Assembly (NCBI GenBank): GCA_903862935.1
Contig: CAIOZY010000047.1
Span: forward strand, 1 to 64,000
From: an uncultured Opitutaceae bacterium
GTDB lineage: Bacteria > Verrucomicrobiota > Verrucomicrobiia > Opitutales > Opitutaceae
Length of the DNA: 64,000 bases
Reading direction: 5' to 3'
The notes beneath the pieces were generated by a model. That model was not told the origin of the DNA. It saw only the letters and a list, made by a program, of their open reading frames with translations, and searched no databases. Positions 1-64,000 of this stretch are shown piece after piece. Each line of letters opens with the position of its first letter. Positions within the stretch are counted from its first letter, which is position 1. The translations under genes were made by a program, and so were the position numbers.

Positions 1-86
1 CACGGATAGATTTGGGCCAACACCCCTATGCTCAGGTGTTCGGAGATTTTCCCTCCCGTTCCCATCGTCATCGCGCTGCGTGCCAT
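1..86 (-). CDS. IS4-family transposase, N-terminal fragment (runs off window)
   Basis: An open frame reads leftwards from an ATG at 84-86 and leaves the window after 28 codons. The peptide has the order KISEHLSIGVL then AQIYP, which resembles the N-terminal domain of IS4-type DDE transposases as I remember it (a K/R-I-S/T-D/E-H-L-S-x-G-V-L pattern). The DDE catalytic domain would lie outside the window. An IS4-like terminal repeat just upstream supports the reading. The fragment is short, so the family call rests on about 18 residues. Confidence 0.55.
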   Translation of the reverse strand, partial: MARSAMTMGTGGKISEHLSIGVLAQIYP

Positions 87-117
87 CACCCCAGCGTCCA
101 GATGATCGATCGAGCGT

Positions 118-140
118 CAATCCTTAAGTTAACAGTATTG
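118..140. repeat. Probable terminal inverted repeat of an IS4-type element
   Basis: The stretch ATCCTTAAGTTAACAGTATT lies between the transposase start and hisC. It resembles the outer end of E. coli IS4 as I recall it (ATCCTTAACTGATCGGCATT). The element would end at about base 140, only three bases from the hisC stop codon at 144-146. The partner repeat and the target duplication are outside the window, so the boundary is inferred. Confidence 0.45.
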
Positions 141-143
141 CTC

Positions 144-1247
144 CTAGCGGGGCTTTTCCGCCGCCTGCTCGCGCAGCCCCTCCAGGACGCGCTCGTTTTG
201 CTCGCGGGTCCCCACCGTAATGCGCAACCATTCCGGAAGCTTGTAGGGCTTCAGTGGCCTGACGATGACCCCCCTGCGTTGGAGGGCCTCGAACCAGCCG
301 GCCCCGTCCCCCACCTTGACGAGCAGGAAGTTAGCGGTGCTGGGCGCCCACGCCAGGCCGAGGGAGTCCAGGCCGGCCTGGAGCTGCCCCAATCCGGCGC
401 GGTTTTCCCGACGGCACCGCTCCACGAACGCACGGTCGTCCAGCGCCCCGACCGCAGCGGCCTGGCCGATCGCGTTGACGTTGAAGGGTTGTCGGACCCG
501 GTTTAAGAGCGCCGCAAACTCCTCCGCAGCGTAGCCGTAGCCCACCCGCAGGGACGCCAGCCCGTAGATCTTGGAGAACGTGCGCAGACAAACGACCGGG
601 CGGCCCTCCCGGATGAGCGGGCGCAGATCGGGGGGATTGTCCTGGTACTCCGCGTAGGCCTCGTCATAGGCGAGAACAACGTGCTCGGGCAGACTTCGGG
701 CAAAGTCGAGGATCTCCGCCTCCCCGTTCGGCGTCCCGGTGGGGTTGTTCGGCGAGGCCACAAAGACGATCTTCGTCCTGGGGGTCACGGCCCGCGCCAT
801 CGCCTTCAGGTCGTGGCGGAACCCGTCGAGCGGCACCTCGACCGGCTTCGCGCCGAAGAGCATCGCCACCAGCTTGTAGACCACGAAGGCCGGGGCGCCC
901 ATAACCGCCTCGTCGCCCGGCCCGAGCAGGACATGGCCCAGCAGCTCGAGAATCTCGTTCGATCCGTTGCCCACGACGAACTGGGCCGGCGACAGCCCGT
1001 AGGCCTGGGCGAGCTTCTGGCGAAGGGCAAAGCACGCCCCGTCGGGATAGAGCTCTCCGTGAAGCAGCGCCTCCCGGGCCGCATCAAGCGCTCGGGGCGA
1101 GGGACCCAGCGGGTTCTCGTTGGAGGCCAGCTTGATGATGCCAGCCGGGTCTATTCCAAGCTCGCGGGCCACGTCCTCGATCGGGCGTCCCGGCTCGTAC
1201 ACCGGTTGCGCCAGCACCCCGGGCTTTACCAGAGATTCCAATCTCAT
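144..1247 (-). CDS. hisC: Histidinol-phosphate aminotransferase
   Basis: A PLP-dependent fold-type I aminotransferase that converts imidazole-acetol phosphate and glutamate to histidinol phosphate, in cytosolic histidine synthesis. The N-terminal half carries KLASNENPLGPSP, the middle SPNNPTG and YDEAYAEY, and TFSKIYGLASLRVGYG contains the Schiff-base lysine near residue 220. The length of 367 residues is normal for HisC. I chose the ATG at 1247, giving MRLESLVKPG; an in-frame ATG six codons upstream adds only MCSPDG. No other his gene is nearby. The 3' end abuts the putative IS end, so the last few residues could have been altered by the insertion. Confidence 0.93.
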   Translation of the reverse strand: MRLESLVKPGVLAQPVYEPGRPIEDVARELGIDPAGIIKLASNENPLGPSPRALDAAREALLHGELYPDGACFALRQKLAQAYGLSPAQFVVGNGSNEILELLGHVLLGPGDEAVMGAPAFVVYKLVAMLFGAKPVEVPLDGFRHDLKAMARAVTPRTKIVFVASPNNPTGTPNGEAEILDFARSLPEHVVLAYDEAYAEYQDNPPDLRPLIREGRPVVCLRTFSKIYGLASLRVGYGYAAEEFAALLNRVRQPFNVNAIGQAAAVGALDDRAFVERCRRENRAGLGQLQAGLDSLGLAWAPSTANFLLVKVGDGAGWFEALQRRGVIVRPLKPYKLPEWLRITVGTREQNERVLEGLREQAAEKPR

Positions 1248-1310
1248 CCCGTCAGGAGAACACAATTGGCCCGACGGGCTAAAGCCTGAAATCGACGCAG
1301 CCCGGGCTCC

Positions 1311-1907
1311 CTAGCGGCGGCTGTCCACCCGGACGACTCTCATCTTGGCTGCCTGGGCGGCGCGAATGCCCGGCTCGGCGTCCTCGAACACAAGGCAACC
1401 CTCGGGGCTGACCCCCATGCGCTGCGCCGCAAGGAGGAACATGTCCGGGGCGGGCTTTCCGCGCCCCGTCGGCACGTCGAGCGGTGTGACGACCAAGGAA
1501 AAGAGCCCCTCAAGGCCGGCCGCGCGCAGCGAGGGAATCGCAATGTCGGGAGTCCCACCCGTAACGATCGCCATCGGGTGCGTCGGCGCAAACTTCCGGG
1601 CCACCGCAACGACGGGCTCGATCAAGGCCACGCCCGCTATGTTGGCGACGTACAGCTCCTCCTTCTGCGCCATGACCTCAGCCGGATCGAGCCGCAGCCC
1701 GTAGTGCCTGCCCAGGGTCTCAGCCACCAGATCGGTCGGCACGCCCCCGAGCTTGTAGAACAGGTCCAAGTCGAGCGGCTCCTTTAGGCCGAACCTCCTC
1801 AAGGTCTGGTCCCAAGCGCGGTAGTGCACCGGCATCGAGTCGATCAGCGTTCCGTCTAGGTCGAAAATGTAGCCGTCGAAGTCGCCGGCGGGAATCTCAA
1901 GTTTCAT
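1311..1907 (-). CDS. HAD-superfamily phosphatase, beta-phosphoglucomutase-like
   Basis: A 198-residue cytosolic HAD hydrolase. Motif I is DLDGTLIDS near residue 13, where the first Asp is the nucleophile and the second the acid/base. Motif II is the Thr of IVTGGTPD, a Lys lies in GRGKPAPDMF, and motif IV is VFEDAEPG. The helical cap after motif I (MPVHYRAWDQTLRRFG) fits the phosphoglycolate phosphatase/beta-phosphoglucomutase branch. The substrate cannot be told from sequence. The frame stays open about 100 codons upstream, but homology begins at MKLEIPAGDFDGY, so I start at 1907. It is divergent from the aquaporin gene across about 97 bases. Confidence 0.88.
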   Translation of the reverse strand: MKLEIPAGDFDGYIFDLDGTLIDSMPVHYRAWDQTLRRFGLKEPLDLDLFYKLGGVPTDLVAETLGRHYGLRLDPAEVMAQKEELYVANIAGVALIEPVVAVARKFAPTHPMAIVTGGTPDIAIPSLRAAGLEGLFSLVVTPLDVPTGRGKPAPDMFLLAAQRMGVSPEGCLVFEDAEPGIRAAQAAKMRVVRVDSRR

Positions 1908-2004
1908 GGAAAAGGTATGATATTGAAGTCGGGACGGGTTTCGGTGCAATAGGCATCGCCTCACAACCGGCACGTCGCTCCCGGCAGTTTCCAGCACTTT
2001 GCTT

Positions 2005-2625
2005 ATGAAAAAATACCTCGTTGAGTTCATCGGAACGTTCTTCCTCGTGTTCACGGTCGGCGCCACAGTGATCGCCCCGGGCGCGGGCCCCCTCGCCCCA
2101 GTCGCGATTGGTGCTGCTCTGATGGTCATGATCTTCGCCGGGGGACACGTCTCCGGCGGGCACTTCAACCCAGCCGTGACGCTGTCGGTCTGGCTGCGGG
2201 GCAAGTGCGAGACCCGCGACGTGCTGCCCTACTGGGTTTCTCAACTCGCGGCGGCGGTCGTCGCGGCCTGGCTCATGCACTTCATCAAGGCGGGAGCCGT
2301 CCAGCCCTTCTTTATCGGGATCAAGGCTGCGATCCTGTCGGAGTTCCTCTTCACCTTCGCCCTGTGCTGGGTTGTCCTGAATGTCGCGACCGCCAAGGGA
2401 ACCTCCGGCAACTCATTCTACGGGCTGGCCATCGGAATGACGGTCATGACGGGGGCCTATGCCGTCGGCAACGTGTCCGGGGGCGCATTCAACCCGGCCG
2501 TGGCGGCCGGCATCACGCTGATGGGGCTGTTCCACTGGGGCAGCTACTGGGTGTTCCTGGTGGGGGAACTCCTCGGCGCCTGCGCCGCGGCCCTGGCCTA
2601 CCGGGTCGTGAACGGAACCGAGTAG
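2005..2625 (+). CDS. MIP-family channel (aquaporin/glycerol facilitator)
   Basis: A 206-residue inner-membrane channel with the two hemipore NPA motifs: SGGHFNPAVTLSVW near residue 55 and SGGAFNPAVAAGI near 160. Six hydrophobic spans are visible, and the length is on the short side for a family usually of 220-280. The second NPA motif is followed by Ala, not the Arg (NPAR) usual in the selectivity filter, so water or glycerol selectivity is uncertain. I start at ATG 2005 (MKKYLVEFIGTFFLV) instead of a TTG two codons earlier. The stop lies 13 bases from the stop of the convergent helicase gene. Confidence 0.88.
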   Translation: MKKYLVEFIGTFFLVFTVGATVIAPGAGPLAPVAIGAALMVMIFAGGHVSGGHFNPAVTLSVWLRGKCETRDVLPYWVSQLAAAVVAAWLMHFIKAGAVQPFFIGIKAAILSEFLFTFALCWVVLNVATAKGTSGNSFYGLAIGMTVMTGAYAVGNVSGGAFNPAVAAGITLMGLFHWGSYWVFLVGELLGACAAALAYRVVNGTE

Positions 2626-2638
2626 CCGGCCCAGAGCC

Positions 2639-4282
2639 CTAGCGCCTCACCCCGCGGTGGAGGCGGCTCGCCGCCTTCGGGGCTGCCTCCAGCTGGGTCT
2701 TCTCGTCGAAGAGGGCCGAGTAGATGTAGGGGAAGCCCTCGACCTTCTTGCGTTCGATCGCCGCTCCGATGAAGCGCTCGATGCTGCGGGCGTCGCGCAC
2801 GTCATCCTCGGTGACAAGGGTGAATGCGTCCCCGGAGTGGTGGGCGCGTCCTGTCCGTCCAATGCGGTGCACGTAGTCCTCGGCGTTCTCCGGGACGTCG
2901 TAGTTGATCACGTGGGACACGCCGGCGATGTCCAGTCCGCGGGCGGCAATGTCGGTGGCCACCAGCATCTCGAACCGGCCCGACTTGAATCCCTCAAGGG
3001 CCTCAACCCGCTCGCGCTGGTTGCGGTCGGAGTGCATGACGCCCACCGTGTGCCCCTTGGTCTTGAGCCTTGCGGCGATCCGGTCCGCTCCCATGCGGGT
3101 GCGGCAGAAGATGAGGACGCTCTTGAACTCGGTCTTGTCGAGCAGCAGCTGCAGCAGGTCGAACTTCTGCGAGGCAACCACCGGATAGAAGGCGTGGGCG
3201 ATCGTCTCGGCGGGGGAACTCACCCGGTCCACCGCGACCCGCGTGGGGTTGTGCAAGGCCCAGCTGGCGAGCTGCTCGATCTCGGGTGGCAGCGTGGCCG
3301 TGAAGAAGAGGGTCTGGCGCTGTTTCGCGCACTTCTGGACGATGCGGCGGACGTCCGGCAAGAAGCCCATGTCGAGCATGCGGTCGACCTCGTCCAGGAC
3401 CAGGATGTCGATCTTGTCCAGGGAGCAGTTGCCCTGTTCGATGTGGTCTAGGAGCCGGCCTGGCGTTGCCGCCAGGATGTCCATGCCCCGGCGCAGGTCT
3501 TCGGTCTGCTTGCCGTAGCCGACACCCCCGTAGACGATCGTGACCCTCAGGTCGGTGAACTTCGCGAACTTTTGAAAGGCCTCCTCGACCTGCAGCGCGA
3601 GCTCGCGCGTCGGCTCAAGGATCAGACAGCGCATGGCCCCGTGGCCGCCGAGCCTCTGGATGATCGGCAGCGCGAAGGCCGCCGTCTTGCCCGTTCCGGT
3701 CTGGGCCGAGCCGATGACGTCGCCTCCGGCGAGGACGAGCGGGATCGCCTTGGTCTGAATCGGGGTCGGCTCGATGTAGCTCATCTCCTGGACCGCGAAT
3801 GCGAGCGCATCGGAGAGCCCGAGCTTCGTAAAGGCCGTGTCCATCTTCGGGACGTCGACCGGCACAGCCGGCTTGACGGGCTCCCGGCGGGGGTGTTCGA
3901 ACGAATCGTCCCGGGCCGGTCGCTCCCGGCGCTCACCGCGGGCCCGGCCCCGGCCAGGCCGGCCTCCAGAGGAGGATTCGTCGCGGTAGGGGCGGGGTTC
4001 GTGGGACTGCTCCTGAGGCCTGCCGTGGGGGGAGGAGGAGGGCCTGGCCTGAGGCCTGCTGCCGTGTCCCTGGCTCTGGCCCCGGCCTTGGTCCCGGGTC
4101 CGTCCCTGACCTTGGCTTCGCCCCTGACCTTGGCTCCGCCCTTGTCCCTGACCCTGGCCCTGGCTAGGGCCACGGGCGGGAGATTGTCTCTGGGGAGCGG
4201 CTCCCGCGCCGTGGGAGGGGGCGGGGGCCTTGGCGGATGGCGCCATCGTCTGGCGCAGCTTGGCAAAGATCTTTTTTAACAT
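2639..4282 (-). CDS. DEAD-box RNA helicase (RhlE-like) with Gln/Gly/Arg-rich N-terminal tail
   Basis: An ATP-dependent RNA helicase of 547 residues. The first 145 or so are low complexity, dominated by Q, G, R, S and P. The two RecA-like domains follow: a Q motif (IEPTPIQTKA), motif I AQTGTGKT, PTRELALQ, motif II DEVD in LVLDEVDRMLDMGF, motif III TAT, then ARGLDI and HRIGRTGR in the second domain. RhlE and CsdA proteins normally have DEAD and SAT, so DEVD and TAT are variants. RGG/QG tails usually bind RNA and in other species sit at the C-terminus. Likely roles are ribosome assembly or mRNA turnover. It is monocistronic. Confidence 0.93.
   Translation of the reverse strand: MLKKIFAKLRQTMAPSAKAPAPSHGAGAAPQRQSPARGPSQGQGQGQGRSQGQGRSQGQGRTRDQGRGQSQGHGSRPQARPSSSPHGRPQEQSHEPRPYRDESSSGGRPGRGRARGERRERPARDDSFEHPRREPVKPAVPVDVPKMDTAFTKLGLSDALAFAVQEMSYIEPTPIQTKAIPLVLAGGDVIGSAQTGTGKTAAFALPIIQRLGGHGAMRCLILEPTRELALQVEEAFQKFAKFTDLRVTIVYGGVGYGKQTEDLRRGMDILAATPGRLLDHIEQGNCSLDKIDILVLDEVDRMLDMGFLPDVRRIVQKCAKQRQTLFFTATLPPEIEQLASWALHNPTRVAVDRVSSPAETIAHAFYPVVASQKFDLLQLLLDKTEFKSVLIFCRTRMGADRIAARLKTKGHTVGVMHSDRNQRERVEALEGFKSGRFEMLVATDIAARGLDIAGVSHVINYDVPENAEDYVHRIGRTGRAHHSGDAFTLVTEDDVRDARSIERFIGAAIERKKVEGFPYIYSALFDEKTQLEAAPKAASRLHRGVRR
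4060..4165. repeat. In-gene tandem repeat coding QG/GR-rich units
   Basis: Degenerate repeats about 12-20 bases long, such as two copies of CCCTGACCTTGGCT at 4114-4127 and 4132-4145, encode alternating Q-G, R-S and G-R dipeptides in the helicase tail. Unit spacing varies and the units stay in frame, as expected for a coding repeat that expands and contracts by slippage. Confidence 0.6.
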
Positions 4283-4366
4283 GAAACGCTTTCGATAAGC
4301 CGGTGACCCTCCCTGTTTCCCCGGCCTTTTGCAACCCCCGATCTCAGACCCTGCCGGCCCGATCGG

Positions 4367-4786
4367 TCAGAGTTCGGATCGGATCTTCTCGAGAATCGCC
4401 CGCGACTTGGGCTCGTCGCCGAAGACCCCGACGCGGATCTTGACCCGGCACAGATCGTCGCCCTCCTTCTCGATCTTGATAGTCACCTTATCGTCCTGGG
4501 CGGTTCGCGCGATGATGACCGACGAGAAGGCGTCCCTCTTATCGCTGATTTTGGCAAGCTGCAGCTGGGTTGTGGCCCGTCCCGCAGCGTTTGAAACCGA
4601 GTCCAGCCGACCGTTGAGCGTCGTCGTCAGTTCGCCGCTGATGTAGGCCACCGTTCCGGCACCGGCGGCCCCGGCAGCTCCTATGGCCAGGAGAAAGCAA
4701 CCCGAGGACGCGACCAAGACACAGGCGAGAAGCGAGCTGGCCAAAACCCGCGCAAGAGGTGTCCGAAGGGAGTTCATGGTGTTCAT
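4367..4786 (-). CDS. DUF3568-type lipoprotein
   Basis: A 139-residue predicted lipoprotein. The N-terminal signal ends in a lipobox (VASSGC), followed by an Ala/Gly-rich segment that may be membrane-associated (AIGAAGAAGAGTVAYISGEL). The rest is a small alpha/beta domain with repeated I/V strands (KVTIKIEKEG, RVKIRVGVFGDE), as in DUF3568. The family has no known biochemical function. I start at 4786, where AAAGGA lies four bases upstream and could act as a ribosome-binding site. It stands between the helicase and nucleotidyltransferase genes on the same strand with gaps of 84 and 46 bases. Confidence 0.75.
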   Translation of the reverse strand: MNTMNSLRTPLARVLASSLLACVLVASSGCFLLAIGAAGAAGAGTVAYISGELTTTLNGRLDSVSNAAGRATTQLQLAKISDKRDAFSSVIIARTAQDDKVTIKIEKEGDDLCRVKIRVGVFGDEPKSRAILEKIRSEL

Positions 4787-4832
4787 AAGGTCCTTTGGAC
4801 AGCCCGGAAGTCAAACGGTGCCCCCAATGACC

Positions 4833-5705
4833 TCAAAGCAGGCGGGGGGGATAGGCTCCCTCGGCCACGAGGGCCGCAATGGAGGAGGCAACCCGGGGCC
4901 TGTCGGCCCTATGGGTGATTCCAAACCAGGCTGACGAGGTCGGCAGCACCTCGACCGCCGCGGACCCCCGGCCCACCATGCCGGATACGGCGGTGGGCAG
5001 GTAGAACTCCGCCGCCGGATCCTGGCCGCGCTCCGCGACGAACCGGACCAAATCCGCCTCGAGCTCAGAGAAGAGGCCTGGGGTGAAGCCCCAGCAGTTC
5101 ATCGAGACTATCTCCGCCCCTGACAGGGCGCGCCCGGGGCCGACGTCGGCTGGGTTGATCCCCGTCCTCTCGGTGATCGAGCGCAGGTGCCCCCCGACGG
5201 CCTCGCAGACCCCGCGCGAGACGGCTCCGTGCTCGGAGAGGGTCCGGTCAAGGCGGAAGCCGACCAGGGCGAAGCTTCGGCCCGTCCGAGCGGGCCCAAG
5301 GAAGCGCCCCAACTGGACAAAGGAGTCGGCCCCGTAGAAGTCGTCGGCGTTGACGACCGCGAAATTTCCCCTGAGAGCCCCGCGGGCGCACCAGACGGCA
5401 TGTCCTGTTCCCCAGGGTTTCGCGCGGGCCGCAGGCGCGGCACAGCCGCCCGGCAGCTCCGCCGCCGACTGGAAGACCGCCTCAACGGGAACACGCCCGG
5501 CGTAGCGGGCCATCACACCCTCCCGGAACTGGGCCTCGAACTCGCGCCGGATCACGAACACCACCCGCGCGAACCCTGCCCGCAGCGCGTCGTGGACGGA
5601 GTAGTCGAGAATCGTCTCCCCGCCAGGACCAACGGGGTCGAGCTGCTTGAGGCCGCCGTAGCGGGAACCCATGCCGGCGGCGAGAACCAGGAGATCGGGA
5701 CCCAT
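4833..5705 (-). CDS. Nucleotidyltransferase (NTP-transferase family)
   Basis: A 290-residue protein with the sugar-phosphate nucleotidylyltransferase signature at its very N-terminus (LVLAAGMGSRYGGLKQLDP) and VVNADDFYG near residue 115, where acidic residues bind metal. The loop ending WGTGHAVWCAR fits an NTP or sugar-phosphate site. Such proteins make NDP-sugars or similar activated metabolites in the cytosol. The sequence differs from RfbA/GalU enough that I do not assign a substrate. I start at ATG 5705; the upstream in-frame extension lacks homology. The ABC-2 permease lies just upstream with a gap of 37 bases. Confidence 0.78.
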   Translation of the reverse strand: MGPDLLVLAAGMGSRYGGLKQLDPVGPGGETILDYSVHDALRAGFARVVFVIRREFEAQFREGVMARYAGRVPVEAVFQSAAELPGGCAAPAARAKPWGTGHAVWCARGALRGNFAVVNADDFYGADSFVQLGRFLGPARTGRSFALVGFRLDRTLSEHGAVSRGVCEAVGGHLRSITERTGINPADVGPGRALSGAEIVSMNCWGFTPGLFSELEADLVRFVAERGQDPAAEFYLPTAVSGMVGRGSAAVEVLPTSSAWFGITHRADRPRVASSIAALVAEGAYPPRLL

Positions 5706-5742
5706 GACAGCCCCCACCCTGCCAGAAGACCCCGCCGGTTGT

Positions 5743-6528
5743 CTATCTCCGGCTGAAGCGGAACCTCGCGGCACCCAGGCTCGAGTCGTCCTCGCCGCGG
5801 TTGAACACGCGCACCGATGCCCAGGCCAGGGCGGCGATGAAGCCGCACAGCACGCACACCGACAGAAGCGGCGGAAAGAAGAATTCGCCCAGGAGCGAAC
5901 CCCTCATCAAGTCGACCGCGTAGGCCACCGGGTCGACGTGCGTGGCGACCTGCATCCAGTGCGGCGCGTTCCGCAGCGGATACAGAGCCCCTGAAAGGAA
6001 GAACATCGGCAGGAGCACCGCGTTGCTGACAACCGGGAACACGGTCGTCGAGCGGAAGAGGGAGGCCACCGCTACACCCATCGCCGAGAAAGTCGCGGCC
6101 GCGAGGAGCATCGAACCCAGGAGTTCGGCAAGGCTTCCCATCCCGAGAGGGACCCCCGCCAGCGGTGCGAACGGCAGCACGATCGCCCCCTGGGCAAAGG
6201 CCTGGATAGCACCCGAGGAGATCTTGCCTATCGCGATCGCCGGCCGCGGGATCGGGGCCACCAGGACGGCCTTGAAAAACCCGATCTGCCGGTCGAAGAC
6301 GATGACGATTGCGGCGAAGGTCGCGGAGAACAGCAGCGACAGCCCGAGCACCCCCGGGAAAATGTACTGTTGGTAGGCACCCCCGCCGAGGCGGGTGCTG
6401 CCCCCGATCCCGGCCCCGAGGACAAACAGATATAGGAGAGGCTGGGCAAGCCCGGCGGCCAGCCGGGCGCGGTCGAGCCAGGCCCGCTTGAGATCCAAAA
6501 CGATGATGGCGTAAATTCCCCGGATCAT
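5743..6528 (-). CDS. ABC-2 type exporter permease
   Basis: A 261-residue inner-membrane permease with about six hydrophobic spans, in the layout of the DrrB/NodJ (ABC-2) family. Conserved features include an early LDLKRAWLDRARL segment, an FPGVLGLSLLFSATFA span, and the late FFLSGALYPLRNAPHWMQ, the usual ABC-2 signature region. It should form the membrane half of an exporter with the upstream ATPase: the ATPase stop and this start overlap as ATGA at 6525-6528. The substrate is unknown; drugs, polysaccharide or lipid are typical. I start at 6528, ignoring an upstream in-frame extension inside the ATPase gene. Confidence 0.88.
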   Translation of the reverse strand: MIRGIYAIIVLDLKRAWLDRARLAAGLAQPLLYLFVLGAGIGGSTRLGGGAYQQYIFPGVLGLSLLFSATFAAIVIVFDRQIGFFKAVLVAPIPRPAIAIGKISSGAIQAFAQGAIVLPFAPLAGVPLGMGSLAELLGSMLLAAATFSAMGVAVASLFRSTTVFPVVSNAVLLPMFFLSGALYPLRNAPHWMQVATHVDPVAYAVDLMRGSLLGEFFFPPLLSVCVLCGFIAALAWASVRVFNRGEDDSSLGAARFRFSRR

Positions 6529-7517
6529 GGCGCGCCCCCCTCCGCCCCCCGGCGCTCCGTCCCCGTTGGTGGCGCCCCTCCCGCGAGGCCGCGCCCTGTC
6601 AGCTCGACAAAAACGTCCTCCAGGCTCGGAGCGTGAACCTCCACCCGCTGCACGGTGACCGGAAGGTTGCGCAGGAGCTCGGGCACCACGGAGGCCGGGT
6701 CGGCGTGCAGGATCATGAGCCCGCCCTCCTTGGCCTCGGGCGAGAAGCCGCGTCCGGTGAGCCACCGGGCGGCCGCTGGGTCGTCATCGGTGTTCAGCCG
6801 GATGACCCCGCCGCCCAGTCCGCTCTTGAGCTCCCGCGGGGTGCCCAGCGCGACGATCCTACCCGAGTCGATGAGGGCGATCCGGTCGGCGACCTCAGCC
6901 TCCTCCATGTAGTGCGTGGTGAAAAAGACGGTGCGTCCCCTCTCCTTCAGGGTCCTCACGTGGCTCCAGAACGAGCGCCGGGCGTCTACGTCGAGGCCTA
7001 GGGTGGCCTCGTCAAGGAACAGGATCTGGGGGTCGATCACCAGGGCCCGCGCAAGTTCGAGCTTACGGCGCTGGCCGCCGGACAGGGTTTCGGCCGGCCG
7101 GTCCGCCGAATCCGCCAAGCCCAAGCTGCCGAGCAGTTCCGAGGCCCGCCGATGCGCGGCGGCGGTGGGCAGCCCGTAGAACAACCCCATCAGCAGCAGG
7201 TTGTCTCGGCCGGTCAAGCGCCGCTCAATTGCCGGCTCCTGGAAGACGATCCCCATTTGGCGCCGGACGGCATCCCTCGCCCCGACGACGTCCCGGCCCA
7301 GAACGCGCGCCGAGCCCTCCGTCGGGGACCGCAGGGTGGCCAGGATAGAAAACAATGTGGTCTTACCCGCCCCGTTTGGGCCCAGGAGCGCGAACATCTC
7401 GCCTCGGCCCACGGTGAGGTCGATCCCCTTCAGGGCTTCCACCGCGCCGTACTTCTTCACAAGCCCGCGCACCTCGACGGCGGGGGCGTCGGTGTTTGGC
7501 GAGATTGGACTCGGCAT
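6525..7517 (-). CDS. ABC transporter ATP-binding protein (DrrA-like)
   Basis: A 330-residue ATPase. Walker A is GPNGAGKTT near residue 48, the signature motif is LSGGQRRKLELARAL, Walker B is ILFLDEATLGLD, and the H-loop is FFTTHYMEEAE. About 90 residues follow the nucleotide-binding domain, as in DrrA-type exporters with a C-terminal regulatory region. It powers the ABC-2 permease encoded immediately downstream. I start at ATG 7517 (MPSPISPNTDAP), because the 84 codons upstream are Arg-rich with no homology and lie within the divergent FKBP promoter and gene. The gap to the divergent FKBP start is 58 bases. Confidence 0.92.
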   Translation of the reverse strand: MPSPISPNTDAPAVEVRGLVKKYGAVEALKGIDLTVGRGEMFALLGPNGAGKTTLFSILATLRSPTEGSARVLGRDVVGARDAVRRQMGIVFQEPAIERRLTGRDNLLLMGLFYGLPTAAAHRRASELLGSLGLADSADRPAETLSGGQRRKLELARALVIDPQILFLDEATLGLDVDARRSFWSHVRTLKERGRTVFFTTHYMEEAEVADRIALIDSGRIVALGTPRELKSGLGGGVIRLNTDDDPAAARWLTGRGFSPEAKEGGLMILHADPASVVPELLRNLPVTVQRVEVHAPSLEDVFVELTGRGLAGGAPPTGTERRGAEGGAP

Positions 7518-7575
7518 GTCCCGCTCAGCACAGCGAACTTGGCGCATCTGGCAAACCTGTTTACGTTTGCGGCCG

Positions 7576-8124
7576 ATGGCCACACCTCCGCCCCGCAGCT
7601 TCCTTGTCCTCGTCCTTCTCGGCGCCGCCCTCCTGACTCTAGCGCTGGTCGTTCGCTCCGGCATGTTCGAGGTGAGAAACTCCGATGAGCCCATCAACGC
7701 GGCGATGCGCGCCTCCCTGGCGCAGGACCGCCCGGAGCTCTCGACCGAGGATTCCCTGCAGGTCTCCAAGCTCTATCCCACCGCGTCGGTGTCCCGATCC
7801 GGCCTGCGTTACCTGGTGCGCCTTCCGGGCACCGGCGATCGGCGGCCGCGCTCCGGCGACATGGTCATGGTCCGCTACACCGGGAGGCTGCTCGACGGCA
7901 CGCCGATAGACAGCTCCTACCAGGGAGGGGCGAGCCTCACGTTCCGTGTGGGCGAGGGCCGGGTTATCCCGGGCTGGGACGAGGCAATCCAGGGGATGAA
8001 ACGCGGCGAAAAGAGGACCTTGATAGTCCCATACTGGCTCGGCTACGGGGTACAGGGGCACCCGCCGGCGATCCCCCCGAAGGCGACCCTGGTGTTCGAT
8101 GTCGAGCTGGTGGATTTCCGCTAG
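7576..8124 (+). CDS. FKBP-type peptidyl-prolyl isomerase, membrane-anchored
   Basis: A 182-residue cis-trans prolyl isomerase. One hydrophobic segment (FLVLVLLGAALLTLALVV) near the N-terminus should anchor it in the inner membrane or act as an uncleaved signal. The FKBP fold occupies about residues 80-182, with DMVMVRYTGRLLDGTPIDSS, RVIPGWDEAIQGMKRGEKR and the IPPKATLVFDVELVDF ending. It most likely assists protein folding in the periplasm. The frame is open from 7201, but that region is antisense to the ABC ATPase; ATG 7576 is the first start that gives a plausible protein. Confidence 0.92.
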   Translation: MATPPPRSFLVLVLLGAALLTLALVVRSGMFEVRNSDEPINAAMRASLAQDRPELSTEDSLQVSKLYPTASVSRSGLRYLVRLPGTGDRRPRSGDMVMVRYTGRLLDGTPIDSSYQGGASLTFRVGEGRVIPGWDEAIQGMKRGEKRTLIVPYWLGYGVQGHPPAIPPKATLVFDVELVDFR

Positions 8125-8133
8125 GCCGGGCCC

Positions 8134-8817
8134 CTAGAGGCCGACCAGCCCGCTGTTGCGCCGGATCCAGCGCTCGGCCTCGCGCCAGCCGGGGCAAACC
8201 TCCTCGACCCGGGCCCAGAACCGATTCGAGTGGTTGAGCTCCCAGAGGTGCATCAGCTCGTGCCAGATGATGTAGTCGCGCACGGACTCGGGCGTCTGGA
8301 TGAGCCTCCAGTTGAGCGACACCGTGCCCCCAGCTGAACAGGATCCCCAGCGGGAGCGTTGGTTTCGGACGGTCACGTGCTTGAGGTCCACCCGCGCCTC
8401 CGCAGCAAGCTCCCAGGCCCGCGCCGGAAGCTCGATCCGGGCCCTCCGGGCAAACTGCGCCTCGAGGATCCGCCTCAGATCTCCGTCCAGCCGGGAAACG
8501 CGGAAGACGTCGGAGGCCAGGCAGACGGCCGGGGGGCTCTCGGCGGCCACCCGGATCTCCAGCATCTGCCCGCGCCACAGGACGGGAACCCCGGGGACCC
8601 AGCTCTCCGCGGCGCGGGGCTTTTTCCTGTGGCGTTCACGGGCCCGCTCAAGCCACGCCCGGTTGAGCTCGACAAACGCCCGGGCCTCGCGCTCGGAGCC
8701 GCGGGCCGGGATCGTGGCCACGGCGACCCCGTCGCGGGTGAGGGTAAGCCGGTAGTTGCGCGCCCTGTCGCTCCTGCGGAAGACGACGTCTCCGGATGGG
8801 GCCGGCGAGCCGGTCAC
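8134..8817 (-). CDS. YgjP-like zinc metallopeptidase (DUF45)
   Basis: A 227-residue protein with the DUF45/WLM hallmarks: RWGSCSAGGTVSLNWRLI followed by a zinc motif HELMH (IIWHELMHLWELNHSNRFW), where the two His and the downstream Glu/His would bind and activate the metal. The N-terminal half is a beta-rich domain typical of YgjP. The cellular substrate is unknown for the family. It starts with GTG at 8817, and that GTGA overlaps the TGA of the upstream M28 peptidase gene, so the two are co-translated. It converges on the FKBP gene with a nine-base gap. Confidence 0.86.
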   Translation of the reverse strand: MTGSPAPSGDVVFRRSDRARNYRLTLTRDGVAVATIPARGSEREARAFVELNRAWLERARERHRKKPRAAESWVPGVPVLWRGQMLEIRVAAESPPAVCLASDVFRVSRLDGDLRRILEAQFARRARIELPARAWELAAEARVDLKHVTVRNQRSRWGSCSAGGTVSLNWRLIQTPESVRDYIIWHELMHLWELNHSNRFWARVEEVCPGWREAERWIRRNSGLVGL

Positions 8818-10178
8818 AGCGTCCGGCGGGTGGCCGGAAAGACCGCCGGGCTTGCGCGGCCAGCCGTGTCGAAGGCCTCGACCCCGAATACAGTGTTGTC
8901 CTTCGACAGTCCGGGCAGGGTGACTCGGGTCGCATCCTTAGGAAAATCGCGGGAGTGCTCCCAGAACGGAGATGTGGTCTCGCGCCAGACCACGCGGTAA
9001 CCCGCCAAGTCCGGCTCTGCGTTCGGCAGCCACCGCAGCGTTGTGTCGTTTTCGAGCCTGACAGCCTCGATCTCGACCCTCCTTGGGGGCGCCGGGGCCC
9101 GGGCAAGCGTGGCCAGCGCTGCCGCGTTTACCCGAGCAACGCTTCCAACGTAGACGAAGTCGATGAAGTCGGGCAGGTCGCCGTAAGCCACCCCTCCCTC
9201 GGTCCTCACGTTCTCATGCTCGTGCCGAAAATCCTCGGCGGGCTCGGTGAAGCGGACCGCTGGGAAACCCTGGTCAAGGAAGGACAGGTGGTCGCCCCCG
9301 CGCATGTAGCGGTCGTTGCGGTAGATGACCCGCACGGCCATCGACGGAACATAGGCAGCCGCGCAATCCTTGATGAAGCGAGCCAGCTCGCGGGCCGGCG
9401 AGTCGTTCTCCCCCCCGGCCCGTATCCTCTGGATCCAGTCCTCGTCCAGGGCCGCCGGCGGGGGAACCCCCTGCGCAAACACCCGGACGGTGTCTCGGTC
9501 TACCGCGCCGTTGGGCGAATGGGTGTTGCCGACAATGTCGTTGCTGAGGACGCCAGCGATGTTGCGGCCCTGGGCTCGGGCCTGGGCGGCCCAGTGCGCC
9601 GAGCCGAGGAGCGCCTGTTCCTCGCCCGAGAAGGCGATGAACACCAGGGTTGCCGGGAACTCGTAGTGGGACAGCACCCGGGCAGACTCGAGCACGACCG
9701 CGACTCCGGAGGCATCGTCGTTGGCGCCCGGGGCGGCGCTCTCCGAGTCCATGACGCTCCTGGGCATGGAATCATAGTGGGCGCACAGCACGTAGACGCG
9801 GGGGGCCGACTCGGGGCGCGAGCCCGGCAGGGTGGCCACGACGTTGGAGATCATGACGGGCCGCGGGACTCGCGGGGCCAGCGGCGCCTGCCGGAATTCG
9901 TCGGTCTCGACCCGGAGCCGGCCGCCCGCTCCCGCGGACACCCGCTCAAACTCCGCCCGGATCCAAGCCCCGGCGCCGCCGACCCCGTCGCCGCTGGGAA
10001 GCGGGTCGGACAGGGTGTGGCGCGTCTTGAAGCTGGACAGAACGAAGATGGAACGCTGGATGCGCTCCGCAGAGATTTCCGAGATCATCCGCGCAATTTC
10101 CGGGTCGGGTGGGGCCGCTCCGGCCGGCACCAATAACAAGGCGGCCAAGGCCGCCGCTCCGGCAAACAGGGGTCGCAT
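8814..10178 (-). CDS. Secreted M28-family zinc aminopeptidase with C-terminal beta-sandwich
   Basis: A 454-residue exported peptidase. A signal peptide (MRPLFAGAAALAALLLVPAGAA) is followed by the M28 domain, with all five expected zinc ligands visible in order: His of LCAHYDSM, Asp of GANDDASG, Glu in SGEEQAL, Asp in LSNDIVGN, and His in GGDHLSFLDQGFPAVRF. The last 85 or so residues (from PPRRVEIEAVRLEN) look like a fibronectin type III-like domain. The likely role is trimming peptides in the periplasm or outside the cell. ATG 10178 was chosen because it gives a proper signal peptide; an in-frame start 18 codons upstream does not. It is divergent from rpmH across 102 bases. Confidence 0.9.
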   Translation of the reverse strand: MRPLFAGAAALAALLLVPAGAAPPDPEIARMISEISAERIQRSIFVLSSFKTRHTLSDPLPSGDGVGGAGAWIRAEFERVSAGAGGRLRVETDEFRQAPLAPRVPRPVMISNVVATLPGSRPESAPRVYVLCAHYDSMPRSVMDSESAAPGANDDASGVAVVLESARVLSHYEFPATLVFIAFSGEEQALLGSAHWAAQARAQGRNIAGVLSNDIVGNTHSPNGAVDRDTVRVFAQGVPPPAALDEDWIQRIRAGGENDSPARELARFIKDCAAAYVPSMAVRVIYRNDRYMRGGDHLSFLDQGFPAVRFTEPAEDFRHEHENVRTEGGVAYGDLPDFIDFVYVGSVARVNAAALATLARAPAPPRRVEIEAVRLENDTTLRWLPNAEPDLAGYRVVWRETTSPFWEHSRDFPKDATRVTLPGLSKDNTVFGVEAFDTAGRASPAVFPATRRTL

Positions 10179-10280
10179 ACCTCGCAGGATTGAGCCCGGG
10201 CGGGGCCTGGAGTCAAACCTCCGCCTTGACACCCCCGTCCCGATGAGGCACTTCCGTCAACCCTTAACCGCTCACAACCC

Positions 10281-10418
10281 ATGAAGCCTACCTTTCGCCC
10301 GCACCGCAAGAAACGCGTCCGCCGCATTGGATTTCGCGCCCGCATGGCAACCCGCGGTGGCCGCAAGGCGCTGGCTGCCCGGCGCCGCAAGGGTCGCAAG
10401 CGGTTGACTGTCGCCTGA
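10281..10418 (+). CDS. rpmH: 50S ribosomal protein L34
   Basis: A 45-residue, very basic ribosomal protein. It begins [18 protein letters not shown] and contains the conserved [20 protein letters not shown] block, matching L34 along its whole length. The TGA is at 10416-10418 and rnpA starts 14 bases later, the usual rpmH-rnpA order. A TTGACA at 10226-10231 may be part of its promoter, but I do not see a convincing -10 element. Confidence 0.96.
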
Positions 10419-10432
10419 TTGCGTCGTCGCCC

Positions 10433-10786
10433 ATGCGATTCCGCCCTGAGCAGCACCTGAGCCGCCAGAGCGACATCCGCGCCGTCCGCGAGCGGGGCGT
10501 GCGCCGGGACTGCCGCGCCTTCACCCTTTGGAGCCTGAGGCGCCCGGAGGCGGGAACCACCAAACCCCGCATTTGCACGGCCGCCTCGGCGGCGGCCGTC
10601 GGGGGGGCTATTTTGCGCAACCGGGCCAAACGCCGCCTCCGCGAGGTGTTCCGCAAGCACCAGCAGGAACTTCCCCCGGGGGTCGATCTGCTTGTCTCCG
10701 CCCGGGCCGCCGTAAACCGGTGGCCGTATGCGGAACTGGAGCAGAAATTTGTCGAAGCCTGCCGTCATATCGGCTCATCCTCCTGA
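10433..10786 (+). CDS. rnpA: Ribonuclease P protein component
   Basis: The 117-residue protein subunit of RNase P, which with the catalytic RNA matures tRNA 5' ends. The family signature [13 protein letters not shown] lies at about residues 61-73, followed by [19 protein letters not shown]. The N-terminal [21 protein letters not shown] matches the usual RnpA start, with R-x-x-x-F-x-x-V replaced by a looser version. Length is standard. It sits between rpmH and yidD with two bases to the next start. The RNase P RNA gene is not in this window. Confidence 0.94.
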
Positions 10787-10788
10787 GC

Positions 10789-11100
10789 ATGCCTAGGAAA
10801 TCATCGCCCGTTGCGGCCCTGGCGGGGCTGCCCGGAACCCTTCTGGTTGGGGTGATCCGGCTGTACCAGACGCTGGTTTCCCCGGTCCTGCCGCTATTGG
10901 CCCCGACCTGCGGGTGCCGCTTCACCCCGAGTTGCTCCCACTACGCCGCGGAGGCTGTGGCCCGGCACGGCGCCCTCGCCGGAACCTGGCTTGCGCTCAA
11001 GCGCCTCGCCCGGTGCCATCCTCTCCATCCGGGAGGCCTAGATCCGGTGCCCGCCCCCCGGACCGTCGGCCGCCTGCGCTGCACCCGCGCGAACCCCTAA
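10789..11100 (+). CDS. yidD: Membrane protein insertion efficiency factor YidD
   Basis: A 103-residue YidD-family protein that helps YidC insert membrane proteins at the cytoplasmic face. The amphipathic N-terminal helix leads to [13 protein letters not shown], then the Cys-containing core [21 protein letters not shown] and the conserved [19 protein letters not shown]. All are family hallmarks. It starts at ATG 10789, two bases after the rnpA stop, and yidC follows after 12 bases, the standard gene order. Confidence 0.94.
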
Positions 11101-11112
11101 AGACCCTTTCCT

Positions 11113-12891
11113 GTGGACAAGAAGAACACCTTCATCGGCCTAGCCCTGATCGTAGCCGCCATCGCGAGCCTGTGGGTCAGCATGCGCTACTCGCCCCAGC
11201 GGCCGGCAACTCCGGCCGCCGTCAGGCAGGCCGTGGCCCAGCAGCAGACCGCCCCCGCCGCCGGCGCGGCGCCCCAGTCGCTCAGGGACGCCGCCCCCGA
11301 GGCGGAGTTTGCGGCCGCCCACGTCGACCACGCCGGCGCGAAGATCACCCTCCTTGAGAACGATTTTGTTCAGGTCCGCCTGACCGACTTCGGCGGAGCG
11401 ATCCGCGACGTGGCCCTGAAACAGTACCCGCTCACGCGCGGGGCCTCGCAACCCACGGTCTTCAACGAGATGCACGCGGACCCGATGCTCGCGCTGGTCG
11501 ACTTCCCCGGGTTCGACCGCTCCACCCGCTTCCAGCTCGTGTCCCAGTCGGCCACCGAGGTGGTCTATCGCGCCTCGGTCGCCAACCGCCTGGAGGTCAC
11601 CCACCGGTATGTGCTCTCGCCGAACGCCTCCGACTCGGCCGACCCCTACCAGATCCGCACCGAGACCACGTTTCGCAACCTGACCGGCCAGCCCTCCACT
11701 CCGATGACCGTGTCGGTGGCCCTTGGGACCGCGGCGCCGTTCGACGCCCTGGACAACGGACTGCTCCTTGCAACCGGCTACTCCGACGGCAAGCACCAGA
11801 ACTTCATCCCCAGGCACAAGCTGGAGGCCAGCGGCGGCTTCCTCGGCTTCAGCGCGCACGACGCCGTACCCTCGATCGAGACCCCGGGACCCGTCGTCTG
11901 GGGGGCGGTGAGCAACCGGTTCTTCGCCGCAATTCTCACCCCGGACCAGCCCGGCGCGAGCCTGGTAACCCGGCGCGTTAAGCTCCTGACGGAGCTCCCC
12001 GACACCGCCACCACCGCCTACGGCATCACCGAGGATGTCCGGCTCGAGGTCCCCGGCCTCGCCGCGGGCGCCTCGGCCACCATTGGGGGGGGCCTCTACG
12101 TGGGCCCGAAGGAGTACCACCGGCTCTCCAATTCGGACGTGTTCAAGGCCGATCAGGACAAGATCATGCAGTTTGGGATGTTCAAGTTTTTCAGCGCCCT
12201 GCTGCTCACGCTGATGACCTGGATCCACTCCTTCGTGCCGAACTGGGGAACAGCCATCGTCTGCACGACGCTGACCCTGAAGATCATCTTCCTGCCGCTC
12301 ACGATCGCCGCCTCCCGCTCGGCCAAGCGCATGCAGAAGATCCAGCCGCAGCTGAAAGCCCTTAACGAGAAGTACAAGGACAACCCCCAGAAGAAAAACA
12401 CGGCGACGATGGAGCTGTTCAAGGAGCACAAGGTGAACCCGATGGGCGGGTGCCTGCCGCTGCTGATCACCTTCCCGTTCTTCATCGGGTTCTTCTCCAT
12501 GCTGCAGAGCACCGCCGAGCTGCGCTTCGCCCCCTTCCTGTGGGCGACGGACCTGTCGATGCCCGACACAGTCGGACACATCTTTGGGATCCCGATCAAT
12601 GTCCTGCCCATCCTGCTCGGGATCACCTCATTCATGCAGATGCGGATGATTCCGCAGCCGACCATGGACAACGCCCAGGCAAAGATGATGATGTTCACGC
12701 CGATCATCTTCCTGGTCATCTGCTACAGCTACTCCTGCGCGCTGTCGCTGTACTCCACGACCAACGGAATCTTCACGATCATCCAGCAGCTCGTCATCAA
12801 CCGCATGAAGGGAGACGGCGACCCGGCCTCCGCGGCCCCCTCCCCCGGCGGCAAGCCCCTAAAGAACGTCACCCCACCAAAGAAGAGATGA
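11113..12891 (+). CDS. yidC: Membrane protein insertase YidC
   Basis: A 592-residue inner-membrane insertase of the Gram-negative type. The first membrane span is about residues 7-24, followed by a large periplasmic domain up to about residue 345. The conserved insertase core then carries five spans: FKFFSALLLTLMTWIHSFVP, a cytoplasmic helical hairpin with AKRMQKIQPQLKALNEKYKD, NPMGGCLPLLITFPFFIGFF, and further hydrophobic stretches around residues 490-560. The start is GTG at 11113. It lies downstream of rpmH-rnpA-yidD and six bases before yebC. The tail after the last span is Ser/Pro/Lys-rich, as usual. Confidence 0.96.
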   Translation: MDKKNTFIGLALIVAAIASLWVSMRYSPQRPATPAAVRQAVAQQQTAPAAGAAPQSLRDAAPEAEFAAAHVDHAGAKITLLENDFVQVRLTDFGGAIRDVALKQYPLTRGASQPTVFNEMHADPMLALVDFPGFDRSTRFQLVSQSATEVVYRASVANRLEVTHRYVLSPNASDSADPYQIRTETTFRNLTGQPSTPMTVSVALGTAAPFDALDNGLLLATGYSDGKHQNFIPRHKLEASGGFLGFSAHDAVPSIETPGPVVWGAVSNRFFAAILTPDQPGASLVTRRVKLLTELPDTATTAYGITEDVRLEVPGLAAGASATIGGGLYVGPKEYHRLSNSDVFKADQDKIMQFGMFKFFSALLLTLMTWIHSFVPNWGTAIVCTTLTLKIIFLPLTIAASRSAKRMQKIQPQLKALNEKYKDNPQKKNTATMELFKEHKVNPMGGCLPLLITFPFFIGFFSMLQSTAELRFAPFLWATDLSMPDTVGHIFGIPINVLPILLGITSFMQMRMIPQPTMDNAQAKMMMFTPIIFLVICYSYSCALSLYSTTNGIFTIIQQLVINRMKGDGDPASAAPSPGGKPLKNVTPPKKR

Positions 12892-12897
12892 GCCACC

Positions 12898-13644
12898 ATG
12901 GCCGGCCACAGCAAATGGGCTAAGGTCAAGCGCATCAAGGCGGTCAAGGATCCGCGCCGGAGCAAAGTCTTCAGCCGGCTGTCCCGGGACATCACGATCA
13001 CCGCCAGGGGCGGCGGCGGGGACCCCGCCATGAACCCGCGCCTGCGCACAATCCTGATGAAGGCCAGGGACGCCAACATGCCCGCCGACAACATCGAGCG
13101 GGCGATCAAGAAGGGCACGGGGGAGCTGCCGGGCGTCGTCTTTGAGGAGGCCCTCTACGAGGGCTACGCCCCGGGCGGGGTGGCGATGATTGTCAAGGTT
13201 ACGACCGACAACAAAAACCGCGCCGCCTCCGAGGTGCGCAGCGTCTTCACCCGCTTCGGCGGGCACCTGGCGGGCGCCGGGGCAGTGGCCTTCCAGTTTG
13301 TCCATTCGGGCCAGTTCCTCGTGGGAAAGGACCAGGCGGCCGAGGATTCCATCATGGAAGCGGCCCTGGAGGCCGGGGCCGACGACGTCATCACCACAGC
13401 CGACGGCTACGAGGTGCGCTGCTCGGTGGCCTTTTTCGACAAGGTCGCCCAAGCCCTCGAGCAGAGGAAGATCAAGCCGGAGAGCGCCGAGATCGCCTAC
13501 ATTCCGGTGAACACCGTCGCCCTGACAGACCTGGACGCGGTCCGCAGCTTCCTCAAGCTTCACGAGGCGATCGAGGAATTGGAGGACGTCCAGCAGATCT
13601 TCTCCAACGAGGAAATCGATGACGCGCTCGCCGCGGAAGCCTGA
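12898..13644 (+). CDS. YebC/PmpR-family regulator or translation factor
   Basis: A 248-residue protein starting MAGHSKWAKVKRIKAVKDPRRSKVF, the near-invariant YebC opening (usually MAGHSKWANIKHRK). It also has the RDANMPADNIERAIKKGTG block and EGYAPGGVAMIV. YebC proteins were described as DNA-binding regulators, and some act in translation of proline stretches; the sequence does not decide between these. The WAKVKRIK variant in place of WANIKHRK is a small oddity. It probably shares a transcript with yidC, six bases upstream. Confidence 0.93.
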   Translation: MAGHSKWAKVKRIKAVKDPRRSKVFSRLSRDITITARGGGGDPAMNPRLRTILMKARDANMPADNIERAIKKGTGELPGVVFEEALYEGYAPGGVAMIVKVTTDNKNRAASEVRSVFTRFGGHLAGAGAVAFQFVHSGQFLVGKDQAAEDSIMEAALEAGADDVITTADGYEVRCSVAFFDKVAQALEQRKIKPESAEIAYIPVNTVALTDLDAVRSFLKLHEAIEELEDVQQIFSNEEIDDALAAEA

Positions 13645-13660
13645 AGCCTCGAACCGACCC

Positions 13661-14854
13661 ATGACCGACGACGTCGAGCTGACAGCAAGTCGCGGGGCCG
13701 GGCCGCGCCATCTGGCGCCGGACGACGTGGGGCTTGTCCAGCCGCGCGACTTTGTCCACGCGGCCCCGTTCGAGTTCACAAGCGGCCAGACGTTGCCCGG
13801 TTTCACGCTTCGCTACGAGACGTACGGCTCCCTGAACGAGGCGCGCGACAACACCGTCCTGATCTGCCACGCCCTAAGCGGGGACCACCACTGCGCGGGC
13901 TGGCACTCGCCCGAAGACCGCAAACCCGGCTGGTGGAACAACCTGATCGGACCCGGCAAGGCCGTCGACACGGGCCGCTTCTTTGTCGTCTGCGCCAACG
14001 TCCTGGGCGGATGCCAGGGCTCGACGGGGCCTTCCTCGGCGGACCCGGCGACCGGCCGGCCCTACGGGATCTCGTTCCCAGACCTGACGGTTCGCGACAT
14101 CGTCCTGTCCCAAAAACTCCTCCTCGATCACCTCGGGGTGTCAAAGCTCCACGCGGCGATCGGCGGCTCCATGGGGGGCATGACGGCGGTCCTCTTTGCG
14201 ATCGAGTTTCCCTCGTTTGTTCGCCGCGTCGTGGCGATGGCAACGACCTCCCGGGAAGGAGCCCAGGCAATCGCCTTCAACGAGGTCGGCCGCCAGGCCA
14301 TCATGCAGGACCCGGCATGGGCCAAGGGGGACTACCCGCGGGACGGCGGACCGCGCGTGGGTCTGGCCATAGCCCGGATGATGGCCCACATCACGTACCT
14401 GAGCGACGCCTCCATGGACCGCAAATTCGGCAGGAGACTGACCCAGCAGGCCCCGGGGTCCGAGGGTTCCTTCGACGTCCATTTCGAGGTTGAAAGCTAC
14501 CTGAGGTACCAGGGGCAGAGCTTCATCAACCGCTTCGACGCAAACTCCTACCTGTACATCACGCGCGCCCTGGACCAGTTCGACCTCGTGCAGGCGTACG
14601 GCTCCCTCGAGCGGGCGTTCGGCCCCGTGGAGGCGGAGTCCCTGGTGGTCGGCTTCGCGAGCGACTGGCTGTTCCCCCCGGAGCAGAACCGGCAGATGGC
14701 GCTTGCTCTGCTCAGGTCGGGCAAGCGGGCAAGCTACGCCGAGCTTGCGACCGACCTGGGGCACGACTCGTTCCTGCTGGAGAGTGAGGGCCTGTACGCT
14801 CTCGTGCGGGGATTCCTCGAGCGCGGCCCCGGCGGAGCGCCGACCCAGGCCTGA
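13661..14854 (+). CDS. metX: Homoserine O-acetyltransferase
   Basis: A 397-residue alpha/beta-hydrolase-fold enzyme that acylates homoserine for methionine synthesis in the cytosol. The nucleophile elbow is GGSMGGM near residue 165. The Asp of GFASDWLFPP and the His of LGHDSFLLE complete the triad. SGDHHCAGWHSPEDRKPGWWNNLIGPGK is split by typical insertions of the family. Acetyl versus succinyl donor cannot be assigned safely from this. I start at 13661, 16 bases after yebC; a longer in-frame start would overlap yebC. The stop overlaps the metW start (TGATG). Confidence 0.92.
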   Translation: MTDDVELTASRGAGPRHLAPDDVGLVQPRDFVHAAPFEFTSGQTLPGFTLRYETYGSLNEARDNTVLICHALSGDHHCAGWHSPEDRKPGWWNNLIGPGKAVDTGRFFVVCANVLGGCQGSTGPSSADPATGRPYGISFPDLTVRDIVLSQKLLLDHLGVSKLHAAIGGSMGGMTAVLFAIEFPSFVRRVVAMATTSREGAQAIAFNEVGRQAIMQDPAWAKGDYPRDGGPRVGLAIARMMAHITYLSDASMDRKFGRRLTQQAPGSEGSFDVHFEVESYLRYQGQSFINRFDANSYLYITRALDQFDLVQAYGSLERAFGPVEAESLVVGFASDWLFPPEQNRQMALALLRSGKRASYAELATDLGHDSFLLESEGLYALVRGFLERGPGGAPTQA

Positions 14855-15477
14855 TGGAACCCATGGAAAAACACGTCGAAAAGCGCACGGTCGACATGCG
14901 GGTCATCGGCGACTGGGTCGAGCCCCGCGCCCGGGTCTGCGACCTGGGCTGCGGCCAAGGGCAGCTCCTGGACTACCTCGCCCAGTCCAAGGGGGTGCGG
15001 GCCCTCGGAGTGGACCTGGATTTTGCGAAGGTGGCCTCCTGCGTCCGACGCGGAGTCGACGCCTACCAGGGCGACATGACCACCTTCCTCAAGGCTTTCC
15101 CCGACGGCCACTTCGACCGGATCATATGCTCGCGGACCGTGCAGGAGCTGAACGACCCGGCCGAGGTGATCCTCGAGGCGCTGCGCGCCGGCAGGTTCGT
15201 GACCGTCGGCTTCGTCAACCACGGCTTCTGGAAGAACCGGATCCACACCCTGGTGAGGGGCCGCAAGGTGCGCAACGCCGTCTACCCGACGTCCTGGTTC
15301 GAGAGCAGGCCCGCCAACCCGGTCACGATCGCCGACTTCGAGGACTTTTGCCGGCTGAAGTCGATCCGGATCGCCCGCCGCGTGCTGCTGCTGGGCGACT
15401 GGAAGACGCCGTGCCCGGCCTTTCCAAACCTTCTGGCAGGCTACGCCCTTTACGACCTGACCCGCGGGCCAGCCTAA
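14854..15477 (+). CDS. metW: Methionine biosynthesis protein MetW
   Basis: A 207-residue class I SAM-dependent methyltransferase-like protein. Motif I is CDLGCGQGQLL near residue 33, with GVDLDFAKVASCVRRGVDAYQGD after it and NHGFWKNR later. MetW is usually encoded directly after metX and is required, with it, for the acylation step in several Gram-negatives; the TGATG junction (one shared base) fits this pairing. The 3' 155 bases are antisense to the tail of prmB. Confidence 0.92.
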   Translation: MEPMEKHVEKRTVDMRVIGDWVEPRARVCDLGCGQGQLLDYLAQSKGVRALGVDLDFAKVASCVRRGVDAYQGDMTTFLKAFPDGHFDRIICSRTVQELNDPAEVILEALRAGRFVTVGFVNHGFWKNRIHTLVRGRKVRNAVYPTSWFESRPANPVTIADFEDFCRLKSIRIARRVLLLGDWKTPCPAFPNLLAGYALYDLTRGPA

Positions 15478-16363
15478 AGCCCTCGATCAGGCACACGCAG
15501 TCGGTTCCGTCGGCAGTGCGGAGCCAGCGGGGCTTCAGCTCCGAAAACTCGCGGTCTACCGCCTCGCGCAGGCCCCCGACCTCGATCAGAACTCGCCCCC
15601 CCGACTCCAGCCGGTGAGCCGCCTGGTCCAGGAGCTTGCGGATGACATCCAGGCCGTCGGCCCCGCCGTCCAGCGCCATGCGGGGCTCGCGCTGGAACTC
15701 CTCGGGCAGCCCGTCGACAATCGCAGTCGGCTCGTAGGGCGGGTTGCTCACGATCAGTCCGTAGCGCGCGAGAGGAACCGCGTCGAAAACGTCGCTTTGG
15801 TGAAGGTGCACACGCTTCGACAGCCCGTGGTCGCGCACGTTCGCCCGGGCGACCTCGAGGGCGTCCTTCGACAGCTCGATTGCGTCCACGTCGGCCTCGG
15901 GGTAGCGGAGGGCGAGCAGGACCGCGAGGCATCCCGAGCCCGTGCACACGTCGGCTATCCGCCCCCGGACGGGCCCCAGCCTAGGGATGATCTCGACGAA
16001 GTAGCTGCGGGGTATAATGACCCTCGGGTCGACCCGGAACTTGTGGCCGCCGAGCCAGGCCTCGCCGGTCAGGTAGGCCGCAGGAACCCGCTCCAGGATC
16101 CGCCGCCCAAGCGCCTTCTCCACGGCGGCCTGCTCGGAGCGCGTGAGCGTGCGCTCCAGCACGCCCTCATCCGAGTCAAGGGGAAGCCCGAGGGTACTCA
16201 AAAGGAGGTACAGGGCCTCGTCGTGGGCGTCGGCCGCGACCTGGCCCAGCGCCAGGCCCTCCTCGGCGTAGCGCGTCTCGGCCCAGGCAAGCCAGCCGCC
16301 GAGCGTCTCGGGGCGCCCCGCGGGCTCAGAGGGGCTTTTTGGCTTCGGGCGCGGCGGGGACAT
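15323..16363 (-). CDS. prmB: Ribosomal protein L3 glutamine methyltransferase (PrmB/HemK family), extended C-terminus
   Basis: A 346-residue N5-glutamine methyltransferase. The SAM motif is IADVCTGSGCLAVLLALRYP near residue 138 and the catalytic NPPY lies in YGLIVSNPPYEPT. The regular fold ends near CVCLIEGF at about residue 296. About 50 more residues follow (R/G/S/P-rich, with no visible fold), entirely encoded on the strand opposite the end of metW. At the junction GGCTTTAGG, a TAG lies out of frame, so a one-base shift would end the protein there. The start at 16363 overlaps the rhomboid-like gene by 38 bases. PrmB methylates Gln in L3 in E. coli; PrmC is less likely given length and motifs. 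Confidence 0.85.
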   Translation of the reverse strand: MSPPRPKPKSPSEPAGRPETLGGWLAWAETRYAEEGLALGQVAADAHDEALYLLLSTLGLPLDSDEGVLERTLTRSEQAAVEKALGRRILERVPAAYLTGEAWLGGHKFRVDPRVIIPRSYFVEIIPRLGPVRGRIADVCTGSGCLAVLLALRYPEADVDAIELSKDALEVARANVRDHGLSKRVHLHQSDVFDAVPLARYGLIVSNPPYEPTAIVDGLPEEFQREPRMALDGGADGLDVIRKLLDQAAHRLESGGRVLIEVGGLREAVDREFSELKPRWLRTADGTDCVCLIEGFRLARGSGRKGRSLPEGLERPGTASSSRPAAARGGRSGSTSAGKSPRSRRS

Positions 16364-17159
16364 GCTCGTGGTTGAAGATGTGCTCGGGGCAGTAGCAGGA
16401 GTCGTCGGCGCACTTCGAGCAGTAGCGGAAATCCAGCTGGGGGTGGGTCACATCGGTCTTCTTGCAGATGCGGCATTGGTGCCGGGCCGACGAGCCGCCG
16501 ACGGCTGCCGGACCGGCCCGGGCAGCGCGGCCCAGTCCGCGGGCCCGCAGCCTCGCTGTCAGGTAGGCGTCGCGGCCGAAGAACAGGGCGAAGTTTCCGA
16601 CCGCGGCGAAGATCTGCAGGCGGGCCGGCCAGCCCCCCTGGACGAACTGGATCAGGTAGAAGACCCAGGTCAGCAGCGCCAGCCACTTGATCTTGAGCGG
16701 CAGGACAAAGAAGATGATCAGCTCGAAGTTGGGGTTCAGGTAGGCGAAGGCGAGGAAGACCGACCCGGCGAGGAATCCGTTCGAGACGGGGAGCTGGGGC
16801 TGGGCGAAGGCGAGCCCAACGGTGAAGGCGTAGCCGACGAACAGGAAGAGGTTGTAGCGGAAGGCCCCCCAGTAGCTCTCCAGGGAGTTGCCCATGAAGT
16901 AGAAGATCCACCAGGCGAAGGCCAGAAGCACAAGCCCCACCAGACTCCCGCCCGCCGCCGGGGGCTGAAAGACGAAGCTCGCCACCCTCCACCACTGCCC
17001 TGCCAGGGCCAGATCGGGGATGAGAACCAGGGAGGCGGGGTTCAGCAGCCCCGCCATGGAGGCAAGTACGACGAAGACCTGGCCCACGACCAGGTACAGC
17101 GAGAGGCCCGAGATCGCGAAGCGGCCGAGGATGCGTTCTAGTCGGTCGATGAGGGACAT
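16326..17159 (-). CDS. Rhomboid-like membrane protein with C-terminal zinc-binding motif
   Basis: A 277-residue protein with about six hydrophobic spans in residues 15-210, for example LSLYLVVGQVFVVLASMAGLL cut by polar turns, then LVLLAFAWWIFYFMGNSLES. The topology looks rhomboid- or derlin-like, but I do not see the catalytic GxSG serine or the partner His, so I would expect a pseudoprotease. The soluble tail carries CRICKKTD, YCSKCADDSCYCPEH and a final HEH, a pattern of Cys and His that could hold one or two zincs. Its function is unknown. ATG 17159 is favoured over a TTG four codons upstream. Confidence 0.7.
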   Translation of the reverse strand: MSLIDRLERILGRFAISGLSLYLVVGQVFVVLASMAGLLNPASLVLIPDLALAGQWWRVASFVFQPPAAGGSLVGLVLLAFAWWIFYFMGNSLESYWGAFRYNLFLFVGYAFTVGLAFAQPQLPVSNGFLAGSVFLAFAYLNPNFELIIFFVLPLKIKWLALLTWVFYLIQFVQGGWPARLQIFAAVGNFALFFGRDAYLTARLRARGLGRAARAGPAAVGGSSARHQCRICKKTDVTHPQLDFRYCSKCADDSCYCPEHIFNHEHVPAAPEAKKPL

Positions 17160-17176
17160 GCCGGAGGACAATCCCG

Positions 17177-18037
17177 TCAGTCTTTCGGCTTTACCGGCAG
17201 CTGTGCAACCAGCTTCTTCTTCTGCGCGGCGAGGCCGGGATCGGTGACGGTGTCCAGGAGCGCCCGGGCGTGGTCCGTCCTCCCCTGCTTGATCAGGATG
17301 TTCGCGGCGTGCAGCCGCATCGTCTGCTGCTCGACGGGGCTCGAGGCCTTCTCCTCGAGAACGGCCCAGACCTTGAGGGCCTGGTCGTAGTCGGGCTTCT
17401 CAAGGTCGTAGAATGACTCGGCATAGCGGTAGACGAACTCGATGCGGTCCGGCGCGAGCTCCGCGGCGGTGCGGAAGGCGTTCAGCATCGCCTGGTCGAG
17501 CTGGGTCCGCGTGTAGACCTTCTTCTCCAGGAACGTGTCCCGGGCCTCGTTGAGCAGGCGCCCCAACTGGTAGTGGTAAAGCGGCTCCTTGGGCTCGAGC
17601 TTGATCGCCGCCAGGTAGTAGTTCACCGCCTCCACGGGCCTGCCGTCCTCGGCGAGGTAGTTGCCAATCTGGTTTTTGACGAGCGGAATGTCGGGGTCGA
17701 GCTGGTTGGCCTTCAGGTACATCGCCATCGCCTCCTTGCGCATGTCGACCTTCTCCAGGAGCGTCGCGTAGGCCGCGTAGGCCGCCGCGAAGCCCGGGCT
17801 GTCGTGGATGAGCAGCTCGTAGTCGTGCCCCACGGTCTGGAGCTGCGCGCGCAGGCCCTCCTCGTCGAGGTTCTCGCCCTGTTTGGCAGCCTCGTCCAAG
17901 AGCTCCTTCTGCCGGGCGACGAGTTGCACGAGCCTCTGCTCGGGCATCGTTGAGCCCTGCGCCAGCGCGCGGGGCCCGGCGGCCGCGATCAGAGCCGCGC
18001 CGAGGACGGCCAACCGGAGGGTCTGGGCAAGCTTCAT
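17177..18037 (-). CDS. Exported TPR-repeat protein
   Basis: A 286-residue protein with an N-terminal signal peptide (MKLAQTLRLAVLGAALIAAAG and ALA) and helical repeats over the rest. TPR-like units are clear at AYAAYATLLEKVDMRKEAMAMYLKA and IGNYLAEDGRPVEAVNYYLAA, and weaker ones continue to the C-terminus. Proteins of this kind usually act as periplasmic scaffolds. It lies 17 bases upstream of the rhomboid-like gene on the same strand and is divergent from the LptG-type gene. ATG 18037 gives the signal peptide; earlier in-frame starts do not. Confidence 0.85.
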   Translation of the reverse strand: MKLAQTLRLAVLGAALIAAAGPRALAQGSTMPEQRLVQLVARQKELLDEAAKQGENLDEEGLRAQLQTVGHDYELLIHDSPGFAAAYAAYATLLEKVDMRKEAMAMYLKANQLDPDIPLVKNQIGNYLAEDGRPVEAVNYYLAAIKLEPKEPLYHYQLGRLLNEARDTFLEKKVYTRTQLDQAMLNAFRTAAELAPDRIEFVYRYAESFYDLEKPDYDQALKVWAVLEEKASSPVEQQTMRLHAANILIKQGRTDHARALLDTVTDPGLAAQKKKLVAQLPVKPKD

Positions 18038-18076
18038 GGGACGGGAAAACCTTGCCGACACCATCCCCGAACGGAA

Positions 18077-19291
18077 GTGCCGGCGCAAACCTTGTTGTCA
18101 GCCCCCCCGCCGGCGCCTATGCCGATGGGTGCCCCGGGCCCGACCGTGAACCTTCTCGACCGCCACATCTTCAAGAGCACGCTCGCAACCTGCGCGGCGG
18201 CGGTGGGAATATTCGCGTTCGTCTTGATGACCGGCAACGTCGTGCGCGATCTGATCGGCCCGGGCCTGTCGGGCCAGCTCTCGGCGGAGGCCTTCGGCCG
18301 GCTGGTGCTGCTGCTCGTCCCCTTCGTCTTCTCCTACGCCCTGCCCATGGGAATGTTGACCGGGGTCCTGCTCACCCTCGGGCGGCTTTCGGCCGACAGC
18401 GAGGTGACGGCGATGCGCGCGGCCGGCATCAGCCTGCCCCGGATCGCGCGCCCCGTGATCATCCTCGGCGCCCTGGGGTTCCTCGCGGGCCTGCCGGTCA
18501 ACTTTGAGTTCATGCCGCGGGCCCGGGTGCAGTACGACCGCGAGCTCACGGCTGCGGTCAGGGCGAACCCCCTGAGCTTCATCGTGCCGAAGACCTTCAT
18601 CCGGGACTTTCCGGGGGTGGTGGTCTACGTCGGGGAAAAGCAGGGCGCGCGCCTCAGGGACTTCTGGCTGTGGCGCCTGGACGGCGACCACCGGGTAACC
18701 CAGTTCATCCGCGCCGCCTCGGGCCGGGTCGAGTACGACGAGGCCACGAACGACTTCATCATCACGCTCTCCCAGGCCCAGGTCGAGACCCGCAGCGACC
18801 GGAACCCCGAGGACTTCACCGAGGCGCAGCCCGTCATGACCTTCGCCCAGTCCGACCCCGTGCGCCTGTCGCTCAATCGCCTCTTCGGCCGCACCGGGAT
18901 CCGCCAGAAGCCCACCTGGATGACCTACGCGGAGCTGCGCCGCGAGCAGGCCCGGCTCGCCGCGGAGAAGGTGCCCCCGGGGCGGCGCAAGGAGAACGCC
19001 CAGGCCCAGATGAAGGTGGCGCTCGTGATCGAGGACAAGTTTAACACGGCGCTCGCCGCCCTCACCTTCGCGGTCGTCGGCGTTCCCCTGGGAATCAAGG
19101 TCAGCCGCCGGGAGACGAGCGCGAACCTGGGGGTCGCGGTCCTGCTTGCTCTGGGCTACTACCTGCTGACCGTGATGATCGGCTGGCTCGACCGCCACCC
19201 TGAGTACCGCCCCGACCTGCTCCTGTGGCTGCCGAACGCGGTATTCCTGCTGCTCGGCGCGTGGCTTTTCAGCAGGATCGAACGCCGCTAG
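18077..19291 (+). CDS. LptG/LptF-family LPS export permease
   Basis: A 404-residue inner-membrane permease of the YjgP/YjgQ family, which with LptB extracts LPS from the inner membrane. Membrane spans are seen around residues 40-60, 75-100, 130-150 and three near the end, with a large periplasmic beta-jellyroll in residues 150-310. The cytoplasmic LPMGMLTGVLLTLGRLSADSEVTAMRAAG segment that contacts the ATPase is clearly conserved. The start is uncertain: GTG 18077, ATG 18119 or ATG 18125. The stop shares the palindrome CTAG (19288-19291) with arnD on the other strand. LptB and the second permease are not here. Confidence 0.86.
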   Translation: MPAQTLLSAPPPAPMPMGAPGPTVNLLDRHIFKSTLATCAAAVGIFAFVLMTGNVVRDLIGPGLSGQLSAEAFGRLVLLLVPFVFSYALPMGMLTGVLLTLGRLSADSEVTAMRAAGISLPRIARPVIILGALGFLAGLPVNFEFMPRARVQYDRELTAAVRANPLSFIVPKTFIRDFPGVVVYVGEKQGARLRDFWLWRLDGDHRVTQFIRAASGRVEYDEATNDFIITLSQAQVETRSDRNPEDFTEAQPVMTFAQSDPVRLSLNRLFGRTGIRQKPTWMTYAELRREQARLAAEKVPPGRRKENAQAQMKVALVIEDKFNTALAALTFAVVGVPLGIKVSRRETSANLGVAVLLALGYYLLTVMIGWLDRHPEYRPDLLLWLPNAVFLLLGAWLFSRIERR

Positions 19292-20190
19292 GCGGCCTGC
19301 GAGGCGACAAGCCCGCTGCGGCCGTCGATCGGCACCTTCACCTGGTCGCGCACAGGGACAAGCGCGCGCTCGGCAAGAAGCCCGCGCGCGAGTTCGTCCA
19401 GGCGCACGAACTCGACCCCCGAGGAGCGGCAGGCGGCTAGGAAGGACCGGAAAAGTCCCCTCCTGCCCATGCCCTCGATCTCGGCGTGCAGCGTGAAGAC
19501 GTTCGGCCGGTCCGCCCTCAACAGCGACATGAGGTGCGGCACGATTGCCGCGTCCGGAAACTCCGGGCGGCCCATGAGCTCGTCCAGGGTCGGCAGCGTG
19601 CTCGGAATCTCCAGGGTGTTAAAAACCCGTCCCGCGATCCTCGGGAAGAACGGGGCTCCTCCCCTCGTGTCGCTCGAGTACAGGAGTCCCGCCTCGTCGT
19701 AGACCTGGCGGCTGTGCCCGCTGCTCTGCCATCCCGGGGCTCCGGCCGAGCGCGCCTCCTGCCCGAATATCCTCTGAAACTCCGCCGCCGCCTTTCCAAA
19801 CTCCTCCCTCACCTCCTCCAGGCTCATGGTCTCCAGGTGATCCTGCCACCGGTAGTGGTTGTGGCAGTGGATCCCGATCTCGAAGCCGGCGTCCTTCACG
19901 GCGCGCAGGGCGGGGGAGTTTCGCCGCCCGATGTGCGGGGAGGGCAGGAGCGTCCCGTTGAGGAGTGTCCGGATCCCGTAGAGCTCGACCACGCTCGTGC
20001 GGCTCACCTTGCTGAAGAACCCGGGGCGGAAGACCCGCGTGATGGCCCGCCCGGTCTGGTCCGGGCCCAGGGAGAACAGGAAGCAGGCCGGGACCCGGGC
20101 CTCCCGGCAGTCGTCCACCAGGTTGGGGACGCCGATCCGCGTGCCGCGGTCGGTGTCGACGTCGATCTTCAGGGCCAGCCGCGCGTTCAC
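19288..20190 (-). CDS. arnD: Undecaprenyl-phosphate-Ara4FN deformylase
   Basis: A 300-residue polysaccharide-deacetylase-fold enzyme that removes the formyl group from undecaprenyl-phosphate 4-formamido-arabinose. It has LALKIDVDTDRGTRIGVPNL at the start, where DVD holds the catalytic Asp, and GFEIGIHCHNHYRWQDH with the metal-binding His residues (E. coli ArnD has HAWDHHAWQ there). Later comes AGAPGWQSSG and SSDTRGGAPFFP, close to the E. coli AAAGW and NSDCRGAMPF. The start is GTG 20190, whose GTGA overlaps the dehydrogenase stop. The upstream open frame is a shadow. It is the last gene of the arn operon. Confidence 0.9.
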   Translation of the reverse strand: MNARLALKIDVDTDRGTRIGVPNLVDDCREARVPACFLFSLGPDQTGRAITRVFRPGFFSKVSRTSVVELYGIRTLLNGTLLPSPHIGRRNSPALRAVKDAGFEIGIHCHNHYRWQDHLETMSLEEVREEFGKAAAEFQRIFGQEARSAGAPGWQSSGHSRQVYDEAGLLYSSDTRGGAPFFPRIAGRVFNTLEIPSTLPTLDELMGRPEFPDAAIVPHLMSLLRADRPNVFTLHAEIEGMGRRGLFRSFLAACRSSGVEFVRLDELARGLLAERALVPVRDQVKVPIDGRSGLVASQAA

Positions 20191-21224
20191 TCCAGCTCGT
20201 AGTCCTTGTGCGCGAGGTGGTAGTCGAGCGTGAGCTTGATCGCGGTCTTCAGGTCCACCTTGGGCTTCCAGTTGAGCTGCCGGCGTATGGCCCCGATCGC
20301 CGGGACCCTCTTCTGGATGTCCTGGTAGTACTTGCCGAAGTACTGGCCGGACGGAACCACGACCACGCGGGCCGCCTTGGCGTGCTCCCGGTAGTCCGGG
20401 TAGTCCCGGAAGGCCGCGATGATCAGCCGCGCAAGGCGGGCCACGCTCACCTCGTTGTTGGGGTTGCCGATGTTGAAGATCTGCCGTGAGGCGCGCCCGT
20501 TCTTGTTCTCGATGATGCGCAGCAGCGCGTCGATCCCGTCGTCGATGAACGTGAACGACCGGCACTGCTTGCCGCCGTCGACGAGCTGGATGGGCTTTCG
20601 GAAGATCACGTTGGATATGAACTGCGTGAACAGGCGCGAGCTGCCCTCCTTGGGCTCGAAGACATTGTCGAGCTTCGGCCCGATCCAGTTGAACGGGCGG
20701 AACAGCGTGTAGTCGACCCCGTCGCGCACGCCGTAGGCGTAGATCACGCGGTCGAGCAGCTGCTTCGAGCAGGCGTAGATCCAGCGCTGCTTCTCGATCG
20801 GGCCGTAGACCATCGGGCTCGTGGACTCGTCGAGCTGCCCGTCGGGGCACATGCCGTACACCTCGGAGGTGGACGGGAAGATGATCCGCTTCTTGTATTT
20901 GGCGCACTGGCGGACGACCTCGAGGTTCGATTCGAAGTCCAGCTCGAAGACTCGGAGGGGGTCCTTGACGTACTGCGCGGGGTTGGCGATCGCGACCAGG
21001 GGCAAGACGGCGTCGCACTTCTTGATGTGGTACTCGATCCACTCCCGGGAGATCATGACGTCGCCTTCCACGAACTTGAACCGGGGGTTGCCTAGGCAGT
21101 TGCCGAGCTTGTGGTCGCCCACGTCCATCCCGTACACCTCCCAGTCCTTCTGCTTGAGGATCGCGTGGGTGAGGGAGCTTCCGATGAAGCCGTTGGCGCC
21201 GAGGATCAGGACTTTGAGTGGCAT
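20187..21224 (-). CDS. arnA: UDP-glucuronic acid decarboxylase / ArnA dehydrogenase half, stand-alone
   Basis: A 345-residue extended short-chain dehydrogenase. The NAD-binding motif is ILGANGFIGSS near residue 7, and the active site is Ser-Thr in FPSTSEVYG with a Tyr/Lys pair in YACSKQLLDRV (Y-x-x-x-K). The region EKQRWIYACSKQLLDRVI and RPFNWIGPKLDN match the C-terminal half of E. coli ArnA, which oxidises and decarboxylates UDP-glucuronate to UDP-Ara4O. Here it is a separate gene 105 bases downstream of the formyltransferase gene, with arnD overlapping its stop. I start at ATG 21224; ATG 21242 is possible. Confidence 0.9.
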   Translation of the reverse strand: MPLKVLILGANGFIGSSLTHAILKQKDWEVYGMDVGDHKLGNCLGNPRFKFVEGDVMISREWIEYHIKKCDAVLPLVAIANPAQYVKDPLRVFELDFESNLEVVRQCAKYKKRIIFPSTSEVYGMCPDGQLDESTSPMVYGPIEKQRWIYACSKQLLDRVIYAYGVRDGVDYTLFRPFNWIGPKLDNVFEPKEGSSRLFTQFISNVIFRKPIQLVDGGKQCRSFTFIDDGIDALLRIIENKNGRASRQIFNIGNPNNEVSVARLARLIIAAFRDYPDYREHAKAARVVVVPSGQYFGKYYQDIQKRVPAIGAIRRQLNWKPKVDLKTAIKLTLDYHLAHKDYELE

Positions 21225-21329
21225 GGTGTCTCGAAGGGGCATTGGACCATGGATTCCAAAAAAAGACACGAAAGAATCGACCCGCCTGCGCCGGGACCGC
21301 GGGCCCTCGGAAACCGGGGGCTCCATGGA

Positions 21330-22247
21330 TTATCCGAGGGTTGAACCCGGGGCCGGCGGAGCGGACGGCGCGCCCCTCCATTCCGCCTTCGTCAGCTCCA
21401 GGGCCCCGTCGCCGGTCGCAACGACCAGCGGCTCCACGGACAGCACCTCGCCGGGCCTTCCGCGGCGCCCCCGGGCCGCCGGCGAGTCGTGCTCGGCCCA
21501 CCACACCATGAGGCGGGCCCCACCGGCCTCCGTGAAGGCGCCCGGATAGGGGTCGGTGACCGCCCGGATTAGGTTGAAGATTCCAACGGAGGGCTGGGAC
21601 CAGTCGATCCGCCCGTCCTCGGGCGTGCGGCCCCCAAAGTAGCTCGCCCGGGACTCGTCCTGGGGGGTTTCCCGGGCCGTCCCGGACAGGAGCGCATCGA
21701 TCTGGCGCTCCAGGACGCGCCGCGCGCAGGGAAGCACCTTGCGGAAGGCCTGCTCGGCCGTGTCCCGGGGACCGATGTCCACCCCCTCCTGGTCCACCAC
21801 GGCTCCGGCGTCGGGCTCCCTGACCATGCGGTGGAGCGTCATGCCCATCCGGCGCTCGCCGTGGAGGACCGCCCAGTTGACCGGAGCCCGGCCCCGGTAC
21901 TTCGGCAGGAGGGAGCCGTGCATGTTGAACGCCCCGAGCGGCGCCAGCGCGAGGATCCTCGTGGCAATCATGTTCCGGTAGTAGGCCGACAGGATGAGGT
22001 CGGGCTTGAGGGCGGCAATCGGCTCCAGCCACTCGGCGGCGGTGAGCTTGTCCGGGGTAAAGACAGGAATCAGGGAACCGTGCTCCTTCAGGGCCGCAAC
22101 CGGAGTCTTGAACCAGATCTTCTCGCTGGGGTTGTCCCGGTGGGTGAAGACCGCGGCAACCGAGCAGCCCCGCTCCAGGAGCAGCGACAGGCAGTCGTAC
22201 CCCACCTCGCTGTACCCGAAGAAGAGGATGCGGGGCTTGGGGGTCAT
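21330..22247 (-). CDS. UDP-Ara4N formyltransferase / ArnA N-terminal half, stand-alone
   Basis: A 305-residue formyltransferase of the Fmt/ArnA fold, expected to transfer a formyl group from N10-formyl-THF to UDP-4-amino-arabinose. The opening RILFFGYSEVGYDCLSLLLERG matches ArnA's N-terminus, and FNMHGSLLPKYRGRAPVNWAV carries the catalytic His and the folate-binding loop; HxSLLPKYRGxxPxNW is the ArnA/Fmt hallmark. Asp of GxxDxG type appears in REPDAGAVVDQEGVDIGPRDTA. In E. coli this domain is fused to the dehydrogenase. The ATGA overlap with arnC shows coupling. Some related stand-alone sugar N-formyltransferases exist, but the operon decides. Confidence 0.87.
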   Translation of the reverse strand: MTPKPRILFFGYSEVGYDCLSLLLERGCSVAAVFTHRDNPSEKIWFKTPVAALKEHGSLIPVFTPDKLTAAEWLEPIAALKPDLILSAYYRNMIATRILALAPLGAFNMHGSLLPKYRGRAPVNWAVLHGERRMGMTLHRMVREPDAGAVVDQEGVDIGPRDTAEQAFRKVLPCARRVLERQIDALLSGTARETPQDESRASYFGGRTPEDGRIDWSQPSVGIFNLIRAVTDPYPGAFTEAGGARLMVWWAEHDSPAARGRRGRPGEVLSVEPLVVATGDGALELTKAEWRGAPSAPPAPGSTLG

Positions 22248-23197
22248 CCTCCGGGCGCCTTGCGCGACTCCAGGACCTCGCGGACGTGGTACTGCTGCCG
22301 GGCGCGGACGACCTGGTAGGTGCGGCCGACGTACTCGCCGATCAGGCCGATGCCGACCATGGCGACGCTCAGCAGGAAGAAGACGATCCCGAACAGGGTG
22401 AAGATGCCCTCCGCCTCCGCCCCGAGGAAGAGCCGGCGGTAGGCCAGCACGACGACCAGCGCCAGGCTCCCCACCGAGCAGCACAGGGCGAACATCGTGA
22501 AGACCTGGAGCGGGGCGAGCGAGAACCCGGTGATCAGGTCGAAGTTCAGTCGCACCAGCTTGTAGAAGGAGTAGTTGGAGACCCCGGCGTGGCGTTCGGC
22601 GTGGCCGACCCCGACCTCGGCGGGGTTGCCGGAGAAGCTGTACGCAAGAGCCGGAATGAAGGTGTTGATCGCCCCGCTGCGGACGATCGCGTCGATGACC
22701 GGACGGCGGTAGGCCCGCAGCATGCACCCCTGGTCGGTCATCTCGATGTTCGTGGTGCGCCGGCGGACCCCGTTGATCACCTTGGAGGCCAGCGTCCTAA
22801 ACAGGCTGTCGTGGCGGTGCAGCCGGTATCCGCCCACGTAATCGTGCCCGGCGTCTATGAGCGTGAGAAGCTTCGGGATCTCTTCGGGCGGATTCTGCAG
22901 GTCCGCATCCAGCGTGACCACCACCTCGCCCCGGACCCTCTCGAAGGCCGCCATGATGGCCATGTGCTGGCCGTAGTTGGCGTTGAAGTCGATCACTCGC
23001 GTCACGTCGGGGCGCTCGGCATGCCGGGCCTTCAGCAGCTCAAAGGATCGGTCGCTGCTGCCGTCGTTGGTGAAGATCACCTCATAGGGACGCCCGAGGC
23101 CGTCCAGGACCGGGTAGAGCCGCCCGAACAGGACCGGGAGGTTGAGCTCCTCGTTGAATACGGGGACGACCACCGAAAGCCACGGCGCAGCACTCAT
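22244..23197 (-). CDS. arnC: Undecaprenyl-phosphate Ara4FN transferase
   Basis: A 317-residue family GT2 glycosyltransferase with a C-terminal pair of membrane spans, transferring Ara4FN from UDP to undecaprenyl phosphate at the inner membrane. It carries VVVPVFNEELNLP, TNDGSSDRS, DADLQNPPEEIPKL, the TDQGCMLRAYRRPVIDA block and a final GLIGEYVGRTYQVVRARQQY, each with a direct counterpart in E. coli ArnC, which I remember well. Length is the same. It overlaps both neighbours by four bases (ATGA at each end). Confidence 0.93.
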   Translation of the reverse strand: MSAAPWLSVVVPVFNEELNLPVLFGRLYPVLDGLGRPYEVIFTNDGSSDRSFELLKARHAERPDVTRVIDFNANYGQHMAIMAAFERVRGEVVVTLDADLQNPPEEIPKLLTLIDAGHDYVGGYRLHRHDSLFRTLASKVINGVRRRTTNIEMTDQGCMLRAYRRPVIDAIVRSGAINTFIPALAYSFSGNPAEVGVGHAERHAGVSNYSFYKLVRLNFDLITGFSLAPLQVFTMFALCCSVGSLALVVVLAYRRLFLGAEAEGIFTLFGIVFFLLSVAMVGIGLIGEYVGRTYQVVRARQQYHVREVLESRKAPGG

Positions 23198-24369
23198 GAT
23201 TTCATTTCCCCTTTAAGGACTTCGGCCAAGGTGTCGACGACCCGGGCCACGTCGGAACCGGTCATCGCCGGGAAGAGAGGCAGGGTGAGGATGTTGCGGC
23301 CCGCGTACTCCGCGTTCGGAAAGTCCCCGTCCTTCCAGCCCATCTTCCGGTACAGCGCGAACAGGTGGATGGCCGGGTAGTGGACCCCAGTCCCGACGCC
23401 GGCGGCGTGCATGCGCTCCATCACCTGCGCCCGCCGGATCGCCAGGCGCTCCTCGGGCAGCACCACCTGGAACATGTGCCAGTTGCTGTGCCCGAAGTCC
23501 TCGGGCGGCAGGCCCAGGCCCAGCTCGCGGACGCGGGGCGCCGCGAAGTGCTTGAAGTACAGGTGGGCGAGGTCGCGCCTCTTGTCCGTGAACTCCTCGA
23601 GCCGCTGGAGCTGCCCCAGGCCCACGCGGGCCGCGACATCGGTCAGGTTGAATTTTCCCCCGGCCAACTCAACCTCCATTCCGTCGTAGCCTGAACGGAC
23701 GACGCCCTGGAGGCGGTACTGCTCGGCGAGCCTGGCCTCCTTCTGGTCGTTCAGGACGAGGGCCCCTCCCTCGATCGTCGTGATGTTCTTGTTGGGGTGG
23801 AAGCTGAAGGAGACGAAGTCGCCGAAGGAGCCGATCCTGCGGCCCTTCCAGCGGCTGCCGAAGGCCTGTGCGGCGTCCTCGACGACCCTCAGGCGGTGCC
23901 TTCCGGCGATCCCGTGCAGCCGGTCGCGGTCGACCGGCAGGCCCGCGAGGTCGACCGGGATGATGGCGCGGGTTGCGGGGGTCACCGCCGCCTCGACCCG
24001 GTCCAGGTCAATGTTGCGCGTCTTGGGATCGATGTCGACGAAGACGGGCCGGGCGCCGACCTCGAGGATGACGTTGCTCGTGGCGACCCAGGAGAGCGGG
24101 GTGGTGATCACCTCGTGCCCGGGCCCCACCCCCGCGATCCGGAGGGCGATCTCCATCGTGCACGTGCCCGAGTTGAAGACCCTCACCGGCCGGCCCCCGA
24201 CATATTCGGACAGGCGCGCCTCGAAGTCCTTCACGTACGGCCCCGAGGTGATCCAGCCGGAGCGCAGGACGTCGGCCACGCCCGCTATCGTCGCGACGTC
24301 GATCGTCGGGCGCGTGAACGGCAGGTACGGCATTGCCCGCTGGGGCGCGGCTTGGGTCGGATCGGGCAT
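23194..24369 (-). CDS. arnB: UDP-4-amino-4-deoxy-L-arabinose aminotransferase
   Basis: A 391-residue DegT/DnrJ/EryC1 PLP aminotransferase that turns UDP-Ara4O into UDP-Ara4N with glutamate. The N-terminal PYLPFTRPTIDVATIAGV is typical of ArnB, VEDAAQAFGSRWKGRRIG is the cofactor-ring region, and the Schiff-base lysine is in SFHPNKNITTIEGG. The end carries GVHYPAIHLFALYRKMGW and LPLFPAMTGSDVARVV. Although the family includes many sugar aminotransferases, the surrounding arn genes fix the role. I start at ATG 24369; the gap to the arnT stop is one base. Confidence 0.9.
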   Translation of the reverse strand: MPDPTQAAPQRAMPYLPFTRPTIDVATIAGVADVLRSGWITSGPYVKDFEARLSEYVGGRPVRVFNSGTCTMEIALRIAGVGPGHEVITTPLSWVATSNVILEVGARPVFVDIDPKTRNIDLDRVEAAVTPATRAIIPVDLAGLPVDRDRLHGIAGRHRLRVVEDAAQAFGSRWKGRRIGSFGDFVSFSFHPNKNITTIEGGALVLNDQKEARLAEQYRLQGVVRSGYDGMEVELAGGKFNLTDVAARVGLGQLQRLEEFTDKRRDLAHLYFKHFAAPRVRELGLGLPPEDFGHSNWHMFQVVLPEERLAIRRAQVMERMHAAGVGTGVHYPAIHLFALYRKMGWKDGDFPNAEYAGRNILTLPLFPAMTGSDVARVVDTLAEVLKGEMKS

Positions 24370-24370
24370 G

Positions 24371-26026
24371 TCAGGGTCGGTTGGAGAAAAGGTAGTGGCC
24401 CCGGGACTCCCCGAGCAACCGATAATGGAACGTCGGATCCCCAAAAAGTTCCCGGACGTCGCCCTTGCGGGCGACCACGAAGGCCCTCTGCGGGCCGTCC
24501 CAGCGCCTGCGGAAGGCCTCCTCCGATACGAAGATGTCCCGGGCCTGCGGCCGCGGATCGTTCTCCGGCTCAAGCTCGCCCTGGAAGGCCACGATGGAAA
24601 CGCTGCGCCGGGCGTAGAAGGTGAAATCGTGGAAGAACTCGTGGTAGTGGTAGATCGGCTCGCCGGGGGCCGCCAGGCCCGCCGCCTGGAGCGCGAGATC
24701 CTTCGTTCCCGGCCGTTGGATCAGGGGCAGGGCCGCAACGAGAATGAGGTAGAGGGCCGCGGCTGAGGCAACCAGGGCCGCCAGGCCCGCCGTGGGTCCT
24801 CTCCGCCGGGAAAGCCAGGCGCAGGCGGCAGCGCCCCCGCCGAGGATAATCGCAACCGCCCAGCCGAAGGGCCTGAGGGTAGCCGCCTGGGCGGGGTCGT
24901 GGAGAACCCCGGGGACCCCGACCGCGACGGCAGCAGCCGCAGCCAGGAGCAGGCTCACCCCCGCCCCGATCCTCAGCCCCGGACGCAGGGCCGCGGGATC
25001 GCCCCGCAGCGCCTTCGAAAGCCAGGCCCCGATGAGGACCGCCAGCGGCGGAAGGACGGGCAGGATGTAGGGGATCAGCTTCGACTGCGACTTTGAGAAG
25101 AACGCAAAGATCACCACCGCCCACGCCGCCAGGAACCAGGCGTCGGCGTTCTCGCGGCGACGGGCCCAGCCGCCCGCAAGGGCCGAGCGCAGGGCGGCCC
25201 AGCCAAAACCCACCCAGGGGAAAAGCCCGAGGAGGACGACCGGGACGAAGTACCACATGGGCCCCGTCCTTCCATGCTGGGTCGTCGTGAAGCGCTCCCA
25301 CTGCTCGTGGATGAAATAAAAATGGGCCCACTGCGGGTTGCGCTGGGCGGCCAAAAGGTGCCAGGGGGCGGCAATGGCCAGGAACAGGGCAGTTCCCAGG
25401 GCCAGGTGGAGGGGCCTTAGGCGCCTCCACTGGTTGAAGACCGCAAGCCAGACGGCCATCACGGCCCCGGGCAGGAGGAACCCGATCAGCCCCTTGGATA
25501 GGGTTGCTAGCGCCGCGCACGCGTAGAGCCCGAGGAAAAGCCACCGGCGGGCCGCCCCTGGCGGCTCCCTGACGCCCAGAATGAAGCAGAATAGGGCGGA
25601 ACTCATAAGGACCGAGACCGCCATGTCGAGAATCAGGAGCCGGGCCAGGGCGAAGTACAGCAGCGAGGAGCCGAGGACCGCCGCAGCCGCCACACCGGCG
25701 TCGCGCCCGTACAGCCTCCGCGCCGCCCCGTAGGTGACAAGGATCCCCGCCAAGGCGAACAGGACGGGCGCCGTGCGGGCCGAGGCCTCCCCGGGGCCGA
25801 AGACACTCAGGCAGGCCGCAACGGCCCAATACCCGAGCGGCGGCTTCTCGAAATAGTTGACCCCGTCCAGCCGCGGGGTGACCCAGTCGCCGCTCGCCGC
25901 CATCTCCCGGGGAATCTCCGCGTAGCGCCCCTCGTCGGGGTTGGCGAGCGGCGCCCGGCCCAGCAGGGCAAAATAGAGGACCCCGAAGGCGACCAACAGC
26001 CCCGCAACGTCGCGCTTCCAGATCAC
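24371..26026 (-). CDS. arnT: Lipid A Ara4N transferase ArnT-like (GT39/GT83)
   Basis: A 551-residue inner-membrane glycosyltransferase that moves Ara4N from undecaprenyl phosphate to lipid A phosphates on the periplasmic side. The first periplasmic loop has PDEGRYAEIPREMAASGDW and the FEKPPLGYW motif typical of ArnT and GT39 enzymes, where the acidic residue is catalytic. About 12 hydrophobic spans follow, and the last 150 residues form a periplasmic domain. The start is GTG 26026, overlapping the yceI stop as GTGA. Without context it could be any GT39-type enzyme; the operon makes ArnT likely. Confidence 0.88.
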   Translation of the reverse strand: MIWKRDVAGLLVAFGVLYFALLGRAPLANPDEGRYAEIPREMAASGDWVTPRLDGVNYFEKPPLGYWAVAACLSVFGPGEASARTAPVLFALAGILVTYGAARRLYGRDAGVAAAAVLGSSLLYFALARLLILDMAVSVLMSSALFCFILGVREPPGAARRWLFLGLYACAALATLSKGLIGFLLPGAVMAVWLAVFNQWRRLRPLHLALGTALFLAIAAPWHLLAAQRNPQWAHFYFIHEQWERFTTTQHGRTGPMWYFVPVVLLGLFPWVGFGWAALRSALAGGWARRRENADAWFLAAWAVVIFAFFSKSQSKLIPYILPVLPPLAVLIGAWLSKALRGDPAALRPGLRIGAGVSLLLAAAAAVAVGVPGVLHDPAQAATLRPFGWAVAIILGGGAAACAWLSRRRGPTAGLAALVASAAALYLILVAALPLIQRPGTKDLALQAAGLAAPGEPIYHYHEFFHDFTFYARRSVSIVAFQGELEPENDPRPQARDIFVSEEAFRRRWDGPQRAFVVARKGDVRELFGDPTFHYRLLGESRGHYLFSNRP

Positions 26027-26583
26027 GGGATCACCAGCCTTCCCACCAGGCGAAATCTCACCTGGACAACCGGGTTGACCTTGAAGAAGAAGAACTTCCG
26101 GTACACGGGCAGCCCGTACTCGCGGGTGTCGAGCGACGCCGTCCCCTCCAGCACAAGCCCCTGCGGGTTGACGGAGACCATCACCGGGATCTGGACGTCG
26201 CGCTCGACCCCGTGCAGCCGGAGCCGGCCCCGGACGGAATACTGCCCCGAATCCCCGTGACCGGCGGAATCCAGGGTGAATTCCCCGTCGGGGAACTGAT
26301 CCATCTGCGCCCAGGAGTCCATTTCGGCGTCCCGCTCGTCGTCGCCCGACTTCAGGTCGGCGAACCGGAAATGGACGTCGGCGGTCACCACGTTGCCGAG
26401 CTCCCCGTCGACGGCGATCGACGCCGAAAACCGCTGCATGTGCACCGTGAAGGAGTCCGCGGTGGCCGACACGTCGATGTCGACGGCCGAGCGGGCCGGG
26501 TCGATGGCCAGCATTCCCACGTCCGCCACGGCGGCGGCCGGGCAGCCCAGGGCGGCAATGAGGGCAAGCATTCTCGGTTTCAC
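26023..26583 (-). CDS. YceI-family periplasmic lipid-binding protein
   Basis: A 186-residue exported protein: a signal peptide (MKPRMLALIAALGCPAAAVA) and then a YceI beta-barrel with DIDVSATADSFTVHMQRFSA, VTADVHFRFADLKSGDDERD and the ending RFRLVGRLVIP. YceI-type barrels bind polyisoprenoids in a central cavity. It is the first gene of the arn operon, starting with GTG 26583, and its stop overlaps arnT. A putative promoter lies about 45 bases upstream. Binding of undecaprenyl-linked Ara4N is an inference from operon position, not visible in the sequence. Confidence 0.84.
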   Translation of the reverse strand: MKPRMLALIAALGCPAAAVADVGMLAIDPARSAVDIDVSATADSFTVHMQRFSASIAVDGELGNVVTADVHFRFADLKSGDDERDAEMDSWAQMDQFPDGEFTLDSAGHGDSGQYSVRGRLRLHGVERDVQIPVMVSVNPQGLVLEGTASLDTREYGLPVYRKFFFFKVNPVVQVRFRLVGRLVIP

Positions 26584-26628
26584 GCAGGGGCCGTTGTGAG
26601 CCCGGAAGGTTTCCCTAATTCCGCTCGA

Positions 26629-26657
26629 ATATCAAACCAAGCTTTGTACTGTGGCAA
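26629..26657 (-). promoter_or_regulatory. Candidate sigma-70-type promoter for the yceI-arn operon
   Basis: On the minus strand TTGCCA (26652-26657) is followed after exactly 17 bases by TGATAT (26629-26634). The -35 matches consensus at five of six positions, the -10 at three. No PmrA-like direct repeats (CTTAA spaced by five) were seen nearby. Confidence 0.4.
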
Positions 26658-26684
26658 TTCCCAGCTCGATCCGGCTTCCGACCC

Positions 26685-27794
26685 ATGCCCCCAACCCGCA
26701 CCTTCACCTTCGTCTGTGGCCAGGACGACTACCTGGTGTCCCGGACGGGCCAGGACCGCTTCGCGGCCCTGGCCGCGGGAACGGCCGACGATCTCTCCCG
26801 GGAGGTGATCAGCGGATTTGCCGGAACGGTCGACGAGGTGGCGCAGGCCGTGAACCGGCTCCGCGAGTCCGTGCAGACCCTGCCCCTGTTCGGGGGGCGC
26901 AGGGCCGTTTGGCTCAAGGACGTCAACTTCCTCGGCGACACGCCGGCGGGGCGGGCCGAGTCCACCGAGGCCCTAGTCGACGATCTCAGGCAGGTCCTTG
27001 AGGCCGTCAACCCGGCCGAGGCCGCGGTCCTGATCACCGCCTGCCCGGTGGATCGCCGCCGCTCGTTTTTCAAGTGGTGCGAGAAGAACGCCGATTTTCT
27101 CCTCGCCGACTCAGGCGGAGGGGAAGGGCTCGCGGAGGTCGCCATCGAGGAGGCGAAAGCCCTCGGGGCCTCCTTCGGTCCCGGCGCGGCCGAGCTTTTG
27201 CTCGAGCGGGTGGGCTCTAACGCGCGGCTGCTCGTGGAGGAGACCCGCAAGCTCGCAAGCTACGCGGCCCGCCCCGGCGGCGGCCCCGTCACGATCGCCG
27301 AGGGCGACGTGGCGGAACTGACCCCAAACGTCGCCGAGGGGGACTTCTTCGAGTCGGCCGAGGCCTTCTTCAGCGGGGACCTTCAGTGGACGCTCGCGGC
27401 TCTCCACCGCCACTTCTTCACCGGGGGGGACGCCCGGCCGGTGATCGCCTCGCTGCAGAACCGCAACCGGCTGCTGCTGCAGATGCGCGCCCTGGTAGAC
27501 GCGGGCGGCGCCCGGCTGGACCCCCGGGGCGGGCTCCAGGGCCTGGCGGACGCGGCATCCTCGCACGCCGAAAAGTTCGGCGAGGCGGCCGGCGTCAAGA
27601 GCTCCTACAACATCTTCACCCAGCACCCCTACTACCTGGGCAAGCTCGCCTCCTCGGGAAAGCTTCCGGGCCTGCGGCGCCTGATCGACAACCAGCAGGA
27701 GTTTGTCGCCGCCTTTGAGGAGATCATCCGCCGGCCGGACGAGCAGGAGGAGGTCTTGAGGGACCTGGCGGTGCGTTGCCTGGCGGGAAACTGA
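26685..27794 (+). CDS. holA: DNA polymerase III subunit delta
   Basis: A 369-residue clamp-loader subunit that opens the sliding clamp during replication. The N-terminal FTFVCGQDDYLVSRTGQ and the following helical/Rossmann-like domain, with LPLFGGRRAVWLKDVNFL, match HolA, and the C-terminal helical collar contains AEAFFSGDLQWTLAALHRHFF and NIFTQHPYYLGKLA. Sequence conservation in this family is low, but the order and length fit well. It is divergent from yceI and followed 77 bases later by the DUF2911 gene. Confidence 0.85.
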   Translation: MPPTRTFTFVCGQDDYLVSRTGQDRFAALAAGTADDLSREVISGFAGTVDEVAQAVNRLRESVQTLPLFGGRRAVWLKDVNFLGDTPAGRAESTEALVDDLRQVLEAVNPAEAAVLITACPVDRRRSFFKWCEKNADFLLADSGGGEGLAEVAIEEAKALGASFGPGAAELLLERVGSNARLLVEETRKLASYAARPGGGPVTIAEGDVAELTPNVAEGDFFESAEAFFSGDLQWTLAALHRHFFTGGDARPVIASLQNRNRLLLQMRALVDAGGARLDPRGGLQGLADAASSHAEKFGEAAGVKSSYNIFTQHPYYLGKLASSGKLPGLRRLIDNQQEFVAAFEEIIRRPDEQEEVLRDLAVRCLAGN

Positions 27795-27871
27795 GGGTCT
27801 GTCTCGCCGGGGCTCAAAAATCCGCCCCCGCTCTCTGGACACGGCGGCCGACCTCGCTTACAGGTCTGGCC

Positions 27872-28723
27872 ATGAAACGCATGATCCTTCCCGTCCTTTC
27901 CGGACTTGTCCTGGCCACCGGTCTGTTTGCTCAAGCCCCGAAGCTCACCACACCCGCCGCCAGCCCCGCCTGCACCCTCAAGCAGCGGGTCGGCCTCACC
28001 GACATTGAGGTGACGTATTCCCGTCCCAGCGCCAAGGGCCGCAAGGTCTTCGGCGAGCTGGTTCCCTACGGCGAGGTCTGGCGCGCCGGAGCGAACGCCT
28101 CGACCAAGGTGAGTTTCAGCACCGCGGTCAAACTGAACGGCGCCGCCATCCCCGCCGGGACCTACGCCATGTACGCGATTCCCGGCGAGAAGGAGTGGAC
28201 CGTGATCATCGACAAGGACACGAGCCTGTGGGGAGCCTACAACTACGACCCCAAGGGGGACTTGGTGCGCTTCTCCGCAATTCCCCAAGCACTCGACCAC
28301 CCGGTGGAAACCTTCTCGATCGGCTTTGACAACCTGCGCGACGAGTCGGCGACCCTGTGCCTGTGCTGGGAGAAGACCTGCGTGCCGCTCAAGCTCGAGG
28401 TGAGCGTGGTCGAGCCCGTTCTCGCCCAGATCAAAGCAGCCATGGCCTCCTCGGGCAAGAAGCCCTACGCCCCCGCGGCCCAGTTTTACCTCGAGCACGG
28501 CATGGACCTCAAGCAGGCCATGGCCTGGGTCGACGCTGCCATCGCTGAGAAGGAGACCTTCGGCATCGTGTACCTCAAGGCAAAGATCCTCGCCAAGGCC
28601 GGTGACAAGGTCGGGGCCGTGGCCGCGGCCAAGCACTCGATCGAGCTCGCCGGGAAGGTAGAGGGGGCCGTCAAGGAAGAGTACATCCGGCTGAACAACG
28701 AGCTGATCTCGAGCCTGCACTGA
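27872..28723 (+). CDS. DUF2911 protein, exported
   Basis: A 283-residue protein with a signal peptide (MKRMILPVLSGLVLATGLFA). The DUF2911 signature is clear: VTYSRPSAKGRKVFGELVPYGEVWRAGANA split by family spacing, then IPAGTYAMYAIPGEKEWTVIIDKD and WGAYNYDPKGDLVRF. The C-terminal 70 residues are helical, with a TPR-like pair (YLEHGMDLKQAMAWVDAAI). No activity is known for the family. ATG 27872 is used because upstream codons overlap holA. Its TGA shares one base with the start of the PIG-L gene, so the two are coupled. Confidence 0.88.
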   Translation: MKRMILPVLSGLVLATGLFAQAPKLTTPAASPACTLKQRVGLTDIEVTYSRPSAKGRKVFGELVPYGEVWRAGANASTKVSFSTAVKLNGAAIPAGTYAMYAIPGEKEWTVIIDKDTSLWGAYNYDPKGDLVRFSAIPQALDHPVETFSIGFDNLRDESATLCLCWEKTCVPLKLEVSVVEPVLAQIKAAMASSGKKPYAPAAQFYLEHGMDLKQAMAWVDAAIAEKETFGIVYLKAKILAKAGDKVGAVAAAKHSIELAGKVEGAVKEEYIRLNNELISSLH

Positions 28724-31218
28724 TGGCGCTGATTGCCCGGATCGGCCTTGCTGCCGCCCTCGCAGCCGGCCTCGGCGCAGCCCCAGCACGCGCCGAGGTC
28801 CCTCCGGAGTCGGCCTCTGGGATCCTGCTTGAACTCCAGGGCTTCCGGGAGCTGGGGAGCGTCCTGTACATCGCCGCCCATCCGGATGACGAGAACACGA
28901 GGCTGATCGCCTGCTTTGCGCGCGGCCGCGGCTACCGGACCGGGTACCTGTCGCTCACCCGCGGCGACGGGGGCCAGAATCTGATCGGTCCGGAGCTCGA
29001 CGAGGAGTTGGGGGCAATCCGCACCCAGGAACTCCTCGCCGCCCGCCGGATCGACGGGGGCGTGCAGTTCTTCAGCCGGGCCCGGGACTTCGGATTTTCC
29101 AAGGACTACCGGGACACGCTGCACCGCTGGGACCGCGACCAGGTCCTCTCCGACATGGTCCGCGTGATCCGCACCTTCCAGCCTGATGTCCTTGTCACGC
29201 GCTTCTCTGCGGTTCCGGGCGGAACCCACGGGCACCACACGGCCTCCACCGTCCTCGCCCTCGAGGCCTTCCGCATGGCGGGCGACCCGAAGGCCTTCCC
29301 CGAACAGCTTTCAAGCCTGCGGCCCTGGCAGCCCCGCCGCATCCTGTGGAACGCCTGGTCCTTCGGCCCGCGCGGCCGGCCCGTTACCGACTCCCCTCCC
29401 CCGGGTGCAATCCGGCTCGACGCGGGCGGATACCAGCCCCTACTGGGCGAGTCCTTCGGCGAGATCGCTGCCCTGAGCCGCTCGATGCACCGCAGCCAGG
29501 GAAATGGAACCCGGCTCACCCGGGGCTCGAGCCCGGAGTACTTCCAGGTGCTCGCGGGGGAGCCCGCGAAGTCCGACATCTTCGAGGGGATTGACACGAC
29601 CTGGGGCCGCTACCCGGGCGGCGCCGCGATAGACCGGCTGGCCGCGCAGGTCCAGGAGCGGTTCAATCCGGAAAACCCCGCGGCGAGCGTTCCCGACCTG
29701 TTAGGGGTGAGGAAGGCCCTCGCCGCCCTCCCGGGCGACGGAGCTCTCGCCTCCAAACTCTCCCAGCTTGACCTGATTATCCAGGGCTGCCTCGGCCTCC
29801 ACGTCGAGACAGCGGCGCCCGTGGCCGAGCTCGTCGCTGGCGAGAAAGTGGTGCTGCGCCACACCGTCATCGCGAGGGCTGGCTTCCCCGTGCGCTGGGT
29901 CGGAGTCCGCTATCCGGGGCCAAGACCGGCATTTGTCGCCACTGGAGTCGACCTGGTCCCCAATCAGCCCGCCAGCTGCGAGGATGTCCGGTCCTTTCCG
30001 GCGGGAACCCCGCCGAGCCAGCCCTACTGGCTGCGCGAGCGGGGCACGGCCGGGATGTTCCGCGTGGACGACCCCTCCCTTATCGGCCTTCCGGAGAACC
30101 CGCCGGCCATGCCCGTTGAGCTCGTCTTCGAACTTGGGGGACAGACCCTTTCCGTGCCCGGGGAACCCGTCCAGGTGACCGTGGATCCCGCCCGCGGCGA
30201 GGTGCGCCGCCGGCTGGAGGTCATTGCGCCGGTTTCGCTCGAGTTCGGGCACGACCTTGAGCTTTTCACCCCGGGAACCCCCCGGTCCGTCTCAATCGAG
30301 GTCTCCGCCTCGAGGGCAGGTTCCTCGGGCAACCTGATGCTCGGGGCCCCCTCCGGATGGACCGTGGCGCCCTCTAGCCTTCCCTTCCGGCTCACGGCCG
30401 CCGGCGACCGCGCCCATCTCAGCTTCACGGTGACCCCGCCGGCAAGTCCGTCCACGGCCGTCCTCGCCGCGGAGGCCGACGTTTCCGGAGAGCGGTGCAC
30501 CACCCGGCGGATTGAGATCCGCTACGAGCATATCCCCCAGATCCTGCTCCAGCCGCCGGCCGAGATGAAGGCCATCTGCCTGGACCTGAAGATCCGCGGC
30601 TCGCGAATCGGCTACTTGCCCGGGGCCGGGGACCGGGTTGCGGAATGCCTGGAGCGGATGGGCTACTCGGTCGACCTCCTCTCCGCAGGGGATCTGGCGC
30701 CCGAGCCGCTTCGCAGGTTTGACGCGGTCGTGGTCGGGGTCCGGGCCTTCAACACGCGGGCTGACCTCGGGACCGCGCTGCCGGCCCTGACCGCATACGC
30801 GCAAGCCGGGGGCACGGTGGTGGTACAGTACAACACCTCCGGATCGCTCCTTTCGGACCGGCTCGCCCCCTACGACCTGTCGATCTCTGACGGGCGGGTG
30901 ATCGACGAGGCCTCCCCGGTGACCTTCCTTGCGCCGGACCACCCGGCCCTCACCGGGCCCAACAGGATCGCAGCCGGGGACTTCTCCGGGTGGGTGCAGG
31001 AGCGGGCCCGCTACCTTCCAAAGAGCTGGGACAGCCGCTTCACCGCGCTTGTGTCCTGCCACGATCCCGGCGAGGTGGCGCAGGCCGGGGGGATCCTTGT
31101 TGCCCGTTGCGGCAGGGGATACTTCGTGTACACCTCCTTCTCGTGGTTCAGGCAGTTGCCCGACGGCGTGCCGGGTGCCTACCGGATCTTCGCCAATCTC
31201 GTTTCCCTGGGAAAATGA
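28723..31218 (+). CDS. Large exported PIG-L (LmbE-like) deacetylase
   Basis: An 831-residue protein with a signal peptide and an N-terminal LmbE/PIG-L zinc deacetylase domain: AAHPDDE at residues 51-57 and GGTHGHHT near residue 165 provide the metal ligands and catalytic Asp. Residues 340-600 are beta-rich (probable Ig-like or NEW3-like domains), and the last 210 residues look like a ThuA/glutamine-amidotransferase-like Rossmann domain (DAVVVGVRAFNTRADLG). Multi-domain PIG-L proteins like this are common in Bacteroidota and Verrucomicrobiota and probably act on N-acetyl sugars outside the cytosol. It overlaps DUF2911 by one base and the micro-ORF by four. Confidence 0.88.
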   Translation: MALIARIGLAAALAAGLGAAPARAEVPPESASGILLELQGFRELGSVLYIAAHPDDENTRLIACFARGRGYRTGYLSLTRGDGGQNLIGPELDEELGAIRTQELLAARRIDGGVQFFSRARDFGFSKDYRDTLHRWDRDQVLSDMVRVIRTFQPDVLVTRFSAVPGGTHGHHTASTVLALEAFRMAGDPKAFPEQLSSLRPWQPRRILWNAWSFGPRGRPVTDSPPPGAIRLDAGGYQPLLGESFGEIAALSRSMHRSQGNGTRLTRGSSPEYFQVLAGEPAKSDIFEGIDTTWGRYPGGAAIDRLAAQVQERFNPENPAASVPDLLGVRKALAALPGDGALASKLSQLDLIIQGCLGLHVETAAPVAELVAGEKVVLRHTVIARAGFPVRWVGVRYPGPRPAFVATGVDLVPNQPASCEDVRSFPAGTPPSQPYWLRERGTAGMFRVDDPSLIGLPENPPAMPVELVFELGGQTLSVPGEPVQVTVDPARGEVRRRLEVIAPVSLEFGHDLELFTPGTPRSVSIEVSASRAGSSGNLMLGAPSGWTVAPSSLPFRLTAAGDRAHLSFTVTPPASPSTAVLAAEADVSGERCTTRRIEIRYEHIPQILLQPPAEMKAICLDLKIRGSRIGYLPGAGDRVAECLERMGYSVDLLSAGDLAPEPLRRFDAVVVGVRAFNTRADLGTALPALTAYAQAGGTVVVQYNTSGSLLSDRLAPYDLSISDGRVIDEASPVTFLAPDHPALTGPNRIAAGDFSGWVQERARYLPKSWDSRFTALVSCHDPGEVAQAGGILVARCGRGYFVYTSFSWFRQLPDGVPGAYRIFANLVSLGK

Positions 31219-31346
31219 CTCCGCCGGAGGATGAGTCGACCGGACTGCCCGGACTGCGCTCCTGGAGGGCCGTCTACTTGGCCGTCCTGGGGGTGTTTGC
31301 CGCCTGGGTTGCCCTGCTGCTCCTGCTGACCCGGATGTTCTCGTGA
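31215..31346 (+). CDS. 43-residue single-span membrane protein between PIG-L and symporter
   Basis: A small gene revealed by its junctions: ATG at 31215 overlaps the upstream TGA (ATGA), and its own TGA at 31344-31346 overlaps the GTG start of the symporter (GTGA). The peptide has a polar, acidic N-terminus (MTPPEDESTG), a Trp-Arg pair, and a single hydrophobic span VYLAVLGVFAAWVALLLLL ending near TRMFS. It may be a small accessory subunit of the symporter, by analogy with the small membrane proteins encoded beside some solute:sodium symporters, but it does not resemble one I know. Confidence 0.75.
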   Translation: MTPPEDESTGLPGLRSWRAVYLAVLGVFAAWVALLLLLTRMFS

Positions 31347-33049
31347 ACGCGCTCGACTACCTGGTCCTGGTCGGGGCCCTGCTCGGAATCGCAGTCTACG
31401 GAATGTGGCGAACGCGGCACCGGGACACGCTGGGCTCGTACCTGCGGGGTTCCGGAACCGCGGGATGGGCCGCGATCGGCCTGTCGGTCATGGCGACCCA
31501 GGCGAGCGCCATAACCTTTCTGTCTACCCCCGGCCAGGGCTACGAATACGGCCTGGATTTCGTCCAGAACTACTTCGGGGCGCCCTTCGCGCTGATGCTG
31601 ATCGCCGCGGTCTTCCTGCCCATCCTGCGCCGGCTCGGGGTCTTCACGGCCTACGAATATCTGGGACGGCGGTTTGACGGAAAGACGCGCCTGCTGGGCA
31701 TGTCGCTGTTTCTCCTCCAGCGCGGGCTCGCTGCCGGGATCACGATCTATGCCCCTGCCATCGTCCTGTCCGCCCTGTTTGGCTGGCGGCTGGACGCCAC
31801 GATCGTCCTGACGGGCCTGCTCGTTGTCGTCTACACGGTCGCCGGGGGAAGCGACGCCGTCACGATCACCCAGAAGTACCAGATGGGGATTATCTTCGCG
31901 GGCCTGCTGGCCGCCTTTGCGGTCCTCATCCGCAGGCTTCCCGCCGGAGTTTCCGCCTCCGACGCGCTGGTTGTTGCCGGGGGGTTCGGCCGGCTGCACG
32001 CCGTCGACTTCTCGCTCGATGTGCACCGGCGCTACACGTTTTGGTCGGGGCTTCTGGGCGGGTTCTTTCTCGCCCTGTCCTACTTTGGCACCGACCAGTC
32101 CCAGGTTCAGCGCTACCTGGCCGGAGCGTCCCTAAAGGAGAGTCGGCTCGGACTCATGTTCAACGCGGTCTTCAAGATCCCGATGCAGGCCTTTATCCTG
32201 CTCTTGGGGGCGCTTGTCTTCGCCTTTTACCAGTTCGAGAGGCCGCCGATCGTCTTCAACCCGGCCGCCGCAGCGGCGGCAGTTGGGGCGGACTCAGGGA
32301 AACTGCAGAAGCTAGAGGCGGACTTTTCCTCGATCCACGCCCAGAAGCGCCTGTGGATCGGGCGCTGGCTCGAGGCTCGCCACTCGGGGGACGCAGCGGC
32401 GGAGGTCGCCGCCCGCTCCGAGGCCCTCGCCCAGGGCCGGCGGGCCGACATGGTGAGAACGCAGGTGCGCTCGGTCCTGCTCCGGCCCGGCCCGGCCGGA
32501 GCCGAAGCCAACGACGCCGACTACGTCTTTATCCGGTTCGTAATCGACCACCTGCCCCACGGTCTCGTGGGACTTCTGGTCGCGATGATTCTCGCCGCAG
32601 CAATGTCGTCCAAGTCCGCGGAGCTAAACGCGCTGGGTTCGGTGACAACCGTGGACCTATACCGCAACGCGGTCCGGCCGGGGGCCGACGACGCCCACTG
32701 CCTCGCCGCCTCGCGCTGGTTCACCGCGCTGTGGGGGCTGGCCGCGATCGCCTTCGCCCTGTTCGCGCGCCTCGCCGAGAACCTGATCCAGGCGATCAAC
32801 ATCCTCGGCTCGGTCTTCTACGGGGTCATGCTCGGAATCTTCCTCGTGGCTTTCTTCCTGAAGCCGGTGCGCGGAACGGCGGTCTTCTGGGGGGCGATCG
32901 GGGCCCAGGCGCTGGTCTTCGCCCTGTATGCCGCGCTCACAATCAGCTACCTGTGGTACAACCTGATCGGCTGCGCGGCCTGCGTCGGCCTAAGCCTTGC
33001 GATCCAGGCCGGCATCGGGTTCGGCACCCGGGAGGATAGGCACGCATGA
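31343..33049 (+). CDS. Sodium:solute symporter (SSS family)
   Basis: A 568-residue inner-membrane transporter with about 13 hydrophobic spans. Family features include ATQASAITFLSTPGQGYEYGLDF near residue 52, the FTAYEYLGRRFDGKTR loop and GGSDAVTITQKYQM. About 100 polar residues are inserted at roughly 297-395, between the core spans, and are rich in Ala, Glu and Arg; this is longer than in PutP-type members. The solute is unknown; sugars such as glucose, galactose or sialic acid are common in this branch. It starts with GTG 31343 and overlaps both neighbours by four bases. Confidence 0.9.
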   Translation: MNALDYLVLVGALLGIAVYGMWRTRHRDTLGSYLRGSGTAGWAAIGLSVMATQASAITFLSTPGQGYEYGLDFVQNYFGAPFALMLIAAVFLPILRRLGVFTAYEYLGRRFDGKTRLLGMSLFLLQRGLAAGITIYAPAIVLSALFGWRLDATIVLTGLLVVVYTVAGGSDAVTITQKYQMGIIFAGLLAAFAVLIRRLPAGVSASDALVVAGGFGRLHAVDFSLDVHRRYTFWSGLLGGFFLALSYFGTDQSQVQRYLAGASLKESRLGLMFNAVFKIPMQAFILLLGALVFAFYQFERPPIVFNPAAAAAAVGADSGKLQKLEADFSSIHAQKRLWIGRWLEARHSGDAAAEVAARSEALAQGRRADMVRTQVRSVLLRPGPAGAEANDADYVFIRFVIDHLPHGLVGLLVAMILAAAMSSKSAELNALGSVTTVDLYRNAVRPGADDAHCLAASRWFTALWGLAAIAFALFARLAENLIQAINILGSVFYGVMLGIFLVAFFLKPVRGTAVFWGAIGAQALVFALYAALTISYLWYNLIGCAACVGLSLAIQAGIGFGTREDRHA

Positions 33050-33819
33050 ACCTCCCCGTGATTGCCTTCGGCCAGCAGCCGTGCGGGTTCTTTCCGAAGA
33101 GGTTCCTCGTAGCGAAGTTTCGGACGGCCCGGCGCCTGCAGTCCGAGATTGGCGGGGAAATTGTCTTCTTCCTCCATGACAGCGACCACGACCCGCGGGA
33201 GACGCAGACCCTCCTGCGCGATCCGAGGACCGGCCACGAGGCCCGGCTCAACTTCGCCTTCGAGAACAAGATCCAGCGCAAATGGTCACCCCTGTTCCTC
33301 AAGCGGATCGCCGAGGGGTGGAAGGACGGCGTCGCGCGCCAGCTGCCGGCCTACGCCGGCCCGCGCGGCGTGGAGGCCTTCAGGGCTTGCGGGGCGACCC
33401 GGGTGGCCGACTTCTGTCTCGAGATGTACCGGCTCCTGGGACTCCTGGAGGGGGTCCGGGTCGTCCGCTCGGGCGACCCGGGGGTCCGGAGGGCCGCCTG
33501 CGATGTGGAGGACTTCTTCGTCGACACGCCGTACGAGGGGGAGACTGTTCGCGCCCGGATGGCCGGCGGCGTCCTTCGCCTGCACGAGGGAGGGGACTCC
33601 TACGTGACGCTATCTCCTTTCGCGTTCGGCAAGGAGCAGATCAGCCCCACCCGTGACACCCGGCTGCGCTGGATGCAGTCGGTGATCCGCTGCACCCATT
33701 ACATTGCAGGGGCCGGGGAACAGGCCTACCTTCACCCCGAGGAAACCCCGGAAATCACATTCGTACCCCGAGACACAATCGACCGATCCGATGAAGCCCA
33801 CACCGAGCGCGAACCGTAG
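33046..33819 (+). CDS. Compact BshC-like protein (putative bacillithiol cysteine ligase)
   Basis: A 257-residue cytosolic protein. Three patterns resemble the N-terminal and middle parts of BshC (YllA), which adds Cys to GlcN-malate, as I remember that family: GQQPCGFF at residues 9-16 (BshC: GQQxGLF), FFLHDSDHDPRET at 41-53 (BshC: VFWxxxEDHDxxE), and YIAGAGEQAY at 219-228 (BshC: YVGGPGEIAY), in the same order. Normal BshC is about 530-550 residues, so the C-terminal half is missing and the middle is shortened. The gene is directly followed by bshB1 and bshA, which strengthens the call. It overlaps the symporter by four bases and bshB1 by 29. Confidence 0.65.
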   Translation: MNLPVIAFGQQPCGFFPKRFLVAKFRTARRLQSEIGGEIVFFLHDSDHDPRETQTLLRDPRTGHEARLNFAFENKIQRKWSPLFLKRIAEGWKDGVARQLPAYAGPRGVEAFRACGATRVADFCLEMYRLLGLLEGVRVVRSGDPGVRRAACDVEDFFVDTPYEGETVRARMAGGVLRLHEGGDSYVTLSPFAFGKEQISPTRDTRLRWMQSVIRCTHYIAGAGEQAYLHPEETPEITFVPRDTIDRSDEAHTEREP

Positions 33820-34510
33820 GACCGAACCTCTGCTGGCCTTCGGCGCGCACCCCGACGACATCGAGCTGGCTTGCGGCGGCGTCATAGCCCTGGAGGTGCG
33901 CTCCGGCAGGCCGGTCCACTTCGTGGTCTGCTCCCGCGGCGAGGCGGGATCCCGGGGAACGCCCCGGATCCGGACCGCCGAGGCGCGGCGGGCCGCACAG
34001 ATTCTCGGGGCTACGATTGAGTTCATCAAACTCGACGGCGATTCCCACCTCGAACTCCGCGCCCGGCACGCGATCGCGCTGGCGGGGATCCTGCGCCGCG
34101 TGCGGCCGGCCGTCGTCCTCGCCCCGAGCACCGTCGAAAACCAGCATCCCGACCACGCGAGGCTCGGATGCCTGGTCCGCGACGCCGCTCGCCTGGCCCG
34201 CTACGGCGGGCTGAGGGAGCTCAGGAGCAGTCCTCCCCACTCGATCCGGAGGCTTTTCTTCTACGCGGTCACCCCGGAAGCGGAGCCGACCGGAGTCCAG
34301 CCGGTCCTCATCAACGTGTCCGCCCCCTCGATTAGGGACGCGTGGACTTCCTCCATGAAGGCCCACGCCTCCCAGGTTTCCGCCCGGCCGTACGTGGAGC
34401 TCCAACTCGCCCGGGCCCGCGTCCGCGGGCTGGGGGCCGGGATCGGCCACGCGATCGCCCTGTTTCCCGGCGATCCGCTGGTCCTGGGCGGCCTGGATTC
34501 CGAGGCATGA
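33791..34510 (+). CDS. bshB1: Bacillithiol biosynthesis deacetylase
   Basis: A 239-residue LmbE/PIG-L zinc hydrolase that deacetylates GlcNAc-malate to GlcN-malate. Motif AHPDD is at residues 19-23, followed by IELACGGVIALEVRSGR and the SRGEAGSRGTPRIRTAEA segment typical of BshB1. The later QHPDHAR gives the second metal-binding His pair, and the C-terminal MKAHASQVSA matches K-x-x-H-x-S-Q in the family. It starts at ATG 33791 inside the end of the BshC-like gene. Its TGA overlaps the bshA start (ATGA). Confidence 0.9.
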   Translation: MKPTPSANRRTEPLLAFGAHPDDIELACGGVIALEVRSGRPVHFVVCSRGEAGSRGTPRIRTAEARRAAQILGATIEFIKLDGDSHLELRARHAIALAGILRRVRPAVVLAPSTVENQHPDHARLGCLVRDAARLARYGGLRELRSSPPHSIRRLFFYAVTPEAEPTGVQPVLINVSAPSIRDAWTSSMKAHASQVSARPYVELQLARARVRGLGAGIGHAIALFPGDPLVLGGLDSEA

Positions 34511-35652
34511 GTTCCCTGCGCCCGCTCAAGATTGGCATTGTCTGCTACCCGTCCGTCGGCGGCAGCGGAATCGTTGCCTCGGCCCTGGGAGAGGAGCTCG
34601 CGCGACGGGGCCACGAGGTCCACTTCATCGGCTACGAGCGGCCGTTCCGGCTTCCGGCGCAGGCCCCGCGGATTTACTTCCACCCCGTGGTGATCAACGA
34701 CTACGGCCTGTTTCGATACCCGGACTACACTCTGCCCCTGTCGGTCAAGATGGCAGAGGTGAGCCGGGATCACGGGCTCGACGTCCTGCATGTGCACTAC
34801 GCGGTGCCCCACGCGACGGCCGCAATCCTCGCCCGCTCGATGCTACCCGAGGGGGACCGGCCTGGGGTCGTCACAACCCTTCACGGGACGGACACGACGC
34901 TTCTGGGGCGGGATCCGGGCTACGGTCCGGCGATTCGCCATGCCCTCGAGCGTTCCGACGCGATCACGACAGTCTCGGCATACCTCGCACAGGAGACCCG
35001 GGAGCTCTTGGGCATGAATCTCTCGATTGACGTCATCCCCAACTTCTTTGCGCCGAACGCCCCGAAGCGCCCCCGCGACGAAGTCCGGCGCGAACTGGGG
35101 ATCACCACGGAGGCGCTGGTCCTCCACGCCTCCAATCTCAGGCCGCCCAAACGGATCGACTTTTTGCTGGAGACGGCGGCCCGGGTCCGCCCCAGGGAGG
35201 GGTTTCGCCTGGTGATCCTGGCAGGCGGGGACTTTCGCCCGTTCGAGGCCGATGTCCGCAGGCTCGGCCTCGAGGGCCGGGTGATCGTCCGGGAGAAGGT
35301 GGTGGACATCGAGGACTACCTGCAGGCCTGCGACATCGGGTTGTTCACCTCCGAGATGGAGAGCTTCTGCGTGAGCATCCTCGAGGCGATGGCGTTCGGG
35401 GCGCCCAGCGCGGCGTTCGCCGTCGGCGGGGTCCCGGAGGTCACCGTTTCCGGCGAGACGGGCCTCTTGGTCCCATTCGGGGACCTGGCCGCCCTCACCG
35501 GCTCGGTCGAGTCCCTGATCCGGGACCCGGCGCTGCGGGCCCGCCTGGGTCGGGCCGCCCGGGAGCGGGCCGAAAGGCTCTTTTCGGCCGCCACAATCGT
35601 CCCCCGTTACGAAGAGCTTTACCGCAGGGTCCTTTCCCGCGCGCGCGGCTAG
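34507..35652 (+). CDS. bshA: N-acetyl-alpha-D-glucosaminyl L-malate synthase
   Basis: A 381-residue GT4 glycosyltransferase, first enzyme of bacillithiol synthesis (UDP-GlcNAc plus L-malate). BshA hallmarks are KIGIVCYPSVGGSGIVASALG at the N-terminus (cut into shorter blocks by turns), HEVHFIGYERPFRL, VLHVHYAVPHATAA and TTLHGTDTTLLG, and the C-terminal ESFCVSILEAMAFGAPSAA with the EX7E glutamates. Length is normal. It follows bshB1 with a four-base overlap and ends the coupled run; purB begins 52 bases later. Confidence 0.93.
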   Translation: MSSLRPLKIGIVCYPSVGGSGIVASALGEELARRGHEVHFIGYERPFRLPAQAPRIYFHPVVINDYGLFRYPDYTLPLSVKMAEVSRDHGLDVLHVHYAVPHATAAILARSMLPEGDRPGVVTTLHGTDTTLLGRDPGYGPAIRHALERSDAITTVSAYLAQETRELLGMNLSIDVIPNFFAPNAPKRPRDEVRRELGITTEALVLHASNLRPPKRIDFLLETAARVRPREGFRLVILAGGDFRPFEADVRRLGLEGRVIVREKVVDIEDYLQACDIGLFTSEMESFCVSILEAMAFGAPSAAFAVGGVPEVTVSGETGLLVPFGDLAALTGSVESLIRDPALRARLGRAARERAERLFSAATIVPRYEELYRRVLSRARG

Positions 35653-35704
35653 GTTTTTTCATTCGCCACCGGTCACCGCCGGTCACTTACTCAGGCGCCC
35701 TGCC

Positions 35705-37150
35705 GTGAACGATTCGCCTGATCCCGAGACCACCCAGATTCCGAACGTCCTCGCCGAGAGATACGCCTCGCCGGCAATGAGGGCGATCTGGTCGCAGACC
35801 GGCCGGGTGGGGCTCGAGAGGGACTTCTGGATCGCCGTCATGAAGGCCCAGAGGGACCTTGGGGTGCCGATTCCCGCGGAGGCGATCCGGGACTACGAAC
35901 GGGTCAAGGGCCGGATCGACCTCGGATCGATCGCCAAGCGCGAGCGCTCAACCCTCCACGATGTGAAGGCCCGGATCGAGGAGTTCTCGGACCTGGCCCA
36001 GAGGCAGTTCATCCACCTCGGCCTCACCAGCCGCGACCTGACCGAGAACGTCGAGCAGCTGCAGGTGCTGCGCGGGCTCAAGCTCGTGCAATTCAAGGCC
36101 GCCGCCGCGCTGGCCGCTCTGGCTGGCCAGGCCAAGACGCACCGCGACCTGATGATCACCGGCCGGACCCACAACGTTCCGGCCCAGCCCACGACCTTCG
36201 GCAAGCGCCTGGCCATGTTCGGGCAGGAACTGTTGGTCGCCTTCGAGCGGCTCGGGGCACTGGTGGACCGCTACCCGGTTCGCGGGCTCAAGGGGGCGGT
36301 CGGAACCCAGCTGGACCAGCTGACGCTCCTAGGCGGCGACGCCGGAAAGCTGGCCGAACTCGAGGCCCGGGTCCTTAAGCACCTCGGTTTCCGGGGCTCC
36401 CTCAACGCCGTGGGCCAGGTCTACCCGAGGAGCCTCGACTTCGAGGTCGTGGGGGCGCTGCACCAAGTCGGCGCGGCCGGCGCGAGTTTCGCCACGACCC
36501 TGCGCCTCATGGCCGGTGCCGGACTCCTCACCGAAGGCTTCCAGGAGGGCCAGGTGGGATCCTCCGCGATGCCCCACAAGATGAACGCACGCAACTGCGA
36601 GCGAGTCTGCGGATTCTCGACGATCCTGGGCGGCTATGTGACGATGACCGCGGCCCTGTCCGGGCACCAGTGGAACGAGGGCGACGTGTCGTGCTCGGTC
36701 GTCCGCAGGGTCGCTCTGCCGGACGCCTTCTTCGCGGCGGACGGACTCCTCGAAACTCTGATCACGGTGATTCGGCAGATGGAGGTATTCCCGGCCGCGA
36801 TTCTTGCCGAAAACGAGCGCAACCTCCCCTTCCTTGCCACGACGACGATCCTCATGGAGGCGGTGAAGGCGGGCGCAGGCCGCGAGACGGCGCACGCGGC
36901 GATCCGCGAGCACGCCTTGGCGGCGGCCCGCGCGATCCGCTTGGGCGACGGCGATCCCGACCTTCTCGCCCGGATCGCTGGGGACCGGAAGATAGGCCTA
37001 GGCAAGAAGGCGCTGCAGGCGATCCTCGCCGACAGCGCCCGGTTTGTCGGGGCCGCCCCGAACCAGGTCGACACATTCGTCTCCGAGGTGGACATTCTGG
37101 CGCGGAGGTTCAGGGGGGCGGCCGAGTACGAGCCCGGGAAACTCCTTTAG
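35705..37150 (+). CDS. purB: Adenylosuccinate lyase
   Basis: A 481-residue fumarase-superfamily lyase acting twice in purine synthesis (SAICAR and adenylosuccinate cleavage). The superfamily signature is GSSAMPHKMNARNCERV near residue 280, with the catalytic Ser in the flexible loop, and TGRTHNVPAQPTTFGK carries the catalytic His region. The opening (IPNVLAERYASPAMRAIW) and TSRDLTENVEQLQ look like the actinobacterial-type PurB as I remember it, not the 431-residue Bacillus form, which could mean transfer or an old paralogue. Start is GTG 35705. Confidence 0.94.
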   Translation: MNDSPDPETTQIPNVLAERYASPAMRAIWSQTGRVGLERDFWIAVMKAQRDLGVPIPAEAIRDYERVKGRIDLGSIAKRERSTLHDVKARIEEFSDLAQRQFIHLGLTSRDLTENVEQLQVLRGLKLVQFKAAAALAALAGQAKTHRDLMITGRTHNVPAQPTTFGKRLAMFGQELLVAFERLGALVDRYPVRGLKGAVGTQLDQLTLLGGDAGKLAELEARVLKHLGFRGSLNAVGQVYPRSLDFEVVGALHQVGAAGASFATTLRLMAGAGLLTEGFQEGQVGSSAMPHKMNARNCERVCGFSTILGGYVTMTAALSGHQWNEGDVSCSVVRRVALPDAFFAADGLLETLITVIRQMEVFPAAILAENERNLPFLATTTILMEAVKAGAGRETAHAAIREHALAAARAIRLGDGDPDLLARIAGDRKIGLGKKALQAILADSARFVGAAPNQVDTFVSEVDILARRFRGAAEYEPGKLL

Positions 37151-37161
37151 GCCGCTCGGGA

Positions 37162-37178
37162 CCGGAGCGTTCCTCCGG
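37162..37178 (+). terminator. Possible weak terminator after purB
   Basis: CCGGAG-CGTTC-CTCCGG can form a six-base-pair stem beginning 12 bases after the purB stop. It is followed by GAAGTTTTCG, a short T-run only, so termination would be partial at best. Confidence 0.3.
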
Positions 37179-37264
37179 CCGAAGTTTTCGTTTGCCTACG
37201 CCCTGTGCGGGCGGCTTTACTCACCCCTCGCATATTTTCCTGAATCCTCTTACCCGACACTCAC

Positions 37265-38521
37265 ATGGCTGAACTCGTAGGCAACGTACTGGTGGGCCAA
37301 TCCGGCGGCCCCACCTCTGTCATCAACGCCAGCGTGGCAGGCATCGTATCCGAGGCCCTGAACCACGCTTGCATCGAGGAAATCTACGGGGGCCTGGACG
37401 GTGTCCTTGGTATCCTGCAGGAGGACCTGATCGACCTCGCCGCTGAGTCCCAGCAGCAGATCCGCGCCCTGAAGCACACCCCTGGGGCGGCCCTGGGGAC
37501 CTGCCGTTACAAGCTCAAAAAGCAGCAGGACTTCGAGCGCGTGCTGGAGGTCTTCAAGGCCCACAACATCCGCTACTTCTTCTACATTGGCGGTAACGAC
37601 TCCCAGGACACCGCCGACAAGATCTCGAAATTGGCCCAACAGCAGGGCTACGAGCTGCGCGTCGTGGGGGTTCCCAAGACGATCGACAACGACCTGGCCG
37701 TCACGGACCACTGTCCGGGCTACGGCAGCGTCATCAAGTACCTGACGACCACGATCCGCGAGACGGCCTGCGACAACGAGGCCATGGGCAAGGGCGACCT
37801 GGTCTCGATCATCGAGGCCATGGGCCGCAGCGCCGGCTGGATCGCGGCCGGAGCCGCTCTGGCGAAACGCCGCGACCACCCGCACGATCCGCCCCATATC
37901 ATTCTCCTCCCCGAGATCCCCTTCGCCCAGGAGAAGGTCCTCGAGGACGTCCGCCGCATCCTCAAGCGCGAGAAGTACTGCATGATCATCGTCGCCGAGG
38001 GGCTCGTGGACGCCGACGGCAATTACCTGGCGGCAGACTCCGCGACCGACGCCTTCGGCCACGCGCGCCTCGGAGGCGCGGGCGACGCACTGGGCGAGAT
38101 CATCGAGTCGAACATCCCCGGCGTTAAGGTGCGGGTCGCCCGCCCCGGAACGATCCAGCGCGCCGCGGCGCACTGCGCCTCGAAGACCGACGTCGACGAG
38201 GCCTTCCTCGCCGGCCAGGCCGCCGTCAAGGCAGCCGTCTCGGGCGAGACCGACAAGATGGTGACCCTCATCCGCGGCGACGGCGACCACTACACGTGCG
38301 AGACGGGCCTGGCCCCTCTGAGCGAGATTGCCAACGGCGTGAAAAAGCTTCCGCGCGAGTGGATCAACGAGGACAACATCAGCATGAACTTCCAGTTCCT
38401 GCGCTACGCGCTGCCCCTGATCCAGGGCGAGGTGGCCCTCCCCCACGACAACGGGGCCCCGGTGTACGCCAGGCTCGACAAGGTGCGCATCGACAAGGTG
38501 ATGCCCCCGTACGAGATCTGA
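37265..38521 (+). CDS. pfp: Pyrophosphate-dependent 6-phosphofructokinase
   Basis: A 418-residue phosphofructokinase family member. The N-terminal VGQSGGPTSVINASVAGI gives the phosphate-binding loop. Donor choice is shown by GGNDS at about residues 109-113 (Asp follows the Asn where ATP enzymes keep Gly) and by PKTIDNDL, with Lys before TIDND, where ATP-PFKs have G. Both favour PPi over ATP. It reversibly phosphorylates fructose 6-phosphate in the cytosol, so it can work in glycolysis and gluconeogenesis. The gene is single, with a strong terminator 40 bases downstream. Confidence 0.92.
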   Translation: MAELVGNVLVGQSGGPTSVINASVAGIVSEALNHACIEEIYGGLDGVLGILQEDLIDLAAESQQQIRALKHTPGAALGTCRYKLKKQQDFERVLEVFKAHNIRYFFYIGGNDSQDTADKISKLAQQQGYELRVVGVPKTIDNDLAVTDHCPGYGSVIKYLTTTIRETACDNEAMGKGDLVSIIEAMGRSAGWIAAGAALAKRRDHPHDPPHIILLPEIPFAQEKVLEDVRRILKREKYCMIIVAEGLVDADGNYLAADSATDAFGHARLGGAGDALGEIIESNIPGVKVRVARPGTIQRAAAHCASKTDVDEAFLAGQAAVKAAVSGETDKMVTLIRGDGDHYTCETGLAPLSEIANGVKKLPREWINEDNISMNFQFLRYALPLIQGEVALPHDNGAPVYARLDKVRIDKVMPPYEI

Positions 38522-38558
38522 GGCCTTTTTCCCAAGTTTCCGGCGTCTGACCGGATCC

Positions 38559-38587
38559 AAAGCCCGCGCCCATGGGTGCGGGCTTTT
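38559..38587 (+). terminator. Rho-independent terminator after pfp
   Basis: AGCCCGC and GCGGGCT form a perfect outer stem, the inner CCCATGGG can pair with itself to extend it, and TTTTT follows at once. It lies 40 bases after the pfp stop. The cleanest terminator in the window. Confidence 0.88.
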
Positions 38588-38658
38588 TCTTGTGCAGGCT
38601 TGAAAAACGGGCCGGGTTGGCCGACCTGTGCCGTTCACACCAACCCCAAGAACGCCCC

Positions 38659-39513
38659 ATGACCGACTCGAACCGATCCAACCCCCGGATCGACACAACA
38701 GACTGGCGCCGGCTCACGACTGCCCAGCGCATCAAGCACCTCGAGATCGAGGGCTTCGTGATGATGCCCGACATGATCCCGGAGCGCCTGATCCCCAAGA
38801 TCAAGGCAGAGCTCGACCGCCTTCCAACCAAGGGAACCGACTACAGCGAAAACCAGCGGGGTCACCACGACGTCCACTTCAGTGACTCGCCCCACTGCGT
38901 AGACCTGATCGCACTCCCGGCGATGATCGAATTCCTGACAACGCTCCTCGGGGACGAACTTGTGTGCACCTCGTGCGTCTTCGCCCTGTCCCGGCCGGGG
39001 CACCCCGGGATCGCCCTCCACACCGACTCCCAGCCCTATGGCTCGGCGATCTTCGGAATGCAGGCGAGCTCTCCCCGGCTCGTGAGGGTGCTGTACTACC
39101 TGGACGACCTCACCCCGGAGAAGGCCCCGTTCAAGGTGATCCCCCACTCCCACCTTTCTCTTCACTCGGACAACAACCCGTACAAGCGATACCTCTCGCA
39201 CCCCGAGGAGGTCATGGTGACCTGCAAGGCGGGAACTGCAGCCATCATCAACCAGGCGGTCTGGCATGCGAACTACCCCAACACGAGCTCCGAGGACCGC
39301 CACCTCCTGGCAATCGCCTACCGCCCGGCCTGGAGTCCACCCATAGCCCCGGTGCCGGACTGGCCGGCTGAGAAGGTCGCAAAACTGCCCCGTCATGTCC
39401 GTCCATTGTTTAAGAGCCTGAATACCCGTAACTTCGACTTTAACGTCAAGAATCGGCCGGACAACATGGCAACCTACGCCGCAGGAATCAATCCGAGCCG
39501 CTGGAGTGTGTAA
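38659..39513 (+). CDS. Phytanoyl-CoA dioxygenase (PhyH) family protein
   Basis: A 284-residue non-haem Fe(II)/2-oxoglutarate oxygenase. The double-stranded beta-helix fold has the iron motif H-x-D in LHTDSQPYG near residue 120 and the distal His in NQAVWHANYPN near residue 198, with the Arg of the 2-oxoglutarate site probably in EDRHLLAIAYRPAW. The substrate is unknown; members act on lipids, amino acids or natural products. I start at ATG 38659, since earlier in-frame codons run through the pfp terminator. It stands alone between pfp and feo. Confidence 0.85.
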   Translation: MTDSNRSNPRIDTTDWRRLTTAQRIKHLEIEGFVMMPDMIPERLIPKIKAELDRLPTKGTDYSENQRGHHDVHFSDSPHCVDLIALPAMIEFLTTLLGDELVCTSCVFALSRPGHPGIALHTDSQPYGSAIFGMQASSPRLVRVLYYLDDLTPEKAPFKVIPHSHLSLHSDNNPYKRYLSHPEEVMVTCKAGTAAIINQAVWHANYPNTSSEDRHLLAIAYRPAWSPPIAPVPDWPAEKVAKLPRHVRPLFKSLNTRNFDFNVKNRPDNMATYAAGINPSRWSV

Positions 39514-39596
39514 GCTGATCCTCTGGGAGGCTTGTCTGGCAGCAACATAGGGGAATTCCCTACCGGGAATCAGACCCCTTACGGAGGTCGCTTTTC

Positions 39597-39626
39597 TTGA
39601 CAAATGAAACTGAGTCTCATTCATTT
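39597..39626 (+). promoter_or_regulatory. feo promoter with overlapping Fur-like box
   Basis: A perfect -35 (TTGACA, 39597-39602) is followed after 17 bases by TTCATT (39620-39625) as a weak -10. A near-palindrome at 39602-39626 covers the spacer and -10; its core TGAAACTGAGTCTCATTCA resembles the Fur consensus (TGATAATGATTATCATTA). Binding there in iron-replete cells would block RNA polymerase. The exact regulator (Fur or a DtxR/MntR type) is an inference from the following feo genes. Confidence 0.6.
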
Positions 39627-39643
39627 CATCCCAACCTCCTCCC

Positions 39644-39907
39644 ATGGTCCAAGACAACTCAGGCCAGACTCCCAGCCGAATGGCCCTCACGGACCTTCCG
39701 GCGGGAGCGTCGGGACGGGTCATGGCCCTTGAGGGCGAACCGCGGGTGTGCGACAGGCTTCGGGAGATGGGATTTTGCGAGTCCGCCGTCGTCGAGAAGA
39801 TCGGCGGCCAGGGAACGCTGCTGTGTGAGCTGTGTGGGGTGCGGATCGCCCTGAACGACCGGGCTGCCAATTTTATCCTCGTCGAACGGGTCCGCGGGGG
39901 AGCCTGA
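39644..39907 (+). CDS. feoA: FeoA-family protein, first copy
   Basis: An 87-residue SH3-like protein that assists FeoB ferrous-iron uptake on the cytoplasmic side. ALTDLPAGASGRVMALEG, CDRLREMGFCESA and the ending VRIALNDRAANFILVE match FeoA. It contains four Cys (two in LLCELCG), unusual for FeoA. ATG 39644 has no obvious ribosome-binding site; ATG 39680 (MALTDLPAG) would suit the domain better. It starts the feo operon just after a Fur-like box, and the second feoA begins eight bases after its stop. Confidence 0.86.
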   Translation: MVQDNSGQTPSRMALTDLPAGASGRVMALEGEPRVCDRLREMGFCESAVVEKIGGQGTLLCELCGVRIALNDRAANFILVERVRGGA

Positions 39908-39915
39908 AGGGGCCC

Positions 39916-40152
39916 ATGGCCGGCCATATCAAGCTTTCGGAACTGCCCAAGGGGGCCTCTGCGACGGTGCGGGACTACCCCAAATCAGGGGGAAGCCTCC
40001 TGCGGCTGCGCGAGATGGGGGTCCTGCCCGGGACCGTCGTCACCTTTGTGCGCGCGGCTCCCCTCGGGGATCCCATCGAGATCAAGGTCCGCGGCTACCA
40101 CCTGACCCTGCGCAAGAGCGAGGCTGATCACGTCGTCGTCGAGCCCATCTAG
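39916..40152 (+). CDS. feoA: FeoA-family protein, second copy
   Basis: A 78-residue FeoA protein: IKLSELPKGASATVRDY, LLRLREMGVLPGTVVTFVRAAPLGDPIEI and GYHLTLRKSEADHVVVE make up the full SH3-like barrel. Tandem feoA genes ahead of feoB occur in many bacteria, and the two proteins here are clearly different. After its TAG stop, an AGGAG stretch at 40152-40157 is well placed to be the ribosome-binding site of feoB. Confidence 0.92.
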   Translation: MAGHIKLSELPKGASATVRDYPKSGGSLLRLREMGVLPGTVVTFVRAAPLGDPIEIKVRGYHLTLRKSEADHVVVEPI

Positions 40153-40164
40153 GAGGAGCCGACG

Positions 40165-42282
40165 ATGGATCCGCAATCTTCCCCCGCGGCCCATGCCCGC
40201 GCACCGGTCTATGCCGTCGTCGGCAATCCGAACAGCGGCAAAAGTACGCTGTTCAACGCCCTGACGGGGCTGAAACAGAAGGTTGGGAACTATCCCGGCG
40301 TGACCGTCGAAAAGAAGGTCGGAACGGCCTACTCCCAGCACGGGCAGCCGCTGACGGTGATCGACCTGCCCGGGACCTACTCGCTCGCGGCCCGCTCCCC
40401 CGACGAGGCGGTCACACGCGACGTCCTGCTCGGCCGCAGGTCGGAAACGCCGATGCCCGACCGGATCCTGTGCATCGTCGACGCCTCGAATCTCGAGCGC
40501 AGCCTGTACCTCGTCCACCAGATCCTCGATCTGTGCCGCCCGGTGATCCTGGTCCTGAACATGATGGACCTTGCCGCCCGGTCCGGCCTGAACGTCCGGG
40601 CCGCTAGGCTTGAGAAGGAACTCGGCATTCCCGTGATCCCCTGCGAGGCCGTGAACGGCAAGGGAGTTATCGAGGTCAAGCTCGCGATGAGCCGCGCCGA
40701 GCTTCCGCTGCCGCGCCACGCCTGGAACGTGCCGCAGGCGATCGCCTCGGCCGTGTCCGAGCTGCAGGCCTCCCTAGCGGACAATGACGCCAAGCTTCCC
40801 TTGAGCGCGCGGGCCGAAGCCTTGCTGCTCCTGACAGACCGGGACTCCATCCAGGTCTCCGGCTCGACCCCCTTAAGCCCCCAGACGGCCGCGATCCTCA
40901 CCGGCTGGCAGCGCCGATGGGAGCGCGAGGGCACTGACTGGTCCTCAATCCTGGTCCAGGCCCGATATGACGCGATCGGGAAGCTCACCACCCAGGTTGT
41001 GCTTCGCACCCCGACCGGTCCGAGCGCAAGCGACCGGATCGACGCCGTGGTCACCCATCCGGTCTGGGGCTGGATCGTGCTAGGAGGGGTGATGGCTCTC
41101 ATGTTCCTGAGTATCTTCACCCTGGCCGAGTATCCGATGAATTGGATCGACGCCCGGGTCGCCGGGCTGGGCAACTGGGTCAGGCATTCCTTTCCCGAAG
41201 GAGCCCTGCGCGACCTGACGACCGACGGCGCAATCGCCGGGGTGGGCAGCGTCCTGGTCTTCCTGCCGCAAATCCTGATTCTGTTCTTCTTCATCGGGCT
41301 CTTGGAAAACACCGGCTACATGGCCCGGGCGGCCTTCATCATGGACCGGCTGATGAGCCGCGTCGGCCTGAACGGCCGTTCGTTTATTCCCCTTTTGAGC
41401 TCCTACGCCTGCGCGATCCCCGGGATCATGGCGACCCGGACGATCGAGGATGAGAAGGACCGCCTGACCACGATCCTGGTCGCCCCGCTGATGAGCTGCT
41501 CGGCCCGTCTGCCCGTCTACCTCATGATGATCGCGGCGTTGGTCCCGGGCGACCGGGTGCCGCTGCTGACCAAGGTGGGGTTGATGCTCCTCATGTACGG
41601 ACTGGGCACGGTGGGCGCCTTCACCTTCGCATGGTTCTTCAAGAAGACGCTCCTGAAGGGCAAGCCCCCGGTCATGATCATGGAGCTTCCTCCCTACCGC
41701 CTTCCGGGTCTGAAGGACGTCGGCTTGCACATGCTCGAGCGGGCGGTCGTCTTCGTGCGAAACGCCGGGACGGTGATCCTGGCGATCAGCATCGTCCTGT
41801 GGTTCCTGGCGGCATTCCCGCGCGCCCCCGAGGGAGCCCCCGCCGGGCAGCAGCTCGCCGACAGCTTCGCCGGACGGGCGGGACGGGTCCTCGAGCCGGC
41901 GTTGAAGCCCATAGGGTTCGACTGGCGGATCGGAATCGGGCTCATCAGCTCTTTTGCCGCGCGCGAGGTCTTCGTGAGTTCGACCGCCATTGTCTTCAAC
42001 GCCAGCCACTCCGGGAAGGGGGCCGACGCCGAGGCGGCGCCGCTGCGGACCGCGCTGCGCGACGCCCGCTGGCCGGACGGGCGGGCGCTGTTCACGCCGC
42101 TCGTGTGTCTGGTCCTGATGATTTACTACGTCTTTGCCATGCAGTGCATGGGAACGGTGGCCGTGGTAAAGCGGGAGACCAACTCCTGGCGATGGCCGGC
42201 CTTCCAGATCGCCTACATGACAGGGACAGCCTGGGTCCTATCGTTGATCGTGTACCAATCCGGCCGGGCCCTGGGCTTCTGA
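40165..42282 (+). CDS. feoB: Ferrous iron transporter FeoB
   Basis: A 705-residue inner-membrane Fe(II) transporter. The cytoplasmic G domain (residues 12-175) has G1 GNPNSGKST, the DLPGTYSL G3 region, and the guanine-binding LNMMDLA (N-x-x-D) motif. A helical spacer follows, then the membrane core with two Gate motifs, including SYACAIPGIMATRTI and the late AAREVFVSSTAI region. The MQCMGTVAVVKRET segment near the end is also standard. Length is somewhat short of E. coli FeoB (773), as in many species. Confidence 0.95.
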   Translation: MDPQSSPAAHARAPVYAVVGNPNSGKSTLFNALTGLKQKVGNYPGVTVEKKVGTAYSQHGQPLTVIDLPGTYSLAARSPDEAVTRDVLLGRRSETPMPDRILCIVDASNLERSLYLVHQILDLCRPVILVLNMMDLAARSGLNVRAARLEKELGIPVIPCEAVNGKGVIEVKLAMSRAELPLPRHAWNVPQAIASAVSELQASLADNDAKLPLSARAEALLLLTDRDSIQVSGSTPLSPQTAAILTGWQRRWEREGTDWSSILVQARYDAIGKLTTQVVLRTPTGPSASDRIDAVVTHPVWGWIVLGGVMALMFLSIFTLAEYPMNWIDARVAGLGNWVRHSFPEGALRDLTTDGAIAGVGSVLVFLPQILILFFFIGLLENTGYMARAAFIMDRLMSRVGLNGRSFIPLLSSYACAIPGIMATRTIEDEKDRLTTILVAPLMSCSARLPVYLMMIAALVPGDRVPLLTKVGLMLLMYGLGTVGAFTFAWFFKKTLLKGKPPVMIMELPPYRLPGLKDVGLHMLERAVVFVRNAGTVILAISIVLWFLAAFPRAPEGAPAGQQLADSFAGRAGRVLEPALKPIGFDWRIGIGLISSFAAREVFVSSTAIVFNASHSGKGADAEAAPLRTALRDARWPDGRALFTPLVCLVLMIYYVFAMQCMGTVAVVKRETNSWRWPAFQIAYMTGTAWVLSLIVYQSGRALGF

Positions 42283-42311
42283 CGCAAGACGAATAACTCC
42301 CTCTTCAAATC

Positions 42312-42464
42312 ATGTCTTCCCCCGTCCAAACCGTGCTCGCGCTGACGATTGTGGCCCTCGCCGCAGGGGCCCTGGTCTGGCGCGCGATCCGGAGCCGCCG
42401 CCATCCCGGAGGCGGCTGCAGCGGCTGCCCGACCGACACCTTCAAGGAGCGGCTTAGGAAGTAG
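42312..42464 (+). CDS. Small FeoB-associated Cys-rich membrane protein
   Basis: A 50-residue gene following feoB by 29 bases. The N-terminus is one membrane span (VQTVLALTIVALAAGALVW), then a basic stretch RAIRSRRH and GGGCSGCPTDTF, where the CSGC pair resembles the FeoB-associated Cys-rich family (one span, C-x-x-C, basic tail). These proteins may help iron transfer or assembly of the transporter. It is too short for most gene finders but position, span and CxxC all agree. Confidence 0.82.
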   Translation: MSSPVQTVLALTIVALAAGALVWRAIRSRRHPGGGCSGCPTDTFKERLRK

Positions 42465-42476
42465 GCTCCGGGCGGG

Positions 42477-43175
42477 TCAGGTTCCCCGGCGGTTCCCGTA
42501 GAGTTCCAGCTGGAGCCGGTGGGCGTAGCGGTAGCCGCGACCCTTGCACAGCTCGCTCAGCCAGGAGGCCCGGGCCCGGATCGCCTCAAGGGTCGTCCCC
42601 TCAGGCATGAGCAGAACGCGGTGCCTGGGAATATCCCGCCGGACCGAGGCGATCATCCCCTCGATCTCGTCGATGTCCGAGGGTTGCGTCACGACGAACT
42701 TGAACTGGCAGGAGTACCCCCCGTCGATCCACGTCCGGACCACGTTCGGCTGCCATCGAATGGCCTCGTGCCGGCGGCGCCAGACGGCGTGCTTCACCGG
42801 ATCCGGCGCCGAATTGAGCAGTTTTGGCGACAGCGAGGCCAGGTCGCAGGCGATGCCCTCGGGGGGAACCGTCGCCGCCGTCTCGATCGTAATGTGGTAG
42901 CCCAAGTCCCTGAGTCCGGAGGCAACCTCTCGGATGTCCTTGGCGATCATCGGCTCCCCTCCCGTAAGGACGACGTGGCGGGCTCCCACATGGCGCTGGA
43001 CCTCGGTGATCACGGCTGCGACCCCCCGGGCCTTTCCCTCCGGCTCCCAGGAGGAGTACGGTGTGTCGCACCAGGCGCACCTCAGGTTGCAGCCGCTCGT
43101 GCGCACAAAGACCGAGGGGACGCCGGTTAGCTCCCCCTCCCCCTGGATCGAACAGAAAATCTCGGAGACGAGCAT
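42477..43175 (-). CDS. queE: 7-carboxy-7-deazaguanine synthase
   Basis: A 232-residue radical SAM enzyme that forms CDG from CPH4 in the queuosine/7-deazaguanine pathway. The iron-sulfur motif C-x3-C-x2-C is CNLRCAWC at about residues 29-36, preceded by EIFCSIQGEGELTGVPSVFVR as in all QueE. TGGEP lies near residue 70. The start ATG 43175 is one base after the queC stop, so the two are co-transcribed. It also fits a role in DNA 7-deazaguanine systems, but no dpd genes are nearby. Confidence 0.93.
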   Translation of the reverse strand: MLVSEIFCSIQGEGELTGVPSVFVRTSGCNLRCAWCDTPYSSWEPEGKARGVAAVITEVQRHVGARHVVLTGGEPMIAKDIREVASGLRDLGYHITIETAATVPPEGIACDLASLSPKLLNSAPDPVKHAVWRRRHEAIRWQPNVVRTWIDGGYSCQFKFVVTQPSDIDEIEGMIASVRRDIPRHRVLLMPEGTTLEAIRARASWLSELCKGRGYRYAHRLQLELYGNRRGT

Positions 43176-43176
43176 G

Positions 43177-43866
43177 TCAGCGGGAGCCGGGCCGGGGCGG
43201 CAGCGGCCCCAAATTGGCGTAAACGGTCGGGTCGGTGACTCCGGCTAGCAGGAAGGCCTCGCGCCGCTCGACGCACGTGCCGCACGTGCCGCAATGGACG
43301 GCCCCTCCCTTGTAGCAGGACCAGGTCCGGGAGAAGTCCACCCCAAGCCGGGCCCCCTCCGCCGCAATCTTCCCCTTGTCCAAGGCAATGAAGGGCCTGA
43401 TCAGGCTGATGTGGGCGTAGGTCCCGGCCCGCATGGCCTCGCCCATGGCTCCCATGAACTCTTCTCGGCAGTCCGGGTAGATCGCGTGGTCGCCTCCGTG
43501 GGCCGCGATGATCACGCCCTCGGCCGAGAGGCTCTCAGCCCAGCCGCAGGCGACCGAGAGCATGATCGCGTTGCGGAAGGGGACCACCGTCTGGCGCATG
43601 GTCTCGTCCTCGTAGTGCCCATCCGGGACGGCGTCGCCTCCGTTGAGCAGCGACGAGCGGAACAGCTCCCCGATGAACCCCAGGTTGACGACCCGGTGCT
43701 CAAATCCAAGCCGGGCCGCGTGCTCCGCGGCAAAGGGAATCTCACGGGCGTTGTGCCGGGCCCCGTACTCAAAACTCAGGACCCCGCAGACGCGGTGGCT
43801 ATCCCGCGCCCAGTACAGAGCGGTCACCGAATCCATGCCCCCAGAGCAGAGAACAACGACCTTCAC
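43177..43866 (-). CDS. queC: 7-cyano-7-deazaguanine synthase
   Basis: A 229-residue PP-loop ATPase that converts CDG to preQ0 using ammonia and ATP. The PP-loop SGGMDS is at about residues 8-13. The zinc-binding cysteines are in SCYKGGAVHCGTCGTC near the C-terminus, and PFRNAIMLSVACGWAE and AAHGGDHAIYPDCREEF are family motifs. GTG 43866 gives the usual VKVVVLCSGGMDS start. queE lies one base downstream. queD and queF, also needed for queuosine, are not in this window. Confidence 0.94.
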   Translation of the reverse strand: MKVVVLCSGGMDSVTALYWARDSHRVCGVLSFEYGARHNAREIPFAAEHAARLGFEHRVVNLGFIGELFRSSLLNGGDAVPDGHYEDETMRQTVVPFRNAIMLSVACGWAESLSAEGVIIAAHGGDHAIYPDCREEFMGAMGEAMRAGTYAHISLIRPFIALDKGKIAAEGARLGVDFSRTWSCYKGGAVHCGTCGTCVERREAFLLAGVTDPTVYANLGPLPPRPGSR

Positions 43867-43962
43867 GCCTCCCAGGGTGGCGCGGGAGCACGGCGGCCGC
43901 AACCTCCGGATTGCATGAACGGCCCCGATTGCTTTGATCAGGCCGGTCGAAGACCCCCGCCC

Positions 43963-44832
43963 ATGCTGATCCTATACAATCCCCTCTGCGCCGACTACGG
44001 CACAGCTGAGAGGCCGGAGCAGCCGGCGCGGGTACTTAAGACCGCGGCCTACCTCAGGACAGCCTACCCGGAGTGGGCCTGGAGGGTTCCCTCGGCGCCC
44101 GTGCCCGACGATACGCTGCTCCTGGCCCACACGGCGGCACATCTCAAGCGGCTCATGGAGCCGCGGGATTTCGACTCGGACACGCCCTATTTCCCGGGGA
44201 TAGCCGGGCACGCCCGCCGCTCCGTCGGGGCGGCGATCGAGGCCTCGCAGCACGCGCTGACCCGCCACACGCCGGTTCTCTCACTGATGCGTCCCCCGGG
44301 ACACCACGTCGCACGGGCGGGGGCCATGGGATTTTGCTACCTAAACCAGGTGGCGGTGGCCGCGCTGGTCGCCCGCCAGAGGCTTGGCGCCGTTCGGGTC
44401 GCGGTGTGGGACTTCGACGCCCACCACGGCAACGGGACCGAGACTATCCTCCAGGGAAAGTCCGAGTTTCTCTACGCCTCCGTCCACCAGTCCCCCGGAT
44501 TCCCGGGCACCGGCACTTACCACCTGGGCAATGCCCGCAACTGGGCGATAGGGCCGCACACGCCCCGGGCAACCCACATGGACGCGATCCGGGCCTCCTG
44601 GGACGCCATCCTGCACTTCCATCCAGACCTGGTCCTGGTGTCCGCCGGCTTCGACGCCTACGTCCACGACCCGATCACGGCGCTCAACCTTGAGCGGGAG
44701 GACTTCGGCTCCCTCGGGCGCTGGCTGCACGCCAGCGGGTTGCCCGCCGCAGCCATCCTTGAGGGGGGTTACAGCGAGGACTTGCCCCAGCTGGTCGGGG
44801 CCTTCCTGGCCGGGTGGGCCGGCAAGGATTAA
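43963..44832 (+). CDS. Histone deacetylase-like amidohydrolase
   Basis: A 289-residue arginase/deacetylase-fold hydrolase. The zinc site is visible: DFDAHHGNGTE gives Asp and His, and another Asp lies in SAGFDAYVHDP; the catalytic His pair is RPPGHH. The C-terminal ILEGGY loop is conserved. Bacterial relatives deacetylate acetoin-related proteins, polyamines (APAH) or unknown substrates, so the target is not assigned. It starts at ATG 43963, divergent from queC across 96 bases, and RNase D begins 49 bases downstream. Confidence 0.86.
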   Translation: MLILYNPLCADYGTAERPEQPARVLKTAAYLRTAYPEWAWRVPSAPVPDDTLLLAHTAAHLKRLMEPRDFDSDTPYFPGIAGHARRSVGAAIEASQHALTRHTPVLSLMRPPGHHVARAGAMGFCYLNQVAVAALVARQRLGAVRVAVWDFDAHHGNGTETILQGKSEFLYASVHQSPGFPGTGTYHLGNARNWAIGPHTPRATHMDAIRASWDAILHFHPDLVLVSAGFDAYVHDPITALNLEREDFGSLGRWLHASGLPAAAILEGGYSEDLPQLVGAFLAGWAGKD

Positions 44833-44881
44833 GCATCGCAGTGCGCGGCGGTTCCGCTCACTTTCGGGGGATATCTTGGCC

Positions 44882-46060
44882 ATGATTTCTCGTTTCCTGC
44901 CGCACCCGGTTCGCCGTCTATTTGGCGTAAAAGAGGCCGCACGCCCCCCCGCCTACGAACTCGCGGACCGGCCCGACAAGCTGGCCTCCCTCTTCGCCGC
45001 CATCGACCGGGTCGACGAGGTGTCTCTCGATACCGAGGCCGACAACATGTTCCACTACCGGGTGCGGGTGTGCCTGCTCCAATTCCTGGTGGGGGGGCGT
45101 GTGATCCTGGTCGACGTCCTGGCGCCCCTGGACCTGAGGCCCCTGTGGGCCCGCCTGGCCCGCAAGCACCTCGTGATGCACGGCAGCGATTTCGACCTGA
45201 GGCTGCTCCACGACCTGTGCAGCTTCCGGGCGAAGAGCCTGTTCGACACGATGCTTGCGGCGCAGCTGCTCGGCCGAAAGAGGATCGGGCTCGCCTCGCT
45301 CCTTGAAGATCACTTCGGTGTCCAGCTGGACAAGGACGGGCAGAAGGCAAACTGGTCGCGCCGACCCCTGACCCCCAAGCTCCTCGACTATGCCTCCCTG
45401 GACGTCTGGCACCTGCCCGCGCTGCGCGACCTGCTGACCCGGGACCTTTCGCGGCTCGGGCGCCTCGAGTGGCTCCAGCAGCAGTGCCAGGCCCAGATCG
45501 CGGCCGGAACGGAGGGTTTCGCCCCCCCGACGGAGAACGACTGGCGGATCGGCCATTCAGAGAGGCTCCGGGGAAAGGCCCTCCCAGTGCTCCACGCCGT
45601 CTGGCACTGGAGGGAGCAGCAGGCCCAGCGGCTCGACACCCCTCCCTTTAAGGTGTGCTCGAACGACCTGCTCCTGCGTGTCGCCAACGCGGCCGAGGAG
45701 GGACAAGACCCCGAGGCGGTTCTGAGGGGCGTGCATCTGGGCAAGCGCCACGAGCGTATCTTTCCCTCCCTAAGGGACTCGGTCGCCGCCGGCCTTGCCC
45801 GCGATCCCCACACCCTGCCCAGAAGGCCGGGGCGCGACCCGAACCATATTCCCCTGACCCGTCCGGAAATTGCCCGGCTCGACCGGATCCGCGAGGACCG
45901 CGACAAGATTGCCACCCGCCTCGGGATCGAGCCGACCCTAATCGCCAACCGAAGCCAGCTCAGCCAGATCGCCCGCACTCCGCGCGAGCTCGACGGGATC
46001 CTGCTGCCCTGGCAGGTCACGCTCCTGCAGGACCAGCCGTCGCTCAAGGCGGACGGATAG
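44882..46060 (+). CDS. rnd: Ribonuclease D
   Basis: A 392-residue DEDD 3'-5' exoribonuclease used in tRNA and small RNA maturation. The catalytic acids appear as SLDTEAD (motif I) near residue 51, HGSDFDLRLLHDL (motif II), and LLDYASLDVWHL (motif III, Y-x3-D). A single HRDC domain follows from about residue 225, with ERLRGKALPVLHAVWHWREQQAQRLDTPP. Length and layout match RNase D. It is 25 bases upstream of oleC on the same strand, so the genes may share a transcript. Confidence 0.92.
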   Translation: MISRFLPHPVRRLFGVKEAARPPAYELADRPDKLASLFAAIDRVDEVSLDTEADNMFHYRVRVCLLQFLVGGRVILVDVLAPLDLRPLWARLARKHLVMHGSDFDLRLLHDLCSFRAKSLFDTMLAAQLLGRKRIGLASLLEDHFGVQLDKDGQKANWSRRPLTPKLLDYASLDVWHLPALRDLLTRDLSRLGRLEWLQQQCQAQIAAGTEGFAPPTENDWRIGHSERLRGKALPVLHAVWHWREQQAQRLDTPPFKVCSNDLLLRVANAAEEGQDPEAVLRGVHLGKRHERIFPSLRDSVAAGLARDPHTLPRRPGRDPNHIPLTRPEIARLDRIREDRDKIATRLGIEPTLIANRSQLSQIARTPRELDGILLPWQVTLLQDQPSLKADG

Positions 46061-46085
46061 GCGCCTTTTTCCCCGGTCCGCGCCC

Positions 46086-47726
46086 ATGCCGGACACCAAC
46101 GCCAATATCGCACGCCACCTGGGCTCGATGGCCGCGGCCCGGCCCGCGGCCGCCGCCGTTAAGGTTCCCCGTGGGCGGACCCGAAACGGGGACATCGACT
46201 ATTTGTCTCTAACCTTCAGCGAACTCGACTCGGAGGTCGCCGCGTGGTGCTCGCTCCTCGCCCGCAGGGGGGTGCGGCGGGGCGACCGGGCTCTTCTTAT
46301 GGTCCGGCCCGGACTGCCGCTGATTGCAGCCTGCTTCGCCCTGTTCCGCATCGGCGCGGTTCCCATCGTCATCGATCCCGGGATGGGACTGGGCAACTTC
46401 CTGAAGTGCGTGGAGCGCACCCGGCCCCGGGCTCTGGTCGGCATCGGCACAGCCCAGCTGCTGAGCCGGATCCTGCGGCGGCCCTTCCAGAGCGTCGAGG
46501 TGAGGGTCCCCGTATCGGGTTCGCTCACCGCCCGTCTCGGTGCCCAGGATCTTGGCGGCGGCCCGGCGGCGGTGGCCCAGAATCTGCCCGGAGACCTCGC
46601 CGCCATCCTCTTTACGAGCGGCTCCACAGGGACGCCCAAAGGGGTCTGCTACCAGCACGGGATGTTCGAGGCCCAGGTGCGCCTCATCCGCGCCGCCTAC
46701 GGGATAGAGCCGGGCGAGGTGGACCTGCCTCTTCTGCCCGTGTTCGCGCTGTTCGATCCGGCCTTCGGGATGACCGCGGTGATCCCGGAGGTGGACCCGC
46801 GCCGGCCCGCGTCCGCCGACCCGGCTGCAATCGTGCAGGCTATCCGCCAGGAGAACGTGACCAATTCCTTCGGGTCGCCCACCCTCTGGGGCCTTGTGGC
46901 CTCCCACTGCCGCAAAAACGGGATCACCCTCCCTTCCCTGCGCCGGGTCCTGTGCGCTGGAGCTCCAGTTCCGGACTCACTATGGGCCGAGGCCCGGTGG
47001 ATGCTGCCCAACGGAAGGCTGCACAGCCCCTACGGGGCGTCCGAGGCCCTCCCGGTCTGCTCGATCGACGACAGGGGGCGTGAGGAGGCCCCGCGCGGAC
47101 CCCGGGGAGGGGCCTGCGTCGGAAGCACGGTCACCGAGACCGAGGTGAGGATCATGGCCCCGGCAGACGGGCCCGTGGCCTCCCTCGATGGGATAGCCTC
47201 TCTTCCCGCAGGCCAGATCGGGGAGATCATCGTCCGCGGACCGGCCGTCACCGAAAGCTATGACGCCCTCCCCGGGGCGACGGCAGCGGCGAAGATCCGC
47301 GGAGGAGACGGCTCGGTCTGGCACCGCATGGGTGACTGCGGCTACCTCGACAAGTCCGGCCGGCTGTGGTTTTGCGGCCGCAAGGCCGAGAGGGTCCTCA
47401 CACCCGGGGGCCCGATTCACACCGAACCCTGCGAACAGGTGTTTCGCGCCCACCCCGCCGCCGCCCGCTGCGCCCTGATAGGCCTGGGCCCACCCGGCCT
47501 CCAGGAGCCGGCCCTGGTCGTCGAGGCAAGGCCCACCCGGGAAACCCGGGCCGCAGTCGCCGCCGAGCTCAGAGGCCTCGCCCGAGCCACGCCCGCGACC
47601 GCCGGGATCCGGAAGTTCTATTTCAGGAAGCGCTTCCCCGTGGACGTCCGCCACAACGCAAAGATCCACCGCCTCGCCCTGGCGCGCTGGGCCGCGGCCC
47701 GGACGCCGATCGTTGCCGAGCCATGA
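46086..47726 (+). CDS. oleC: OleC-like AMP-dependent synthetase (beta-lactone synthetase)
   Basis: A 546-residue ANL-superfamily adenylating enzyme. The ATP motif LFTSGSTGTPKGV is near residue 175, SPYGASEALPV is the A5 motif, and GDCGYLDKSGRLWFCGRKAERV gives the A7-A8 region. The order and flanking sequences (PIVIDPGMGLGNFLKCVERTRPRALVG, VDLPLLPVFALFDPAFGM) match OleC, which turns beta-hydroxy acids into beta-lactones in olefin synthesis. It overlaps oleD by four bases (ATGA), the normal ole order. oleA and oleB are absent here. Confidence 0.85.
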   Translation: MPDTNANIARHLGSMAAARPAAAAVKVPRGRTRNGDIDYLSLTFSELDSEVAAWCSLLARRGVRRGDRALLMVRPGLPLIAACFALFRIGAVPIVIDPGMGLGNFLKCVERTRPRALVGIGTAQLLSRILRRPFQSVEVRVPVSGSLTARLGAQDLGGGPAAVAQNLPGDLAAILFTSGSTGTPKGVCYQHGMFEAQVRLIRAAYGIEPGEVDLPLLPVFALFDPAFGMTAVIPEVDPRRPASADPAAIVQAIRQENVTNSFGSPTLWGLVASHCRKNGITLPSLRRVLCAGAPVPDSLWAEARWMLPNGRLHSPYGASEALPVCSIDDRGREEAPRGPRGGACVGSTVTETEVRIMAPADGPVASLDGIASLPAGQIGEIIVRGPAVTESYDALPGATAAAKIRGGDGSVWHRMGDCGYLDKSGRLWFCGRKAERVLTPGGPIHTEPCEQVFRAHPAAARCALIGLGPPGLQEPALVVEARPTRETRAAVAAELRGLARATPATAGIRKFYFRKRFPVDVRHNAKIHRLALARWAAARTPIVAEP

Positions 47727-48742
47727 GCGCCCCAACCCATCCGGTTCTCGTCACGGGCGGAACGGGGTTCCTCGGGAGGAGTCTCGTGGAGCGCCTGCTT
47801 TCCCAGGGCCGGGAGGTGGCCGTTCTCGGGCGCACCCCCTCGCCCGAACTGGAGGCGCGGGGGGTGAGGTTCATCAGGGCGTCCCTCGAGGACGCGGGCG
47901 CCGTGGAGGCCGCCTGCGTCGGAATGGGAACGGTCTTTCACATCGCCGCAAAGGTCGGCGTCTGGGGCAGCCGGAAGGCGTTCTTCCGCGCCAATGTCCT
48001 CGGGACGCGCGCGGTGCTGTCCGGCTGCCGGCGCCACGGGGTCCCGAGGCTCGTAGCAACGAGCACCCCTTGCGTCGTCTACAACGGTCAGGACCTGTTC
48101 GGGGCCGACGAAACCCTCCCGCTGACGACCCGCTGCCCGAGCCCCTACGCCCTCACCAAGGCCCAGGCCGAGCGCGAGGTCCTCGCGGCAAACGGCGCGG
48201 GCCTGAAAACCGTCGCTCTCCGCCCCCACCTGATATGGGGGCCCGGGGATCCCCATCTGGTGCCCCGCCTGCTCGCTCGGGCCCGCTCCGGCCGGCTGCG
48301 GATCGTTGGATCCGGCGAGAACCGCGTCGACATGGTCTACATCGACAACGCGGTGGACGCGCAGCTTCTTGCGGAGTCAGCCCTCGGGGAAACTGGGGAG
48401 AACCCGCCGGCCTGCGGGAGGGCCTACTTCATCACGAACGGCGAACCGGTCTCCCTGTGGCCCTGGGTCAACGGGCTTCTCACGGAGCTCGGGCGCCCCC
48501 CGGTGACGCGCCGCGTCCCGTTTGCGGCGGCGGTCGCGGCCGGCGCTCTCTTTGAGGCGGCGTGGAGCCTGCTTCCCCTGCGGGGCGAGCCGCCCCTCAC
48601 CCGATTTGTAGCCGCCGAGCTCTCCAAGGACCACTGGTTTGACATCTCCGCCGCCCGGCGGGACCTCGGGTACAGCCCGCGCGTCAGCATGGCCGCGGGA
48701 AAAGCCCGGCTGGTCGAGTGGATCCGCTCCGCGGGCCTGTGA
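47723..48742 (+). CDS. oleD: OleD-like 2-alkyl-3-oxoalkanoate reductase
   Basis: A 339-residue extended short-chain dehydrogenase with the NAD(P) motif VTGGTGFLGRSLVERLL at the start and an active site SPYALTKAQAER (Y-x-x-x-K). STPCVVYNGQD in place of the usual S-S-x-x-V-Y is typical of OleD. In the olefin pathway it reduces the beta-keto acid made by OleA; related 3-beta-hydroxysteroid dehydrogenases exist, but the OleC neighbour supports OleD. It converges on the TrmH-type gene with a gap of four bases. Confidence 0.85.
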   Translation: MSAPTHPVLVTGGTGFLGRSLVERLLSQGREVAVLGRTPSPELEARGVRFIRASLEDAGAVEAACVGMGTVFHIAAKVGVWGSRKAFFRANVLGTRAVLSGCRRHGVPRLVATSTPCVVYNGQDLFGADETLPLTTRCPSPYALTKAQAEREVLAANGAGLKTVALRPHLIWGPGDPHLVPRLLARARSGRLRIVGSGENRVDMVYIDNAVDAQLLAESALGETGENPPACGRAYFITNGEPVSLWPWVNGLLTELGRPPVTRRVPFAAAVAAGALFEAAWSLLPLRGEPPLTRFVAAELSKDHWFDISAARRDLGYSPRVSMAAGKARLVEWIRSAGL

Positions 48743-48746
48743 GGCC

Positions 48747-49568
48747 CTAGCCCTGGGCGGGGCCCCGCTGGCGCACGGCCTCGAACAGCGTGATCACGGT
48801 CGCCATGGCCACGTTCAACGAGTCGGCCTGGCCCTCCATGGGGATCCGAACCAGCGCCCCGGAATTTTTGAGCCAGAATTCGCTCAGGCCGTACTGCTCG
48901 CTGCCCATCAGGACCGCGAGCGGTCCTGTCAGGTCGGTCTGGGTGTACAGGCTCGGCGCCGCGGGGGTCGTCGCGACGGCCCGGATCCCCCGCTTGTGCA
49001 GCCACGCGAGGACCGCCTCATTGTCCGCCACGACGCAGGGAACCGAGAAAAGGACCCCGGTCGAGGCCCGCACCACGTTCGGGTTGAACAGGTCGGTGAC
49101 CGGGTCGCAGACGATGACCGCCTGGCAGCCGGCTGCGTCTGCGCTGCGCAGGATGGTCCCGAGGTTGCCGGGTTTTTCTATCGCCTCGACGACCAGAAGG
49201 AAGGGAATGGATCCGGCAAGCGATGCCTCCAGGTCTTCAAGGCTCTTCCTCCACTGGGGCGCAACGGCAAGAAGGCCGTCCGGCCTCTCGCGGTAGGCGA
49301 CCTTGGCAAAGGCGTCCTTCGACAGCTCGAAGGGCCTGGCCCCGGCGGCCTCCGCCTCCCGGATCAGGGCCTCCTCGTTCTCGCCGAGGAACCATTCCGG
49401 GGCGTAGTACAGCTCGCTCAAGGCGACCTTTTTTTCGAGTGCCCGCCGGATTTCCCGGTAGCCCTCCACGAGGAAGACACCCGCCTCGTCGCGGGGCCGG
49501 CGGTCGCGAAGCCGGACGAGCTGCTTGATCCGGGGATTCTGGAGGCTGGAGATCTTCTCGGCGGGCAT
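48747..49568 (-). CDS. SpoU/TrmH-family RNA 2'-O-methyltransferase
   Basis: A 273-residue knotted SAM-dependent methyltransferase. The N-terminal 70 residues (ISSLQNPRIKQLVRLRDRRPRDEAGVF) form the RNA-binding L30-like domain. Motif 1 is EAIEKPGNLGTILRSADA, motif 2 MGSEQYGLS and motif 3 IPMEGQADSLNVAMATVITLFE. EKPGNLG is a variant of the more common NPGNxG. The target (23S rRNA or tRNA 2'-OH) is not evident. It starts at ATG 49568, divergent from the uracil methyltransferase gene across 75 bases. Confidence 0.88.
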   Translation of the reverse strand: MPAEKISSLQNPRIKQLVRLRDRRPRDEAGVFLVEGYREIRRALEKKVALSELYYAPEWFLGENEEALIREAEAAGARPFELSKDAFAKVAYRERPDGLLAVAPQWRKSLEDLEASLAGSIPFLLVVEAIEKPGNLGTILRSADAAGCQAVIVCDPVTDLFNPNVVRASTGVLFSVPCVVADNEAVLAWLHKRGIRAVATTPAAPSLYTQTDLTGPLAVLMGSEQYGLSEFWLKNSGALVRIPMEGQADSLNVAMATVITLFEAVRQRGPAQG

Positions 49569-49643
49569 CCTGCCCTGATCATCGCAGAGTCGACTCGGGC
49601 CGCAATCCCCTCTTTCGTGGCCGCAGGCCCGACCCAAGAACAC

Positions 49644-50909
49644 ATGCCCGGGAAAAGGAAGTTCAACGACAAGCCCTTCGCCTATCACCAGGAGATCGAG
49701 CTTCAGATCGACACCCTCACTAACCTCGGCTCCGGACTGGGGCGGGTCGAGGGCGGCTGGGTCGTCATGGTTCCCTTCACCCTTCCCGGAGAGCGGGTCC
49801 GGGTCCGCGTTTTCCGCAACCACCGCAACTTCTCGGAGGCCGACCTGGTCGAGATCCTGTCGCCCTCCCCCCACCGGGTCGCCCCGCGATGCCCCGTCTA
49901 CGGCCGGTGCGGCGGCTGCCAATACCAGCACCTCTCGTACCCCGAGCAGCTCGCCTGGAAGCGCAGGCAGGTCGCCGAGCTGCTCGAGCACATGGCGGGT
50001 GTGTCTTTCCCGGTCGAGCCCGTCGTGGGATCTCCGCGGGAGTTCGGCTACCGGTCCAAGATCACCCCCCACTTCAACACGCGGGGCGGGGCCGGAGAGC
50101 CGGCGCCGGCAATCGGGTTCCTTCGCCAGTCAACCCGCTTCGAGGTGGTCGACGTGACCCGCTGCGAGATTGCGACGGAGGCTATCAACGAGCGGCTCAC
50201 CCAGGTCCGATCGGAAGCCCTCGCCCGGCATGCCGCCGGGGGGTACGAGAGGGGGGCGACCCTGCTCATTCGCGACGCCGGCGGATCGGTTGCGACCGAC
50301 CCCCACGAGGCAATCACCGAGACAATCTTTCTTCCCGGGGCGGCGGAAGGTTCCCCGCTGCGCCTGCAGTTTCTCGCCCGCGACTTCTTCCAGAACAACC
50401 CCTTCATCCTGCCGCTCTTCGTGGACCACGTGCGCGGGCAAACCGCCGCCGGCGGGGCGCGCTTTCTCGTTGATGCCTACTGCGGCAGCGGTCTTTTCGC
50501 CCTCGGCGCGGCCGGCTCCTTCGAGGCGGTGGCCGGGGTCGAGCTGAGCGAGACGAGTGTCGACTTCGCGCAGAAAAACGCCGTCGCGAACGGCATCGGC
50601 AACGCGACGTTTCTTGCCGGGAAGGCCGAGGCTGTCTTCGCGGGGCTCCCCTTTCCCCCCTCCGAGACGGCGGTTGTGATCGACCCACCCCGCAAGGGAT
50701 GCGACGAGTCATTTCTGGGCCAGCTGTTCTCCTTCTCGCCCAGGACCGTCGTGTATGTGAGCTGCGACCCGGCAACACAGATGCGGGACCTGAAGAACTT
50801 TCTGGCCGCGGGCTACCAGCTCAAGAGGGTCCAGCCCTTCGATCTTTTTCCGCAGACGCGCCACCTTGAGTGCGTGATGACGCTCAGCCGGGTCCCGGCC
50901 GCGGACTGA
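49644..50909 (+). CDS. RNA (uracil-5-)-methyltransferase, RlmD/TrmA type
   Basis: A 421-residue SAM-dependent m5U methyltransferase. An N-terminal TRAM-like domain (VPFTLPGERVRVRVFRNHRN) precedes the iron-sulfur cysteines CPVYGRCGGCQYQH at about residues 82-96. The catalytic domain has DAYCGSGLF, IDPPRKGCDESF, and the nucleophilic Cys in VYVSCDPATQMRDL, with the ending QPFDLFPQTRHLECV, where the Glu is the general base. The iron-sulfur motif fits RlmD or RlmC over TrmA. ATG 49644 is selected; the much longer open frame upstream is antisense to the TrmH-type gene. Its stop abuts the convergent TMTC-like stop. Confidence 0.9.
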   Translation: MPGKRKFNDKPFAYHQEIELQIDTLTNLGSGLGRVEGGWVVMVPFTLPGERVRVRVFRNHRNFSEADLVEILSPSPHRVAPRCPVYGRCGGCQYQHLSYPEQLAWKRRQVAELLEHMAGVSFPVEPVVGSPREFGYRSKITPHFNTRGGAGEPAPAIGFLRQSTRFEVVDVTRCEIATEAINERLTQVRSEALARHAAGGYERGATLLIRDAGGSVATDPHEAITETIFLPGAAEGSPLRLQFLARDFFQNNPFILPLFVDHVRGQTAAGGARFLVDAYCGSGLFALGAAGSFEAVAGVELSETSVDFAQKNAVANGIGNATFLAGKAEAVFAGLPFPPSETAVVIDPPRKGCDESFLGQLFSFSPRTVVYVSCDPATQMRDLKNFLAAGYQLKRVQPFDLFPQTRHLECVMTLSRVPAAD

Positions 50910-52553
50910 TCAGGGATTCTTCGCCGCACCGGATCCGTTCTGACGAGCCATGATCTCGAGGTTCGAACGCGCCTCGGCATAGTCCGGGTCCCAGCGCAGG
51001 GCCTCCCGGAACTGCTCGACCCCGTCGGCGACTCGGCCGGACTCGCACAGGGCAACCCCAAGGTCGTTGTGGGCCTGCGCAAACCGGGGATCGAGCCTCA
51101 ACGCAGCCTCAAAGTGAAGAATGGCCTCAGCCGTGCGGCCCGTCTTCATGAGCGCGTCTCCCAGGTTCACGTGGATCCGGTCGAGGTGGTTTGCCTTGAG
51201 CGCCAGGGCCGCCTCGAAATGCAGAACCGCCTCCGCCGGTCTTCCGGCCCGGACCAGGGCGTCGCCGAGGTTATTGTGCGCCCGGCCATTACCAGGAGCC
51301 TTCTGGACCGAGTCCGACAAGATCCCGACCGCGCTCCTGTAGACCTCGTTTCGTTCGACCGTGAGGCACCCCAGGATGACCGCCGCCCCGAGGGCCGTCC
51401 AGAGCGCCCAGCGCCCCGCCCAGCAGTATGCTCCCGCAACGACGAGACAGACCACACCGGCAAGGGGCAAATAGAGACGGTTCTCGGCGATCACCTGCCC
51501 GAGGACGGGAACGATGCTCGATGAGGGGCCAAGAATCAGGAAAAACCAACATGCCGCGAATCCGGCCGCCGGCCTCCTCACCAGGGCGAAGAGGGCCGCG
51601 GCGACGAGGCAGGCAACCGCCGCAATGTCAGGCGCCGCCCCCGCCAGCGTGCGGACAAACACGCCCCCGTAGTCAAAGATCAGGGGTGACGGCCACAGCG
51701 ACAGCCTCAGGTAAACCAGAACCGCCCGAAATTCCGTAAGGACGTAGTCCACCCACCCCAGATCCCCGGCGTACCCCCGATACCCGACTCCCCGGTGCGC
51801 CAGGCCGGTCGCGACCGCCAGTGCCGCAAACACAATCCAGGTTGCCGCCAGGGCAGCGTGGATTCTGCGCCGCTGCGACCAAGCTTCCCGGAACGTGCCG
51901 GCGATGAAGGTCCGGTCGTAGAGAAAGACCGCCACCGGGGCCGTGACCATGACCTCCTTCGAGCCCATCCCAAGCAGGCAGGCGGCCACGGAAAACCCAG
52001 CCCAGCGGGCGGCCTGGCCGGGGATCTGGGCGCCGGCCGCCCGGATGAAGCCATAGAGGGTGAGCAGGTAGAAGAGCCCCATCAGCTCCTCCGTGCGCTG
52101 CGACAGGTACGAGACCGATGCCGTTTGGACCGGGTGCACCATCCAGAGGACGGCGATCGCCAGCGCGAGCGCCGCCGCCGCGTCTCCGAAACGGCCGCGC
52201 AGGGCCCCCTGCCCGAGGGTCCGGCGGACGATCCCGAACAAGGCCAGGGCCGCCCCTATGTGGATTGCGAGGTTTAGCGCATGGTAGCTCCAGACCCCCG
52301 AACCGCTCACCGCATAGTTTAGGGCCAGGCTCAGGTTTGAGACCGGGCGACCCGTCACGGTTGCCTCGCCGGGCAGGAGGACCCCCGGAAGGTCCGCAAG
52401 GTGGTGGATCGAAAGGTTGTCGCGGATTTCAGGGAGGTCGTCGAAGACAAGCTCTCCCTGAAAGCTGTTGTGGTAGGCCGCGAGCCCGGCGAGGACTATC
52501 AAGACCGGGCCGGCCCAGGCTGCCCACCGGGAGGCTAGCGGTGATCGATCCAT
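50910..52553 (-). CDS. TMTC-like membrane glycosyltransferase with C-terminal TPRs
   Basis: A 547-residue protein with about ten hydrophobic spans in residues 12-400 and three to four TPRs in residues 405-540 (NNLGDALVRAGRPAEAVLHFEAAL and two similar repeats). The first loop carries FDDLPEIRDN, an acidic pair in the position of the catalytic Asp of GT39/GT-C enzymes, and HPVQTASVSYLSQRTEELMG, both seen in TMTC/PMT-like proteins. It probably O-glycosylates exported proteins or another acceptor on the periplasmic side; the donor is unknown. It overlaps the lipoate ligase gene by 19 bases. Confidence 0.82.
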   Translation of the reverse strand: MDRSPLASRWAAWAGPVLIVLAGLAAYHNSFQGELVFDDLPEIRDNLSIHHLADLPGVLLPGEATVTGRPVSNLSLALNYAVSGSGVWSYHALNLAIHIGAALALFGIVRRTLGQGALRGRFGDAAAALALAIAVLWMVHPVQTASVSYLSQRTEELMGLFYLLTLYGFIRAAGAQIPGQAARWAGFSVAACLLGMGSKEVMVTAPVAVFLYDRTFIAGTFREAWSQRRRIHAALAATWIVFAALAVATGLAHRGVGYRGYAGDLGWVDYVLTEFRAVLVYLRLSLWPSPLIFDYGGVFVRTLAGAAPDIAAVACLVAAALFALVRRPAAGFAACWFFLILGPSSSIVPVLGQVIAENRLYLPLAGVVCLVVAGAYCWAGRWALWTALGAAVILGCLTVERNEVYRSAVGILSDSVQKAPGNGRAHNNLGDALVRAGRPAEAVLHFEAALALKANHLDRIHVNLGDALMKTGRTAEAILHFEAALRLDPRFAQAHNDLGVALCESGRVADGVEQFREALRWDPDYAEARSNLEIMARQNGSGAAKNP

Positions 52554-53257
52554 TCCGGCGAGGAGTACTGCTCGACCAGGCCGTCGACCTCACCCTCGTT
52601 CAGTTCGGGCCAGGGTGTCGGCTGTGCGGGCAGTCCCAGGGCCGAGGCTATCTTCGCGGTGAACTCGGCTCGGAACAGATCCCAGTCGATCGGGCCCGAA
52701 CTGCCGCTGCCGCACGCCGGGCGCCAGATCGACCCTTGGAAGAGCAGCCCGTGTTTGTTGCGCTTCTGGGCGGCTCCTGCCAGCTTCGCACCGGTAGCGG
52801 GGTTGACGACGTCGTAGATCTCGGCCTGCTCGAAACACACGCCCGGAAGGTGCCCGTCATCGTCGCGCACCATTTTCACATCCACGGGAACCCCCTGGGC
52901 GCGCAGCGCCTCGGCAAGGGCCTCATGGATGACGCGGTAGCTCTGGGTAGCCCGGACCTCCTCCAGGGGATGGCCCCGGGGAATCACCAGGGCGTAGGTC
53001 CAGTCCTCGCGGTGGTCCACGATGCCCCCGCCCGTCGGCCGGCGGCAGAGGTCAAAGGGCCCGCCCGGGGGAAGCTGGGAGCGGACCCAGGCGATCTTCT
53101 GGCTGTAGCCAAAGGTGAAGGACGGGGCCCGCCAGAGGTAATGGCGGAGCCGCGCGACTCCGGGATGGGGATAGCGCTGCAGCAGCAGGAAGTCGCTCGC
53201 CATGTTCTCAGCGGCGCCCCCGGTGCGGACGGGAAGGACATGGAGGGAATCGGTCAT
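52535..53257 (-). CDS. Lipoate-protein ligase A-family protein
   Basis: A 240-residue biotin/lipoate-ligase-fold protein. RRPTGGGIVDHREDW matches the R-R-x-[ST]-G-G-G-x-V-x-H motif, and KLAGAAQKRNKHGLLFQGSI contains the conserved Lys that binds lipoyl-AMP. FTFGYSQKI near the N-terminus is also typical. No C-terminal accessory domain is visible, so it could be a stand-alone ligase, an octanoyltransferase of the LipM type, or an amidotransferase. It overlaps sixA upstream by four bases (ATGA) and the TMTC-like gene by 19. Confidence 0.84.
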   Translation of the reverse strand: MTDSLHVLPVRTGGAAENMASDFLLLQRYPHPGVARLRHYLWRAPSFTFGYSQKIAWVRSQLPPGGPFDLCRRPTGGGIVDHREDWTYALVIPRGHPLEEVRATQSYRVIHEALAEALRAQGVPVDVKMVRDDDGHLPGVCFEQAEIYDVVNPATGAKLAGAAQKRNKHGLLFQGSIWRPACGSGSSGPIDWDLFRAEFTAKIASALGLPAQPTPWPELNEGEVDGLVEQYSSPEWIDHR

Positions 53258-53724
53258 TCTGAGAAGTCTGGTGCGAGGTGCCAGCTGACGACCCAGTCGC
53301 CGGGATACTCCCCCCGGGAGGGCTCTAGCGCTAGGACCGATCCCTTGCGCAGGACAAAGGCGCCAGGGCTCGGCGAGCCGGTCACCAGGGCGGTGCCCAG
53401 CAAGGTCAGGTGGGGGTTGTGGCCGACGAGCGCCACGGAACGGCCGGCCTTAAGCCTGGGTATCACTTCCCCGGGAGGGGCGTCGGGTTCCAGTCCGGAA
53501 ATTTCCCGCAAGGGAGCCTTCAGACCCATCTCGCTTGCGAGCAGCTCGGCCGTCTGCCGGGCCCTCAGGAGCGTGCTGTGCCAGATCTCCTCGGGGGCGA
53601 AGGCCCCGCCCTGGCGCAGGATAACGGCCAGGCGCCTGACCTGGGCCAGGCCGTCGGCGCTGAGCGGCCGGCCGGAGTCCGGGCTTCCGCCGGAGGCGTG
53701 GGCGTGGCGAACCAGGTACAGCAT
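53254..53724 (-). CDS. SixA-like histidine phosphatase
   Basis: A 156-residue branch-2-type histidine phosphatase with the catalytic RHA motif at LVRHAHASGG and a second catalytic His in VALVGHNPHLTLLG; Arg in LLRARQTAELLA is the phosphate-binding residue. The short single-domain form is typical of SixA, which dephosphorylates histidine-phosphotransfer domains and PTS proteins; no target is encoded next to it. It overlaps pdxH by one base (TGATG) and the ligase gene by four. Confidence 0.88.
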   Translation of the reverse strand: MLYLVRHAHASGGSPDSGRPLSADGLAQVRRLAVILRQGGAFAPEEIWHSTLLRARQTAELLASEMGLKAPLREISGLEPDAPPGEVIPRLKAGRSVALVGHNPHLTLLGTALVTGSPSPGAFVLRKGSVLALEPSRGEYPGDWVVSWHLAPDFSE

Positions 53725-54362
53725 CAGGGGGCCAGTCTCTCAACGGTCCACTCGCCGCCCTTAACGCGGCGGTAGCGGAGGCGGTCGTGGAGGCGGCTCC
53801 GCCGGCCCTGCCAGAATTCCACGGTCTCGGGATCGAGCCGGTAACCGCCCCAGTGGGGTGGCCTCGGAACATTCCGGCCAGAGAACTGGGCCTCGACCGC
53901 CTTCATGCCCTGCTCAAGGGCCTCCCGGCCGGTGATGATGGAGCTTTGCTGGGCCACCCAGGCGCTGAGCTGGTTCGGTCTCGGGCGGCTCGCAAAATAG
54001 GCGTCGGACTGCTCCGCGGGAACCTTTGCTACCGGGCCCTCGACGATCACCTGGCGCTCGATCGCGAACCAGGGAAACACGATCGAGGCGCGGGGGTTCA
54101 CCTCGAGTTCGCGGCCCTTGCGCCCCTCGTAGTGGGTGTAAAAAACAAAACCCCGCCCGTCCACCGCCCTCAGGAGCACCGTCCGCGAGGCCGGTCTCCC
54201 GGTGCGGTCCGCGGTCGACAGCACCATCGCATTGGGCTCGTCAATCTTCGCGGCCACGGCCTCGCCAAACCACTTGTCGAACTGCCGAAACGGGTCGCGG
54301 GCCAGATCCTTCTCGGAGAGGCCCGCCATGCTGTAGTCCTTCCTCAGGTCGGCGAGGGTCAT
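53724..54362 (-). CDS. pdxH: Pyridoxine/pyridoxamine 5'-phosphate oxidase
   Basis: A 212-residue FMN-dependent oxidase that makes PLP. N-terminal DLRKDYSMAGLSEKDL, MVLSTADRTGRPASRTVLLR, FYTHYEGRKGRELEVNPRASIVFPW and the C-terminal signature FWQGRRSRLHDRLRYRR are all present; the last binds substrate phosphate and FMN. The start at 54362 (MTLADLRKDY) fits the family; thirteen extra in-frame codons upstream do not. It heads the operon that continues with sixA, the ligase and the TMTC-like gene. Confidence 0.94.
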   Translation of the reverse strand: MTLADLRKDYSMAGLSEKDLARDPFRQFDKWFGEAVAAKIDEPNAMVLSTADRTGRPASRTVLLRAVDGRGFVFYTHYEGRKGRELEVNPRASIVFPWFAIERQVIVEGPVAKVPAEQSDAYFASRPRPNQLSAWVAQQSSIITGREALEQGMKAVEAQFSGRNVPRPPHWGGYRLDPETVEFWQGRRSRLHDRLRYRRVKGGEWTVERLAP

Positions 54363-54420
54363 CGAAATCGGGAGCGTGCTTGCCGGACCCGGCCTGGGCA
54401 ATACATTTGCGGGGCTCCCG

Positions 54421-55662
54421 ATGACCCCCGCCTCCTACATCGACCTCCACACGGGCGACCTGCTCAAGGACTTAACCCATCTGGTCCGGATTCCGACCGT
54501 CAACCCCCCGGGGGAGAACTACGGGGCGGCGACGGAATGGCTCGCCGGCCGCCTCTCGAAACTCGGCCTCCGGACCCGCCGCCATGAGATTTCCAAGGGG
54601 CTCCTCAGGCGGGTGCTGCCCCCCGCCCAGCGCGGGTTCCCCCGCTATAACGTCCTGGGAAAGCTGGCCGTCGAAAAGTCCCTGAAGACGATCCACTTCA
54701 ACGCGCACTATGACGTCGTCCCGGTCTCCGGGACCTGGGCCCACGGCGGCCCCTTCAGCGGAGAGGTCGATGGCGGCTGGATCCACGGGCGCGGAACGGC
54801 CGACATGAAAGGCTCGATCGCGAGCCTGCTCTTGGCCCTGCAGTCCCTCAGGGCGACCCGGACCCCGCCCAGGATGAACGTCGAGGTCTCGTTCACCGCC
54901 GACGAGGAGACCGACTCGATCCTCGGCTCGGAGTGGCTCGTGCGCCATGCCCCGATCAACCCCGACTACGCGGTCGTCATGGAGGGCGGCGAGGAGGACT
55001 GCATCTGCTGCGGGCACAACGGAAACCTTTGGCTCGAGGTCGCCGTCCGGGGCCGCGCCGCCCATGGGTCGATGCCCCAGGACGGGGTCAACGCGCTGGA
55101 GAAGATGTCGGCCCTGGTGCTCGAGCTCGAGGGGTACAAGCGGACCCTCGCCCGGCGCGGGTTCGTCACTCCACAGGGCCGGAGGATGAGGCCCACGATC
55201 AATGTCGGTGGGGTCTTCCACTGCGGGGAGGGGGCCAAGGTGAACACCGTTCCCGCGCACGCCTCGTTCACGATCGACCGGAGGATCCTGCCCAACGAGA
55301 GCCATGGCTCGGCCTCCCGCGAACTGCGCGCGTTCCTAGCGGCCGCCGCCCGCAGGATCCCCGGGTGCCGGATCCGGGTCTCAAAGATATCGGAGAACTT
55401 CTCGTGCTTCCGCCCGCCCGCCCACCCGTTCTTTGCGGCGATGGCCTCGAGCCTGCGACGCGTGCGCGGGACAAGGCCGTCGTTCAACGTCTCCTCCGGG
55501 TTCAACGACATGCACTTTTTCTCCCACGAGCTCGGGATACCCACGCTCGGCTACGGGCCCGGGGGACTTGACTTCCACGCGGTCAACGAGCGGGTGCGCG
55601 TGCGCGAACTGGTGGCCTGCGCGAAGGTCTACGCGGACATCCTGACCAACTTTGCGGGTTAG
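54421..55662 (+). CDS. M20-family metallopeptidase (ArgE/DapE/succinyl-diaminopimelate type)
   Basis: A 413-residue dinuclear zinc hydrolase. FNAHYDVVPV contributes His and the catalytic Asp, GRGTADMKGS the bridging Asp, and FTADEETDS the catalytic Glu-Glu pair; the distal His appears in LDFHAVNERV. The dimerisation domain occupies the middle third. Related enzymes act in arginine, lysine or peptide metabolism, and the sequence does not single out one. It is divergent from pdxH across 58 bases and nearly abuts marC (three-base gap, convergent). Confidence 0.88.
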   Translation: MTPASYIDLHTGDLLKDLTHLVRIPTVNPPGENYGAATEWLAGRLSKLGLRTRRHEISKGLLRRVLPPAQRGFPRYNVLGKLAVEKSLKTIHFNAHYDVVPVSGTWAHGGPFSGEVDGGWIHGRGTADMKGSIASLLLALQSLRATRTPPRMNVEVSFTADEETDSILGSEWLVRHAPINPDYAVVMEGGEEDCICCGHNGNLWLEVAVRGRAAHGSMPQDGVNALEKMSALVLELEGYKRTLARRGFVTPQGRRMRPTINVGGVFHCGEGAKVNTVPAHASFTIDRRILPNESHGSASRELRAFLAAAARRIPGCRIRVSKISENFSCFRPPAHPFFAAMASSLRRVRGTRPSFNVSSGFNDMHFFSHELGIPTLGYGPGGLDFHAVNERVRVRELVACAKVYADILTNFAG

Positions 55663-55664
55663 GC

Positions 55665-56246
55665 CTAGCCAATCCAGCCGCGGCGGATCATGCTGACGGC
55701 GATCGCCGCCAGCAGCAGCGAGAAGATCTTCGAGATGGCCCTGAGCCCCGTGGGCCCGATCATGCGCCCCAGCTGCTCGCTGAAGGCGAACGCGAGGACG
55801 ATGATGAGTAGGTTTGCGGCCAGCCCCTCCAGGGTCGGGATGAGCCCCAGGGTCTGGTTCAAAAGCAGCAGCGTCGCGATGAGGGCCGGGCCGGCGATGA
55901 GCGGCATCCCCAGGGGGACCACTCCGAAGTCCTCCGGAGGCAGGGAGGGCTCCGCGATGGCCGACTGCACGAGGTCTCGCGCAGCGATGATCAGCAGGAT
56001 CAGCCCGCCACCGATCTGGAAGTCGCTCACGGTGATCCCGAGGGCCTTGAAGATCGTCGTGCCCAGGAACAGGAAGAGCAGGGCCACACCTCCCCCGGTC
56101 CACACGGCCTGGTGGGCGATATTCCGCTTGCGCTCGGCAGGGACCCCAGCGCCCATCGCAAGGAAGACGCCCGCGAGCCCGATCGGGTCGATCGCCACGA
56201 ACAGTGGAATGAACGACCGGATGAACTTGTCCAGGACGGGTAGCAT
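55665..56246 (-). CDS. MarC-family inner-membrane protein
   Basis: A 193-residue protein with six hydrophobic spans in the MarC pattern: FIPLFVAIDPIGLAGVFLAM, GGGVALLFLFLGTTIFKALGI, FQIGGGLILLIIA, and PLIAGPALIATLLLL later in the chain. MarC proteins are small membrane proteins with no firm substrate; a transport role is presumed. ATG 56246 was chosen over an in-frame start 12 codons upstream with a non-hydrophobic lead. It lies 39 bases downstream of the broken epimerase gene on the same strand. Confidence 0.88.
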   Translation of the reverse strand: MLPVLDKFIRSFIPLFVAIDPIGLAGVFLAMGAGVPAERKRNIAHQAVWTGGGVALLFLFLGTTIFKALGITVSDFQIGGGLILLIIAARDLVQSAIAEPSLPPEDFGVVPLGMPLIAGPALIATLLLLNQTLGLIPTLEGLAANLLIIVLAFAFSEQLGRMIGPTGLRAISKIFSLLLAAIAVSMIRRGWIG

Positions 56247-56285
56247 GGGGCCGACTATCGCGCGGCCCGAAGCCCGCGGCAAGCC

Positions 56286-57205
56286 TTAGGGCTGCGCGAG
56301 CAGCTCCCCCAGCGCGACCCGGAGGTTCGCGTGCCGGAAACAAAAACCCGACACCTGCAGCCGGAGGGGAATGCAGCGGCACCCTCCCAGGATGAGGTCC
56401 GGCTCGACCCTCATCAGGTGCCGGGCCGCCAGGCGCACGGCCCAGGCCGGGGCCGGGGGGTTCCAGGGGCGCCCGAGGGCCCGCCGCAGCTCCCCCATGA
56501 ATGCAGCGTTCATCTCGGGTTCGGGCGAGACCGCGTTGTACGGCCCCGCAGCGGACGGGGTCTTGGCCGCCCAGAAAAAGGCCCGGCAGAGGTCATCGAT
56601 GTGGATCCAGCTCAGATACTGCCGGCCGTTTCCGGCCGCGCCCCCGAGGAAGGCCCGGGTAAGGCGGGCCAGGGGGTTGAGCGCCCCTCCCTCCCGAGAA
56701 CAAACCCGATCCGAAGCGCCACCCGCCGCGGGACCCCTCCGGAGCCCCCCGAGAAGAATGCCTCCTCCCAATCGGAGACCACCCGTGCCACAAAATCCAA
56801 ACCCTTGGGAGACTGCTCGTCGCAGAGACTCCCTCCCGCGTCCCCGTAAAGCCCGACCGCCGAGGCCTGGACCAGGACCGGCGGGGGCCGGGAGCACCGG
56901 GCAAGGCCCGCGTCCACCGCGCGCACCGCGTTTATCCTGGAGTCGAGGATCTGGCGCTGGTTTTCAGGCGTGTGGAGGCAGGCGATGCTGCGCCCGGCGA
57001 GGTTCACGACCGCGTCCGCCCCGTCGATCTCGCGGACCCACTCCCCGGCCGAGGCCCCGTCCCACGCCACGGTCCTCGCATATCCTGTCGGGCGCCCGGG
57101 GTTCCTGGAGAGGATCACAACCTGCCATCCCTGGGAGGAAAAGTGCCGGGACAGGGCCGCTCCGATAAACCCGCTGCCACCTGCGATGACAACCTTTCGG
57201 TCCAT
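56286..57205 (-). pseudogene. TIGR01777-family (YfcH/SulA-like) NAD-dependent epimerase, frameshifted
   Basis: The reading starts at ATG 57205 with VVIAGGSGFIGAALSRHF (NAD motif) and continues through WEEAFFSG and RVALRIGFVLGREG. It then loses homology, running to a stop at 56612. The next frame picks up exactly there with GGALNPLARL, NGRQYLSWIHIDDL and the C-terminal RLAARHLMRVEPDLILGGCR, ending at 56286. The shift falls in a C/G-rich run at 56684-56695 (CCCCTCCCTCCC on the plus strand); one missing base restores a full-length 305-residue protein. Either a real mutation or a sequencing/assembly error in the homopolymer-like run. Confidence 0.85.
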
Positions 57206-57273
57206 GCCCCGAGTCTATTGGGGCAGCGCGGAGTTGCAACCGCTTTGGCCCCGGCATTGCCTTAGCACCGTCC

Positions 57274-58320
57274 ATGACCCATCCCGACGACCTCTATGGG
57301 TTCACCCGGCCGGAGCTGACCGAGCGGGTCGCCTCCTGGGGGCTGAGCCGGGTCCACGCAGCGAGGATCTGGAGGTACCTGTACTGGGAGTGCGTCGACT
57401 CGCTGGGTGCGATGGCCGAACTGCCCGCGAAGGTCCGATCCCGCCTTGAGTCGGAGACCCGTCTTGGGGCCCTTCCCGTGTCCCGCGAAGCCCACTCAAC
57501 CGACGGATTCACCCGGAAGTTCCTGCTCGGGCTGGCCGACGGCCGCGAGATCGAGACGGTGCTGATGCGGTTCACCGGGCGGGTCACCGCCTGCGTGAGT
57601 AGCCAGGCCGGATGCGCCATGGGGTGTGTCTTCTGCGCCACCGGCCAGATGGGGTTCGCCCGCCACCTGTCCGCCGCCGAGATCATCGCTCAGGCATCCC
57701 ACGTGGCCCGGATCCTCCACCGCGAGGGATCCCGGGCCCGGCTGCGCAACGTCGTCCTCATGGGCATGGGGGAGCCGCTCCACAACTACGAGGCCGTGAT
57801 GCGGGCGGTCTCCATCCTGACCGACCCCAGCGGATTCGCGCTCGGGGCCGACCGGATCACCCTGAGCACGGTCGGCGTCGTCCCGGGGATCAGGCGCCTG
57901 GCCGAGGAGCGCCGCCCCGTCCACCTGGCCGTCTCTCTCCATTCGGCCGACCAAGCCGAGCGCGAGACCCTGGTGCCCGCGGCGCGGAAGTGGCCCCTGG
58001 ACGAGTTGATCGGAGCCTGCCGCTATTACAGCGAAAGGACCGGGCGCAGGGTCTTCTACGAATGGACCCTGATCGAGGGCAGAAACGACTCGGGCGAGCA
58101 TGCCCGGACGGTCGGGCGCCTGCTCCGCGGCCTGAAGGCCCAGGTTAACCTCATCCCCCTTAATCCGACCGGGGGCTACGGCGGGACCCCCTCCCACCCC
58201 GAGGCGGCCCGGAGGTTCCAGCGGATTCTCACCGAGGAATTTTCAATCCCGAGCACGGTGCGGCAGCGCAGGGGAATCGACATCGCCGCAGGCTGCGGAC
58301 AGCTCGCCGGGACAGGTTGA
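57274..58320 (+). CDS. rlmN: 23S rRNA (adenine-C2)-methyltransferase / tRNA methylase RlmN
   Basis: A 348-residue radical SAM enzyme that methylates C2 of A2503 in 23S rRNA and A37 in some tRNAs. The cluster motif C-x3-C-x2-C is CAMGCVFC at about residues 115-122, preceded by CVSSQAGC. The first Cys of the two catalytic ones is near the end in the C-terminal region (GIDIAAGCGQLAG), the other at the start of the helix after the cluster. VVLMGMGEPLHNYE and LSTVGVVPGI are standard. It is divergent from the broken epimerase and convergent with the DAHP synthase. Confidence 0.95.
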   Translation: MTHPDDLYGFTRPELTERVASWGLSRVHAARIWRYLYWECVDSLGAMAELPAKVRSRLESETRLGALPVSREAHSTDGFTRKFLLGLADGREIETVLMRFTGRVTACVSSQAGCAMGCVFCATGQMGFARHLSAAEIIAQASHVARILHREGSRARLRNVVLMGMGEPLHNYEAVMRAVSILTDPSGFALGADRITLSTVGVVPGIRRLAEERRPVHLAVSLHSADQAERETLVPAARKWPLDELIGACRYYSERTGRRVFYEWTLIEGRNDSGEHARTVGRLLRGLKAQVNLIPLNPTGGYGGTPSHPEAARRFQRILTEEFSIPSTVRQRRGIDIAAGCGQLAGTG

Positions 58321-58336
58321 CGGGCTCAGTCCGGAC

Positions 58337-59392
58337 CTACGCCAGGCGGCGGGCCCTCGCGGCCTCGGCAAGCCGGTCCAAGAGGAGCTCGGTCTTTTCC
58401 CAAGCAAGGCATCCGTCGGTGATGCTCCGGCCGCGCACCAGGGGCCTAGCTCGGTAGTCCTGGGCTCCGCCGGCTAGGTTGCTCTCGATCATCACGCCGG
58501 CGATTGCGCGCTCCCCCGCCGCGATCTGGGAGGCAAGGTCGGAGGCGACCTCGGGTTGCCTCTCCGGATCTTTTCCGCTGTTGGCGTGGCTGCAGTCCAC
58601 CATGAGAAGGGGGCTGAGCCCGCTGTCTTTAAGGAGGGCCGCCGCGGCCTTGATGTGCGCCGAGGAAAAGTTCGGCCCGCTCGTCCCCCCGCGAAGAACC
58701 AGGTGGGCCTCGTCGTTTCCGCGGGTGCCCATGATGGCAGGGGCTCCCTCCCGGGTCAGTGAGGGAAACCAGTGCGGGTGCCGGGCGGTGTGGATCGCGT
58801 CGATCGCCACCTGCAGGTCCCCGTCCGTGCGGTTCTTGAAGCCGACCGGCATCGACAGGCCCGAGGCCAGCTCGCGATGCACCTGGCTCTCGACGGTGCG
58901 GGCCCCGATCGCGCCCCAGGACACGAGGTCGGCGTAGTATTGGCCGAGGGTTGTGTCGAGAAACTCGGTTCCCACCGGAACCCCGAGTCCGACGATGTCC
59001 ACCATCAACTTTCGGGCTATCCTCAGCCCCCGGTTGATCGCGAAGGTGCCGTCGAGGTCAGGGTCGTTGATCATTCCCTTCCAACCTACCGTGGTCCGAG
59101 GTTTCTCAAAATATACCCTCATGACGACGATGAGATCCGCGGCAAGGCGCCTTGCGGGGCCCGCGAGCAGCTGCGCATACTCGACCGCGGCCGCCGGGTC
59201 GTGGATGGAGCAGGGCCCGACCACGACAACCAGCCGGTCGTCCGATCCCTCAAACACCCGGCCTATTTCCCGCCGCGAGTTGGCGACCAACACCGAGCTC
59301 TCGTCGCTCATCGGCAGCTCCTCTTCAAGGACCGACGGGGCGATCAGCGGCTTGGTGGCGCGGATTCGCAGGTCTGAAGTCGGCAGATGCAT
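58337..59392 (-). CDS. 3-deoxy-7-phosphoheptulonate synthase, class I (AroG/F/H type)
   Basis: A 351-residue first enzyme of the shikimate pathway, condensing PEP and erythrose 4-phosphate in the cytosol. VVVVGPCSIHDP holds the PEP-site residues, RVYFEKPRTTVGWKGMINDP is the K/R-rich loop, and VDCSHANSGKDPERQPEVA binds metal. The match to E. coli AroF/G/H runs the whole length, including the ending ARPLVRGRSITDGCLAWE. Which feedback inhibitor applies is not evident. ATG 59392 (MHLPTSDLRI) matches the family start; longer in-frame starts do not. Confidence 0.93.
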   Translation of the reverse strand: MHLPTSDLRIRATKPLIAPSVLEEELPMSDESSVLVANSRREIGRVFEGSDDRLVVVVGPCSIHDPAAAVEYAQLLAGPARRLAADLIVVMRVYFEKPRTTVGWKGMINDPDLDGTFAINRGLRIARKLMVDIVGLGVPVGTEFLDTTLGQYYADLVSWGAIGARTVESQVHRELASGLSMPVGFKNRTDGDLQVAIDAIHTARHPHWFPSLTREGAPAIMGTRGNDEAHLVLRGGTSGPNFSSAHIKAAAALLKDSGLSPLLMVDCSHANSGKDPERQPEVASDLASQIAAGERAIAGVMIESNLAGGAQDYRARPLVRGRSITDGCLAWEKTELLLDRLAEAARARRLA

Positions 59393-59452
59393 GAGGGTGC
59401 TAAGTCTTGTCCTCTCCGGACCCGGTGGCAAGACGGCCACGGTGCCCGGGAG

Positions 59453-60751
59453 CTATCCGGCCCGCAGCGCCTCGGTGACGAGGGCCGAGTCAAAGAGCCG
59501 CTCCGGGCGGGACTCGAGGGCAATCCCCTGGGAGCGGCAGCGCCGCTCGAGCGTGATCCAGGCAAGCGAAGCCGCCTCTGATGACGGAGCGAGGCCGGCC
59601 GCCTGGGCCACAAGCGCACCAATTGGCGGAAGCAGTGACGCCGGCAGGATCTGTTTTTCGGTGAGGAACAGGTTCAGTGAGGCGCCCAGGGTGTCCAGCC
59701 AAGACCGGGCCGGGGGTGCGGGGGACCAGGAGATTCCGGACCCGGCCGAGGCGGGAGCCCACTCCATGAAGGTGCAGACCGCTTCGCGAAGGGCCGCAAG
59801 CTCCGCGTCCGCATTCCCCGGGGTCCAGCGTGCGGAAAAGCGCTTTCTCTCCCGGTACTTCTTCACCTCCCAGACCCGCAGCACGAGTTCGTAGTCGCCA
59901 GCCTGGTGGGTGAGGGAACCCGTGAAGACGTAGTCGAGTCCCCCCTCGGTCGTGTCGACGAGCTGCCTAATCGTCTCGGTTGTCCACTCTGCCCCGAAGA
60001 CCATCGGGTGGCGCGAGCCGTCGGGCTCGTGGACGAACCCGAGGGCGACAAAGGCCGAATAGTCTGGAGAGAAGGAGAAGTTCTCGGCCAGCCAGACGGG
60101 CACGGTCCGGGACAGGCGGCCGAGCTCGTCCTCGGGTAAGGTCATCGCCAGAACAGGGTCCGCGTAGGCCTTCGGAAGTGCAAGCTGGGCGAAAGAGATC
60201 CGGCGCGGGCGTCCCGCCTTCCCGGGAAGAATCCGGTCGGCCAAGGGCTCAAGGCCGTAGAGCCAGACAGGCCTGCTGATCGTCACCAGGGCCACCCTCG
60301 GTGCCGCAGGGGGCTGCTCGCCGGGCGCAGGGGCCTCACCCGCCGAGCCCTCGCCTCCGTCCGCTTGGGCCAGCATCACCTCGGCGATCGCGTTGGAGAA
60401 CCCGTACAGCCGGCCCTCGAGGTCGGGCCGGTTCAGGGAAAAGAGCAGGTCGAGGATATGCTGCGCCGACCCGGGGTCGCGCACGGCCAGATAGGCCTGC
60501 AGCAGGTTCATCCCGGTCGCTGGTCCGTGGCGTTCGATGTCGTAGCGAGGGGCGATGAGTTCGACGATCTGGGCCACATAGCCCGTCGAACCCAGGTCTC
60601 CGGAGATCGTCGCCATGACATCCGGTCTGTCGCCTCCCGCGGCGAGGATCTCCTCATAGACGGCCATCGCCCCGGGCAAATCCTTGGCGTCCAGTCTTTC
60701 GCGTGCGGAGCGGAGGCGGGCGAGAACAGTGGGCTGGGGGGATTCTGGCAT
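59453..60751 (-). CDS. Unrecognised 432-residue protein with TPR-like N-terminus
   Basis: No clear family. The first 80 or so residues are helical with a TPR-like pair (ARLRSARERLDAKDLPGAM, AVYEEILAAGGDRPDV). A Pro/Ala/Glu-rich linker follows at about residue 135. The rest, from residue 150 to 420, is alpha/beta with several Trp and aromatic residues (PVWLYGLEPLADRILPGK, LPEDELGRLSRTVPVWLAENF, YVFTGSLTHQAGDYELVLRVWEVKKY). There is no signal peptide or membrane span, so it is probably cytosolic. It lies 72 bases upstream of DUF2127 reading the same way, and 60 bases before the DAHP synthase gene. Confidence 0.6.
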   Translation of the reverse strand: MPESPQPTVLARLRSARERLDAKDLPGAMAVYEEILAAGGDRPDVMATISGDLGSTGYVAQIVELIAPRYDIERHGPATGMNLLQAYLAVRDPGSAQHILDLLFSLNRPDLEGRLYGFSNAIAEVMLAQADGGEGSAGEAPAPGEQPPAAPRVALVTISRPVWLYGLEPLADRILPGKAGRPRRISFAQLALPKAYADPVLAMTLPEDELGRLSRTVPVWLAENFSFSPDYSAFVALGFVHEPDGSRHPMVFGAEWTTETIRQLVDTTEGGLDYVFTGSLTHQAGDYELVLRVWEVKKYRERKRFSARWTPGNADAELAALREAVCTFMEWAPASAGSGISWSPAPPARSWLDTLGASLNLFLTEKQILPASLLPPIGALVAQAAGLAPSSEAASLAWITLERRCRSQGIALESRPERLFDSALVTEALRAG

Positions 60752-60823
60752 GGGCTTGTCAGAGCTAAGACGCCCCGCCGGGCGCGGGCAAGCAGAGTCC
60801 TCCAGCGAACCCCGGAGCCAGGC

Positions 60824-61333
60824 TCAGCGCCCCTTCCTCCGGCGCCTCTGGGCCCAGACCGCCCAGGCCACGAAGAGGAAGACGGCCATGTTTACCGCGA
60901 GCAGTCCCAGGCGCCAGCGGTCAAACTTGCTCAGGCAGGCATAGGCCTCCTCGGGAATAAAAAGCCCCGTGGCGACCAGCAGCAGGTACTCGGCCCAGGC
61001 CTGGCCCAGCCACAGACCCACGCCCTCGACATAGAGCATGGCCGCGTAGAACAGGCTGATCCAACCGACCGTGCGAAGAAGCCTGTGATCCATGCTTCCG
61101 AGCTTTTCCAGGATGAGCCGGACAAAGTGGTTTTCGGGGTCGATCTTGAGGTTGAAGGTGATGTGACGGACCGTCTCCGCCAAATCCCGGTTGATGGACC
61201 GGAAGATGCCGAAGGAAAGTCCCGTCAGGAGCACACCCTTGGCGATCTTGATGACCGCAATCACGCGCAGCCCACCCAGACCGGGCTCCCGGCTCTCGCG
61301 CTCGGTCTTTGTGTTGGTCCTTTCCTCGGGCAT
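60824..61333 (-). CDS. DUF2127-family inner-membrane protein
   Basis: A 169-residue protein with four hydrophobic spans: LRVIAVIKIAKGVLLTGLSFGIF, WISLFYAAMLYVEGVGLWL, WAEYLLLVATGLFIPEEAY and LGLLAVNMAVFLFVAWAVW. The LLRTVGWISLFYAAMLYVEGVGLWLGQAWAEY pattern (split here by family positions) and the acidic cap PEEAY match DUF2127. Function unknown. It starts at ATG 61333, divergent from the transketolase gene. Confidence 0.84.
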   Translation of the reverse strand: MPEERTNTKTERESREPGLGGLRVIAVIKIAKGVLLTGLSFGIFRSINRDLAETVRHITFNLKIDPENHFVRLILEKLGSMDHRLLRTVGWISLFYAAMLYVEGVGLWLGQAWAEYLLLVATGLFIPEEAYACLSKFDRWRLGLLAVNMAVFLFVAWAVWAQRRRRKGR

Positions 61334-61460
61334 GAGGGGCCTATCATCAACCCCCACCGGGGCCCCTGTCCAGAAAAGCCCGGAGTCTCATAGCAAGATA
61401 TGCAGCCCCTTGGCCAAGGACCGCGCAGCCCGGGTAGGGGTTTCGGGCATACAATCGCGC

Positions 61461-63875
61461 ATGAGCGAGCAACTTGCAGCCACGGCGCCGGCAGTGGAGG
61501 CCGGCGGCATCGCTGGGATCGGTCCGTTTTCCCTTGGTCCCCGGCGGGCGGTTTATATCAACATTGCGGAAAAACTGGCGTCCCAGCCGGGTCCGCTCGA
61601 CCCAGCAACCATCCGGCACTTTGAGGCGTTTGACCTCGTGTACCGGACGCTCTGCGCGGTCATGTACAACTACGCCCCGCTGTCTGGGCATCCGGGTGGG
61701 TCGATTTCATCAGGGCGCATCGTGTCCCGGCTGCTCTTCGCGGCGATGGACTACGACCTCAAGGACCCGAACCGCACGGACGCCGACATCCTCTCCTACG
61801 CGGCGGGCCACAAGGCCCTGGGCATGTACGCGATGTGGGCGCTGCGAAACGAGGTGGCGCGCATCGCGGCCCCGGACCTGCTCCCTAAGGAAGAGAATCT
61901 CCGGCTCAGGCTCGAGGACCTGCTCGGCTTCAGGCGCAACCCGACGTCCGCATCCCCCCTGTTCCGGAAGTTTGGGGCGAAGGCCCTGGACGGGCACCCG
62001 ACGCCCGCGACGCCATTCGTCCGCCTGTCCACGGGGGCCTCGGGGGTCGGCGTGCCGGCCTCCCTGGGTCTGGCTTGGGGCGCGGCCGACATGTTCGGCG
62101 CCAACGCCCCCCGCGTCCACATGATCGAGGGAGAGGGCGGCATGACCCCGGGCCGTGTGGCTGAGGCCCTGGCTGCTGCGGGTACCTCGTCCCTGGGCAA
62201 CGCGATCCTCCACGTCGACTGGAACCAGTCATCGATCGACTCCAACCGCGTCTGCCGCGACGGAGCCTCGCCCGGCGACTACGTCCAGTGGACCCCCGCC
62301 GAACTCGCCTACCTGAACGACTGGAACGTCGTCTTTGTGAGCGACGGTTTCGACTGGCAACAGGTCGCCGCGGCCCAGGCTGCGGCGCTCTCCCTGGACA
62401 ACGGCCAGCCGACCGCGGTCGTCTACCGTACGGTCAAGGGGTGGAGGTACGGGATCGAGGGCCGGGCCTCCCACGGGGCCGGGCACACCCTGTGCTCTCC
62501 GGGTTTCATGGCGGCAATCGAGCCCCTGCTTTCAAAGCAGATCTGCGACATACCCACCTGCGGCGCGGGCCCGCTGCGCTGCGGGGGAACGAATGCCGCC
62601 ATCATCGAGGGCTGCTACTGGGAGACCCTGCAGAAGATCCGCTCCCTGCTCGAAGGACAGCGCCCGATGGTCGAGGCCTTGGCGGGCGCGCTGCGCGCCT
62701 CCCGCGACCGCCTGGACAAGCGCGCGCTCAAGCACCGCGACGGAGCCCCTGACGTGGAGAAGATCTACGTGGAGGCGGCAAAGGGAGTCCTTGAGGCCCC
62801 ATCCTCATTCGCGCTTGCCCCCGGCTCAAAGGCCACGCTCCGCGACGAGTTCGGGCGCGTGCTTAACTACTTCAACAAGACCTCCGGAGGCGCTGTCGTG
62901 GTCGCGTCGGCCGACCTGCTCGGCTCGACAAGCCTGGCGAAGGCCGGAGACGGGTTCCCGGCGGGATTCTACAACCGGCGCACCAACGCGCTCGCACGCC
63001 AGCTCTCCACTGGTGGAATCTGCGAGGACGCCATGACCGCGATCCTCTGCGGAATCTCCACCTTCGGCGGACATATTGGGGCGGGGTCCTCCTACGGGGC
63101 ATTCAGCGCCCCCTTGGGCCACATTGCGGCCCGGTTGCACGCGATCGGTAACCAGGCCCGGGCATCGCTGGACGGCGGTCCGCTGCGCCCGATGTTTGTT
63201 GTCTGCGCCCATGCGGGGGTCAAGACCGGCGAGGACGGGCCCACGCACGCCGACCCGCAGCCCCTGCAGCTGCTGCAGGGAAACTTCCCGGCAGGGACCC
63301 TGATCACCCTCACCCCGTGGGACCCGCGGGAGCTGTGGTTCCTGGTCTCCGCGGCCCTCGCGCGACGGCCCGCCGTCATCGCCCCGTTCGTCACCCGGCC
63401 GCCGGAGGTCGTACTGGACCGGGTTGCCCTGGGCCTACCTCCACCGTCGGCGTCAGCCAAAGGCGTCTACCGGCTGCGCGCCGCGCGGGGCGGCGGCAAC
63501 GGGGCCGTGGTGCTTCAGGGTTGCGGCGTAACCAACGCCTTCCTCACGGGCGCCCTACCCCTTCTCGACCGGGAGGGCATCGACCTGAACGTCTATGTCG
63601 TCACCTCGAGCGAGCTCTTCGACGCCCTGTCCGAAGACGAGCGCGAGCAGATCTTCCCAGAGGAGCACCAAGCCGAGGCCATGGGGATCACGGACTTCAC
63701 GCTTCCCACGATGGAGCGCTGGATCCGTTCAGACTACGGGCGGGCCCACACACTCCACCCGTTCCACGAGGGGCACTTCCTCGGAAGCGGGGCGGCGGCG
63801 ATGGTGATGTCCGAGGCCGGACTCAATGGGGAGAGCCAGTTCGAGCGGATCCGGGCCTACGTCAACGACCGCTGA
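61461..63875 (+). CDS. Transketolase-family enzyme, long form
   Basis: An 804-residue thiamine-diphosphate enzyme, about 140 residues longer than typical transketolase. N-terminal signatures are APLSGHPGGSISSGRIV and SYAAGHKALGMYAMWAL; the TPP-binding motif has GEGG at about residue 228 in place of GDG, followed 26-30 residues later by WNQ (for N-N/N-Q). The C-terminal half contains KTGEDGPTHADPQP, the catalytic Glu region of transketolases, and NVYVVTSSELFDALSED. It could be a transketolase of the pentose phosphate pathway or a specialised ketol-transferase. ATG 61461; earlier in-frame codons lie in the divergent DUF2127 gene. Confidence 0.82.
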   Translation: MSEQLAATAPAVEAGGIAGIGPFSLGPRRAVYINIAEKLASQPGPLDPATIRHFEAFDLVYRTLCAVMYNYAPLSGHPGGSISSGRIVSRLLFAAMDYDLKDPNRTDADILSYAAGHKALGMYAMWALRNEVARIAAPDLLPKEENLRLRLEDLLGFRRNPTSASPLFRKFGAKALDGHPTPATPFVRLSTGASGVGVPASLGLAWGAADMFGANAPRVHMIEGEGGMTPGRVAEALAAAGTSSLGNAILHVDWNQSSIDSNRVCRDGASPGDYVQWTPAELAYLNDWNVVFVSDGFDWQQVAAAQAAALSLDNGQPTAVVYRTVKGWRYGIEGRASHGAGHTLCSPGFMAAIEPLLSKQICDIPTCGAGPLRCGGTNAAIIEGCYWETLQKIRSLLEGQRPMVEALAGALRASRDRLDKRALKHRDGAPDVEKIYVEAAKGVLEAPSSFALAPGSKATLRDEFGRVLNYFNKTSGGAVVVASADLLGSTSLAKAGDGFPAGFYNRRTNALARQLSTGGICEDAMTAILCGISTFGGHIGAGSSYGAFSAPLGHIAARLHAIGNQARASLDGGPLRPMFVVCAHAGVKTGEDGPTHADPQPLQLLQGNFPAGTLITLTPWDPRELWFLVSAALARRPAVIAPFVTRPPEVVLDRVALGLPPPSASAKGVYRLRAARGGGNGAVVLQGCGVTNAFLTGALPLLDREGIDLNVYVVTSSELFDALSEDEREQIFPEEHQAEAMGITDFTLPTMERWIRSDYGRAHTLHPFHEGHFLGSGAAAMVMSEAGLNGESQFERIRAYVNDR

Positions 63876-63908
63876 CGGAGTAGAAATAGGAGTCGCCTAA
63901 GAGAGCCT

Positions 63909-63925
63909 GAACCCTGCCGGGGTTC
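63909..63925. terminator. Possible hairpin between transketolase gene and the next gene
   Basis: GAACCC-TGCCG-GGGTTC can form a six-base-pair stem between two convergent genes. No T-run follows on either strand, so any termination would be weak. Confidence 0.3.
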
Positions 63926-63932
63926 TGGAGTC

Positions 63933-64000
63933 CTACGCGCCCGGCCGCTGGGCCTCGAGGTCGGCGTCGACCATGATCCCGGCCAGTTCCGCCATGCGGG
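63933..64000 (-). CDS. C-terminal fragment, possibly GDP-mannose 4,6-dehydratase
   Basis: A frame entering the window from the right ends at a TAG (63933-63935). The last 22 codons include MAELAGIMVDADLEA, which resembles the ends of Gmd proteins I remember (LVRIMVDADMEA). Gmd converts GDP-mannose to GDP-4-keto-6-deoxymannose for surface sugars. The identity rests on about 15 residues only; it could be another sugar-nucleotide dehydratase. Confidence 0.4.
   Translation of the reverse strand, partial: RMAELAGIMVDADLEAQRPGA

Follow-up and report, generated by a model that had tools for sequence, protein, structure and literature searches.

Does a protein half the usual size carry out the cysteine-adding step of bacillithiol biosynthesis in a group of Verrucomicrobia? 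The question is raised by a 64,000-nucleotide contig stretch from an uncultured Opitutaceae bacterium (hereafter the window), in which a 257-residue reading frame, here called X, lies directly upstream of bshB- and bshA-like genes. Of the enzymes that make bacillithiol, BshC is understood least; according to a 2015 review, nobody had by then demonstrated its activity in vitro or established how the ligation proceeds (PMC4360819). We put the probability at roughly 80% that X belongs to the BshC superfamily as a divergent and minimal member, which replaces BshC and adds cysteine to GlcN-malate to give bacillithiol or a close analogue.

The five-gene module

X is part of a module of five genes, encoding a large PIG-L protein, a Na+/solute symporter, X, BshB and BshA (Table 1). 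The original prediction had named the last three of these genes, and they stand, but it had missed the two genes that precede them in the module (28723-33049). The overlap of 29 bases that it had described between the 3' end of X and the start of bshB is present, and the median overlap is also 29 bases among the 85 loci from which both genes were extracted.

Table 1. Genes of the module in the window.
Feature	Length (aa)	Position	Strand	Remarks
Large PIG-L protein	831	28723..31218	+	PIG-L and beta-rich domains; signal-peptide-like N-terminus
Na+/solute symporter (SSS family)	568	31343..33049	+	4-base overlap (ATGA) with X
X, half-size BshC homologue	257	33046..33819	+	proposed cysteine-adding enzyme (minimal BshC)
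bshB1-like deacetylase	239	33791..34510	+	start inside 3' end of X
bshA, GlcNAc-malate synthase	381	34507..35652	+	4-base overlap with bshB

We assembled a family of 109 distinct X sequences, the window copy included, all of them between 253 and 291 aa long and with 49 invariant positions in common. The three BshC landmarks that had been noted in the window copy (GQQPCGFF, DSDHDPRE and GAGEQAY) occur in the predicted order, and residues G9, Q10, Q11, D47, H48, D49, E52, G222, E225 and Y228 are invariant throughout the family. Since the motif residues are invariant and the length is kept in 109 sequences, X is a real gene, neither a chance reading frame nor a local truncation. One match with 27% identity and two internal TGA codons (genome G033) was left out of the counts of X, while a 38-residue fragment (genome G076) was kept. 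A promoter scan yielded 0 sites against 0.4 expected and was uninformative.

Where a locus had room for the neighbours of X, bshB adjoined it in 77 of 79 cases, bshA stood beside it in 69 of 73, and the symporter and large PIG-L genes lay upstream in 73 of 75 and 62 of 66, respectively. Among 95 related genomes, the symporter has an orthologue in 45, including all 44 that carry X, and the large PIG-L protein is found in 43. The identification of bshA as clear was borne out, with 384.5 bits against an equivalog cut-off of 273.7 (TIGR03999). For bshB1, also called clear by motif, the assignment to the PIG-L family (84.3 bits, Pfam) holds and BshB1 is the best NCBIfam model (TIGR04001), but the word was slightly too strong because the score of 127.4 bits falls below the cut-off of 182.5; the window protein reaches neither the BshB1 nor the BshB2 equivalog cut-off. 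The symporter scored 214.7 bits with TIGR00813 and also matched PF00474.

The 831-residue protein matched PF02585 with 58.5 bits, its best NCBIfam model being mycothiol amidase Mca with 47.9 bits, below the Mca cut-off. It has the PIG-L domain with the HPDDE motif in common with Mca/MshB and with other PIG-L deacetylases and amidases; its sequence matches in the PDB are LnmX and MshB, and its model (pLDDT 83.6) matches diacetylchitobiose deacetylases in fold. Unlike these enzymes, it is about 830 aa long and has a signal-peptide-like start and beta-rich C-terminal domains. HPDDE is present in all 69 full-length copies and 62 of them pass a crude test for a hydrophobic start, and the protein is apparently exported. 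Because relatives with approximately 30-38% identity occur on plasmids of rhizobia and Rhodobacterales, this type of PIG-L protein is not tied to bacillithiol. Three plasmid neighbourhoods of symporter and PIG-L matches were inspected for a link to bshC, those of Emticicia, Rufibacter and Parasedimentitalea; each is a locus for sugar use that lacks bsh genes, and no parallel of the five-gene module was found outside the X group in the plasmids searched.

Comparison of X with BshC

The structural match to the BshC Rossmann core that had been proposed as a check was obtained with an AlphaFold2 model of X (pLDDT 93.4). Foldseek returned a single PDB entry with E<0.001, BshC of B. subtilis (YllA, 4wbd; E 3.8e-10), and VIA-align superposed 239 of the 257 residues on it at 2.6 A with a Z score of 20.3, pointing to the Rossmann core fold of BshC in the predicted model. 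The next fold was class I LysRS (1irx, Z 14.7), followed by many other class I synthetases with Z scores of 8-9; LysRS, TyrRS, GluRS and MetRS are among the 50 entries listed, MshC and cysteinyl-tRNA synthetase are not, an absence that carries no weight.

The structural alignment begins at residue 82 of 4wbd, and a profile alignment places X on BshC columns 85-354 of 537. X therefore lacks approximately 80 residues at the N-terminus and, in addition, most of the C-terminal part, although the range on 4wbd extends to residue 515, so that some residues of the tail may be aligned beyond this point. The original prediction had only the C-terminal half missing; its reading of X as a minimal BshC gains support, with the refinement that X corresponds to the core of BshC, not to a BshC cut in half. 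The seven aligned BshC sequences have 521-554 aa, one shorter row among those aligned being cut by a contig end. The dimerising coiled coil of BshC has a C-terminal place, and X does not include it, as it ends at 257 aa and the alignment stops near column 354 of 537. A coiled coil in BshC is described in the 2015 review (PMC4360819).

By sequence alone, the link between X and BshC is weak. The window copy had no Pfam or NCBIfam match at E<=1, the models for BshC and for MshC/CysRS included; phmmer against the PDB gave chance matches only, and a 30-row profile of X did not retrieve 4wbd from the PDB by sequence. Among 20 divergent homologues, six matched PF10079 (best E 8.5e-6, under the Pfam cut-off) and six matched TIGR03998 (best E 2e-4), and any other listed family was matched by just one. 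The best homologue scored 25.8 bits with PF10079 (cut-off 27) over residues 21-152 only, starting after the GQQ motif, and 20.4 bits with TIGR03998 (cut-off 265.8), so that neither it nor the window copy reached a curated BshC cut-off. In hhalign, a 30-row and a 20-row alignment of X paired the first two motifs alone (probabilities 15.9 and 28.7%), and all 109 sequences gave a local alignment over 212 columns with a probability of 22.0%. HMMER searches in both directions against small sets gave best E values of 0.0011 (109 sequences) and 0.005 (7 sequences), which we counted as weak.

Aligned as profiles, the 109 X and 7 BshC sequences scored 34.3, compared with at most 23.4 in ten column shuffles and 15.2 after reversal. 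Thirteen of the 30 BshC-invariant residues that face X are the same residue, invariant in all 109 X sequences, and include the motif residues GQQ, K, DHD..E, R, Q and G..E..Y; the other 17 differ. X also has invariant residues of its own at Gly or Ala positions of BshC, namely C13 opposite G92, H44 opposite A129, and C216 and H218 opposite A330 and A332.

CysRS and MshC carry a zinc site, which served as the model for a possible site formed by C13, C216 and H218 in X. This idea was dropped: in the predicted structure C216 and H218 directly precede a strand and C13 directly follows one, which probably places them at opposite edges of the sheet's length. With MshC/CysRS, X would share the attachment of cysteine to a glucosamine amine, as far as the proposed chemistry holds, and the class I synthetase fold (PMC2922099).

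Replacement of BshC across genomes

In a sample of 288 genomes from the phylum, BshA was found in 21, X in 18 and BshC over the cut-off in three. The 21 genomes with BshA are exactly the 18 with X, each of which carries BshA, plus the three with BshC, and X and BshC never occur together. The sole sub-threshold PF10079 match in this sample is itself an X homologue (genome G358). Among the 95 relatives, 42 have X and BshA, two have X without BshA, one has BshA without X and 50 have neither; the P values for co-occurrence take no account of kinship. The three BshC loci retrieved (L141-L143) share the gene order bshC-bshB-bshA, and elsewhere the order is X-bshB-bshA. X thus replaces bshC both in its operon slot and across genomes, and it has the genomic association with bshA and bshB that marks BshC. 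Profiling against bshA, which had been suggested as a check, was strongly positive in both samples, and the full-length bshC that would have spoken against the prediction did not turn up: none was found in the organism's own genome (95.6% complete), and PF10079 was found in none of the 95 relatives, several of which are listed as single-contig genomes. Neither BshC nor X was found in viral contigs.

The redox proteins YpdA and bacilliredoxin are common, though not obligatory, partners of bacillithiol. No YpdA over the cut-off was found in the 95 relatives; seven genomes had matches with E<=1e-30, which we rejected as YpdA and took as other flavoproteins because they are below the cut-off and lie in open frames of 765-776 codons. 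Bacilliredoxin was likewise found in none of the 95, an absence that weighs little since the control detected it in just one of three BshC-bearing genomes.

Proposed reaction and alternatives

In the pathway we propose, BshA would join UDP-GlcNAc and malate, the BshB-like protein would deacetylate the resulting GlcNAc-malate to GlcN-malate, and X would link cysteine to the amine of the glucosamine through an amide bond, yielding bacillithiol or a close analogue. X would do so with the class-I-synthetase-like Rossmann core of BshC, minus the N-terminal segment and most of the C-terminal part, and the clusters that it has kept, GQQ...K, DxHD/E and G-x-x-E-x-x-Y, would build its active site. What X catalyses, that it uses cysteine, whether it requires ATP and which thiol results are inferred for this pathway.

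Of the competing explanations, the one to be taken most seriously, albeit an unlikely one, is that X is a ligase of this pathway with the BshC fold that adds a group other than cysteine, such as a different amino acid or an acyl group, or uses another amino sugar, so that the product would be a malyl-glucosamine compound other than bacillithiol and perhaps not a thiol at all. The little sequence that X and BshC have in common would fit such a change of substrate, as would the invariant C13, H44, C216 and H218, the failure to find YpdA and bacilliredoxin above the cut-off in 95 relatives, and the two extra genes of the module, symporter and PIG-L, which are missing within 18 kb of the three BshC loci. 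However, BshA scores above its equivalog cut-off and bshB fits TIGR04001 best, which makes GlcN-malate the likely substrate of X, and the replacement of BshC by X is exact in the operon and across genomes.

It is considerably less probable that X is a non-catalytic partner or regulator with a fold derived from BshC, the cysteine step being left to an unrecognised enzyme. The loss of 17 of the 30 aligned BshC-invariant residues, of the N-terminal segment and of the bulk of the C-terminal part could be read in this way, but the polar residues of the motifs do not vary across 109 sequences, and no other bshC was found while X never accompanies BshC in the 288-genome sample. Least probable is a resemblance in fold only, with X as an unrelated class-I-synthetase-like (HUP/Rossmann) protein. 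In its favour are the Z scores of LysRS and the other class I synthetases, and plain sequence searches with the window copy were silent; against this, BshC is well ahead (Z 20.3) and is the sole Foldseek match with E<0.001, the divergent homologues match BshC models specifically, and X sits in the operon slot of bshC.

A wider reading, which we regard as speculative and rather doubtful as a whole, is that the module, which occurs chiefly in Verrucomicrobiota as far as the best 80 of 316 matches show, pairs a cysteine ligase of one domain, maybe using the invariant C13 in its active site, with a salvage loop outside the cytoplasm. There, the PIG-L protein, once exported, would act as an amidase that cleaves exported bacillithiol conjugates, and the Na+ symporter would return GlcN-malate to the cell, where X would recharge it with cysteine. 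Such a loop would be the bacillithiol counterpart of the gamma-glutamyl cycle, and a single-domain ligase would mean that the chemistry can proceed without the coiled coil of BshC.

No earlier account of X was found in the literature searched, which lay mostly outside subscription journals and preprints. A half-size BshC would fail the criteria set in a 2025 survey, namely similar length and more than 80% coverage (PMC12719100). As a natural half-size form known from 109 distinct sequences, X reveals which parts of BshC are conserved, and its size should make assays and crystallisation easier to approach. Since X is constantly accompanied by a symporter and a large PIG-L protein, the recycling of a thiol or its conjugates outside the cytoplasm becomes a testable idea. 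In a 2018 survey, Verrucomicrobia are listed among the lineages without a documented or predicted low-molecular-weight thiol (PMC6282198). The X module is a possible answer for this lineage, part of which seems to produce bacillithiol, or a closely related thiol, by means of a half-size BshC.

Kinship of X to BshC

The 257-residue open reading frame that the original prediction had read as a half-size BshC, here called X, is a real and old gene of constant size, since its 137 loci yielded 109 distinct proteins of 253-291 aa with 49 positions invariant in all of them. The mean pairwise identity is 69% (minimum 49%), and the invariant residues include GQQ-C13, K24, HD-x-DHD-x-RET, C216, H218, G222, E225, Y228 and R242. 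The start of X sits on the ATGA that closes the symporter gene (4-base overlap), its 3' end runs 29 bases into the bshB-like gene, as had been noted, and the latter overlaps bshA by 4 bases. The two overlaps of X are also the medians across loci (4 bases with the symporter gene, n=82; 29 bases with bshB, n=85).

Coordinates of X and neighboring genes in the window
Feature	Position	Strand	Product
PIG-L gene	28723-31218		831 aa
Symporter gene	31343-33049
X	33046-33819	+	257 residues
bshB-like gene	33791-34510
bshA	34507-35652
purB-like and phosphofructokinase-like genes	35705-38521		presumed

At E<=1 the window copy of X had no match in Pfam or NCBIfam, and PDB sequence searches with this copy and with the X profile returned nothing relevant. 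Among 20 divergent X homologues, six matched the Pfam BshC model PF10079 (best E 8.5e-6, 25.8 bits, just below the cut-off of 27, in a match limited to residues 21-152) and six the NCBIfam model TIGR03998 (best E 2e-4); each other family listed in that scan was matched by a single member. Aligning the profile of the 109 X proteins with seven BshC sequences (521-554 aa; one 474-aa row is ended by its contig) placed the motifs in order across 212 columns and scored 34.3, to which the program itself assigned a probability of only 22%; the controls scored 15.2 (reversed) and 13.2-23.4 (ten column shuffles). Thirty BshC-invariant residues face an X residue in this alignment, 13 of them identical and invariant in X and 17 not.

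The structure model of X (mean pLDDT 93.4) had a single match with E<=0.001 among 350,542 PDB chains, namely B. subtilis BshC (4wbd; E 3.8e-10, TM-score 0.61 on the query). VIA-align superposed 239 residues of the two at 2.6 Å and 17% identity (Z 20.3), followed by class I LysRS (Z 14.7) and by other class I synthetases and related folds (Z <=9.3). Judged on the predicted fold, this match settles the kinship of X to BshC.

According to a review (PMC4360819), BshC combines a Rossmann core and connecting peptides with a coiled coil on which dimerisation depends, and it holds ADP in a second pocket. X begins around residue 82 of BshC and its profile alignment stops near column 354 of 537, leaving no room for the coiled coil. 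An active site common to both proteins is likely because of the residues they share. X may differ from BshC in the detail of catalysis, since its invariant C13 and H44, each directly after a strand of the model, face an invariant glycine and an invariant alanine of BshC, respectively.

Distribution of X, BshA and BshC

PF10079 had no match in the window's own genome (3.35 Mb, 62 contigs, 95.6% complete), and thus no full-length bshC was found elsewhere in it, nor did it match in any of the 95 related genomes. X was found in 44 of these relatives (45 with a weak hit with stops in G033, which was left out) and BshA over cut-off in 43; 42 carry both and 50 neither, giving co-occurrence P values of 1e-23 and below, which ignore relatedness and are descriptive only. 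The exceptions are two genomes with X and no BshA (G040, G076) and one with BshA and no X (G012). Those in G040 and G012 may be assembly gaps, as X and bshA lie there on contigs of 3,324 and 3,061 bases, respectively; in G076, which is 50% complete, X is represented by a fragment of just 38 residues.

In the wider sample of the phylum (288 genomes), the 21 genomes with BshA correspond exactly to 18 with X and three with BshC over cut-off, a fourth, weaker PF10079 hit being an X homologue (G358). The proposed check for co-occurrence of X with BshA was strongly positive in both samples. The three BshC loci fetched (G135, G199 and G361; the fourth, G325, left out) have the order bshC-bshB-bshA. 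From this order and the match between the genome sets, we conclude that X occupies the bshC slot.

A scan of named genomes returned 316 relatives. Most of the best 80 bear the label Opitutaceae, Opitutia, Limisphaerales or Verrucomicrobia, whereas one is labelled Cyanobacteria and a few just 'bacterium'. These labels point to Verrucomicrobiota, near Opitutaceae, as the likely group of the window's genome. One X operon (L081), whose X is 66% identical to the window copy, comes from a contig of 418 kb that bears the label Cyanobacteria bacterium SZAS-4; either the operon was transferred or the genome bin is wrongly labelled.

A five-gene module

Among these best 80 of the 316 loci, counting those whose contig extends far enough, X is preceded by the symporter (73/75) and the 831-aa PIG-L protein (62/66) and followed by bshB (77/79) and bshA (69/73); 58 of the 80 hold all five genes. 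At E<=1e-90, 45 of the 95 relatives have a close homologue of the symporter, namely all 44 with X plus the BshA-bearing G012. For the PIG-L protein the count is 43, with G024 and G040 lacking it although they have X. The symporter and PIG-L genes sit together on a contig other than that of X in G090 and likewise in G030, and the PIG-L gene lies 2.5 Mb away in G032. The symporter and PIG-L genes at 28723-33049 are part of the X module, co-occurring with X even when unlinked. Neither was found within the 18 kb fetched at the three BshC loci.

The PIG-L gene is not upstream of X in L039, L032, L074 and L101, the last two of which also lack the symporter there. Upstream of the symporter at L150 (G024), detection of the PIG-L protein was limited to its C-terminal 55 residues (74% identity), which may be what is left of the gene or part of a copy that has diverged. 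For the two genes after bshA in the window, which we take to be purB-like and phosphofructokinase-like, no same-strand homologue was detected in the vicinity of X at the other loci searched.

HPDDE is present in all 69 full-length copies of the PIG-L protein, and by a crude test 62 of the 69 N-termini resemble that of an exported protein. Its top NCBIfam model is mycothiol amidase Mca, with a score under the cut-off; its sequence profile found LnmX and MshB in the PDB, and the fold of its model (pLDDT 83.6) matches diacetylchitobiose deacetylases. Similar large PIG-L proteins are also encoded on plasmids in Aminobacter, Rhizobium and other bacteria, so this type is wider than the pathway.

Proposed pathway

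Several observations fit a bacillithiol pathway less well. YpdA over cut-off and bacilliredoxin were each found in none of the 95 relatives. No bshB stands beside X, or between X and bshA, at L089, L098, L123 and L128/L146, where another deacetylase may act. At L041, L048, L093 and L102 (G013), X is accompanied by the symporter, the PIG-L gene and bshB but has no bshA beside it; in G013 bshA lies on a separate contig.

Among the papers listed on bacillithiol in Verrucomicrobia or Opitutus, or with PIG-L or symporter, we found no account of X; one of them is confined to mercury resistance. PMC6282198 places Verrucomicrobia among the lineages without a documented or predicted low-molecular-weight thiol, and the survey in PMC12719100 applied a filter on length and coverage.

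Probably, BshA and the BshB-like protein would make GlcN-malate, to whose amine X, with its core resembling class I synthetases, would join cysteine. In the boldest reading, the PIG-L protein would act as an amidase outside the cytoplasm and the symporter would complete the loop by re-uptake.
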